This document shows positions 1 through 37,236 of a stretch of DNA of 37,236 bases, in pieces (within the stretch, counting starts at the first letter, position 1; every line of letters starts with the position of its first letter). Where the stretch lies: the NCBI GenBank assembly GCA_937139405.1, contig CAKZPV010000011.1, positions 1 through 37,236 of the forward strand. Reading direction: 5' to 3'. Source of the stretch: an uncultured Nitrospirota bacterium (GTDB lineage: Bacteria; Nitrospirota; Nitrospiria; Nitrospirales; UBA8639). The position numbers and the translations under genes were made by a program. Below the pieces are notes generated by a model, which was not told the origin of the DNA, did no database searches, and worked only from the letters and a program-made list of their open reading frames with translations.

Positions 1-233
1 CACCTCAAGATCTTGAGGTTGACCATGGCAAGACCCCAGGTTCAGGCTTTAAATCGGCCACCGATGAGGACATTGCTAGAATGGTCCGGGCCGAGAAAAT
101 CGTTGACGGGAAATACTTGCAATCAGGTTTGATCCTCCCCGATGAAAAGCGAACCGAAGAACTCGCCAGGGAATACCGGCGTTTGACAGAGCAAGATGAA
201 CGTCTACGCTTAACACAGAGCGGCGCATCCTAA
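1..233 (+). CDS. C-terminal part of an unknown protein (cut by window start)
   Basis: An open frame (first full codon at position 3) runs from the window edge to TAA at 231-233 and encodes about 76 residues. The sequence is hydrophilic and reads like a real protein: a helical, charged tail with segments such as DEDIARMVRAEKIVDGKY and DEKRTEELAREYRRLTEQDE. I recognise no family. The N-terminus lies outside the window, or at the far end if the molecule is circular, since the same frame stays open back to 37056 when the ends are joined. An internal ATG at 81 would give only about 50 residues and has no clear ribosome binding site, so truncation by the edge is more likely. The antisense frames look random in composition. 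Confidence 0.65.
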   Translation, partial: PQDLEVDHGKTPGSGFKSATDEDIARMVRAEKIVDGKYLQSGLILPDEKRTEELAREYRRLTEQDERLRLTQSGAS

Positions 234-294
234 ATATAATTTGGTTTGGCCACCTCTGGGAAATGCGACGGGGCATAGTCGTGGAGAAATAGTT

Positions 295-543
295 TTGACT
301 ATTCCATATGAATTCGAGCGAAATAACCCGCTTGAAAAGCCTAACCAGTACGCATCGACGGAGCTATACTTCGAGGCGATGACAACGAGGTATGGGCTTC
401 ATATCCCAAGAATACAATGCATCATGGAAGCGTCTGGACAGACTGATGAATCCCTGATGAGTGACGATGAGCATCAAGATTTTCGCATGCGTTTCATGAG
501 GACCATAGCCTATTATCTGGCTATGGATGAGGACTTCCAATGA
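295..543 (+). CDS. Hypothetical 82-aa protein, translationally coupled to the PAS-like gene
   Basis: The frame could start at TTG 241, but TTG 295 is preferred because GGAG lies at 283-286, 8 nt upstream. The protein is acidic and mostly helical, and has no signal peptide or membrane segment. Its stop codon overlaps the next gene's start in an ATGA arrangement at 540-543, so the two are probably co-translated. I recognise no family. The next gene resembles a PAS domain, so a role as its partner is possible but is only an inference from position. Confidence 0.55.
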   Translation: MTIPYEFERNNPLEKPNQYASTELYFEAMTTRYGLHIPRIQCIMEASGQTDESLMSDDEHQDFRMRFMRTIAYYLAMDEDFQ

Positions 544-1136
544 GGTTTGAAACCCAGGATTTGGATATTGCGGATCTTGAAAGAGCCCCACCTTGTCCGC
601 TTCAAGCCACGTTGTTTAAGTTCTGGCGTGAGACAAAAGGAAAGCTCCCGGAGTTCGAACAATTCAAAGACGCACCGCTGGCCCTACAGCTCACCATTCC
701 TCACATCATCACCATGGGGTTCAGTCCCAAGACTGGTGATCTAACTGCACTATCCAAAGGGCCAAAGAGCCTTGCAGCGAAATGGTTGGGTGATGATTGG
801 CAGCAAGAGTTAGCACAAGCCGAAGGTAAAGAAGCGATCGTTGCTGCTTATCAGGCTGCGAGTGAAGGATATGAAACATTCGACTATGTGACGTATCAGG
901 GATTGCGCGATTTCAAGAATTTCCATGTTTCAAATACGCGACTGGTTCTGCCGTTTGTGACATCTGCCGGCTATCCGATGTACATGAATCTATCGACTTT
1001 GGTGCGCATAACTCGAGATGCTGCTGATCAACAAAGTCCATGTAATCTGTCCGGTCCATCCCTACTAGCCAGTAGTCCGATTCTCCTTGGGAAGGATGTT
1101 GCTCCCAGTTCAAAGCTCGTGGGATTTGCGTCGTAA
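540..1136 (+). CDS. PAS_5-like domain protein with an antisense-overlapping C-terminus
   Basis: The protein has 198 residues. Residues about 20-150 resemble the PAS_5 type of PAS domain found in many alphaproteobacteria: an N-terminal 'FKFWRETKG' helix, a central phenylalanine/tyrosine-rich part and a closing 'RLVLPFVTSAGYP' strand near residues 134-146. PAS folds sense small molecules or mediate dimerisation; no effector domain is present. The last 50 residues or so (after STLVRI) are rich in Ser and Pro and lie antisense to the convergent gene at 913-1728, so they may be a random read-through tail. The start overlaps the upstream stop (ATGA). The family call is by eye and moderate. Confidence 0.6.
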   Translation: MRFETQDLDIADLERAPPCPLQATLFKFWRETKGKLPEFEQFKDAPLALQLTIPHIITMGFSPKTGDLTALSKGPKSLAAKWLGDDWQQELAQAEGKEAIVAAYQAASEGYETFDYVTYQGLRDFKNFHVSNTRLVLPFVTSAGYPMYMNLSTLVRITRDAADQQSPCNLSGPSLLASSPILLGKDVAPSSKLVGFAS

Positions 1137-1728
1137 ACCAGTGTTTGGATCCAAGCCCAATGTTGGCATGGTGATCTGCCATGTATGCATATTGGAACTC
1201 CGCTGATCGCCAGAATGTAAAGCAGTATACACGTAGCAGTAGAGCTAAGCTCAGCGTCATCCCATCCATCCGGCGAAACAGCTCTAGATTGTCTGTTTCT
1301 CGCCTTGCGCGGTAGTCTTTATGTATCTTGAACTCACCTTCATAGATCGTGTCGCCGGTGATTTTGGATAATTTCGTCTTTTGTTGCTGGCCAAGAGAGA
1401 ACTTGTTCTCAGAACCCGGGCCGTAGGTTTGCTGCCAATACCGGGTAATCCAGTCTATGAGCGGCTCTCCGTCCAGCCTGGTGAGCTTTGCGGCAATGGT
1501 GGCTATGCATGTGTTCCCATCCCAAACACCGATCCACAGCGCCTCATTGCGGGCGAATGTATTCACCTTGGTCGAGAAGTGTGGGGTAACCTTGCAATCC
1601 TCACTACTCATGTTTGCCACGGCTGTTTCCAAGTCAACAAAGTTGCTCGAAAAGGTCACATCGAAGCCACGCTTTTCAATATTCTCAAGGTAATAGTTGG
1701 CTAGACGTAACTCTTTTGGAAAGAGCAT
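913..1728 (-). CDS. Hypothetical 271-aa protein, possibly acetyltransferase-like
   Basis: The long minus-strand frame starts at ATG 1728, with a GAGA stretch about 7 nt upstream. The sequence is soluble and rich in aromatic residues (RYWQQTYG, YCFTFWRSAEFQYAYMADH). Segments such as 'ALWIGVWDGNTCIATIAAKL' could be the paired beta strands of a GNAT fold, but I see no clear acetyl-CoA loop, so the function is open. Its last 74 codons overlap the 3' end of the plus-strand PAS-like gene. The C-terminal part after about residue 225 (serine and cysteine rich) has poor protein character and may be read-through. It diverges from the lipoprotein gene at 1898, with a 169-bp shared upstream region. Confidence 0.6.
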   Translation of the reverse strand: MLFPKELRLANYYLENIEKRGFDVTFSSNFVDLETAVANMSSEDCKVTPHFSTKVNTFARNEALWIGVWDGNTCIATIAAKLTRLDGEPLIDWITRYWQQTYGPGSENKFSLGQQQKTKLSKITGDTIYEGEFKIHKDYRARRETDNLELFRRMDGMTLSLALLLRVYCFTFWRSAEFQYAYMADHHANIGLGSKHWFTTQIPRALNWEQHPSQGESDYWLVGMDRTDYMDFVDQQHLELCAPKSIDSCTSDSRQMSQTAEPVAYLKHGNS

Positions 1729-1897
1729 GTTTCAATCTCGCAGACGTTTCATGTTGCGTGATGGGAGCATAACACTGATAATTCTATCTGCTGGAATAAT
1801 CAAATGGATGATCGAACATCGAACAGAATAATTGATGGATACATGGCTTGATAGTCCGCTCCATGTTGGGATAACTTCAAGTCGCGGAGCCTTATTG

Positions 1898-2299
1898 ATG
1901 ACCAACAATCGACTATGTTTTTGTACAGTTCTCCTAATGCTTAGCGGATGTGTTTCATCCGATGTAGGAAAATTTTGGTTCCCTCTACATAGAGATCCAA
2001 CCGTAACAAAAAGTGCATATCGAGATAAATTCGAAGTAGATAAACAAATTTGCCAAGCTTATGCATTAAACGGTACCCGACCCCCGAGCCAAACAAATAT
2101 CATCATTAATTCACCTGTCATCAACACTCGTCCTCGGACTGCGATGGACTCCCTAAACTCCGGCATCAACGCAGGATCTCGGCTTCGAGCTGGAGTTGAT
2201 AGGCGAAGGGCACAAGAGGCTAATTATGCTGCCTGCATGGGGCAATCCGGTTGGATTTTTCGAAAACCTAGACCTGGTGATACTAGTCTAAAAGATTAG
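1898..2299 (+). CDS. Small lipoprotein (133 aa)
   Basis: ATG 1898 is chosen over ATG 1832 because GGAG lies 8 nt upstream (1886-1889) and because it puts a type II signal peptide at the N-terminus: MTNNR, a hydrophobic run, then the lipobox LSGC at residues 15-18, so Cys18 would be lipidated. The mature part has three more cysteines (QICQAYA and YAACMG) and an RPRT/RRRAQEANY basic region. No family is recognised. A phage-encoded lipoprotein outside the lysis block is often a lysogenic-conversion or superinfection-exclusion gene; here that is an inference from position and export signal only. Confidence 0.7.
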   Translation: MTNNRLCFCTVLLMLSGCVSSDVGKFWFPLHRDPTVTKSAYRDKFEVDKQICQAYALNGTRPPSQTNIIINSPVINTRPRTAMDSLNSGINAGSRLRAGVDRRRAQEANYAACMGQSGWIFRKPRPGDTSLKD

Positions 2300-2660
2300 C
2301 CTATCAGAGTTCAAATTATAGATCTTTCTTTTGTTTGTTTTGACTGATGGTGAGTCCCGAACCGTCCAAGCATAGGAGGAATTAAGCCCAAGGCTGATAC
2401 AGCCCGGTGCTTAACCCCATCCAGGTTGTGATCTTGACTGCCGGAGCCGTCCGTCACCGCCTTCGATCACTGTGGCAACTTCGAACCCAGTGATATTGAT
2501 CGCTACTATTTCGGCACCTCGGTGTTAGTACCGGCGACATCCCTTCGATCGTTCGGAGTGGGATTTACCTTTGTCGCGCCCCGTGGTAAGTAAGGAAACC
2601 TGACGCATTCAGGATTGAACTACCCCACTGACTTCACTTCTCAGTAGTTCGTTTTTTAGT
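2300..2660 (+). other. Intergenic stretch with stacked inverted repeats; possible structured RNA
   Basis: No normal gene with a start codon is visible. Clear inverted repeats occur in series. The first is TTAAGC/GCTTAA (about 2382-2414), enclosing GGCTG/CAGCC with a 3-nt loop. The next is ATCACTG (2466-2472)/CAGTGAT (2488-2494). A short CCTGA/TCAGG hairpin lies near 2599-2613, and the terminator hairpin at 2617-2650 closes the series. An AGGAGG at 2374-2379 has no start codon at the right distance. One frame is open from 2438 to a TAA at about 2597 (53 codons, protein-like) but has only a CTG start. The stretch could be a small structured RNA, a long 3' leader or a decayed gene. Confidence 0.4.
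2617..2657 (+). terminator. Rho-independent terminator
   Basis: The stem is GAACT (2617-2621) with AGTTC (2646-2650), a 5-nt bulge, then ACTGA (2627-2631) with TCAGT (2641-2645) and a 9-nt loop. GTTTTTT follows directly. This would end plus-strand transcription coming from the lipoprotein gene or from the structured stretch upstream. Confidence 0.7.
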
Positions 2661-2662
2661 TT

Positions 2663-2699
2663 CAAAACCCTCGTCGGATCATTCCCTCGGGGGTTTTTT
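2663..2699 (+). terminator. Second intrinsic terminator, possibly bidirectional
   Basis: AAAACCCTCG (2664-2673) pairs with CGGGGGTTTT (2688-2697) over 10 bp including one G-U pair, with a 14-nt loop and a T run ending at 2699. The A run on the 5' side means it could also work in the other direction. It stands directly behind the first terminator and insulates the early promoter from upstream transcription. Confidence 0.65.
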
Positions 2700-2817
2700 G
2701 TATTCTGATTCTCACAAGGTCCGGCGCCTAAGCCCCTTCCCTCGCTGTTTTTGAGACTTTCCCTGTCACTTTTGGGCGACAGATGTGGATGTTCTCTATC
2801 GCGTTATGCAAATATTT

Positions 2818-2875
2818 TATAACTTTTGTCAATAATTATAATTTTTGTGATTGACAGATTATAACTATTGTGAAT
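2818..2875. repeat. Three 16-bp direct repeats, candidate operators
   Basis: Three close copies of TATAAyTwTTGTsAwT start at 2818 (TATAACTTTTGTCAAT), 2837 (TATAATTTTTGTGATT) and 2860 (TATAACTATTGTGAAT), spaced 19 and 23 bp. A perfect inverted pair, GTCAAT (2828-2833) and ATTGAC (2850-2855), bridges copies 1 and 2. The repeats surround the early promoter, which is the usual place for repressor binding sites. The binding protein is not identified in the window. Confidence 0.65.
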
Positions 2876-2880
2876 ATTAT
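2851..2880 (+). promoter_or_regulatory. Early operon sigma70-type promoter
   Basis: The -35 is TTGACA (2851-2856), a perfect consensus, and the -10 is TATTAT (2875-2880), 5 of 6 consensus bases, with an 18-bp spacer. Repeat copy 3 fills the spacer and copy 2 overlaps the start of the -35 box, so repeat binding would block polymerase. A TTGACA on the opposite strand (complement of 2827-2832) with a poor -10 could be a weak divergent promoter. Confidence 0.7.
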
Positions 2881-2991
2881 TACTCCCATCAGCAGGACGA
2901 AACCACCCGGAGAAATCCTGTCTGCCCCGCCAAAGCTTCAGTCGTTCAAGCGGTCTGCAACTGGCGGGAATAGATGAAAGGGAATGAGATT

Positions 2992-3330
2992 ATGAGACCT
3001 TATTATCTGACTGTCTGGTCGAGCGAAAAACACGACATCACAGCCGGTGAGCAGTATTTGCATCACACATTGGGTGGCGCTGTAGCTGGTGGCCTTGAGC
3101 AATGTGACAGTCTCGAGGGCTCTTTCTCGATTGTCTTTTTCGATACAGCCAAGGGAACTTCTGAAGATAAGACCGAGGAAGGTTGGAGAGACTTTCAAGA
3201 CGATGGTTGGTTCCGTCGCATTGAATTCAAAGACGGTCAGATATTCCTTGGTGAGCTGAAATCAGATTCCGCGCCCATTAGTGAGCGCCGTCATGGTCAT
3301 GATGCTTATGGCATTCAGGCGAGGGCCTGA
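2992..3330 (+). CDS. Hypothetical early protein, first gene of the early operon
   Basis: The product has 112 residues from ATG 2992 (AAGGGA 8 nt upstream); ATG 2974 in the same frame is an alternative and adds six residues. The protein is soluble and acidic, with a glycine-rich middle (HHTLGGAVAGG) and several tryptophans. It has no membrane segment or recognisable motif. As the first gene after the candidate promoter it is likely made immediately after infection or induction. First-position early genes are often regulators or host-takeover proteins; the sequence itself does not tell which. Confidence 0.65.
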   Translation: MRPYYLTVWSSEKHDITAGEQYLHHTLGGAVAGGLEQCDSLEGSFSIVFFDTAKGTSEDKTEEGWRDFQDDGWFRRIEFKDGQIFLGELKSDSAPISERRHGHDAYGIQARA

Positions 3331-3332
3331 TT

Positions 3333-3455
3333 ATGACCCCTTCCCCCATTACAGAGCGCCCCAGATCAACAGATATCAGCGGCTTGCTGAAGCTGGATAG
3401 CAATCTGTCGGCGCGTGATTTCTCAACTGATATTCAAAAACTCAAAACAACTTAG
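3333..3455 (+). CDS. Candidate 40-aa protein
   Basis: A short frame from ATG 3333 to TAG 3455 fills the gap between its neighbours almost exactly, with GAGG at 3321-3324, 8 nt upstream. The sequence begins MTPSPITERPRSTDISG and ends in a lysine/threonine tail. It is hydrophilic and has no known motif. The next gene's ribosome binding site begins right at its stop codon. The support is spacing, the ribosome site and reasonable amino acid composition; its size makes it uncertain. Confidence 0.45.
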   Translation: MTPSPITERPRSTDISGLLKLDSNLSARDFSTDIQKLKTT

Positions 3456-3468
3456 AGAGGAAGAAACA

Positions 3469-3912
3469 ATGCACCCTTCGAGAAACATCTTTTTGCTGCG
3501 CAACGACGTTCGAGTAATCGGAGCAAGCTATGAGCCCGACAAGTCCAATATACGAGACATTGCGGACGTAACTAACACATTCAAATCACTGGATACTGAG
3601 ATTGTCGTTGGTGATTTCATTGTTGTCCCCACTGACACCAGGCACGGCATGACGGTCATGCGCGTTGAAGAGGTTGATATGGAGCCTCTTATTGAGAGCG
3701 ACAGCAAGATCGAGTGGGCGATCGGCATTGTTGACAAGAACGGCTTTGAAGAAATGGAGCGTATCGAACGTGAAATTCAAAGCAAAATCGCCAGCGCTAA
3801 ACGACGCAAGAAACAAGAAGAGCTTAAGGCCGAACTTCTGGCGGACATGGAAGAAGCGGATCTGAAAGTTTTGGATTTCGCGGGTGATACTCAAACAGAG
3901 ACAAAGGAATAA
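3469..3912 (+). CDS. Hypothetical early protein with charged C-terminal helix
   Basis: The start is ATG 3469, since GAGGAA lies 6-7 nt upstream; the longer frame from 3415 runs through that ribosome site. The 147-aa product has a beta-rich N-terminal half ('IVVGDFIVVPTDTRHGMTVMRVEEV', described by its ends IVVGDF and RVEEV) and a long charged helix from about residue 95 (RIEREIQSKIASAKRRKKQEE), probably a coiled coil. I recognise no family. The order beta domain then coiled coil suggests a multimeric binding protein, but this is only inference. Confidence 0.7.
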   Translation: MHPSRNIFLLRNDVRVIGASYEPDKSNIRDIADVTNTFKSLDTEIVVGDFIVVPTDTRHGMTVMRVEEVDMEPLIESDSKIEWAIGIVDKNGFEEMERIEREIQSKIASAKRRKKQEELKAELLADMEEADLKVLDFAGDTQTETKE

Positions 3913-4258
3913 ACAGATCGAAATTGCTGTGACCCCGTGCCTTATCTCAGGGGAGCGGCAAGATCACCATTCGATGATCTTTATCTAACGAAAGAAAGAG
4001 AAGAACTCGATAAATCGCGGGGTCTGATGTGCCAAAGCAAGAGATTTCTAAGGCGAAGTTTCGGTTCAGAGAGACCCGCACGAATTCAAGTATTGGCGGT
4101 TTCCTTGTGCTGAAACCATAGAGGCGCCGCTAAAGCCCGCATCCAGTCGGATGCTGAACAATCGCAAGCGAATGTTCAAATCGCGAGTCGGGAAGGCAAA
4201 TGGTTTCAAAAGCGAAGTCTGTCCCGACAACCGATGAAAGAATATGAGGATCAAAGCA
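3913..4258 (+). other. 346-bp gap with micro-frames, possibly a broken small gene
   Basis: No normal gene is visible here. A GTG frame at 4029-4121 encodes 30 residues (starts with PKQEISKAKFRFRETRT) with GGGG just upstream. A second frame, shifted by one, is open from 4114 to the TAA at about 4299 and is also protein-like (ARIQSDAEQSQANVQIASRE). Joined by one indel near 4105-4120 they would form a gene of about 90 residues, so a frameshifted remnant is possible. Otherwise I see only short unconnected frames. Confidence 0.3.
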
Positions 4259-4456
4259 ATGGCAAGCTGCCACAAATGCGGAAGACTAAAGCTTCGTAAA
4301 GCAGCGGACGGGAACAAATGGTGTCGTCGCTGCGGTGTGTTGCCGGGCCAAGGCAATCTTGATCGAAGCGCTCTGGCCTCCTTGGTCAAACTAGATACCC
4401 AATTATCCGTCCGCGGTGACTCCCAACAGATAGAGAGGCTTCAATCCAATGGATAG
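4259..4456 (+). CDS. Small zinc-ribbon protein
   Basis: The product has 65 residues from ATG 4259, with GAGG 9 nt upstream; the in-frame ATG 4244 is less well placed. Two CxxC pairs, CHKC at residues 4-7 and CRRC at about 23-26, are spaced as in a zinc ribbon. The rest is polar. Small zinc ribbons in phage early operons often bind nucleic acid or modify host polymerase, but no specific role can be read here. Its stop overlaps the exonuclease gene start (4449) by 8 bp, so the two are co-transcribed and probably translationally coupled. Confidence 0.6.
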   Translation: MASCHKCGRLKLRKAADGNKWCRRCGVLPGQGNLDRSALASLVKLDTQLSVRGDSQQIERLQSNG

Positions 4457-5450
4457 TTTTGATCAAGTTGGAGAGTTGACCGACAATGTCGTCAAGCAAG
4501 CCGATGCCCAAAGAACTCATTTCGATGAGGTTGAATGGAGCGGCAAGCAGATCACGAAGCCCGGGATTTATAACGGGGTTCCGATTGAGAAATATCATCA
4601 CGATACATCACTGTTTGACCGTTGGTCGATCAGTTCGAGCGGGCTGAAAGTTCTGTGTAAACGCCCGTCTGAATACTGGGCATACAGCCCCTACAATGAG
4701 CATCGGTTTGAAAGGAAGTCTGCTGATCATTTCAAGTTCGGGAAGGCTGCCCACATGCTCCTATTGGGTGAAACGGGCTTTGCTGAGCACTATGTGAAAC
4801 GTCCAGAGAAGGCCCCTGATGGCCGTGGTTGGAATGGTAACAACCTGACCTGCAAAGAATGGTTGGCTGAGCAAGACAAGGCTGGCCTGACTGTCATCAC
4901 TCAAGACGAGCTGGACCGCATTCAGTTCATGGCCGAGTCCCTCGATCGCAACAAATACATTCAATCTGGAATCCTGAATGGTCGGATTGAGCGCACGATG
5001 ATTGCGCATGTTGGATCTGTGGCACTGAGAGCCCGCCCTGACGTGATCCCGATGCATGGGGGAGACTTTACCGACCCTAAGACCGCGGCGGCTGTAGACC
5101 ACGATTCCCTGATGAAAGTCATCTTCAATTCTGGTCTTCACATTCAAGCGGCTCTTGTTCGCATGGTGGCCAAAGAGGTGATGCCGGCCGGTTTTACCTT
5201 TGGAGAATTCACCTTCGTATTCATCGAAAAGGAACCGCCTTTTGATGTGTCTGTGAAGGTTTTGAAACCGACAGATATCGACCTGGGTGAAAGACAAGTC
5301 TTGGCGGGCCTGAAAACTCTTGAGCGTTGCATTTCTGAAAACCGTTGGCCGGGTGTCGATGGTTGGGATGAGACGCCGACCTTTATTGAAATGCCCGGTT
5401 GGGCCCGAACTCGGATTGATACCGAGCTGAACTTGGAGACACAGCAATGA
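4449..5450 (+). CDS. RecE-like PD-(D/E)XK exonuclease
   Basis: The product has 333 residues and resembles the phage exonuclease VIII/RecE-type nuclease domain (DUF3799 type). Typical features are 'GIYNGVPIEKYHHD' near residue 39, a 'SISSSGLKVLCKRPSEYW' helix, 'KFGKAAHMLLLGE', and the nuclease core 'RARPDVIPMHGGDFTDPKTA' (about residues 195-214), where Asp and the later Asp-x-Lys match the metal site. It would resect linear double-stranded DNA 5' to 3' to expose 3' single strands. The next gene is a RecT annealase whose start overlaps this stop by 4 bp, the classic RecE/RecT pairing for phage single-strand annealing recombination. Confidence 0.85.
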   Translation: MDSFDQVGELTDNVVKQADAQRTHFDEVEWSGKQITKPGIYNGVPIEKYHHDTSLFDRWSISSSGLKVLCKRPSEYWAYSPYNEHRFERKSADHFKFGKAAHMLLLGETGFAEHYVKRPEKAPDGRGWNGNNLTCKEWLAEQDKAGLTVITQDELDRIQFMAESLDRNKYIQSGILNGRIERTMIAHVGSVALRARPDVIPMHGGDFTDPKTAAAVDHDSLMKVIFNSGLHIQAALVRMVAKEVMPAGFTFGEFTFVFIEKEPPFDVSVKVLKPTDIDLGERQVLAGLKTLERCISENRWPGVDGWDETPTFIEMPGWARTRIDTELNLETQQ

Positions 5451-6523
5451 ACGACCTTACGAAAATAGAACAGAAGATCGAGGCCAAGATCAATACAGAC
5501 GTATCAGGTCAAATTGCCATCAGTGATCAAGGTATTTCGTTCTCCAATGCCGGTGAGGTGATGGAGTTCGCCAAGATGATGGCAGTTTCTCAGTCAGCCG
5601 TTCCAAAGCATCTTAGGGGAAACCCGGGCGCCTGCCTTGGCATTATCGATGATGCAATCCGGTTTGGCATGTCGCCATATGGGTTGGCCAGAAAGAGCTT
5701 CTTCGTCAACGATAATCTGGGCTACGAAGCGCAGGTTCTCTCAGCAATCATCAATTCACGAGCGCCCATTAAGGACCGACCTGATATTGAATTCATCGGT
5801 GAAGGCGTTGAGAAGATCTGCAGGGTTACAGTTGAGCTACTTTCCGGCAAGGTTCGGACGGTCGATAGCCCTAAGCTGGGCAGCATTCACCCAAAGAACT
5901 CCCCGCTTTGGAAGACTGATGAAGACCAGCAGCTTTCTTACCACACGCTAAGGCGTATGTGCCGTCGTCATTTCCCAGAGGTTCTGCTGGGTGTTTATGA
6001 CATTGAAGAATTATTGGCTTTCAGAGCAACCGATGTGACGCCTGAGCGCCCTCTATTGGCTGATCGTGTCAAAGACGCTGCTCAGAAGGTCGAACCAGAA
6101 GACAACGAGGGTTTTGACAGCAACTTCGTCACTCAAGAAATTGAGACGGTAACAACCGAAGAAGAACCCTCCGAAGAGGTCGCCACTGACGCGCCTAATG
6201 ATGAACTGGACCTTGGGGCCACAGAAGACGCTGAAGCGAGTCCTGACGCACCTGAGCCGGATTATGACCCAATGGCAGAGTTGCCGGGGGAACGTCGTGA
6301 AGCTGTGTCTCTATTTGCCAAGGAATACTATGGCGGCATGGGCCCATCAGTCCGTGAGGATATCCGAGCGAAGCACGATGAGTTGTTTCAGGACAAGATT
6401 ACCGCGGCGCCCAAGATTGCAGCTCAGCTCAAGGATCTAATCGACAAGCGCCAGATTGATCAGGTTTGCCAGATACTCGGCAAAGATGAGGCTTGGCTGA
6501 AAGGCACCGAAAATGGAGCCTGA
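5447..6523 (+). CDS. recT: RecT family single-strand annealing protein
   Basis: The product has 358 residues. Residues about 28-205 carry the RecT core: 'GISFSNAGEVMEFAKMMA', 'VPKHLRGNPGACLGI', 'FGMSPYGLARKSFFVND', 'YEAQVLSAII', 'KNSPLW', 'QQLSYHTLRRMCRRHFPE', and 'LLGVYDIEEL'. RecT coats the single strand made by the exonuclease encoded just upstream (4-bp overlap) and anneals it to homologous DNA. After the core comes an acidic linker (residues about 220-280, many Glu/Asp) and a C-terminal helical segment, the usual place for contacts with host single-strand binding protein. The length is a little above the simplest RecT proteins because of that linker. Confidence 0.9.
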   Translation: MNDLTKIEQKIEAKINTDVSGQIAISDQGISFSNAGEVMEFAKMMAVSQSAVPKHLRGNPGACLGIIDDAIRFGMSPYGLARKSFFVNDNLGYEAQVLSAIINSRAPIKDRPDIEFIGEGVEKICRVTVELLSGKVRTVDSPKLGSIHPKNSPLWKTDEDQQLSYHTLRRMCRRHFPEVLLGVYDIEELLAFRATDVTPERPLLADRVKDAAQKVEPEDNEGFDSNFVTQEIETVTTEEEPSEEVATDAPNDELDLGATEDAEASPDAPEPDYDPMAELPGERREAVSLFAKEYYGGMGPSVREDIRAKHDELFQDKITAAPKIAAQLKDLIDKRQIDQVCQILGKDEAWLKGTENGA

Positions 6524-6671
6524 TGATCCCGAAGATGTTTGCGAAGAATGCGGTCAAGCTTGGTGTGAATGCCAAGAATGCGGAATGACCCCAGATGGCT
6601 TCTGCACCCTCGCTGGAACTGAATTCTGTGATTGGGATTGTCCAATAAACCCAACTGATCCGACAACTTAG
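6513..6671 (+). CDS. 52-aa eight-cysteine protein
   Basis: ATG 6513 lies inside the 3' end of recT, in another frame; TAG ends it at 6671. Eight cysteines fall at residues 10, 13, 18, 20, 23, 31, 39 and 43, giving CEEC, CEC, a further C, and CDWDC clusters, enough for two zinc ions or disulfides. It is very acidic (MEPDDPEDV start) and rich in Trp. The 11-bp overlap with recT and the full use of the gap before the HNH gene at 6683 support a real gene. No family is recognised. Confidence 0.6.
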   Translation: MEPDDPEDVCEECGQAWCECQECGMTPDGFCTLAGTEFCDWDCPINPTDPTT

Positions 6672-6682
6672 GGATTTTAAGG

Positions 6683-7051
6683 ATGCCCATCTCAAAAGAA
6701 CGCATGAAGCTTTACCCGGGAGGATCGATCCATTCGAAAGAGTGGAAACAGTTTCGCGCGTTCTTGCTATTTCGTGCTGGCAACAAATGTGAGGGCACTC
6801 CCCAGCACCCAGATTGCCGAGCCCAGAATAGTAAAGCTCACCCTAAGACTGGCGGCAGGGTCGTGTTGACGATCGCCCACATGGATCATGATGAAAGCCA
6901 TGCAGATCCAGACCGCTGTAGAGCCCTCTGTCAGCGATGCCACAACAAATGGGATGCACCACACCGCCAGAAGAATGCCGCCCGTACACGGCGCCGTAAC
7001 GCTCCACAGATTGACGTTGAAGACTATCTGTCACTTGGGGGCGCGAACTGA
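6683..7051 (+). CDS. HNH-type metal-binding protein
   Basis: The product has 122 residues. It has an HNH-like layout: a first cysteine pair (C36 and 'PDCRAQ'), 'LTIAHMDHDE' as the central His-bearing strand, then 'CRALCQRCHNKWD' with the second metal-binding pair and His. Such proteins nick or cut double-stranded DNA or only bind it. A GGCGGGC-like strong ribosome site is absent; AAGGATG lies immediately before the start. The next gene is another HNH protein whose start shares the TGATG junction at 7049-7053. The pair sits directly after the recombination genes, so a role in DNA processing is likely. Confidence 0.75.
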   Translation: MPISKERMKLYPGGSIHSKEWKQFRAFLLFRAGNKCEGTPQHPDCRAQNSKAHPKTGGRVVLTIAHMDHDESHADPDRCRALCQRCHNKWDAPHRQKNAARTRRRNAPQIDVEDYLSLGGAN

Positions 7052-7464
7052 TGCCGAGAGCTGTCAAGGAATGGATCGCCAAGTCTGACGATACGAAGGT
7101 TCCTCCCCGGGTCCGCCAACGTTGTTTTGATAAGGTGAATGGCGTTTGCCACATCTGCAAAATTCAAATCAAGGTTGGTGAGACTTGGGAAGCTGATCAT
7201 ATCATTGCCTTGATCAATGGTGGTGAGAACAGAGAGAGCAATCTGGGGCCAGTCCACAAGCATTGTCACGTATCGAAAACAGCAATTGACGATAAAATCA
7301 AATCCAAGACTGCGAAGGTCAGAGGCCGGCATACAGGCGCTATCCGACCCAAGGCACAGTTGAAGTCAAAAGGCTTTGCCAAATCACCCAAGGGGAAGTC
7401 TTTGGCTCAACAGGCCGGTTTGAATCCCCTCCCACCCAAACAGCTATATGGAGCGCGGACATGA
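7051..7464 (+). CDS. HNH endonuclease
   Basis: The product has 137 residues. The clear HNH motif is 'CHICKIQI' (first CxxC, residues 33-36), 'WEADHIIALINGG' with the catalytic DH, 'NRESNL' as the central Asn, and 'HKHCHVSKT' as the final C/H elements. A basic tail from about residue 80 (KIKSKTAKVRGRH, KSKGFAKSPKGKS) would bind DNA. It overlaps the upstream HNH gene by one base at TGATG. HNH proteins of this size occur either as homing-type nucleases or as packaging partners; here it is far from the terminase genes and in the early operon. Confidence 0.85.
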   Translation: MPRAVKEWIAKSDDTKVPPRVRQRCFDKVNGVCHICKIQIKVGETWEADHIIALINGGENRESNLGPVHKHCHVSKTAIDDKIKSKTAKVRGRHTGAIRPKAQLKSKGFAKSPKGKSLAQQAGLNPLPPKQLYGART

Positions 7465-8045
7465 CACAATCAGTAGACAAAAGATCAGTTGCAACAGATG
7501 CGCTAGAAACACTCGGCAATATCATTGATGAATCTGCGGGTGGACGAGATGCAATTCACATCGCAGTTGAGCCTGTGATTGCAAATACCAACCTGTTTCC
7601 TGGGGCACATGTTGGTATCACCACAACCGATGGGAAAACCTATGCTGTCCCAGTTGCTCCGGGTGTCGAGGGAGTGGGAATTGTGGACCCGTTTATCAAT
7701 TGTCCCGTTAAGCCGGGGGATATGTTCTGGCTGCTTGTATATCCAAGAGAAATCACCAGTCTTCGCCATGTATGGGCGCACCCCGCGTTTGATGACCCAA
7801 CAGAAGCACCCCAGACTTCTGACCCCAAAGAGGAATCCATTGCTTGGATCAAAGACTACGCCGCCAATCTAAATGTCGGTTACGACGATTTGATGGATTC
7901 GGCGGGGGAGTGGATAAAATACGAAGACTACATGGTGCGCGGCGGAATTCTTGAGGGAGAACACACCTCAGACGAATTTTGGAGACATTTCGAAACTGTC
8001 ACAGGGACGCGGGGAGCGGGTAACTTCTTCTCCTGCTCTTGCTGA
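7461..8045 (+). CDS. Conserved phage protein of unknown function (GDMFWLLVYPR family)
   Basis: The product has 194 residues. The middle carries 'KPGDMFWLLVYPREITSLRH' followed by VWAHPAF, a pattern I associate with a widespread phage protein of unknown function; this association is from memory. The N-terminal half is beta-rich (IHIAVEP, GAHVGITTTDGKTYAVPV), and the C-terminal end is acidic with a terminal CSC. It overlaps the HNH gene stop by 4 bp (ATGA). No catalytic motif is visible. The family membership is moderate, the gene call strong. Confidence 0.75.
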   Translation: MTQSVDKRSVATDALETLGNIIDESAGGRDAIHIAVEPVIANTNLFPGAHVGITTTDGKTYAVPVAPGVEGVGIVDPFINCPVKPGDMFWLLVYPREITSLRHVWAHPAFDDPTEAPQTSDPKEESIAWIKDYAANLNVGYDDLMDSAGEWIKYEDYMVRGGILEGEHTSDEFWRHFETVTGTRGAGNFFSCSC

Positions 8046-8046
8046 C

Positions 8047-8385
8047 ATGACCGACCTCACCAAGCTCAATCCTACAGACCTGCTATTGGCCATAGAGAAG
8101 GCTCACAACGGCGAATATCCTGTTTCTGGTCCATATGCAGCCAAACTCATGATGGACGCCTGTGAGCGATGGGAGCCGATAGCTACAGCTCCAGAATATA
8201 CAAAGGTTCTGTTATTTGATCAGAACTCAATGATTTATATTGGGGCATATGATCCTTACTTTCGTGAAGATCACGGTGCTTGGGTGGAATCTTGTGACGA
8301 GATGTACGTCAGGGCTCCCACTCACTGGAGGCCCTTACCAAATCCACCAGATCTGGGTGAAGCGCATTTAATGGGAGGGAAGTGA
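8047..8385 (+). CDS. DUF551-like small early protein
   Basis: ATG 8047 directly follows the upstream stop (8045), which favours it over the earlier in-frame start that would run back through that gene. The product has 112 residues. The C-terminal half has the pattern WEPIATAPEYTKVLLFD, then YIGAYDP, then 'PTHWRPLPNPP', which is typical of DUF551 and related short phage proteins (closing THW-PLP-PP motif). The function of this family is unknown. Its stop is 1 bp before the next start. Confidence 0.7.
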   Translation: MTDLTKLNPTDLLLAIEKAHNGEYPVSGPYAAKLMMDACERWEPIATAPEYTKVLLFDQNSMIYIGAYDPYFREDHGAWVESCDEMYVRAPTHWRPLPNPPDLGEAHLMGGK

Positions 8386-8386
8386 G

Positions 8387-8668
8387 ATGAGCAATTTAGT
8401 CGATGTAGATATGTCCCCGCTTTTCCTGCGAGTGGACCATGTTGCCGCTGATATGCCGCCTTCTCACGCAGTCAAACATATGTGTCGTTTAGCTGATCGA
8501 ATGGGTCTGATGGTGTGCTGTGAAGTTAATGGGGTTGATGTGTCCGTTCATCCTGAAACCAATGAGAATGTGATGATGGATCGCTATGATCGAGCATTGG
8601 AGAAAAATGCGAAATGGGTAACTTCAAACATGTCACCCATCACGCTCAACCAAGCGGGAGGGAAGTGA
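8387..8668 (+). CDS. Hypothetical early protein (93 aa)
   Basis: The start follows the DUF551-like gene by one base, with GGGAGGGAAG just upstream as a strong ribosome site. The protein is soluble with three cysteines in the middle (HMCRLADRMGLMVCCEVNG). A helix then a beta hairpin are likely. I recognise no family. Its last codons (AGGK) and the upstream gene's (MGGK) are both encoded by the next gene's ribosome site, a sign of tight operon packing. Confidence 0.65.
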   Translation: MSNLVDVDMSPLFLRVDHVAADMPPSHAVKHMCRLADRMGLMVCCEVNGVDVSVHPETNENVMMDRYDRALEKNAKWVTSNMSPITLNQAGGK

Positions 8669-8669
8669 G

Positions 8670-8900
8670 ATGGAAACCGATGGCCCAGACTTTGAAGCGC
8701 ACGAGAATTTTGAGGTGTTCTGCGACGGCTCGTACTACGACATGTGGTGCGTAAGACCAAAGGGATCAAAGGATTTCAATTCCACGCTTCACTTCACGAA
8801 GGAGCGAGATGCAATCCATGCATCGCACACGATTGCTGGATGGATGAAGCCACCCCAATCCCCTCCCCGCAACACCGATAACGAACTGACGAAGAGCTGA
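8670..8900 (+). CDS. Hypothetical early protein (76 aa)
   Basis: The start lies one base after the previous stop and shares a GGGAGGGAAG ribosome site. The sequence is acidic at the N-terminus, then has an aromatic beta-like core ('FEVFCDGSYYDMWCVRP') and a helix with AIHASHTIAGWM. The core resembles short beta-sheet phage proteins of unknown role; no family is assigned. The adjacent DHH gene starts 10 bp further on. Confidence 0.65.
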   Translation: METDGPDFEAHENFEVFCDGSYYDMWCVRPKGSKDFNSTLHFTKERDAIHASHTIAGWMKPPQSPPRNTDNELTKS

Positions 8901-8910
8901 GGAACAGAAG

Positions 8911-9759
8911 ATGAAACCTGATATTTGTATTTACCACGCCAATTGTGACGATGGATTTGCCGCTGCTTATGCTGTCTGGAAACGATTTGGCGACGAAGTT
9001 GAATTCATCCCTTGCCAATACGGTCGAGACGCACCTGACGTTACCGGCAAAGACGTTTTGATTGTCGACTTCTCGTTTAAGAAACCAGAGATGACCGAGA
9101 TGGGCAGACAGGCTCAACGGGTGATTGTTCTTGACCACCACAAGACGGCTGAAAAAGAGCTTGAAGACTTCCTCAAGATGGATTGCCCAAACGGTCCATT
9201 TGAGAAGCGTTATGCAGACAGATTGACGGAAGGTGTTGGCGTTTGTTTCGACATGGAGAAATCTGGTTGCCGACTGGCCTGGGAGTATTGCTTTGGCAGT
9301 GACCCGATGCCTGACTGGTTTGCGGCGGTTGAAGACCGGGATCTGTGGCGCTTTTCCCTCCCCCACACCAAAGAGATTTGCATCTCAATCCGCTCGAACC
9401 CACGTGATTTTGTACTATGGGACACATTCGACGCGGAGTCGCTGAAGCAAGACGGAACCGCAATCCAACGCTATGTCGACATGATTGTGAGCAATATCTG
9501 TGAGACGGCTTTTGTCGAGAACATCGGCGGTCACAGCGTACCGGTTGCTTCTTGCTCATATGACTTCGTTTCAGAGACAGCCCATCAACTTCTGCACAAA
9601 AACCCAGAAGCACCATTCGCGGCGTGTCTGGTCAGATCACATGACGGAATGACCTATTCACTTCGTTCTATGGATGACCGGATGGACGTTTCAGAGATTG
9701 CCAAAGCCAATGGCGGCGGTGGGCATCGAAACGCTGCTGGCTTTCGAGTGCAGCTCTAA
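8911..9759 (+). CDS. DHH/DHHA1 phosphoesterase
   Basis: The product has 282 residues. The DHH domain motifs are 'YHANCDDGFAAAYAV' (residues 8-22), 'VLIVDFSF' (49-56), the signature DHH at 75-77 and 'EDRDLW' at 141-146; the DHHA1 signature 'GGGGHRNAAGF' lies at 268-278. All metal-binding Asp/His positions appear intact. Family members with this two-domain plan hydrolyse short oligonucleotides or cyclic-dinucleotide products, using manganese. In a phage early operon it could recycle short RNAs or destroy a nucleotide signal of host defence; the second idea is inference. A good GAGG ribosome site precedes it. Confidence 0.88.
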   Translation: MKPDICIYHANCDDGFAAAYAVWKRFGDEVEFIPCQYGRDAPDVTGKDVLIVDFSFKKPEMTEMGRQAQRVIVLDHHKTAEKELEDFLKMDCPNGPFEKRYADRLTEGVGVCFDMEKSGCRLAWEYCFGSDPMPDWFAAVEDRDLWRFSLPHTKEICISIRSNPRDFVLWDTFDAESLKQDGTAIQRYVDMIVSNICETAFVENIGGHSVPVASCSYDFVSETAHQLLHKNPEAPFAACLVRSHDGMTYSLRSMDDRMDVSEIAKANGGGGHRNAAGFRVQL

Positions 9760-9785
9760 CCCCAAAGTCAGGATAGGAGACAACG

Positions 9786-10007
9786 ATGGGAATCACATTT
9801 GATGAGTACCAATTTCTAAAGCTAATCAGGCGCAGCCCCACAGGACCCAACGGATACGCAAATGTATCAAAAATTCTCTGGAAGTTTGTTGTTGGGTTTA
9901 GGCACCAAGAACTGATCGACCACAGCGAAAACGAGGATGGGACAGGTTATGTCCGTCTGTCAGAAAAAGGGAAAACTGTGCTGGAATACTCACCGATCCC
10001 GAACTGA
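9786..10007 (+). CDS. Small winged-helix-like protein
   Basis: The product has 73 residues with AGGAGA 7 nt upstream. The layout 'EYQFLKLIRRSP', a helix with 'ANVSKILWKFVV', 'HQELIDHSEN' and a hairpin 'GYVRLSEKGKTVLEY' is what a winged helix-turn-helix domain looks like: three helices and a wing ending in 'LSEKGK'. It may be a DNA-binding regulator and is the best candidate regulator in the window, but no recognition helix can be proven by eye. Confidence 0.65.
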   Translation: MGITFDEYQFLKLIRRSPTGPNGYANVSKILWKFVVGFRHQELIDHSENEDGTGYVRLSEKGKTVLEYSPIPN

Positions 10008-10040
10008 TTTAACCACCCTCATAGCGCCATAGGAGAAGAC

Positions 10041-10241
10041 ATGGCAGAGATCGCACAAAAGCTGAGACCCTTCAACACACCAAATTATGTGATTGTCGAA
10101 ATGCCCCCAAGGCCAAGGCAAGAAGGCTTTGTCGAAGGACCCAAGTATCATCTGCGCGACGTTCCCGAAGAAACGATTGTTCAAATGTGTGAGGACTTCA
10201 AAGCCGAGGTGCTCAGAAAACACCATTCGAAGCCCGCCTAA
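10041..10241 (+). CDS. Hypothetical early protein (66 aa)
   Basis: ATG 10041 has AGGAG about 6 nt upstream. The protein is soluble, with a proline-rich strand region (VIVEMPPRPRQEGF) and a C-terminal helix ('PEETIVQMCEDFKAEVLRKH'). I recognise no family. It belongs to the early operon by orientation and spacing. Confidence 0.6.
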   Translation: MAEIAQKLRPFNTPNYVIVEMPPRPRQEGFVEGPKYHLRDVPEETIVQMCEDFKAEVLRKHHSKPA

Positions 10242-10284
10242 CCCATGACAGCCCGTCTACCAGTAACCAAACATGTGATGCGTA

Positions 10285-10488
10285 ATGGCCCGTAAAAAGT
10301 GCGCAATAAGCCAGGATGAAGTTGCCAGAATGCTCAAGGGCGTTGCTAAGGCAGGGCTCGATGTGCACAGCGTTACGTTGGAAAACGGCCGGCTTGCGGT
10401 TGTGATCAACGGGGATGATGGGGAAAAACGGGATTTAGCGTTTGACGGGAAAGCAAAGGAAGAACCTCTATTGAGGGAACCTGTCTGA
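10285..10488 (+). CDS. Small pre-integrase protein
   Basis: The product has 67 residues. The N-terminal helix 'ISQDEVARMLKGVAKAGLDV' followed by 'SVTLENGRLAVVIN' resembles the short proteins often found directly before tyrosine integrases in rhizobial prophages. It is the right size and place for an excisionase or directionality factor, but no winged helix is obvious. It shares a TGATG junction with the integrase gene (1-base overlap), so the two are translated together. Confidence 0.65.
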   Translation: MARKKCAISQDEVARMLKGVAKAGLDVHSVTLENGRLAVVINGDDGEKRDLAFDGKAKEEPLLREPV

Positions 10489-11534
10489 TGAATCCCGATG
10501 AAATGAAACTGGATCTGCCCCACATTACAACTCGCCCTAAAGGTGGTGGTGGACTTCGGTATTATTTTCGCAGACGTGGGCAACCTGCCGTAAGGCTCCC
10601 TGACGAGCCTCTATCCCCTGAATTTATGAAGGCCTATCACGCTCAGCTCAATCGGAAGGCAGAGCCCAAATCGGGCTATGAAGGCACGTTCGAATGGCTG
10701 TGTGATCAATACATGGATTGCGCAGGCTTCAAAGGATTGGCGAAAGCCACCCGCGATGCCAGGTCAAGAGTAATCAGATCCATGATCAACGAGCCCATTG
10801 ACCCCAAATATCCAGAGACGTTCGGCAGAGAGAAAGCAGCCAGTTTTAAGGCTAAACACGTCCGCGCACTGCGAGATCGTAAGTTTGACGTGCCCAATGC
10901 TGCCAACGAGCGAATCAAGATCCTCAATCAGATATTTGGAATGGCTGTAGCTCGGGGCTGGCGAGATGATATCCCATCGCGTGATGTTGAGAAGATTGTT
11001 ATCAAATCAGATGGCCATGAAACAGCCACAGATGCCCACATAGAGCAGTTCTTTGCCTATCATGCCGAAACCATGCCTGTGCTCGCTATGCGCCTCCTGA
11101 CGGCCTTTGGTATGCGTGTGAGTGATCTACGAAAGGTTGGGCCGCAGCACGTAAATGACGGTGTCCTGGTCTTTGTCACCGAAAAGACGAATATGAAGTG
11201 TGAATTGCCAGTACCGAAAGAACTGTTCACTGATCTGCAGCCATCGGGTGACCTCGTCTTTATGAAGACAACCTATGGCCAAGCTTTCAGAAGCAAGAAA
11301 GCGATGTCGGCCAGAGTGTCCAAATGGTTCAAACAGGCCGGCATTGAGGGAATCACCGCCCACTCGGTCAGAAAGTGGCTGGCAACGCGCATGGCTGAGA
11401 ACGGCGCTACCGAATATGAATTGATGTCTTGGTTTGGATGGAAAGACCCGAAAGAAGCGCGCCCCTATATCCAGAAAGTGCAACGTCAAAAGCTGGCTCA
11501 AACAGCCGCAAAGGCCACCAAATTCAGAGGTTAG
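10488..11534 (+). CDS. int: Tyrosine site-specific integrase
   Basis: The product has 348 residues. The catalytic domain runs from about residue 180: Arg210 in 'FGMRVSDLRK', a Lys near 233-237, His292-x-x-Arg295 in 'AHSVRKW', Trp318 in 'WFGWKD' at the usual second histidine position, and the nucleophile Tyr327 in 'ARPYIQK'. A core-binding domain lies at about 65-170 (FEWLCDQYM). The N-terminal 30 residues with 'LRYYFRRRGQ' fit an arm-binding segment. It would integrate and excise the phage at the attP just downstream. The His-to-Trp change is common in this group. Together with the arm sites this marks the phage as temperate. Confidence 0.92.
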   Translation: MNPDEMKLDLPHITTRPKGGGGLRYYFRRRGQPAVRLPDEPLSPEFMKAYHAQLNRKAEPKSGYEGTFEWLCDQYMDCAGFKGLAKATRDARSRVIRSMINEPIDPKYPETFGREKAASFKAKHVRALRDRKFDVPNAANERIKILNQIFGMAVARGWRDDIPSRDVEKIVIKSDGHETATDAHIEQFFAYHAETMPVLAMRLLTAFGMRVSDLRKVGPQHVNDGVLVFVTEKTNMKCELPVPKELFTDLQPSGDLVFMKTTYGQAFRSKKAMSARVSKWFKQAGIEGITAHSVRKWLATRMAENGATEYELMSWFGWKDPKEARPYIQKVQRQKLAQTAAKATKFRG

Positions 11535-11546
11535 AGGACCAAAGCC

Positions 11547-11762
11547 GTGACAGTAATGTTCCCTCAGATCACAATTACACAGAATTTAAACATCTGCCGA
11601 AACGATGACGACGTTTGTTTGCAAATAGACAATGACATGGATGGCGGGATGGAGACACATCTAACCGTCGCACAGATTCAGGTTTTGATTGATCAATTGG
11701 AAGTACTGAAAAACGACATCGCTGAGCGAGACAGGAACGCTATTGAAAGGGGTGGCAAATGA
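11547..11762 (+). CDS. Hypothetical 71-aa protein after the integrase
   Basis: GTG 11547 is chosen because AGAGGA lies 8 nt upstream; the in-frame ATG 11556 has no ribosome site. The protein has a beta-strand N-terminal half with an acidic patch (NDDDVCLQIDND) and a C-terminal helix ('VAQIQVLIDQLEVLKNDIAE') that could dimerise. No family is recognised. It is the last plus-strand gene before the attP region. Confidence 0.6.
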   Translation: MTVMFPQITITQNLNICRNDDDVCLQIDNDMDGGMETHLTVAQIQVLIDQLEVLKNDIAERDRNAIERGGK

Positions 11763-11767
11763 TCGAA

Positions 11768-11951
11768 TGTGTAACGTTTCCCAGAGCATTACACCCCATT
11801 CCGTGTAACGTCATTACTAAGATTCTGATATTTAATAAGAAAAAGTGGTAGCTGGAGGCCTCGCCCGGTCTTCCGACCTTTTTGGCCCTAAACGTTTTTC
11901 TGTGTAACAGGTGACGTTGATTCGCCCGTCATTCGATATCAATGTGTAACG
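11768..11951. other. attP: Probable attP: arm-type repeats around a tRNA-like core
   Basis: GTGTAAC-type sites occur at 11768-11776 (TGTGTAACG), 11802-11810 (CGTGTAACG), 11901-11909 (TGTGTAACA) and 11943-11951 (TGTGTAACG), plus an inverted copy (ATTACAC, 11788-11794). Two direct sites lie on each side of a stretch of about 90 bp. In that stretch the minus strand reads CCTCCAGCTACCAC at about 11846-11859, like a tRNA acceptor end plus CCA. Arms flanking a tRNA-like core beside the integrase gene is the standard attP plan. A small hairpin GGTC/GACC with T5 (11867-11883) could be a weak terminator of the early operon. Confidence 0.65.
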
Positions 11952-12040
11952 CTGACTTGATCCCCTCACCTATTCCAGATATCTCAGTCAACGCGGATGA
12001 CGAGGCCCGCTCCTGACAACTGAATATCTGGAGAAGCCTC

Positions 12041-12259
12041 ATGGCCCGACGTGGCACACTCAACACATTTGTAATCTTGGAAGCTTTGAGAGATGGGCGG
12101 CGCGGTACTGTATTGGTATCAAGCGCGGCCAAGATCAATGGTCCTGCCTATCGAAAGGCGGATATTGCCAGAAAGGCAATCGATGATCTTGCAGAAGAAT
12201 TAACTGGTGATGGAAAAGTGCTTTGGGCTGGGCAGCATACGATTGGGAAAGTGAGTTAG
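12041..12259 (+). CDS. Hypothetical 72-aa basic protein
   Basis: ATG 12041 has GGAG at 12030-12033, 7 nt upstream. The product is rich in Arg, Lys and Ala, with likely helices ('FVILEALRDGRRG', 'ARKAIDDLAEELTG'). I recognise no family. It lies beyond attP from the integrase, so on integration it would be separated from the early operon. It converges with the late operon and overlaps the last late gene by 4 bp at 12256-12259. Confidence 0.55.
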   Translation: MARRGTLNTFVILEALRDGRRGTVLVSSAAKINGPAYRKADIARKAIDDLAEELTGDGKVLWAGQHTIGKVS

Positions 12260-12720
12260 TTCCAGAACCTCGATCGAGTTCGCCACATTGCCGGTAATCC
12301 GAAATAGCGACACTCGTGCAGGACATCAGTGTAAGTTTGATGAAACTGATAGATCGGCACATTCGCAATCCATGGCCCTGCTGAGAACTTACCGTTGTCT
12401 CTTAGCTCCGGTGGGCCTGGTGCAATCGTAATTGGAACAGATTGCCCGCTACGGCTCCCCAGATGCCCGTCAAGAGCCGCATAGCTGCATTCTGGCCTCA
12501 ACCTTGCTGATTCCAACCAGAACGCTGTGTGAGTGCCCATCGGGTCAATATCTGCATCGGTGAACTTGAGTGGATTTGTTTGGTTTGTGCCAACGGCTTT
12601 CACAAGTACCATGGGAGCGGCGGCAGGAAGTACCCTGCCCTCTACATTGACGATCCATGCCCATGCAAAGAAGACAAGCAAATACCAATATGCAGGCCGA
12701 ACACGAAAGCGGGCCATCAT
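12256..12720 (-). CDS. Membrane-anchored protein, last gene of the late operon
   Basis: The product has 154 residues. One N-terminal membrane segment ('YWYLLVFFAWAWIVNV', about residues 11-26) follows Arg-rich residues, so the rest would lie in the periplasm. The exported part has two cysteines (RPECSYA, HECRYFG) and no catalytic motif I know. The start overlaps the holin candidate's stop by 4 bp. Its place in the lysis end of the operon suggests a lysis accessory or a conversion protein; there is no direct evidence for either. Confidence 0.65.
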   Translation of the reverse strand: MMARFRVRPAYWYLLVFFAWAWIVNVEGRVLPAAAPMVLVKAVGTNQTNPLKFTDADIDPMGTHTAFWLESARLRPECSYAALDGHLGSRSGQSVPITIAPGPPELRDNGKFSAGPWIANVPIYQFHQTYTDVLHECRYFGLPAMWRTRSRFWN

Positions 12721-13025
12721 TTTTTCCCTCTCAGTGCATTGATGAATTCAAGGATCTTCTCACTGCTCGAGGTGATGGAGATCAGGGACCGCATGATCCC
12801 CTCGCCGGTCAGTGCCCAGACAGCGGCAACCAGAACCTCATATTGATCTGGGTTGAGTTCCAGATAGGCAATCGTCGGCTTGGTGAATGCCCAGGCTGAG
12901 AACAGTGCACAGGCCACCATTGCCGCAATACGGCCCAAACTGTGATTTTCGGATGTGACCAGCTTCACAACCGTCGCCCCCGCTACAGCCAGCCAAAAGC
13001 CACCTTCGTGCCCCAAGAAGTTCAT
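12717..13025 (-). CDS. Putative holin
   Basis: The product has 102 residues with three likely membrane segments: 'FWLAVAGATVVKLV' (about 10-23), 'IAAMVACALFSAWAF' (33-47) and 'YEVLVAAVWALTGEGIMRSL' (62-81), then a charged tail ending in RGKK. Small size, multiple hydrophobic segments and a place between spanins and the operon end fit a holin that permeabilises the inner membrane and releases the endolysin. The ribosome site AGGAAC lies about 7 nt upstream. The call rests on topology and position; no holin signature is specific. Confidence 0.65.
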   Translation of the reverse strand: MNFLGHEGGFWLAVAGATVVKLVTSENHSLGRIAAMVACALFSAWAFTKPTIAYLELNPDQYEVLVAAVWALTGEGIMRSLISITSSSEKILEFINALRGKK

Positions 13026-13035
13026 TGCTCAGTTC

Positions 13036-13365
13036 CTATGTCTTAGGTTCTTTTGAAGGTGTTTTGGGCGCCGCTTGCCAATCTCGGCCAGCAGCAACGA
13101 TACATGCCATTTTGGGTGACGGCAGTATGATCAAGATTGTGAATGTGTTGGCTTTGTCAGAATGCCAGAATTCGACCGTAGCCTTGCCACCGGACGCGAT
13201 CCCGACTGCCTTATTCAGTTCCCCATATTTTTTGGTGATGTGATTGGTCATCCGCTCATATGGCGAGCATGCAAGAGTTCTGCTTAAGGCTATCGCCGGT
13301 GCGGATATGAGCATTGCGGTCGCGATTATGGCGATTCCGGCCAGAATATTCCCAAATCGGGTCAT
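13036..13365 (-). CDS. Exported small protein (CxPYxxM / KYGE type)
   Basis: The product has 109 residues. A signal peptide is clear: basic start, hydrophobic 'ILAGIAIIATAMLISAPAIA', with cleavage expected after ALA/SA near residue 27. The mature part has the order 'ACSPYERM', 'ITKKYGE', 'TFTILIILPSPKMACIVAAG' and 'RDW', matching a family of exported proteins common in rhizobial genomes and prophages (two cysteines that could form a disulfide). The function is unknown. The spacing to its neighbours is 1-10 bp, so it belongs to the late operon. Confidence 0.7.
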   Translation of the reverse strand: MTRFGNILAGIAIIATAMLISAPAIALSRTLACSPYERMTNHITKKYGELNKAVGIASGGKATVEFWHSDKANTFTILIILPSPKMACIVAAGRDWQAAPKTPSKEPKT

Positions 13366-13366
13366 T

Positions 13367-13603
13367 TTATCGCCTACTCTCTGGCTTTATGCACCCCGGA
13401 TGAGTCCGGCATGTGCGATTGTTGGATGCGATCACCTCGACAGCCCGTCGATTGCCGTTTTTGGCCACCAGGTCGGCGTCAGAGCGCGTTAGAGGGATGT
13501 GTTGATATCCAGTGCCCTGGACAAGACCACCCGTTGCTGAGCAGCTAATCAGTAGGAAACTCGTCAAGCAGATCATCAAGAGGCTTGTTGCTGAGTTCAG
13601 CAT
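13367..13603 (-). CDS. o-spanin (Rz1-like lipoprotein)
   Basis: The product has 78 residues. A type II signal peptide ends in the lipobox LISC (Cys21), followed by a short periplasmic part ('IPLTRSDADLVAKNGNRRAV' and a 'NNRTC' end) like the outer-membrane spanin of alphaproteobacterial phages. It overlaps the 3' end of the i-spanin gene by 59 bp in another frame, the typical Rz/Rz1 arrangement. Together the two proteins would fuse inner and outer membranes in the last step of lysis. The C-terminal Cys pair is unusual for Rz1 but common in this subgroup. Confidence 0.72.
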   Translation of the reverse strand: MLNSATSLLMICLTSFLLISCSATGGLVQGTGYQHIPLTRSDADLVAKNGNRRAVEVIASNNRTCRTHPGCIKPESRR

Positions 13604-13781
13604 CGTTCTTCACCTTATCGTTGAGGGTCTTTGCGTCATTGGCTTTCAGCTTGTTTTCGAGCTTCTGGGCACCGCGTTGCTCAGTTCGATATTCCCAATA
13701 TTTGTAGGCACCCAGGGCCAGTGTAACCGCGGCTATTCCCGCAATGACTTTTTGGGGAAGGCCAAACGCAAAGCCCATCAT
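13545..13781 (-). CDS. i-spanin (Rz-like)
   Basis: The product has 78 residues. An N-terminal membrane anchor ('VIAGIAAVTLALGAYKYW', about 12-29) precedes a charged helical, coiled-coil-like periplasmic part (TEQRGAQKLENKLKANDAKTL). This is the inner-membrane spanin topology. It overlaps the endolysin stop by 4 bp and the o-spanin gene by 59 bp. The protein is shorter than many Rz proteins, but the anchor plus coiled coil plus overlapping lipoprotein gene makes the call good. Confidence 0.75.
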   Translation of the reverse strand: MMGFAFGLPQKVIAGIAAVTLALGAYKYWEYRTEQRGAQKLENKLKANDAKTLNDKVKNDAELSNKPLDDLLDEFPTD

Positions 13782-15238
13782 TGCAAGGCTCGCTTAGCCA
13801 GTGCAGCAAGTTTGGCTTTTCCTGTGCGGGATCTCCAGATGTAGAATCCAACACCAGCAGCCATCAAAATCATCAATACCCATGGTCCGGCATCTAATAC
13901 CGACGAAACGCCATCTTTCGCCTGATTGATTGCATCAGTCGCTTCTTTGATGCCTACACCAGTCGAAACAACGGTTCCCACCCCAATGGCCTTATTCGTA
14001 TTGGATGCCTTCTCACTGGTATCAACGTTTTCGATCAGCTCTTTGACTTCTGGGGGAACTTCCAATTCCACTTTTGGCTCTGGCGGCAAATCGTGATTGT
14101 CGATCAGAACATAGTAGAATGTTTTCTGCCCGTGCTGCTTGAGAAGCAGGTTGACCAAGCGTTCAAATTCATCCCACTGGTGGGGTGGCACAGTCTGACA
14201 GCCGGCACTTGATGTACCGTTGATTCCGCCACGATGCAGGTTGATCCAGAACATGCCTGTATCGTCGCCCTTTTGGTCGCGGACAACAGTGCAATTGCTG
14301 TTTTGTCGGAAGGCCGGATAAGGACCGTTCTTGCGTTTGAACCCATGTGGACCAGGTACATATCGAACCGACTGCGGCGCTTTCAGATTGGCGATACCTT
14401 TGCGGAAAGAGCTGGGGTCTGTGTTGCCATTGAATGGATGCGCACCATCGGGCTCCATGATCATGATGGCATCGTCATAAATGCCTCGATCGTTCTGTCT
14501 GGGGTTGCCCATGGATTTTTGATAATAGCCACGGATACCGATCACCATCATGGCATCACCGCGCCGGTCTTCTGGCACAAGATCAATGAATTTGTTCTGG
14601 ATTGCCAAAGCCCAATCATCGGAAATCTTGGGCCTGAATTTGGGGAGTAATTGGGATTTCGGATTAGCCAGAAGTTCTTCTGTGCTCGCATCCTCATCAG
14701 ATACCGTCATATCTCCCAATAGGTGCTCGACACTGGCCAAATCGATAGTTCGGGGTGTTGACCCCTTACGATCAAATACCGCTATTTGTGGGGAGCCATA
14801 ATCACCATCGGCAAACATGGCAGTTTCACCCTTGCGGCGATTCACCAGCCCTTCGACAACATTGCCCTTCGCTTTGTTCCATCTGGCGAATTCTTTGGCA
14901 GCCCCATCCCAATCCTGGGCATTCACCTTTTTGGTGAGTGTGGCTGTTGATATCCGACCGGTATTGAAATGCCAGGATACGAGAGCATCGAATTGCGATT
15001 GCGTCACCTTCACCTTGACGTGCTTGTTGACCGCATCTTCGTACTTGACCATATCACGCTTGAAGATCGACAGCGCATCATCAAGCGATATTTCCATTCC
15101 TTTGGCTGGAGTGGGATTGCCGGCCGATTTGGTATGACCGGCGCCGATCGTGAGAACCCCAACACCATCGTCATAGGTGCGCAGGACTATGGCCTCGTGC
15201 GCCAGAATAGCACACAAGCCTTTGAGACTTGTTTTCAT
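13778..15238 (-). CDS. Endolysin: GH24 lysozyme plus L,D-transpeptidase-like domain, C-terminal anchor
   Basis: The product has 486 residues, about three times a simple phage lysozyme. Residues 1-145 are a GH24 muramidase with the T4-type triad Glu15, Asp24 and Thr30 in 'HEAIVLRTYDDGVGVLTIG'. A linker follows. Residues about 205-380 form a second domain with 'GPYPAF', then 'INLHRGGINGTSSAGCQTVP' holding His335, Ser343-Ser344 and Cys347: the His...Ser-x-Gly-Cys order of YkuD-type L,D-transpeptidases. A membrane segment ('GPWVLMILMAAGVGFYIW', 451-468) closes the protein. It cuts glycan strands; the second domain may act on peptide stems. A C-terminal anchor is unusual, since SAR endolysins are anchored at the N-terminus. 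Confidence 0.85.
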   Translation of the reverse strand: MKTSLKGLCAILAHEAIVLRTYDDGVGVLTIGAGHTKSAGNPTPAKGMEISLDDALSIFKRDMVKYEDAVNKHVKVKVTQSQFDALVSWHFNTGRISTATLTKKVNAQDWDGAAKEFARWNKAKGNVVEGLVNRRKGETAMFADGDYGSPQIAVFDRKGSTPRTIDLASVEHLLGDMTVSDEDASTEELLANPKSQLLPKFRPKISDDWALAIQNKFIDLVPEDRRGDAMMVIGIRGYYQKSMGNPRQNDRGIYDDAIMIMEPDGAHPFNGNTDPSSFRKGIANLKAPQSVRYVPGPHGFKRKNGPYPAFRQNSNCTVVRDQKGDDTGMFWINLHRGGINGTSSAGCQTVPPHQWDEFERLVNLLLKQHGQKTFYYVLIDNHDLPPEPKVELEVPPEVKELIENVDTSEKASNTNKAIGVGTVVSTGVGIKEATDAINQAKDGVSSVLDAGPWVLMILMAAGVGFYIWRSRTGKAKLAALAKRALQ

Positions 15239-15366
15239 GATTTTGCTTTCAGTTAAGCGCGCGAGTTCTGGACATGCGAAGGCATGCAGATGGTCTCTGT
15301 CAAAACTCGCAGCGATGTTGGGTTTTGCCGCTAGCCGGCAGGCTTAGTTGCCAGAAAGGATTTCTA

Positions 15367-18300
15367 TCAATTCGAAACTTCAACGGCATCAGATCGGATG
15401 GCGCTCAATAAGCCTTGCGCGCCTCCGACATAGACCTCACCTGGGTTTGAAACGTCGACACTAAAAGTATCCGCGAACGTCAAGCTTCCGCTATCGGTGC
15501 GCAAAATATCGTCGACTGGTAGCCAACCTCGTGTTTTCACGCGGCCACGCTCTCCGTCCTTGATATCCTCCCATGCGACCCCAGCAAATAACGTCGCGGC
15601 ATCGGTACTGGTCATCTGACGTATCGCCTCTTTCGAATTGTCGAAGGCGAGGACAGATCCCATGAGAATGCCTGAACCTGTACCGTTCTTAAGGCTGCTT
15701 TCTTCATCTGAGATATGTGGCCGATATCGCGCACCAGGCTTAAATATGCTGGCTGTTGCAGATGCACCAAGGGCCGTGTTGATATCAGCCAATATGTCAA
15801 CATTGCTTTGTGCGGTGTAGTCCTCATCGAATGTGACAGCAATGGCTGAACCGCCATCCGGAGTGACATTCAGCGTCTTGTTTGTACTCGTGCAGTCTCC
15901 GAGTCTCTGTCCCAGCGTCGTGATAAACACATCGCTGGAAGGCCCCACTGCCGTTCCAGAAACATCTCCCCAACCATAAACATGTCCGGAAAAACCCGGA
16001 GACCCATCTACGGTGAAATATCGATCGTTCGCCCCGTCACCGAAGATATCTGCTACGGCGTTGCCCGATATAGTGATGGTTGAAGAGGTGCCCGTAGTAT
16101 CACTGTCAATCCGTAGAGACTCACCCCAATCAGTATTTCGAAACACAGCAGGGCTGTTGCCTGCACCACTGATATGAATTTCCGCGTGATTGGCTGGCTG
16201 TTCTGCCAATGTAATAGGTAGCCAAGGAGAAATTGAATAGTGGATGTCACCGCCCAAGATACAATCGTTGATGTGACACTTGTCTGCCTGGAATGATCCG
16301 ATGGGAAAGATCATAATCGCCGCACCGTCGCCATGAGATAGGAACGTGCTGTTCGACAGATCGACCTTCGTTGGCGCGACAAATTCTGTATTCGTGTGAT
16401 AACTGAAAGCAGTATGGTTTTTCGAGATGATGGTGCTGTTCTTAATTCGAACAACTTGGCCGGATGACAGCCCGGAACCAATACCGTTCTGGCTACCCCA
16501 TGTGTCATTCACAGCGTCATCATTTCCAAGATGCTCAATGTGACAGTTGATAATATCCTGTACTCTGTTCGGCCCACCCTTGGAACTTTCAAGATGAATT
16601 GCATAACGACAGTTTCCAGCTTGAACGGTGAGGCCTTCCATGCGACTTGTGCGTCGCATGTAGAGCGCTGAAAATTGGATGATATCCGCAGATGAGGTGT
16701 CATTTGCTTGCTGAAAATCAATGATGCATTCTTTGCGGCTCTCGCCGATGAAATCTACATAATCTTTGTCAAACCACTCGACATCTTGATAAACCCCAGG
16801 CGCAATCCTGTTTTCATATCGATTGATTGCAGATGCGTCTCCAATATCCGCAAGGGCAGCAGCAGGACTGGTATAATCACCACCTGTCGGCGCAATTGTT
16901 TTGATTTTATCCGGCACGGCGGCAGCCACGCCTTGATAGGCAATGATGCGTTCAGCCATGGGCGTCACATTGGACGAAGTGCGTTCAACCAGCACCTCGT
17001 CCATCACGGTCAGCACATCATTGCCACCCGTTATATAATAAGGCACAAATTCTGTGACCGTTATGGTCTCGTCTGAAAGAGCAGCTCCGCCACCGGATAT
17101 TTGAACATAGGGCTGTAGCGTCAATTCATCGCCCTGCAGCGTATACAAAACGGTATAGATGATCCGGGTGCCACTTGATTCCACAGTGACATCTGCCGCC
17201 CGGCTTACAATCCCGCCTGATGTTTGGATTTGAAGCACCAGGTTCGCCAACGTTCTGGTAAAGGCTACCGAAGTGTCAAATGCAAACTTCAGCATGATTT
17301 CACGTCCGGCAACAGCGGATGTGGTCGGAGTCCACAAAGCTTGCAAGAGGCTTACATTGCCCACCTGTCCAGTTGGAATGCTGATCGTGTAAGGTGAGAC
17401 TATCACCGCGCCATTAAATACCTGCGGCACCCAAACAGATGCGGAGAGGATATTTCCAAAGCCAAAGAAGTAGGACACGTCACCGATCGACTTAACTTCG
17501 CCTGGTATTGACGCTCGCAATTGATCGAGAGCTAGATCACCGGTTGTTTTCACATCACTGGTGCTGTCGGAATAGTAGGGTAGGAAATCAGCAAGCTCGA
17601 TCGTTTCGTCAGTTGCAGCTACTCCACCGCCGGTAATCTGAATATAGGACGTCAGCTGCGTTTCATCGCCCTGCAGCACATAGTCTATTTCGTAGACCCT
17701 GCGCGTTGCAGTCAATGTTGTCGTGATGGTGGCTGAGGATGTTCGAGTAACCACTCCGCCTGAAGTTTGCACTTGAAAAACAAGGTTTCCAATTGTGCGG
17801 GTAAACGTAGCGCTGGTTGTGAACCCCAATCGCAATTTGATGCGAAATCCGATCTGTCCAGCGCCATCAATGTCCCATTTGGACTGAAGTAACGTGACAT
17901 TACCAACTTGCCCTGCAGGAACCCGGGCACCGTAAACGCCATCAATTACAGCCCCATTGAAAAACTGCGGGCTCCAAGTGAACCCCGACAAGCCCTTTTG
18001 ATCTCCCAGACTGAGCGCGCTCTTATCAATCGCCTCTGAAAGCAGCTCGGCTTCTCGTAGGTCAGTGGTGACGTCTTCTGCTGTTTTTACAGCATCTGCA
18101 TTTGACAAGTTGGAAGGACGTAATTCAGTCACTTCCATTGTCTCTTCGACTGTTGTGGCGGTACCAGTTACACTGATGTATGGCTGCAGCTTTGTCTCGT
18201 CGCCCTGCAGTGTGTAGTCAGCGGTAAACACGGTCTCGCCGCTCAATACTTCTTTGGTGATAGTTGCTGTGCGGTTTACGCTTGTGGTGCCGTTGATACG

Positions 18301-19122
18301 AACTTGAAATGTCATGCTCAAAGTGCGGGTGAAAGTAGCTGATGTTATCAGCCTGAATTTAAGCCGCACCACATCTCCAACTCGACCGCTGCCAACAAAG
18401 GGCCAGAGGATTTGGATGAAGGACGAGACCCCGGTCACACCAATTGGAAATGTGAGACCGTAGTCCGTACCTGATGTAGCAACCGCGCCATTGACGACAT
18501 TCTTTGATGCAGTGGTCTCGGAAAATTTATCACCAAGAGATAGAAGCCGCTCATCCATAAGGTTGGCAGATGTGGCGGCATCACTCGCACTGATCGCAGC
18601 CGCATCTTTGTGGCCCTCGGCTTCATCACGAGCAACGATAGTGTTGTCATAAACTGTGGTGACCTCTGACAAGGTAATGCCATCGCGTCCTCTTAGAACA
18701 AAGCTCGTATCTCCAAGGGCATCAATTGATACCGCTCTCAGACCACCTCCAATATCGGTAAAAGCCGAGAAATCTCCCGAACTGCGAGTAGCATGCTTGA
18801 ACAGATCGATTACACCCTCACCAGCCAACTCCCATGAGCCCGCTGTAGTCTCCATAATTGAGAAGACTGCAGAACCTTCATCCAATGTCTTGTTGTCTGC
18901 ATTCGGCGCCTGCATAAGAATGTGACCGGTAGTTGTTCCGGTAATAGTTGGAGTGACCAGGACCGTATCTCCATCGGCAGTTGATCTTATTTCCCCAACA
19001 AATGTCCGACTTGAGAAATCGATTGGATCTCCATTGGCGTCCTGAAATTCTCCAAGGTCCAAGTCCCATTGGGAATCGATATACCCTCGGAGACGCGCCC
19101 GAAAAGCTAAAGTCTGTGTCAT
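15367..19122 (-). CDS. Large tail spike / receptor-binding protein with three internal repeats and a beta-helix
   Basis: The product has 1251 residues. An N-terminal domain (about 1-110) looks like a virion-binding beta module, followed by a short helix (about 160-195). Three related modules follow (about 207-337, 380-517, 560-696), each with 'FTRT', a QV/QI strand, 'LQGDE' and a closing PYY- or RPS-type end. Residues about 740-1000 read as a right-handed beta-helix of pectate-lyase type ('ENRIAPGVYQDVEW', 'RMEGLTVQAGNCRYAIHLES', 'VRIKNSTIISKNHTA'). The C-terminal 90 residues resemble a small capsid-decoration-like beta domain. It would bind and possibly depolymerise host surface glycan. It follows the fibre gene by 20 bp. 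Confidence 0.85.
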   Translation of the reverse strand: MTQTLAFRARLRGYIDSQWDLDLGEFQDANGDPIDFSSRTFVGEIRSTADGDTVLVTPTITGTTTGHILMQAPNADNKTLDEGSAVFSIMETTAGSWELAGEGVIDLFKHATRSSGDFSAFTDIGGGLRAVSIDALGDTSFVLRGRDGITLSEVTTVYDNTIVARDEAEGHKDAAAISASDAATSANLMDERLLSLGDKFSETTASKNVVNGAVATSGTDYGLTFPIGVTGVSSFIQILWPFVGSGRVGDVVRLKFRLITSATFTRTLSMTFQVRINGTTSVNRTATITKEVLSGETVFTADYTLQGDETKLQPYISVTGTATTVEETMEVTELRPSNLSNADAVKTAEDVTTDLREAELLSEAIDKSALSLGDQKGLSGFTWSPQFFNGAVIDGVYGARVPAGQVGNVTLLQSKWDIDGAGQIGFRIKLRLGFTTSATFTRTIGNLVFQVQTSGGVVTRTSSATITTTLTATRRVYEIDYVLQGDETQLTSYIQITGGGVAATDETIELADFLPYYSDSTSDVKTTGDLALDQLRASIPGEVKSIGDVSYFFGFGNILSASVWVPQVFNGAVIVSPYTISIPTGQVGNVSLLQALWTPTTSAVAGREIMLKFAFDTSVAFTRTLANLVLQIQTSGGIVSRAADVTVESSGTRIIYTVLYTLQGDELTLQPYVQISGGGAALSDETITVTEFVPYYITGGNDVLTVMDEVLVERTSSNVTPMAERIIAYQGVAAAVPDKIKTIAPTGGDYTSPAAALADIGDASAINRYENRIAPGVYQDVEWFDKDYVDFIGESRKECIIDFQQANDTSSADIIQFSALYMRRTSRMEGLTVQAGNCRYAIHLESSKGGPNRVQDIINCHIEHLGNDDAVNDTWGSQNGIGSGLSSGQVVRIKNSTIISKNHTAFSYHTNTEFVAPTKVDLSNSTFLSHGDGAAIMIFPIGSFQADKCHINDCILGGDIHYSISPWLPITLAEQPANHAEIHISGAGNSPAVFRNTDWGESLRIDSDTTGTSSTITISGNAVADIFGDGANDRYFTVDGSPGFSGHVYGWGDVSGTAVGPSSDVFITTLGQRLGDCTSTNKTLNVTPDGGSAIAVTFDEDYTAQSNVDILADINTALGASATASIFKPGARYRPHISDEESSLKNGTGSGILMGSVLAFDNSKEAIRQMTSTDAATLFAGVAWEDIKDGERGRVKTRGWLPVDDILRTDSGSLTFADTFSVDVSNPGEVYVGGAQGLLSAIRSDAVEVSN
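17035..18504 (-). repeat. Three tandem protein-level repeat modules in the spike gene
   Basis: The modules are encoded at about 18504-18112, 17985-17572 and 17445-17035. Shared landmarks in modules 2 and 3 are 'PQ-FNGAVI', 'GQVGNV-LLQ', 'TFTRT / AFTRTLANLV', 'QTSGG-V-R', 'LQGDE-L', 'ISGGG / ITGGG' and 'DETI....F-PYY'. Module 1 is more divergent but keeps 'VVNGAV', 'TFTRTL', 'LQGDETKLQPYI' and 'EETMEV'. Duplicated beta-sandwich modules of this kind are typical of carbohydrate-binding parts of tail spikes. Confidence 0.8.
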
Positions 19123-19143
19123 GAGTGACCTGTAATTGTGTTG

Positions 19144-20025
19144 TTAGGAAATGACCGTTGTGCTGGTCGGTCGAACGAGCTTGATGAGACCACGACACTG
19201 AACGGTTAGAGATAGTCCAATGTCATCATCAATATACAAATCGTAATCATGCGGGTTGGAGTCAGACAATTGATAGGTCAAAGGATCGGTATTGAAACTA
19301 CCAGCCCCATCGATAAGGCTAGGTGCCCCCCCCCTGGAAAGTACGTCATGGATCTTAGTCTGATCCACCCTGAACTCAACCCTCGCCCCAGCCCCATAAG
19401 TTCCTGTATTTGGAAAACCAATTCTGGTTTCATCCATCAAGCTTCTCGTAGCCTGAGTTGAAAAAGATGCATTCACCCAAATCAGTTTGGGGAATATCAA
19501 AAGATCTCCAGATTGACCGGTCACATCACTGAGGCCAACAGCTACCGCGTTATTCGTTTGGGTATGAACATCAACACCCCAAGATTGAATTATTGTACCA
19601 ACCTCTGAAGCAGTATCCTGCTCACTAGCAGCCTCATTGTTGGTGGGCCCATCAAGATAGGCGATTGAGGTTTTGAGGGTGAATTTGACTAACTGCCCGG
19701 ATTTCCAATCCCCAGCCTTGATAACGGTTCCATCTCGCCTTTTGACGGGGATAGCTCCAAGAGAACTGATGTTGATCGTCGTTGCACCTGCCGCTGCCGA
19801 AGTAGTGAAGAACCGAAACTGCATGCCATCAACGTAGGCAAGTCCGTCCGGCACCGAAGCAACCCCTGTAATGACCGTTGCCGTGCCGCCGATGCTGCTG
19901 AGCTGCCCACCTTCACCATCAAAAACCGCTTTGATCGCATCGGACGCTTGATCCGTGTGATCAATGCCTGACAGAATTCCGTCACCATCGATCGACTGTT
20001 TGTCGATTTGCCGCATCGTTGCCAT
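19144..20025 (-). CDS. Tail fibre protein
   Basis: The product has 293 residues. The start overlaps the hub gene's stop by one base. The N-terminal part ('IDKQSIDGDGILSG', 'DQASDAIKAVFDGEGG') has no signal peptide; the middle 'FRFFTTSAAAGATTINISSL' and 'KRRDGTVIKAGDWKSGQLVKF' are typical of phage tail fibre repeats that trimerise. It is beta-rich throughout, with almost no helix after residue 40. Its place between the gpJ-like hub and the large spike suggests it connects the tip and the receptor-binding protein or is itself a second adhesin. Confidence 0.75.
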   Translation of the reverse strand: MATMRQIDKQSIDGDGILSGIDHTDQASDAIKAVFDGEGGQLSSIGGTATVITGVASVPDGLAYVDGMQFRFFTTSAAAGATTINISSLGAIPVKRRDGTVIKAGDWKSGQLVKFTLKTSIAYLDGPTNNEAASEQDTASEVGTIIQSWGVDVHTQTNNAVAVGLSDVTGQSGDLLIFPKLIWVNASFSTQATRSLMDETRIGFPNTGTYGAGARVEFRVDQTKIHDVLSRGGAPSLIDGAGSFNTDPLTYQLSDSNPHDYDLYIDDDIGLSLTVQCRGLIKLVRPTSTTVIS

Positions 20026-22715
20026 TAGGCCACCTTCTGCATCTGTTCGTAAATGATATGAGCCTCTGGCACTAAGGTCAGTGTCGAGCCGAAATCCCCG
20101 GATCTGTCGATCTCATCAACCACCATCCGAAAGTTCCCATTCTCTTCAGGCCCGATTGTACAGTGAGTGCCAATGAGACTGGCGTCATCCGCCGTAGAAA
20201 AGGCGCTAGCAATAGTGATGACATCATCAACCACATTTGTGATTGTTCGCATTTCTGGGCCATCTGAGGCTGTTATGTGGATGTTCTGCTTCATCCCGGC
20301 CTCGTACATATTGTCGAGGTTGTACAAGTTGGTTTGAGAGTAAATCTCAACTTCTGATGGTGTCGGGATTGGAACATCAATCCGATATTGAGTGGCACTG
20401 ATCTTCTCTCGAATACGCGCTCCGTATTGAAAGTCTCCCGCTATATCAGTCACAACGCCGACGAGAGACCCTTTCTCCAAATTATGACCTTCGACACTGG
20501 TATCCACCACAGCAACAAAGTCTTGATGATAGCGAGAATAAGCATCGAACAGGATGCGTCGTTTGGCGTCGATCTCTCGCGACACATTGACCAGCTCAAG
20601 GGATTCAAACCCCTCATACGTTCGCTTGAACGGTGAGGCGAATGTGAATTCCTCAACTTTGTAGGAGTTCAATTCATTGGCCAGCTTAACGCGCCATGAA
20701 TGAGGAAACTCTGGTACACGCTTTTGAAACGCAATGCGTCTCGAATTGTGCGGACTAAACGTCATGACCGGTGTTTGGCTTGATCGATCGTGGAAATAAT
20801 CCACTCCGTACTTCCCGGCATCATTGGTTATCCGAGCAAATCCAGCAGCGGCTATTTGTCGAAGCGTCTCGAATTGATCGCCACCCGTGTAGACATATGA
20901 GAGCCTATAATCTTGCGCCGCACACTCTTCATACCAATCCTGAAGGATAGATGAGTTGATCAAGTTTGTGTTGAGACGCTCTCGCGCTACAATCATTTTT
21001 AGGACGTGGCGAAAATGGGCGGCGGGATTATTGGTGACACCAGCGCTGCCCCAAACCGAACCATTCCAGGTTTCTACGTGCGCTTCAAGTTCAGCGGTAA
21101 CTGATTTTAGAGTCTGCTTTGATCGAACGTCAAACACACCAGTGCCCGGCTGATAGACGGGCAAATCGTCTTGTACGACCTGGGCGCCATTGAGAGTTAG
21201 TCTCGTTGGGTAGGCACCTTGCTCAACATCGACAGACCATATGCCAGCCAGATCCCTACCCTTAAAGAAATGCGGAACATTTCCGGACAAGGTATATGAA
21301 TCATCGAATGATGCAGCGGAATAGATCAGTCCGCGTTGAATCTTGAACTCGTATTCACCTTTTGGAAACAACGTTTCATCAAGGGTGATGCGTAAACCCG
21401 ACCGTCGTGAGCGAATATTAGTGCTGGCAAGTGGTGTGGTCGCGCTACTTCTAAAGTAGCTATCAGCAAGAAATTGATCGCCGGTCTCTCCATCGGAAAC
21501 TGTGTAAGAACAAGGTGGCACACGAGAGAAAATCCGATAGGTCAGCGCACCATCAATATCGCTACCGCCGTCTTGTTCGTTGAACTTGTTATCCCAACGA
21601 AAACGAATGTCGCGAGCAATCTCACCCGGCTCTCGCCCCGTAATGTGTATTTCTCCAATTGCATCCCATGAAGACGAGCCCTTGAGCCTGAAATACAATC
21701 TTAGGGGTATGGCCACCTCAGAACTATCATTGCCCGTGTACATCAGCCCCGTCATGGTGAACCGAATGGCCATTTCCTCCATATTCTTGCGGAACGGGAG
21801 GGCAAACTGCACCTCGCGTGGTTCTGAGTTGGCTGGGGTTGCCTGGTCTTCAAGTTTCGCACCATCCAGGTCGAATGATGGTAGCTCCTGTTGAATAGCG
21901 GTTGTCTTTGCGACTTTGGTGACCAAAGCTTCGACCGGCGTAGCGTCATCTCCATCTCGCGTTTGCGTTGCAACAACAGTTCCAAATTCGCTCAGTCGGT
22001 TACCATCTCCCTCTGGATCCGTGAGAGTATGCTTTCCTTTCCAAACGAAAGTACGATCAAGGTTGATCTCACCTTCTTTGATGTAGGTTCTGGGCTGACA
22101 AGCCTCCTGAAGTAGAATTCTACGTTTACCGAATACGGTTGTGAGATAACCACCCCGAGCAATGATATTCTGATCGGTTTCAACTTGAGTGAGGGTTCTT
22201 GCATCCTGATCCGCCCTGGATGCCGCTTCCTGCTCTCCCGTGGCCGGCGGAAACAACACAGACCCGAGATATGATGCCCCTACTGTAAGAGCAGCCCCGA
22301 TCAATGCTGTGGCCGTTGCCTCGGCAATGCCAACAAGAGGGGCCAAAGCTACTCCCAATGGTCCGGCAACAGCAGCTATGGCCACCGCTGCCAAAATGCC
22401 GAATATACTCCTAGCGGTACCACCTCCGCCTTGCATGGGTATTGTAAAGCGGAGCATGTTTTCTAGTTTGGGGCGGATGAAACGCCAGCGCTCACGCGGC
22501 ACAATCTCCCACCCTTCTCCATTGAACATTTCGCACCACATATGGCTCAACTCAGCTTTTGCTAAGTTGGCAATATCTTCAATGCTCATCCCAATGATGT
22601 AGCGAACCTCTTCCGGTGCACTCAGTCCTGTAATCAGCTCACTTGAGACGCAGGGTGTCGATAGAGTCCGGCCAATCTTCTCTGGATTGAAGGGTGCGAG
22701 AATCCGCTGTTGCAT
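20025..22715 (-). CDS. gpJ-like tail tip attachment / host specificity protein
   Basis: The product has 896 residues. Position and layout match lambda gpJ: directly after the gpK-like peptidase, with a hydrophobic glycine/alanine-rich segment (about 104-155, 'IFGILAAVAIAAVAGPLG') characteristic of gpJ-like hubs, then 'YLTTVFGKRRILLQEACQPR' and a large beta part with hub-type modules ('IRTNVK'-like folds near 'RQIAAAGFARITNDAGKYG'). It forms the tail tip and holds the fibre and spike. It overlaps the upstream peptidase gene by 82 bp. The length is shorter than lambda gpJ (1132), because adhesion is moved to the separate spike. Confidence 0.82.
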   Translation of the reverse strand: MQQRILAPFNPEKIGRTLSTPCVSSELITGLSAPEEVRYIIGMSIEDIANLAKAELSHMWCEMFNGEGWEIVPRERWRFIRPKLENMLRFTIPMQGGGGTARSIFGILAAVAIAAVAGPLGVALAPLVGIAEATATALIGAALTVGASYLGSVLFPPATGEQEAASRADQDARTLTQVETDQNIIARGGYLTTVFGKRRILLQEACQPRTYIKEGEINLDRTFVWKGKHTLTDPEGDGNRLSEFGTVVATQTRDGDDATPVEALVTKVAKTTAIQQELPSFDLDGAKLEDQATPANSEPREVQFALPFRKNMEEMAIRFTMTGLMYTGNDSSEVAIPLRLYFRLKGSSSWDAIGEIHITGREPGEIARDIRFRWDNKFNEQDGGSDIDGALTYRIFSRVPPCSYTVSDGETGDQFLADSYFRSSATTPLASTNIRSRRSGLRITLDETLFPKGEYEFKIQRGLIYSAASFDDSYTLSGNVPHFFKGRDLAGIWSVDVEQGAYPTRLTLNGAQVVQDDLPVYQPGTGVFDVRSKQTLKSVTAELEAHVETWNGSVWGSAGVTNNPAAHFRHVLKMIVARERLNTNLINSSILQDWYEECAAQDYRLSYVYTGGDQFETLRQIAAAGFARITNDAGKYGVDYFHDRSSQTPVMTFSPHNSRRIAFQKRVPEFPHSWRVKLANELNSYKVEEFTFASPFKRTYEGFESLELVNVSREIDAKRRILFDAYSRYHQDFVAVVDTSVEGHNLEKGSLVGVVTDIAGDFQYGARIREKISATQYRIDVPIPTPSEVEIYSQTNLYNLDNMYEAGMKQNIHITASDGPEMRTITNVVDDVITIASAFSTADDASLIGTHCTIGPEENGNFRMVVDEIDRSGDFGSTLTLVPEAHIIYEQMQKVA

Positions 22716-23089
22716 AGACCGAGCCCCCTTTCCATGTGAAGCACGTTTGAATTGAAATAGATGCCGCAGTGCCCTTCTCTTGGGACACGCGACTCCTCGT
22801 CGTACATGATGACGATGCAGTGATTTTCCGGCTTATTTAGGCGAACACACTCTTTCCGAAATCGATGATATTGCCTGAGCATTTCAGCAGGCTGCGATTG
22901 CCCTGACTGGCGCTCGATCAACGTCTTGCGAAACCAATGCTTGAACCAAATCTCTACCAATCCCCAACAATCAAAACCGCCCAGATCAGTGCCACCCGCC
23001 TGATAGGGTACTGTTCGAATACCCGCAAAAAACCGATCAAAGTCCAGGGAAAAACCGGTCTTCAACACCTCCATAGATGGGTTCTCCAT
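22634..23089 (-). CDS. NlpC/P60-like tail assembly peptidase (gpK-like)
   Basis: The product has 151 residues. 'GGFDCWGLVEIW' gives the catalytic Cys41 followed by the usual helix, and 'EGHCGIYF' gives His107 in the NlpC/P60 order, with a downstream His118 ('VLHMERG') as a further candidate. Such proteins are at the tail tip and cut peptidoglycan stems during DNA entry. The gene overlaps the gpL-like gene by 53 bp and the hub gene by 82 bp, both unusually long overlaps; ATG 23074 is a possible shorter start. Confidence 0.82.
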   Translation of the reverse strand: MENPSMEVLKTGFSLDFDRFFAGIRTVPYQAGGTDLGGFDCWGLVEIWFKHWFRKTLIERQSGQSQPAEMLRQYHRFRKECVRLNKPENHCIVIMYDEESRVPREGHCGIYFNSNVLHMERGLGLCNSGFSHPSIQRRLAGLYRHPASQVS

Positions 23090-23501
23090 ATCTCAATATA
23101 GGAAGCAATTCACCACTCACTGTTTCCGCATCAATTGTTGGATTACTCAAATAAAAACCGTCATACGTATCTTGAATGATGGTGTCCGGGTCCGCTGAAT
23201 TGATTGTCATCACTCTGCAAATGAGCGCCTCTTTCAATGCCATAACTTGCCACCCAATCACGCGGTCAATATTGGAAACCGAAATATCGACAGACGATAT
23301 CCCATCATTGCCATCCGGCATGGAAACATTGAGATGCGCTTCCGAGTAAACGAACGTATTCGAAGTGATATTCTCATTGTTGAGAGCTAATCGAATCTTG
23401 GTGCTCTCATCATCGCGGACCCAGAATTCCATTAGATAGATATAGGGCGTTTGAATTGGATCTTTGTTGATCCTGTTCAGTTCGGCAGATGCAACAGTCA
23501 T
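23037..23501 (-). CDS. DUF1833 tail protein (gpL-like position)
   Basis: The product has 154 residues. The pattern 'IRLALNNENITSNTFVY', 'DGISSVDISVSNIDRVIGW', 'ICRVMTINSADPDTI' and the C-terminal 'RFFPGL' matches DUF1833, a family that replaces lambda gpL in many siphophages. gpL-type proteins link the tape measure and the hub. It abuts the gpM-like gene with a one-base overlap and runs into the peptidase gene. Confidence 0.82.
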   Translation of the reverse strand: MTVASAELNRINKDPIQTPYIYLMEFWVRDDESTKIRLALNNENITSNTFVYSEAHLNVSMPDGNDGISSVDISVSNIDRVIGWQVMALKEALICRVMTINSADPDTIIQDTYDGFYLSNPTIDAETVSGELLPILRYGEPIYGGVEDRFFPGL

Positions 23502-23848
23502 TACTGATCAATCAACTCGATCGATGCTATGCGGAAACCAACAAACTCGCTGTCTGTGAATGTTGGTAGCGTCTCAAAATAGACAGTCTTGGTGGCTGCA
23601 TCATCCGGGCATGTCCATGTAAATTCCCCTGTCCCGCCAAGCAGCGTCGTCTCATAGAACGTTTTGAGCAGGGCAACATCTGCTTTGGTCAACAGCAGGT
23701 TGAAGCTGTAGCGATAATCGACGCCCGTTGTCCGGCGTCTAAATCTCATCTTTCCTAGTTCAGATGAATCCCTGGCGACAGTGTCAATAATTGATGTTGC
23801 ATAGGTGCCGAGCAGAGGTTTCTCGAGGTACGCGGGTGCCGCGGTCAT
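23501..23848 (-). CDS. Minor tail protein (gpM-like position)
   Basis: The product has 115 residues. A beta-rich single-domain protein with 'RFRRRTTGVDYRYSFNLLL', a helix 'DVALLKTFYETTLLGGTGEFTW' and a final 'GFRIASIELIDQ' strand, as in small phage tail proteins located between tape measure and DUF1833 gene. It lacks catalytic residues. It overlaps the tape measure stop by 4 bp. The assignment is by position and size. Confidence 0.72.
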   Translation of the reverse strand: MTAAPAYLEKPLLGTYATSIIDTVARDSSELGKMRFRRRTTGVDYRYSFNLLLTKADVALLKTFYETTLLGGTGEFTWTCPDDAATKTVYFETLPTFTDSEFVGFRIASIELIDQ

Positions 23849-25698
23849 CGAGCTACCACCATTGGTTTACTGCTGAACCGCGTCATTGATTTATCGAATT
23901 TACCACTGCCGAGCGCACTACCTGACTTGGCGACGGATTGATCAACAATTGCAGGCGTGGCAGCCCTAACAGTGCTGGCTGATATCTGGGTCATCTGAGC
24001 GGTGAACTTCTCATCATCGGATGAGACCATGATGCTGCCCGTAATAATCACATTGTTGTTGGCTGCTGATTGGCCTTTGGTGTGGTCTATTACCGTCTCA
24101 TTTGGATGGAGAATGGCGGGGAAGCCGCCGCGGCCATCTACACCGCCCGAACGTGCTCCCGGTCCTGTGTGACCACCTCCGTCAAAAGTAATGCCCAATG
24201 CTCCGCCTATAAACGACTGCAAGAAACCACCACCAAGAATACCTTTGCCACCCCCAGCAACATTTACCTGGTTGAGATACTTGAGGAGGGACTGAACGGC
24301 TTGAAATGCCGCATCCTTCCAGCTCAGCGTGTTATCAAGCAAGCCTTTGAAGATACCCCCAAGATCAGAGCCAACTTGTTTCATACCCTCCATCTCAGCC
24401 TTTGCCCGGGCTAGGCCAAATTTCACCTGAGCGCTTTGCTCAGCAAGGTTGGCTATCTCTTTGGCCCGTTCTGCAGTGAGCTTTATGCCGGCATCTTCCA
24501 ATTTGTTGATTAGCTTGGCTTCAACGGTCATACGCTCACGTTCCATTGCACTTTGACCAAGCAACGATTTTTCTAGTTCCAAGCCTGCTATGTACTGTTT
24601 TTGGTCACGGACAATGGCCGAGTATCGGTCAGCGAGTTTCTGGGCGTCGGATTTGCCCTTCTTACCTTTATCTTTTTTGGCATCGGTCTTGGCCTGCCGT
24701 TTTATGGCCTCTGCCTCGATGTCATTGAACAGGTCACCAACGAAGTCCTGCCCCAGAGCTTTCTTGAAGGCACTACCAACACTCTTGCCAACTGCCTTGC
24801 CGGAGAATGGATTGTCCAGTTGCAATGAGCCGGTAATACCGGAACTGTCCAGTTTGCCCATATCGACGCCGGGAATCTGGTTCATGTAGTCGACAATCTG
24901 GTTTACTCCATCGATCGCGGATTTGACCATGTTCTCAATCCCCTTGAGGAATGAATTGGCTATTGCAAACCCGATGAAGCCAAAGGCATTGGGGAGATCA
25001 GCCCAGGCAGCACGAATGGCAGCGGCGGCTCCAACCATTCCACCAACAATGAGGTTGATCACAAATTTGGTCGACGTTTTCACGGCATTCCATACCGCGG
25101 CAAACCATGGGGAAATAGCGAGGATGGCAGGTTGCAAGACCGAATAGATACGGCCAGCAATCACGCTGACCGTCGCGAGAAACACGTTGCCAAGACTGAC
25201 CGTATTTTTGCGACCTTTGTTGATTTCGAATGCTAATCCAGCAAAAACTGCACCCGCCAATCCAACCGCTGCTGTGACCAATGGAAATTTGGTTAGCACA
25301 CCAACTATTAACCGGCCAGTCTCTTTGAAGGCACGACCAATACCACCTTCATTTGGACCATAGATCTGGCCAATCTGTGAACCCTGTTGGATAGCAACCA
25401 TCATCGGGTTCATTCCAGAAGCCAACGAGACGAAAACGTCATTCAACTGGAACACGAGGTTCTTCTGTTGGAATGATGCAGCCCGAGCAGCTTTCGCGTT
25501 TATTTGCAAGGCGGCACTATTGGCCCGGACAGCGGCCGAGGTTGATGTCATCGATGTGGATACAACGCCTGATGTGCTGTGAAGCGTGTCCATTTGGTTT
25601 TCAGCGCGAGCAGCAGCACCCGTCAGGTTTTGCAGCTCAGCAGCCGCTTTCTTTGGGCCCACTGTTTCAACAGCAATACCCAGTCTTGCTATGTCCAT
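23845..25698 (-). CDS. Tail tape measure protein
   Basis: The product has 617 residues. Alanine-rich helical N-terminal part ('KKAAAELQNLTGAAARAENQM'), membrane-like segments ('TAAVGLAGAVFAGLAF' near 143-158; 'VINLIVGGMVGAAAAIRAAW' near 214-233), a charged middle (AKTDAKKDKGKKGKSDAQK), then a glycine-rich end with 'FDGGGHTGPGARSGG' and 'ILHPNETVIDH', typical of TMP_2-type tape measures. The length sets tail length; 617 residues predict a fairly short siphovirus tail. The plus-strand gene at 25754 begins only 55 bp from its start, so the tail gene block is interrupted here. Confidence 0.88.
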   Translation of the reverse strand: MDIARLGIAVETVGPKKAAAELQNLTGAAARAENQMDTLHSTSGVVSTSMTSTSAAVRANSAALQINAKAARAASFQQKNLVFQLNDVFVSLASGMNPMMVAIQQGSQIGQIYGPNEGGIGRAFKETGRLIVGVLTKFPLVTAAVGLAGAVFAGLAFEINKGRKNTVSLGNVFLATVSVIAGRIYSVLQPAILAISPWFAAVWNAVKTSTKFVINLIVGGMVGAAAAIRAAWADLPNAFGFIGFAIANSFLKGIENMVKSAIDGVNQIVDYMNQIPGVDMGKLDSSGITGSLQLDNPFSGKAVGKSVGSAFKKALGQDFVGDLFNDIEAEAIKRQAKTDAKKDKGKKGKSDAQKLADRYSAIVRDQKQYIAGLELEKSLLGQSAMERERMTVEAKLINKLEDAGIKLTAERAKEIANLAEQSAQVKFGLARAKAEMEGMKQVGSDLGGIFKGLLDNTLSWKDAAFQAVQSLLKYLNQVNVAGGGKGILGGGFLQSFIGGALGITFDGGGHTGPGARSGGVDGRGGFPAILHPNETVIDHTKGQSAANNNVIITGSIMVSSDDEKFTAQMTQISASTVRAATPAIVDQSVAKSGSALGSGKFDKSMTRFSSKPMVVAR

Positions 25699-25753
25699 TG
25701 CATTTCTCGATGTTTATTGACTACGTTGGTGTCACTGCGGAAGGCTAAGTAAA

Positions 25754-26236
25754 TTGAAAAAATCCACACTAATCGCTTGTCTATGCTTGTTTCCGACACC
25801 AGCAATGTCCGATGGACCTGAACTAGGTTGGAACATTTCTTACTATCAAGACACCTTTTCTCAGGACATCACAGCGGTAGGCCACGTCACCGAAATTGGT
25901 CAGGTATTCGATAGCGGAACGATCTACATGCTTTGTGATGCAGGCGAATTGTCTGTCGGCTTCTCTCCCAAGCGGCTCATGATGTTTACTGACACAGTAT
26001 CCGCTCAATTTAAGAGCGGCGACACTACTGAGGAAATAACGGTTGTCGCCCGAAAATTCCCTATCGTCGGGAACAGGTTGGCCGCATCGTCCAAAGACAA
26101 TGATCGGTTTATGAACTTTTTATTGAAGGCTACGCAAACAATCGCCTTCAAGAGTGACGACAAGCAAGGGAAGTTTCCAATAGTAGGATTGAAGAAAGTG
26201 TTCTCAATCCTGAAATCGGAATGCACTTCATCATGA
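25754..26236 (+). CDS. Exported protein set backwards in the tail operon (candidate moron)
   Basis: TTG 25754 is supported by GGAAGG at 25739-25744, 9 nt upstream. The product has 160 residues with a signal peptide (MKKS, hydrophobic 'TLIACLCLFPTPAMS', cleavage near residue 19). The mature part has 'YMLCDAGELSVGFSP' and ends 'GLKKVFSILKSEC', so two cysteines far apart could form a disulfide. The order resembles the VasI/TagO-type beta fold, but this is weak. Standing on the opposite strand between tape measure and chaperone genes, it must have its own promoter; such cargo genes are often expressed in the lysogen. It runs into the gpGT stop (6-bp overlap). Confidence 0.75.
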   Translation: MKKSTLIACLCLFPTPAMSDGPELGWNISYYQDTFSQDITAVGHVTEIGQVFDSGTIYMLCDAGELSVGFSPKRLMMFTDTVSAQFKSGDTTEEITVVARKFPIVGNRLAASSKDNDRFMNFLLKATQTIAFKSDDKQGKFPIVGLKKVFSILKSECTSS

Positions 26237-26599
26237 AGACTTTTCCCGTTCACTGATCGCCGACATCTCCCCACCTACCGATCGACACCAGGCAGCATCT
26301 ATTTGCCTCAGTATTGCGACCTCATGGGCATTCACCGCTGTTTTGGTACACATCATCCAAAAGGCTAACTCTGCGTATGTGAGGCGCTGTGGGCCCGCCT
26401 CTGTCCATACCCGAGAACCATTGATCTCATAGAACCAATCCAGCAGAAACGAGCACGGTAGCCACTCAGATTGAACAGGGCTTTCTACCCCAAAGTTGTC
26501 ATTGCGCTCGCGCCGGGTGAGCTTGTCGCTATCCGATACCGTGTCATAGCGACCTGCGATCTCAACTGCATTGCTGAGGATCTCACCTACTTCGAGGTA
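26231..26599 (-). CDS. gpT-like extension made by -1 frameshift (gpGT)
   Basis: No start codon is needed: the frame is entered by slippage from the gpG gene. It encodes 122 residues beginning with YLEVGEILSNAVEIAGRYD and closing with 'GGEMSAISEREKSS', TGA at 26233-26231. The part 'FLLDWFYEINGSRVW' and 'RLTYAELAFWMMCTKTAVNA' fits the alpha-helical T domain of tail chaperones. The whole gpGT would be 244 residues. It lies on the same strand between gpG and the tape measure, but the backward gene at 25754 separates it from the tape measure gene. Confidence 0.75.
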   Translation of the reverse strand, partial: YLEVGEILSNAVEIAGRYDTVSDSDKLTRRERNDNFGVESPVQSEWLPCSFLLDWFYEINGSRVWTEAGPQRLTYAELAFWMMCTKTAVNAHEVAILRQIDAAWCRSVGGEMSAISEREKSS

Positions 26600-26964
26600 A
26601 AATTTCCTCTGTCTTCGGACGCCCTCGACACTTGGTCATAGATCCAACCATGCGTATCTAAAACGAGTCTGACATTCTCAAATGAGTATTCTAGGTCCAA
26701 ATCACCAAGGGTGTTTTCGCCCCAATCCCAAGACGCAATTGACGTTGTAGCTTTATCCAGTAATTCGGCTTCAAGTTGAGCGGTTTGCAGCTTTGGGCGC
26801 TGTTTTCCGAGGAACTTGTCAGCATGTTCGCGGCTAATGTCTTTTACTTCTTTGCTCTCGTAAGACCGTATTTCAAAGGTTACGCCGAGAGGTTTGTCGC
26901 TGATGGGATGCACCAATTCCAAGCGGTGAAGCCCATCAGTTTTTACAAGTGTACCGAGATCCAT
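26587..26964 (-). CDS. Tail assembly chaperone (gpG-like)
   Basis: The product has 125 residues. It follows the tail tube gene by 3 bp, exactly where lambda gene G lies. It has the usual beta N-terminus ('LHRLELVHPISDKPLGVTFE'), a polar helical middle and 'WDWGEN...LDLEYSFENVRLVL'. It keeps the tape measure soluble during tail assembly. A -1 slippery heptamer near its end gives the longer gpGT product, entered separately. Confidence 0.8.
   Translation of the reverse strand: MDLGTLVKTDGLHRLELVHPISDKPLGVTFEIRSYESKEVKDISREHADKFLGKQRPKLQTAQLEAELLDKATTSIASWDWGENTLGDLDLEYSFENVRLVLDTHGWIYDQVSRASEDRGNFTSK
26599..26605 (-). promoter_or_regulatory. -1 ribosomal frameshift site (A AAT TTT)
   Basis: Read on the minus strand in the gpG frame, the heptamer is A AAT TTT, the X XXY YYZ form needed for tandem slippage; both tRNAs re-pair after a shift of one base (AAA TTT). 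It lies four codons before the gpG stop (26587). A short ACCT/AGGT hairpin with a 6-base loop follows within a few bases and may help. Programmed -1 shifts in this gene pair are established in many long-tailed phages. Confidence 0.78.
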
Positions 26965-26967
26965 TGC

Positions 26968-27414
26968 TTATGCGTCCTCAAGAACCAATTGAACCATACC
27001 GACGTTGAACTGCTCGAGAATGAAATCCTCATTGGCTCCGCCTGGTCGGCTTGGACCACCAATAATAGCCCGAGTGTATTGGTTTGTACCGTCCGGCAAT
27101 GTCCGTTTCAGGGCATAATACAGGGCGGAGTTTGCAGCAATGCGCAACGTATCTTGACCAGTATCGGCCGCATCACGAGCAACCTCAATGACGGGATCTC
27201 CCGCATTTCGAATGCCTTTCTGCTTTTGCGATACATCCTCATCAACAGTGTTGTATGAGAGAATGTTGTCCTCAGTGGACCATTCCCCGGCATTACCGAC
27301 GCCGTTGATTTGTATCCATGTGAGGGCTTCAAAGCCAGTTTGGTCGAGGTCCGCCGCCTGCGTAGTTGCGCAGATGAAAACGTCGGTTCCGTTATATGTG
27401 TACTTAACAGCCAT
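26968..27414 (-). CDS. Major tail tube protein
   Basis: The product has 148 residues, directly before the G/GT chaperone genes. The sequence is beta-rich: 'VKYTYNGTDVFICATTQAADL', 'FEALTWIQINGVGNAGEW' and later 'FNVGMVQLVLED'. This 'gvGnaGew...dnilsYntvdedv' order is common to small tail tube proteins of siphoviruses with a gpV-like fold. Many copies stack into the tail tube. The start has GGAACCTCAGGA just upstream, a strong ribosome site, in line with high expression. Confidence 0.82.
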   Translation of the reverse strand: MAVKYTYNGTDVFICATTQAADLDQTGFEALTWIQINGVGNAGEWSTEDNILSYNTVDEDVSQKQKGIRNAGDPVIEVARDAADTGQDTLRIAANSALYYALKRTLPDGTNQYTRAIIGGPSRPGGANEDFILEQFNVGMVQLVLEDA

Positions 27415-27434
27415 TCCTGAGGTTCCTTTCGTGG

Positions 27435-27848
27435 CTAGTCAGAGAAAAGTCGATAACGGATTGTCACCGGCAGTTCGTAGGTAGTTTTGGTATTGAACCC
27501 CGGCGCCACAGATGGTTGCCGAGGTATTTGGATATTCCCAGATAGGCTGGATATTTCCGTCAGATGCTTGAACAATTGAACGACCAATGAGGCCTGATCA
27601 GTCGCCTTGATGTCGCCTTTGCCGATACCCTCAACAACGGTGACCTGTAGGAGCCCTTCATGTTCCTTTTCACCAGCTCTCAAAAACGGGGTCTGCGTCT
27701 CATTTGGTTGATGAGAAACGCGCAGATATCGTTTGTTCGAAGGAACGGTGAATTTGACATTTGGGTATGCCACAGGCCAAAGTCCGATGGCGTCTCTAAG
27801 GCGATCGAATAACGCAACCTTGATATCCGACTCTACATTCGCGCCCAT
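27435..27848 (-). CDS. Tail terminator / DUF4128-like protein
   Basis: The product has 137 residues. A helix-strand pattern at the start ('VESDIKVALFDRLRDAIG'), 'YLRVSHQPNET' and 'GLLQVTVVEGIGKGDIKATDQASLVVQLF' is what DUF4128/gpU-type tail completion proteins show. They cap the tail tube and fix its length. Its position right before the tube gene fits. The gap upstream of it (27849-28029) holds a reverse-strand small gene. Confidence 0.75.
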   Translation of the reverse strand: MGANVESDIKVALFDRLRDAIGLWPVAYPNVKFTVPSNKRYLRVSHQPNETQTPFLRAGEKEHEGLLQVTVVEGIGKGDIKATDQASLVVQLFKHLTEISSLSGNIQIPRQPSVAPGFNTKTTYELPVTIRYRLFSD

Positions 27849-27863
27849 GGCAGGTTTTCCAAT

Positions 27864-28040
27864 ATGTCAAAAGAACTGACCGATAACGAGGTGCATGAAA
27901 AGCTCGTAAAGGCTCAACAAGAACTCGGTGTCGATACGGCAGAAACAGAACACGGCAAGACCGCCCTTGATGGTGCAAGGAAGGTTCTGACTGGTCTGCA
28001 GTTTGGTGTATTGGCAGCCTCGGAGAAGTCTAGCGACTGA
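27864..28040 (+). CDS. Candidate 58-aa protein set backwards in the late operon
   Basis: ATG 27864 to TGA 28040 encodes a charged, helical protein (begins MSKELTDNEVHEKLVKAQQE, ends AASEKSSD). It fills the only sizeable hole in this part of the late operon: 27849-28029 is otherwise empty on the minus strand. An AGG lies about 9 nt upstream. It overlaps the tail-completion gene's 3' end by 11 bp. No known family. It is the second plus-strand gene in this operon and may be lysogen-expressed cargo. The minus-strand frames over the same DNA have poor composition. Confidence 0.55.
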   Translation: MSKELTDNEVHEKLVKAQQELGVDTAETEHGKTALDGARKVLTGLQFGVLAASEKSSD

Positions 28041-28443
28041 ACTCTTTCGCCACCACGTTAACAATTGCATTCCATTGCATGGCAGCCAGCGTCACCCATT
28101 GGACTCCGCCCTCACCATAGTGAACGAACCCGGCATAGTTGGCCGTGTACATTCCGTAAATCGTATCCTCGATCGATGCACCAGCGATTACGAAGGCGTA
28201 ATCATCTCCTCCGCCAAATGCCGCCCCACCAACCTTGAATTTCACATCAGATACAGGAGCATTAAGCGATGCATGAAAACTGGCCCTGAGAAAGCCTGTG
28301 TCTACAGGCAGATTGCCGCCCTTGCCTCTTGGTGTCTGCATTCTCTCCATAAGTCGCTGAGTGCTCTCTTTGAGGATTGCCTCCTGCAATTTGACCGTTT
28401 TCTTAGCGAAACCTTCGACCTGAGCGGTGAATGATTTAGCCAC
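28030..28443 (-). CDS. HK97 gp10-like tail completion protein
   Basis: GTG 28443 is preferred over the upstream ATG 28485 because GGAAAG precedes it and because the longer form would overlap the small membrane-peptide gene over its whole 3' half. The product has 137 residues. 'NLPVDTGFLRASFHAS' and 'YGMYTANYAGFVHYGEGG' followed by 'WVTLAAMQWNAIV' are typical of HK97 gp10/neck proteins: the VDTG-LR motif, the YA..VHYGE motif and the final W...A...W helix. It joins head and tail. Confidence 0.82.
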   Translation of the reverse strand: MAKSFTAQVEGFAKKTVKLQEAILKESTQRLMERMQTPRGKGGNLPVDTGFLRASFHASLNAPVSDVKFKVGGAAFGGGDDYAFVIAGASIEDTIYGMYTANYAGFVHYGEGGVQWVTLAAMQWNAIVNVVAKEFSR

Positions 28444-28558
28444 TGACTCTTTCCACCAGGAACCAGAGACCGCCCAATAAACCAAGCCACTTGATCATTG
28501 ATCCGAGCCACCAACCAAATCGATTGCCAGCTCTTTGATAGTCAATATTATCGTTCAT
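28436..28558 (-). CDS. 40-aa membrane peptide
   Basis: The frame runs from ATG 28558 to TAA 28436. The start shares an ATGA overlap with the minor head gene stop (28555), and the end overlaps the gp10-like start by 8 bp, so the peptide fits the operon exactly on both sides. It has a polar N-terminus (MNDNIDYQRAGNRFG), then one membrane segment ('WWLGSMIKWLGLLGGLWFLV', about residues 16-35) and a short tail. The role is unknown; a membrane peptide between head and tail genes is unusual and could be a lysis or exclusion factor. Confidence 0.7.
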   Translation of the reverse strand: MNDNIDYQRAGNRFGWWLGSMIKWLGLLGGLWFLVERVSG

Positions 28559-29556
28559 CGGTTCGGCCTGTAGTTGATGCGCCACCTTGCGACACAGCGA
28601 CAATTGATCACCTCAGCACCACCACCTGCGGGATCTCCCGGGTGTTTCATTAGGACACCGGATGGCATTACCCAGCTCTGGCCAAATCTGACTTTCTTTC
28701 CATCCACCACAGCATGAGAAAACCTCACTCTGAGGTCACCTGCGCTATCCCATGTGCCCTCAATATTCTCAGCATCGACTTTACCGCTATCGATGATCTG
28801 CTGCATGGCTTGGTATGCCCCCATATTGAGCGCTGTGAGCGATTCCGTGCGCCCGATGGTTACACCCCTCAATTTTAGCAAGCGGTCATTGTAGCGCGCT
28901 ATGATCCGGTTGACTTCATCCGCAGTGAGGCTTCGACCCTCTATTGCGGCTTTGTTCAGTACGCTGTCAAAACGCTTGTCTCTCAATTTCCTCTGTTTAA
29001 ACGCCGAAAAGTCGCCACTCTCCAACTGTTCACGAGCCTTTAGCACTGCTCTTTGTTGAGGTAGATTCAGGCCGATAATACCACCGGTCCGGCGTTGACT
29101 GGCTCGGTCAATTCTGCCCACAACATTCAACGCAGTAGACCTAGGGTTGTTTCCTGCCTCCATGCCGGCCGTGAGATGCTCTCTGATGCCCTGTCTTTGT
29201 TCCCTGATGATATTCGTCACCATGTTGGATGAATGCTCTCTGAGGATGCGTTCTGCCCTCAGGTTGCGTCCATTGAAGCGAATTATAGTGCGTTGCCCGT
29301 CCGTATCACGGATATCGCCAGCATCTTCAATCCCAACGATACCACCCTCGCCGTAAGCTTCTTCAATCAAGGCTTCAAACTTGGCGTAGGCCGCTCTGTC
29401 AACAAAGATGGCTTCAACAGCGGCGTTGATATCACCTTGCTCAAGAGCACGGGTTATCTGACCAATCTGCGCCCTGCTTGTAATGTCTTTGATCGACTCC
29501 AGGAATGCGTTGCGCAGTCCCCGCTCGTATCGAGCCAACAGCTCCTCAATTGTCAT
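28555..29556 (-). CDS. Minor head / morphogenesis protein (gpF-like)
   Basis: The product has 333 residues. The C-terminal third has the head morphogenesis pattern: 'IGRTESLTALNMGAYQAM', 'GTWDSAGDLRVRFSHAVVDG', 'KVRFGQSWVMPSGVLMKHPGDP' and the closing 'EVINCRCVARW', with the paired cysteines usual for the Mu gpF/SPP1 gp7 family. The N-terminal part is helical. Such proteins sit inside the head near the portal and often leave with the DNA. It overlaps the HslV-like gene by 11 bp. Confidence 0.85.
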   Translation of the reverse strand: MTIEELLARYERGLRNAFLESIKDITSRAQIGQITRALEQGDINAAVEAIFVDRAAYAKFEALIEEAYGEGGIVGIEDAGDIRDTDGQRTIIRFNGRNLRAERILREHSSNMVTNIIREQRQGIREHLTAGMEAGNNPRSTALNVVGRIDRASQRRTGGIIGLNLPQQRAVLKAREQLESGDFSAFKQRKLRDKRFDSVLNKAAIEGRSLTADEVNRIIARYNDRLLKLRGVTIGRTESLTALNMGAYQAMQQIIDSGKVDAENIEGTWDSAGDLRVRFSHAVVDGKKVRFGQSWVMPSGVLMKHPGDPAGGGAEVINCRCVARWRINYRPNR

Positions 29557-29986
29557 TGAGTATTAAAGTTTCAAGTTCTCCACCGGTCCAGACATCACAC
29601 TCTGCTGCGATTACTATCGCCTCTTGAGCAGTAGCACCGTGCAACATGGCGCCGATGGCGTATTCCTCTCCCGACCCGATGGCTAAACAGTCGGTTTCGA
29701 TTGGGCCTGAAAACGCATCTTCATCATTGAAGTAAAACACGTCACCATTGGGTTTGATGACAATGGCCTGGGCGAGCACCTCTTTCTCAAAGGTGTGTTC
29801 AACACCAAATTCTTCCACCAAACGGCGGAACTTCTCAGGTTGACCCACTTTGCTTGAGCTGCAACCGAACAACGAGCCGTCGGCCAGACGATGTATTTTC
29901 GATTTCCGTCCCAGTGGCATCTTGGATCCGGCATATGATCGGCTGTTAGCGACTAGGACGCCGTCTTTGTAGGCAATCGTTGTCAT
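29546..29986 (-). CDS. HslV/proteasome-like Ntn-hydrolase peptidase
   Basis: ATG 29986 gives a protein of 146 residues starting M-T-T: removal of Met leaves Thr as N-terminal nucleophile, as in HslV and proteasome beta subunits. The start shares an ATGA overlap with the upstream head-closure gene, which supports it over the upstream ATG 30010. 'TTIAYKDGVLVANSRSY' then 'KIHRLADGSLFGCSS' and 'LAIGSGEEYAIGAMLHGATAQEAI' match the fold: first strands, Gly-rich turn, and 'GSG..yA.GA...G.-A.EA' helix. I see no prohead protease elsewhere, so a maturation role is conceivable. Confidence 0.8.
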   Translation of the reverse strand: MTTIAYKDGVLVANSRSYAGSKMPLGRKSKIHRLADGSLFGCSSSKVGQPEKFRRLVEEFGVEHTFEKEVLAQAIVIKPNGDVFYFNDEDAFSGPIETDCLAIGSGEEYAIGAMLHGATAQEAIVIAAECDVWTGGELETLILNDN

Positions 29987-30342
29987 GCTGCTCTCACTTG
30001 CACTTTCCAATAGACAACCGTTCCGGCCGGAGCCAAAGGCATGATTGAGATGATGTTCAGATCCACAGAGTTGATCGTAAGGGTGTCATCCACTTCTGGA
30101 ATCACAGCCAACCCCTCCGTTGAAATGTAAACCAATCTGTCATCGGTTTGGATGAGTGTTCCGTCGATATCCTTTTCATTGTAGTTCAACTGAGCTGCCT
30201 GAACCGTATAGGACGTTTCTGTCTGCTTCGGATCGTAGGCGATGAGTGCATCAGTCGTTTTGGTCAACGTAACTGCCTGCCCGAACCGTTTTATTAGCCG
30301 TTGAGCCGTCGTCTCAGCCCTTGCATAGTCGAAGGTGCTCAT
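29983..30342 (-). CDS. Head-closure / connector protein
   Basis: The product has 119 residues. The start 'FDYARAETTAQRLIKRFGQA', then 'VTLTK', and a beta barrel part ('DDRLVYISTEGLAVIPEVDD', 'INSVDLNIISIMPLAPAGTV') ending in 'YWKVQVRA' are typical of small stopper proteins that seal the portal after packaging. It overlaps its two neighbours by 4 bp each. Assignment is from pattern and gene order. Confidence 0.72.
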   Translation of the reverse strand: MSTFDYARAETTAQRLIKRFGQAVTLTKTTDALIAYDPKQTETSYTVQAAQLNYNEKDIDGTLIQTDDRLVYISTEGLAVIPEVDDTLTINSVDLNIISIMPLAPAGTVVYWKVQVRAA

Positions 30343-30860
30343 GCTCGATTAACAAACACTGTTTCGCCACCACCTCCAACAACGAAACATGCGATCATGT
30401 CTTCAACCATAGATATGATTGGCTTGGAGGAATCAGCACTAATTGGAGTGTCAGCATAGGTCGTTTGCAGATCCCCAATCTTCTCCATTTTCACTCTTTC
30501 AGTGAGGGTGACATCAGGAGTGAGAGAGCCTGGAGTTACAATTTCCCTAAGGGCCAACTCTGCAGCTGCATTGACCACCTCAATCGGAATTTCAGTGGTA
30601 AGGATAAGGGTTCCATCACAATCATAGGTGCTAGATCTGGGCCAAGCCAGAGCTTGTGATCTAAGGTTCGCTCTTGCTCCGACCCAATCGACTGAATTGC
30701 TGAGATAGGCAGTTGCTCGCCTGATTGCTTGTTCTTTGAGTTCATCCGTTCCTGTCCATGTCGAGTTGCCATGGTTGGTGTGATACGTGTCGGCATCAGC
30801 CAAGCTAATGAATGCATCAGCAGTTGCGGAACCTGTGCCAGTCTCAACAGTCAAAGCCAT
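30339..30860 (-). CDS. Head-tail connector adaptor (DnaT-like domain family)
   Basis: The product has 173 residues. 'FISLADADTYHTNHGNSTW', 'KEQAIRRATAYLSNSVDW', 'QALAWPRSSTYDCDG', and 'IPIEVVNAAAELALREI' closely follow the phage family that is often labelled DnaT-like single-strand DNA-binding protein, but whose gene order fits a head-tail adaptor. Here it lies just after the capsid block and before the head-closure gene, so the structural role is more likely than DNA binding. Confidence 0.8.
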   Translation of the reverse strand: MALTVETGTGSATADAFISLADADTYHTNHGNSTWTGTDELKEQAIRRATAYLSNSVDWVGARANLRSQALAWPRSSTYDCDGTLILTTEIPIEVVNAAAELALREIVTPGSLTPDVTLTERVKMEKIGDLQTTYADTPISADSSKPIISMVEDMIACFVVGGGGETVFVNRA

Positions 30861-30862
30861 GA

Positions 30863-31039
30863 CTATGCAGCAGTCTCAGTTTCAGCAATTGCGGCCTCTT
30901 TGGCAGCGAGCTTGTGCTTTTGGACACCAGCAGCGTGTTGCTCGGCCGTCACCTCAACACCGGCCTGCAAGCCATCCTTGTTGATCTTGCCGGTTTTGCG
31001 CGGGGCGGTTTTCTTCTTTGTTGCGGGCTTCTTAGCCAT
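30863..31039 (-). CDS. 58-aa Lys/Ala-rich protein
   Basis: ATG 31039 to TAG 30863 fills the gap between the capsid hairpins and the adaptor gene, with GGAG about 10 nt upstream. The start is strongly basic (MAKKPATKKKTAPRKTGK), then a helix with 'VEVTAEQHAAGVQKHKLAAK' and an acidic end (AETETAA). A basic tail plus helix suggests binding to DNA or capsid. Small proteins of this style are common directly after capsid genes; no family name can be given. Confidence 0.68.
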   Translation of the reverse strand: MAKKPATKKKTAPRKTGKINKDGLQAGVEVTAEQHAAGVQKHKLAAKEAAIAETETAA

Positions 31040-31062
31040 GATAATAGTTCTCCGGTTGAAAG

Positions 31063-31122
31063 AACATCGGGGCCAGTTTCCCAGCCCCGATGTTAGTTGT
31101 TCTACTCTCCCCTCGGGGGAGA
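31063..31122 (-). terminator. Two hairpins directly behind the capsid gene
   Basis: The first is TCTCCCC/GGGGAGA (31106-31122), a 7-bp stem with a 3-base loop, starting 10 bp after the capsid stop. The second is AACATCGGGGC/GCCCCGATGTT (31063-31094), a perfect 11-bp stem with a 10-base loop, followed on the minus strand by CTTTC. There is no long T run, so they may be partial terminators or RNA-stability elements that raise capsid mRNA relative to the genes downstream. Confidence 0.65.
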
Positions 31123-31131
31123 TAATGGGAC

Positions 31132-32142
31132 TTAGTTAGTCCAGAGGAACGCCATTGGGACGCTTTTACGTGCAACGACGCGGTCCCATTGTGCGGCCAA
31201 TTTCAACTCAGTTGTGGTAAAGCTGGTTGCTGCTGGTGTGCCGGTAGCCTGGAAACCGAAAGGATGCGTAATCCAAGTCTTACGCTCCCAAAGGGTCTCA
31301 ACGCCGGCACCATCGCCCTGCGCTTCCTCCTCTTGGACAGCCACAGGTTTCACCGGAGAACCAGAACCAAAGCCCCAAGCACCTGGACCATAAAGAATGG
31401 ACAGATACTTGAAGCCATCAGTTGAACCAGCAACTATGGGCAGAGTGTCATCGACAATCATGCGGCGATTTTTGTATGCCTGATACAAGAGGTTTCCCTC
31501 ACTATCACGCACATCCTCAGCACCATTCTGCTCAGTGATCTGCTTAGCAATCATAGAGTGCATGCCGATAGCAGTAATGCCATCCACCATGTCACCCATG
31601 GTGAATGCAGCGTCGATGAATGCTGCTTCTGACCAACGAGTTGAGGCGGATTGGCCAGCAATGGATTCAGACGCGATGTCATGAACCATATCACCACTGT
31701 CATTGGCCACGTTATCCGCAAGAACGCCTTGCGATGAAGCCAATAAACGGCGTTGCTGTTGACGTGTCCAGTAAGTACCGAAACGGTTGCGGATGTGCTG
31801 CAGAGCATCATCACCCAAAGCCAATTCGCGAGCGAGGTTGGAAGCCGATAGGCCTTTGTTGAGGAAGGCCTTGCGGGAGATTTGCTCACCCTGGTCGACT
31901 TTATCCGCGGTTGCAGATGATGCTGGATCATCCGATGAAAGGTTAGGTTCATCAGTCGGATCGATATCGTTCCAGAATGGCAACTCAGCAAGCTTACCAG
32001 CAGCGCTGGCTAGTCCATTGAGCATTTCATCATTGACGATGATGCCTGCCTCAACCAAGTCTGATTTCTCAGGGTTATTAACAGGCTCAAGGTCCTGATA
32101 GACGGTGACATCAACGATATCAGATAGTTGTACGGTAGCCAT
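31132..32142 (-). CDS. Major capsid protein (gp13-like)
   Basis: The product has 336 residues. The order 'LAELPFWNDIDPTDEPNLSS', 'QISRKAFLNKGLSASNLARE', 'HIRNRFGTYWTRQQQRRLLA' and 'AIGMHSMIAKQITEQNGAED', ending in 'WDRVVARKSVPMAFLW', matches the gp13-like type of HK97-fold capsid proteins found with DUF4055 portals. It lies right after the scaffold. No N-terminal delta domain is seen, in keeping with a separate scaffold gene. Strong ribosome site and hairpins behind it fit high expression. Confidence 0.88.
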   Translation of the reverse strand: MATVQLSDIVDVTVYQDLEPVNNPEKSDLVEAGIIVNDEMLNGLASAAGKLAELPFWNDIDPTDEPNLSSDDPASSATADKVDQGEQISRKAFLNKGLSASNLARELALGDDALQHIRNRFGTYWTRQQQRRLLASSQGVLADNVANDSGDMVHDIASESIAGQSASTRWSEAAFIDAAFTMGDMVDGITAIGMHSMIAKQITEQNGAEDVRDSEGNLLYQAYKNRRMIVDDTLPIVAGSTDGFKYLSILYGPGAWGFGSGSPVKPVAVQEEEAQGDGAGVETLWERKTWITHPFGFQATGTPAATSFTTTELKLAAQWDRVVARKSVPMAFLWTN

Positions 32143-32169
32143 TTGTATTTAGTCCTTGTGGTAAGGAAG

Positions 32170-32886
32170 TCAGGCGGCCTCTTTGACGCGCTTGTATTCT
32201 TCCGGGTTTTCTTGGTGGAGCCGAGTTTTCTCACCTGAGGTCATCTCGCTCCATTTTTTGGAACCCGTTTTGTTGTCATCCTTGCCTTGCTGGCCGCCGC
32301 CCTTAGCAGGGGTCACGAAGGCTTTGCCCTCACCAGCAGCCCAACGCTTAACGTGCTCACCCAGAGGAACTGGCCCCATATCGGTGTCAACGTAAGCTTT
32401 GCCCTCATCACTGGTTTTGACGGAACCAGCCAGAATGGCGCGGGCACCCTTGACCAAAGCGGCATCAGTGACCCCTGCTTCAAGCAGAGCGCCATCTAGA
32501 TCCCGTTCAGTTCCAAAGTTTGAGAGTTTTGCCTCGGCCTGATCGGCTCTGGTCTTCTCTGTATCGCGCTCAGCTTCGAGCTCTTTGCGCAATTCGACCA
32601 GGGCAGTGTCATCGACTTTCTTGCCGGCCTTAGCATCATCCCACTTTTGCTGATCAAAATCAGATGGGAATGTTTCCACTTTGGTTTTGAGGGTGTCACG
32701 TTCAGTTTTAATCGCATCGCGATCATCTTTTACGCGGGTGTAGGCATTTTTCAGATTAGCAACATCTGGCAGACTATCTGAGCCCTCGACCTGAAGGATG
32801 AATTTGCCATCCTCATTAGCCTTGTAGTGCTCTTTCAGTGCTTCCGGGACATCGTCCAGGCTGTCCAGTACGGATTTGAGGGCCAT
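32170..32886 (-). CDS. Scaffolding protein
   Basis: The product has 238 residues, strongly charged and helical with a long coiled coil: 'DDRDAIKTERDTLKTKVETF' and 'LVELRKELEAERDTEKTRAD' (about 55-120). C-terminal 'KWSEMTSGEKTRLHQENPEE' is a basic-acidic helix of the type that touches the capsid protein. Position between portal and capsid and the composition make scaffold the clear choice. It has no protease motif. Confidence 0.85.
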   Translation of the reverse strand: MALKSVLDSLDDVPEALKEHYKANEDGKFILQVEGSDSLPDVANLKNAYTRVKDDRDAIKTERDTLKTKVETFPSDFDQQKWDDAKAGKKVDDTALVELRKELEAERDTEKTRADQAEAKLSNFGTERDLDGALLEAGVTDAALVKGARAILAGSVKTSDEGKAYVDTDMGPVPLGEHVKRWAAGEGKAFVTPAKGGGQQGKDDNKTGSKKWSEMTSGEKTRLHQENPEEYKRVKEAA

Positions 32887-32950
32887 CGGCCTTCCTTTCA
32901 GTTAGGGAGCCGCCTTCGGCAGCATTTTTGCCATCATCGATGGCGGTTAC

Positions 32951-34312
32951 TCAGGCAGCGGCCTGGAGATCATCATCCTCATCAGCATCATCAACGCTGT
33001 TTATGAGAACGATTTCCTCCTCAAAGGTTCGCTCTTTCGAGCGAATGCCGCCCCGCTGCAAATTCTCATCAAGTGTCTGATGTGACACACCACCAGCCTG
33101 CCAAACCTCAACCAGTGCTTTGGCATCTTGTGGGTTTAGCGTCTGATCCATCAGGTCTTTTGGAGGTGTGACAGACACGTCATCCTCATTGAGACCTTTC
33201 ATCAAGGCCACATCACGCAATGAGCGCTCGAGTATCTGAGCAGAGACGTTTACAATTGACTGCAAGCTGGCTGTCTCAGACGTAAATCGAAGCCCTCGAG
33301 CCTCACCGCTCTCTTGCTTGTTGCCGTCCTGCTGCTCCAATAACCGAGCACCGGCCGTTGCTGCTGTAGATCGATTGGCCTGCATAGCTTCCTTATGGGC
33401 TTCGATGCCCGAACAAGTAGGCGAAACATACTTCAGGTCTGGATCGATACCCTCAGCACCTTGCATTTCATGAATAACACCAGCTCCAACGGCGGTTGGG
33501 CCCTTACCATTGATGGCTACCAGCGTTTCCTGGCCGCTCATAAACAATTGATGGCGATAATCCGCTGATAGCTGATAGTTGGCCAACGCAGCTTGAGCCA
33601 CACCAATGAGAGGAGGCGTTTGAATGTCTGGAGTCATATCCAAAGCATTCGCCACCGCAAACGGTATTCGGTCCATTGCCTTGTTGCCGAGAGCGGTTGG
33701 CTCTATCTGCTCTACAGCCTCGACACCATCAATGTAGATCTTTTGGACATATTTTCCTTCGACCAGTTCAAGAACGATGTGACGCTTTTGATCAGTCCAT
33801 TTGAAGCCATTTCGTACTGGCCCACTGTCGTCAATCACATAGAACTCAGAACCCTCATCCCAATTGATGAGTGTTTCACCGATAAAGCCACACAGAATGG
33901 GCTCACCACCATCAACCGGTGCATCTGTTAGAATACAGTAACGGCCGGTAGTGAGTAGATTTCGAGTGATGCTTTGATGAAATGCGTTGAGAGTTAGGCC
34001 TTTTTTGTTGGCCTTCTCAATGATGTAGTTCATCGATTCTGGCAGCTCAATCTCAGTTTCCTTGTTGTGAGCAAGGCCGATCAGGGATGAAATTGTTGGA
34101 GAGACGATTTCCTCAAACTGTGCTCTCTTACGATAGGCATTGTACATAGCGGTACCACCATCCGACGCCATGGTGAACCCGCTGGGCTTAGGTAGGTACA
34201 GCTCAGCCTTTCGCTTGATCTCACTCTCACCTTTTTTGGTAGCCCTCATCAACGCCCATTCATTGATTGACTCGGTGGTGTAATCGGGATGCTTTTCCTC
34301 TACATCAGCCAT
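32951..34312 (-). CDS. Portal protein (DUF4055 type)
   Basis: The product has 453 residues. 'AELYLPKPSGFT', 'MYNAYRKRAQFEEIVSPTIS' and 'GLAHNKETEIELPE' at the N-terminus, 'TTGRYCILTDAPVDGGEPIL' and 'VAQAALANYQLSADYRHQLF' in the middle, and 'ARGLRFTSETASLQSIVNVS' towards the end follow the DUF4055 portal pattern. Twelve copies form the DNA channel at one head vertex. It starts immediately after the TerL stop (TAAATG). Confidence 0.87.
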   Translation of the reverse strand: MADVEEKHPDYTTESINEWALMRATKKGESEIKRKAELYLPKPSGFTMASDGGTAMYNAYRKRAQFEEIVSPTISSLIGLAHNKETEIELPESMNYIIEKANKKGLTLNAFHQSITRNLLTTGRYCILTDAPVDGGEPILCGFIGETLINWDEGSEFYVIDDSGPVRNGFKWTDQKRHIVLELVEGKYVQKIYIDGVEAVEQIEPTALGNKAMDRIPFAVANALDMTPDIQTPPLIGVAQAALANYQLSADYRHQLFMSGQETLVAINGKGPTAVGAGVIHEMQGAEGIDPDLKYVSPTCSGIEAHKEAMQANRSTAATAGARLLEQQDGNKQESGEARGLRFTSETASLQSIVNVSAQILERSLRDVALMKGLNEDDVSVTPPKDLMDQTLNPQDAKALVEVWQAGGVSHQTLDENLQRGGIRSKERTFEEEIVLINSVDDADEDDDLQAAA

Positions 34313-35809
34313 TTAATGCATCCCAATGATGGTTGTTGTTGAAGACTTCGCCTGGCGGGGCAGTGCCAGCTCATTAAACGCGCGGCTTGATGCGTCTACT
34401 TGGTCCATGAAAGCCCCATTGGGGAAATTGCACAGCTCATCAAGGTATGCCTCATTCCATTCCCCTTTTAGGATAGTCACATTGCCTGCCTCAGCCTGAG
34501 CCGACAGGGGTTCTGCCCGGGTTACTTTGTCGCCCGTCTCCGGTGTTGCTTTAGCCGTGTAACCAGCGAGTGCTTTCACCAGATGCTTGGCTTGTGCCTT
34601 ACCTGCTTGTCCTGGGTCCTGAGGCAAGGATATTGAGCATTCCACACTGTCTTGACTGGCCGTATTCTTCATCAGTCGTTCAACGCCGCCTGGGGACAGC
34701 CTGTCTCTAACTGCATGGCCAACGATGTATGAACCATCTGGCTTTTTGCCAATCTTTACACCGGACGTGTATGCAGCCCTTTGGGTTGTGCTGGCGGCAA
34801 GGTCCCAACCTCTTAGCCATTTGGTGCCAACCGGCGCCGCATTCACTATTTCAAACCATGCCCGCTTAAACAGACCGCCCTCTCTGGGTGCCGGCCGTTG
34901 CTGGTTCTGGCCAGCGTATGCATATGAACCCATCGTTGCCTTATCGCGTTCAACCACTTCCACAGGAAACCGTTCGGGAAAGAGTAGTTCCCCATCCTTT
35001 TTGCGGGGGTCTTCAAACCCGATCGAAGTGTGACATTTACGCTCCGGCTCAAACTCCATGGGCAACATGAGATGTTCGTAGCCAAAGTTCTTTTCCAATA
35101 TCAGACCAGACACGTCCCTTTCATGGAGGCGCTGCATAATCACAATGATTGCGCTGGTCTTTGGGTCGTTTAAACGAGTGGTTGCCGACTCCCGAAATGT
35201 TTCATTCACACCCTCCCGAACAGGTTCGGAGCTTGCATCATCAACCGACAATGGATCATCAATGATGAGGCGATGCCCTCTTGACCCTGTCAGGCTTGTG
35301 AAGGCCATCGCCTCGCGAAACCCAGTCAATGTGTTCTCAAACTTGGTCTTGGCTCTCTGATCGCCAGTCAGCGCCACATGAGGCCATCTCTCTCGGTACC
35401 ACTCACTTTCAACAAGACGTTTCATCTTGAGATTATCTCTGATGGCCAAGTTGCCACTATGTGACGTGCCCAATATGCGATGATGTGCGAGGTTTTGAGG
35501 CCCCCACTCCCATGCTGGCCAAAATACCCCTGCAGCCATGGATTTCATGGTTCCTGGCGGGACATTGATCAGCAGTCGGTTTATCTCGCCCTCAGTAACC
35601 GCGGTTAAATGATCTCCAATTGCATCGATGTGCCAACCATGATGATAGGGTGTCCCCGGTTCTAACACATGCCAAGCTGCTTTGATGAAGGATGATAGGT
35701 TAGCCCCCGCGCTGAATATCTCGGCATCAAACCGCTCAGCTTCAATCCGCCTCTGCTTCTCCGCTTGGATTGCTGATAGCAATTCCGACTGTTTCAGTTG
35801 CACGTTCAA
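34313..35809 (-). CDS. terL: Terminase large subunit
   Basis: The product has 498 residues. The ATPase has Walker A 'NVPPGTMKSM' (residues 82-91, Lys89) and Walker B 'LIIDDP' (181-186); the nuclease part begins near 'WLRGWDLAAS' (Asp336), the RNase H-like metal site. It cuts and pumps DNA into the prohead. The start overlaps TerS by 68 bp. By eye the sequence is closest to the terminases that go with DUF4055 portals and gp13-like capsids. Headful or cos packaging cannot be decided by eye. Confidence 0.9.
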   Translation of the reverse strand: MNVQLKQSELLSAIQAEKQRRIEAERFDAEIFSAGANLSSFIKAAWHVLEPGTPYHHGWHIDAIGDHLTAVTEGEINRLLINVPPGTMKSMAAGVFWPAWEWGPQNLAHHRILGTSHSGNLAIRDNLKMKRLVESEWYRERWPHVALTGDQRAKTKFENTLTGFREAMAFTSLTGSRGHRLIIDDPLSVDDASSEPVREGVNETFRESATTRLNDPKTSAIIVIMQRLHERDVSGLILEKNFGYEHLMLPMEFEPERKCHTSIGFEDPRKKDGELLFPERFPVEVVERDKATMGSYAYAGQNQQRPAPREGGLFKRAWFEIVNAAPVGTKWLRGWDLAASTTQRAAYTSGVKIGKKPDGSYIVGHAVRDRLSPGGVERLMKNTASQDSVECSISLPQDPGQAGKAQAKHLVKALAGYTAKATPETGDKVTRAEPLSAQAEAGNVTILKGEWNEAYLDELCNFPNGAFMDQVDASSRAFNELALPRQAKSSTTTIIGMH

Positions 35810-36095
35810 GGGCGGATAGCTCCTCGTCTGATAGATCTTGCAGTTTGGTTGGGTCGAACACTGCCATTTGAACCGGTCCCCCGTTTGGCCCTGTTACGGC
35901 TTGGGCTGGTTTCCCGTCAGTTCGGTCCGCGATTTCTTTGATGGCCGCAATCTCTCCATCCAATGCCTTAGCAATGAGAACGTCTGCAATTTTCAGCAGC
36001 TTCTTGTAATTACCCTCACCTTTGAGCTGAGCATTGAGCGCCTGTTTGAAAGGATTATTGCGTGATCCTTTGGGCCTTCCGGGTCCGGCTTGCAT
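35742..36095 (-). CDS. terS: Terminase small subunit (candidate)
   Basis: The product has 117 residues, directly before terL and overlapping it by 68 bp. It begins 'GPGRPKGSRNNPFKQAL', a basic AT-hook-like 'GRPKGSRN' start seen in DUF5681-type phage proteins, followed by a helix pair ('LKIADVLIAKALDGEIAAIK') and 'ADRTDGKPAQ'. The Asp/Gly-rich linker and C-terminal helix would contact TerL. The call rests on position and the N-terminal motif. Confidence 0.75.
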   Translation of the reverse strand: MQAGPGRPKGSRNNPFKQALNAQLKGEGNYKKLLKIADVLIAKALDGEIAAIKEIADRTDGKPAQAVTGPNGGPVQMAVFDPTKLQDLSDEELSALERATETVGIAISNPSGEAEAD

Positions 36096-36128
36096 GGCTA
36101 ACCTTTTTTATTTGCTACTGTTTTGATC

Positions 36129-36168
36129 AAAAAAGGCCGTCTGTGAGCCGCTTCTCTCTTGCCCGGCC
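36129..36168 (-). terminator. Intrinsic terminator upstream of terS
   Basis: On the minus strand GGCCG (complement of 36164-36168) pairs with CGGCC (complement of 36135-36139), followed by TTTTTT (36134-36129). The 24-base loop contains further weak pairing. It separates the small unit at 36.2-37.2 kb from the late operon, so terS should have its own promoter in the 40 bp or so that follow. Confidence 0.6.
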
Positions 36169-36184
36169 ATAAAATTGACACTGA

Positions 36185-36463
36185 TTAAAAGTTGCGAACG
36201 GTCCCTTGAACTGGGATCATCGAGTAAGCGACATCGTCTGTATGCTCGGTGCAGGTTAATCTGATGGGGAAACCTTTCGTCTCAACATTCAGGCTTATTG
36301 ATTCGGTGTGCGTTTCCGCCAACCGCCAATTTACTCCATCAATTTTTCGCTCAATGTTTACCGATGCAACACCCGCGAACCCAAGATCCATCGCGAGAAA
36401 GTCGGCAATAATTTGGGCCGATGAACCGGTGTCACTGAACGTTCCTGTTACAGGTTCTGGCAT
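36185..36463 (-). CDS. Hypothetical 92-aa beta-rich protein
   Basis: The ribosome site AGGAGA lies 8 nt upstream of ATG 36463. The sequence is built of beta strands ('GTFSDTGSSAQIIADFLAMD', 'ASVNIERKIDGVNWRLAETH', 'ISLNVETKGFPIRLTC'), with no membrane part. It resembles small virion or fibre-associated beta proteins that lie next to CBM-like proteins in marine phages; no family is assigned. A terminator follows directly. Confidence 0.65.
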   Translation of the reverse strand: MPEPVTGTFSDTGSSAQIIADFLAMDLGFAGVASVNIERKIDGVNWRLAETHTESISLNVETKGFPIRLTCTEHTDDVAYSMIPVQGTVRNF

Positions 36464-36484
36464 GTGAATTTCTCCTTTTGGAGG

Positions 36485-36958
36485 TCATGAGATAGCTTTG
36501 ACCGAAATATCGTCGACCAAGGCAACGCCGATGGTGTTGAAATTTAGAACTGAAACATACGTAGTTGTGGCTGTAGCCGTGAATGTTGTGGTGATAACCT
36601 GGCTATCGGTATTGCCTGATTGAAAGAGCGCACCATTGCCTGCTGAATTGCCAATTTGGAATATGGAATTCCCAGTGCCTTGGCGCCCTGAAAAGGAATA
36701 TTCCTGACCGATGACTGTATCGAAGCTCGTATTTGCAGCGCCACGGTTAGACGAATCTACCGTTGTTACTGCCATAGCCCCAGACGCATCCCATGCAATG
36801 CTACCCGTGCCTGTTGAATGAGATGACCAGCCGATAATGTCTGCGTTGAAGGTACCGTTAGAGATTAATTCGGGGTCAGGCGTTGCACCATATTTACCCG
36901 CTGTAGGGCTAAAACTGATTGAACGCGTGATTGCTCGCGCGATTGGGCCTGTGATCAT
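36485..36958 (-). CDS. Carbohydrate-binding-module-like virion protein
   Basis: The product has 157 residues. After a short N-terminal peptide the rest reads as one jelly-roll: 'ELISNGTFNADIIGWSSHST', 'AMAVTTVDSSNRGAANTSF', 'YSFSGRQGTGNSIFQIGNS' and a closing 'YVSVLNFNTIGVALVDDISV'. The NGTF...GW...DDI-V framework is the CBM_4_9/galactose-binding type. Such proteins decorate phage heads or tails and stick to glycans. It lies apart from the other adhesin genes, upstream of the packaging genes. It was probably acquired as a module. Confidence 0.72.
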   Translation of the reverse strand: MITGPIARAITRSISFSPTAGKYGATPDPELISNGTFNADIIGWSSHSTGTGSIAWDASGAMAVTTVDSSNRGAANTSFDTVIGQEYSFSGRQGTGNSIFQIGNSAGNGALFQSGNTDSQVITTTFTATATTTYVSVLNFNTIGVALVDDISVKAIS

Positions 36959-37047
36959 AAACGATGCCTTGATTTGAATTTCTGGGGGCGACGGTGGTAT
37001 GTCCGAATTGCTACACCCGATACCAAGAAGCCTACGGCCCGCCGATC

Positions 37048-37236
37048 CTATTTGAGGGCTGTTGCCCTACTCTTTTCCCGATCCCGATTTTGTCGACGTT
37101 TTAATAGCGCCGTTTCCAAGCGAGCCCTTTGCTCTAACTTGGTTCCCATATGGTCCGGTGATGTCTGAATTTCTGAGTGCCAGACCCCTTTTGGCAAAGG
37201 AGTGTCGCATTCTACCTCTGGAATACCCGTATTTTC
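37048..37236 (-). CDS. C-terminal part of an unknown protein (cut by window end)
   Basis: The minus-strand frame enters from the window edge and ends at TAG 37050-37048, giving 62 residues. The end is a strongly charged helix ('KLEQRARLETALLKRRQNRD', then REKSRATALK), with an acidic start (ENTGIPEVECDTPLPKG). It is in the same orientation as the next two genes and 90 bp from the first. No family is recognised. If the ends of the window are joined, a GTG at positions 3-1 would stand right before its first residue. The plus-strand frames over the same DNA are considered antisense shadows. Confidence 0.6.
   Translation of the reverse strand, partial: ENTGIPEVECDTPLPKGVWHSEIQTSPDHMGTKLEQRARLETALLKRRQNRDREKSRATALK

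Follow-up and report, generated by a model that had tools for sequence, protein, structure and literature searches.

Sequence evidence for a probable lambda-type G/GT tail assembly chaperone pair made by predicted -1 frameshifting at A AAT TTT

The window analysed here, a whole contig of 37,236 bp, carries on its minus strand a siphovirus tail module, in which matches to Pfam and PHROG profiles give the order tail terminator, tube, G/T and tape measure. Because an integrase-like ORF also lies in the window, the stretch is probably a prophage or the contig of a temperate phage. The features that concern us are:

27848-27435, minus strand: tail terminator (Pfam Phage_tail_terminator_5)
26968..27414, minus strand: major tail (tube) protein, upstream of G (Pfam Phage_tail_3, E 1.1e-06, over the cut-off; phrog_158)
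26587..26964, minus strand: gene G, tail assembly chaperone, an ORF whose zero-frame product has 125 aa (phrog_313; AlphaFold model)
26599..26605, minus strand: slippery heptamer A AAT TTT, in register as X XXY YYZ
26231..26605, minus strand: T frame (-1), which would be read only after slippage; 122 codons past the heptamer plus stop, with the frame open from 26635 (phrog_20700)
26231..26964, minus strand: predicted GT fusion of 244 aa, from an in-silico -1 shift at 26605-26599
25754-26236, plus strand: ORF of 160 aa between T and the tape measure gene
23845..25698, minus strand: tape measure protein, downstream in the operon (Pfam TMP_2, E 1.7e-17)
10488-11534: integrase-like ORF, named by eye

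Gene G lies directly downstream of the tube gene, and its product matches PHROG 313, 'Tail assembly chaperone', over residues 8-124 (E 5.5e-13). The AlphaFold model of G has a pLDDT of 84.3 and finds its best PDB match in 2ob9, the HK97 tail assembly chaperone (Foldseek E 0.12, probability 0.80). Scores for this best solved match to the predicted fold are modest, with a Z of 6.0 and an rmsd of 5.5 over 97 residues, but only 11% sequence identity; the next PDB match, YqbN (3klu), has a Z of 4.0.

The 3' end of G reads GGA AAT TTT ACC TCG AAG TAG. An earlier note, made from the letters of this DNA, had placed an X XXY YYZ heptamer at 26605-26599 of the minus strand, four codons before the G stop. 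The sequence confirms the heptamer, its register and its position; the count of four includes the stop codon, and three sense codons (9 nt) separate the heptamer from the stop. That note had also described a -1 frame that stays open for 122 codons beyond the heptamer and lacks a start codon of its own at the beginning. Both statements hold: the frame is open from 26635 to a stop ending at 26231, with 124 codons counted from the AAA of the heptamer, and its first ATG, GTG or TTG is codon 83 (26356), which falls inside the predicted fold. A run of 124 random codons of the same base composition would stay open with p ~0.002. Since the -1 frame is open to 26231, slippage would give a GT protein of 244 aa, the length that had been proposed and that the in-silico shift returns. 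Taken alone, the site in the window is suggestive. Among the 6118 codons in the structural genes of the window, 20 carry an in-register X XXY YYZ sequence, two of the 20 being shifty sites of the A/T type, and for the residues Gly-Asn-Phe the codons GGA AAT TTT have a chance expectation of ~5% in the window. It is therefore the comparison with relatives that decides.

The protein encoded by the T frame matches phrog_20700, a family whose function is listed as unknown, with an E of 1.8e-30. In Pfam, all 21 T proteins of our alignment A4 match PF23812 (Phage_TAC_18) at E<=0.1, the best at 3e-15. The T of the window scores 21.3 bits (E 3e-4), under the curated cut-off of 27 bits; judged by sequence, it is related to Phage_TAC_18, though its own score does not make it a filed member. 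The AlphaFold model of T is confident (pLDDT 95.3), and both its first helix and the conserved T sequence begin at the slip codon. Matches of the model among viral structures include several named as chaperones of the tail or tape measure, among them a 'tail assembly chaperone' from phage Loki and a 'tape measure chaperone' from Seurat; among the PDB chains compared, none reached a Z of 5 or more.

Single-protein scans with G against viral contigs, and with T against genome contigs and family genomes, returned no relatives; these were found with the T alignments A3, A4 and A6. An alignment of G contained no stretch conserved enough for scanning. A handful of phage records supplied the first relatives; the scans with T alignments added ~150 loci, among which prophages of Rhizobium, Ensifer, Neorhizobium and their relatives are numerous. 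From these we chose, by profiles of G and T, 161 loci in which both parts are present (among them a few copies of the window), and clustering at 70% T identity gave 31 clusters. In a phylogeny built on G and T, the window is sister to a viral contig, L133, which has the same heptamer (support 100/99), and both belong to a larger clade (96/87) made up of eight rows with A AAT TTT.

In every one of the 161 loci, T and the 3' end of G overlap in different frames. The T frame stands at -1 relative to G in 150 of them and at +1 in the other 11; it is in the frame of G in none. The objection foreseen in the earlier note, homologues in which T is an independent gene, is thus not borne out. The sites of the 31 clusters comprise A AAT TTT (8), T TTT TTN (16), G GGA AAN (2), non-canonical -1 sites (4) and a +1 site (1), and most clusters have no ATG, GTG or TTG in the T frame between the point where it opens and the 20th codon after the slip site. 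As to whether heptamer and -1 frame are kept together in homologues, a canonical -1 heptamer is present in 26 of 31 clusters; the other five are the four non-canonical clusters and the +1 cluster.

Codon usage at the site is more constrained than the amino acids require. In the largest cluster, of Rhizobiaceae type, 79 of 79 distinct prophage sequences have the codons GCA AAT TTT, whereas elsewhere in the same 79 G genes Phe is written TTT 32 times and TTC 274 times, GCA accounts for 159 of 1097 Ala codons, and the flanking codons vary synonymously. To compare clusters we used a G protein alignment made without regard to the site, in preference to a site picker that favours TTT. In the aligned slip column, 29 of 31 clusters have TTT, as against 26 TTT to 72 TTC elsewhere in G. 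One exception is a cluster with GGGAAAG upstream; the other is the +1 clade, where the next codon is a slippery TTT. These counts are of related sequences and not of independent trials, but nearby synonymous positions do vary across that tree. We infer that nearly all relatives slip at the same Phe codon, by way of A AAT TTT, T TTT TTN or degenerate sites.

A broken heptamer beside an intact T, named in the earlier note as evidence against its reading, does occur, in 4 of the 31 clusters: G AAT TTT (L013/L070, and again L015), G TTT TTT (L004) and GAT TTT TAT (L024/L025/L029/L036). All four, however, retain a TTT codon where tRNA-Phe can re-pair one base back. The first position, X, is therefore less constrained than the rest of the heptamer, and the core claim stands.

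The T frame also bears the marks of a protein-coding sequence. Past the G stop, in the Rhizobiaceae-type cluster, third codon positions vary most (0.46, against 0.23 and 0.15 for the others), and the median dN/dS in the T frame is 0.175 over 282 pairs, the other frames containing stops. On these substitution patterns, T is under purifying selection.

The arrangement resembles that of the gpG/gpGT tail assembly chaperones of phage lambda, which are made by a -1 frameshift at G GGA AAG (PMC5009743). As in lambda, a short G with a predicted rare -1 extension lies between the tube and tape measure genes, here as an ORF between the Phage_tail_3 and TMP_2 genes; a second frame overlaps the G 3' end without a start of its own, in the window as in relatives; and the overlap, near the G 3' end, contains an in-register slippery sequence that relatives conserve. 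Unlike lambda, the window has an opposite-strand ORF intervening between T and the tape measure gene, and its proteins match neither of the lambda-type minor tail protein G and T families in Pfam, for which the proteins scanned gave no match at E<=0.1. The heptamer differs as well, as had been remarked from the sequence; yet within the same G family, Mannheimia phage 1152AP2 has G GGA AAG, the site of lambda, and two Pasteurella phages have G GGA AAC.

Taken together, these comparisons argue, with a probability of about 0.94, that the window encodes a pair of lambda-type G/GT tail assembly chaperones produced by programmed -1 ribosomal frameshifting. They support a predicted mechanism of the classical G/GT kind long known from phage lambda. 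Most ribosomes would read G through to its stop and make the 125-aa protein. In a minority, the Asn-tRNA on AAT in the P site and the Phe-tRNA on TTT in the A site would both slip back by one base, to AAA and TTT, and continue with TAC CTC to yield the 244-aa GT, with a predicted junction peptide of ...GNF-YLEVGEILSNAVEIAGR. If the lambda model applies, G would coat the tape measure protein, and GT, made in small amounts, would use its T domain to recruit tube subunits.

Tandem slippage might not be needed. In a variant of this explanation, a single P-site tRNA-Phe slips on T TTT and AAA is merely an enhancer; the retention of T TTT in loci whose heptamer is disrupted in its first part (L013, L015 and the L024 group) fits it, as does the +1 clade, whose slipping codon is again Phe TTT, followed by C. 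The full tandem heptamer in 26 of 31 clusters and the A before AAT fixed in 79 of 79 sequences speak against it, and we regard the variant as unlikely.

Other explanations dispense with ribosomal slippage altogether. T follows G closely, some deposited records annotate it separately (in phage RHph_X2_24, with a start at locus 2031), and a few relatives have GTG or TTG codons soon after the slip site that would allow a separate start, so T could be an ordinary gene with an unusual start codon of its own, its translation coupled to the G stop. Such a gene would have no candidate start in the window before codon 83 and none in most clusters within the 20 codons past the slip site; it would leave unexplained the fixation of AAT TTT and the preceding A in 79 of 79 sequences, and the beginning of both conserved sequence and first helix at the slip codon is equally at odds with it, so that we consider a separate start highly improbable. 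The change of frame might instead arise at transcription, from RNA polymerase slipping on the A/T run, and at this position some relatives do carry stretches of 6-8 T. In the window, AAA is followed by no more than TTTT, a run too short for known polymerase slippage, although the window's site is part of the same series. Moreover, the register to the G codons is conserved, and only ribosomes read register. The chances of polymerase slippage are slimmer still. Finally, an indel of 1 nt produces just such a frame change in a coding region, and the two frames could be a single gene broken by recent mutation or sequencing error. That reading is already refuted by the conservation of the arrangement, the same out-of-frame layout recurring in 161 loci from phage isolates, prophages and viral contigs with none in frame, and it is further contradicted by the purifying selection on T; we assign it practically no weight.

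Returning to programmed frameshifting on the ribosome, we looked for stimulators around the heptamer. Upstream pairing with the anti-Shine-Dalgarno sequence was no better than with shuffled codons across clusters (z -0.7 in the window). Folding of the 60 nt downstream was not unusual in the window (z 0.19; z -1.85 for the first 100 nt) and averaged a z of -1.05 over the 31 clusters. Neither an upstream Shine-Dalgarno-like element nor a downstream structure is conserved across the 31 clusters, and the heptamer may suffice by itself or be weakly aided by nearby sequence. In the Rhizobiaceae-type cluster (for example, L039-L066 and L077-L132), 75 of 79 sequences have GAG five codons ahead of the slip codon, compared with about half at other Glu positions. 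This GAG yields an upstream GGAG, absent from the window at that place, which hints at a stimulatory role. The same cluster has a possible hairpin, AGAGC...GGCTCT, just downstream; it too is absent from the window and may be a stimulator.

The 11 loci with T in the +1 frame (L019-L021, L027, L028, L030-L032, L073, L074 and L076) come from Stenotrophomonas prophages and viral contigs. In these, G ends with TTC TTT CGC or TTC TTT CAG and a short tail. They form a single clade (100/99) nested among T TTT TTN relatives (98/96) in the G and T phylogeny. Here tRNA-Phe could re-pair from UUU to UUC at +1. The same P-site slip at UUU_C is the established +1 frameshift of influenza A PA-X, at UCC_UUU_CGU (PMC3498833); PA-X is an unrelated gene of a different kind of organism, and the parallel is an analogy that touches the relatives and not the window. 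Slippage by -2 was rejected for this clade, as TTC TTT offers no good re-pairing at -2. It is likely, on the evidence of alignment and tree, that within one homologous G/T family the direction of frameshifting flipped at nearly the same codon, from the -1 of most members to the +1 of the Stenotrophomonas-type clade nested in T TTT TTN. This flip concerns relatives only; the window belongs with the -1 members. Frameshifts of -1, -2 and +1 are known from different tailed phages (PMC5009743); what would be new is that the direction changed among homologues of a single family. If true, this would mean that tail assembly selects only for the rare fusion and that tRNA-Phe on UUU is the common slipping element. 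Among the papers searched, none dealt with a direction switch in this G/T chaperone family. The match obtained for AAATTTT together with frameshift, phage and tail concerns a Wolbachia hydrolase and not a tail chaperone.

The slip site is well conserved across a poorly annotated phage family. In the Rhizobium phages vB_RglS_P106B (L003) and RHph_X2_24 (L002), both of Rigallicvirus, T is homologous to that of the window and stands in the -1 frame, and the G of RHph_X2_24 is homologous by direct tblastn. Three codons before the G stop these phages have T TTT TTC or T TTT TTT, compared with A AAT TTT in the window. Their deposited annotations give a separate hypothetical T and no frameshift, with an internal start in one case (P106B_30, which is truncated at its N terminus) and a TTG start in RHph_X2_24. 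The layout described here suggests a function for the T proteins of phrog_20700 and offers a simple way to locate the missing GT product in prophages of Rhizobiales and in some gammaproteobacterial ones, whose database entries show either a truncated T or a pair of separate hypothetical proteins. Moreover, the natural series of sites found at a single codon position (A AAT TTT, T TTT TTN, degenerate sites and the +1 TTT C) constitutes a ready test set for what sets the efficiency and direction of frameshifting in bacteria, in which the non-canonical clusters offer natural experiments on how much of the heptamer slippage requires.

Among 270 genomes of the host's class and 236 of its order, the T profile and phrog_20700 found the window's own copy only, and the element is therefore rare among the relatives of its host. 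One A AAT TTT relative (L075) lies on a 407-kb contig labelled Bacillus subtilis SK6B4; because the phage family is otherwise proteobacterial, the label may be wrong, through contamination or misnaming.

The 160-aa opposite-strand ORF that separates T from the tape measure gene has a signal-peptide-like start (MKKSTLIACLCLFPTPAMS), and its stop overlaps the stop region of T. It had no match in Pfam, PHROGs, plasmids or the 270 class genomes except its own, and it looks like a cargo gene inserted into the tail operon. The same interval between T and the tape measure gene is occupied in RHph_X2_24 by a putative homing endonuclease gene (2387-3013).
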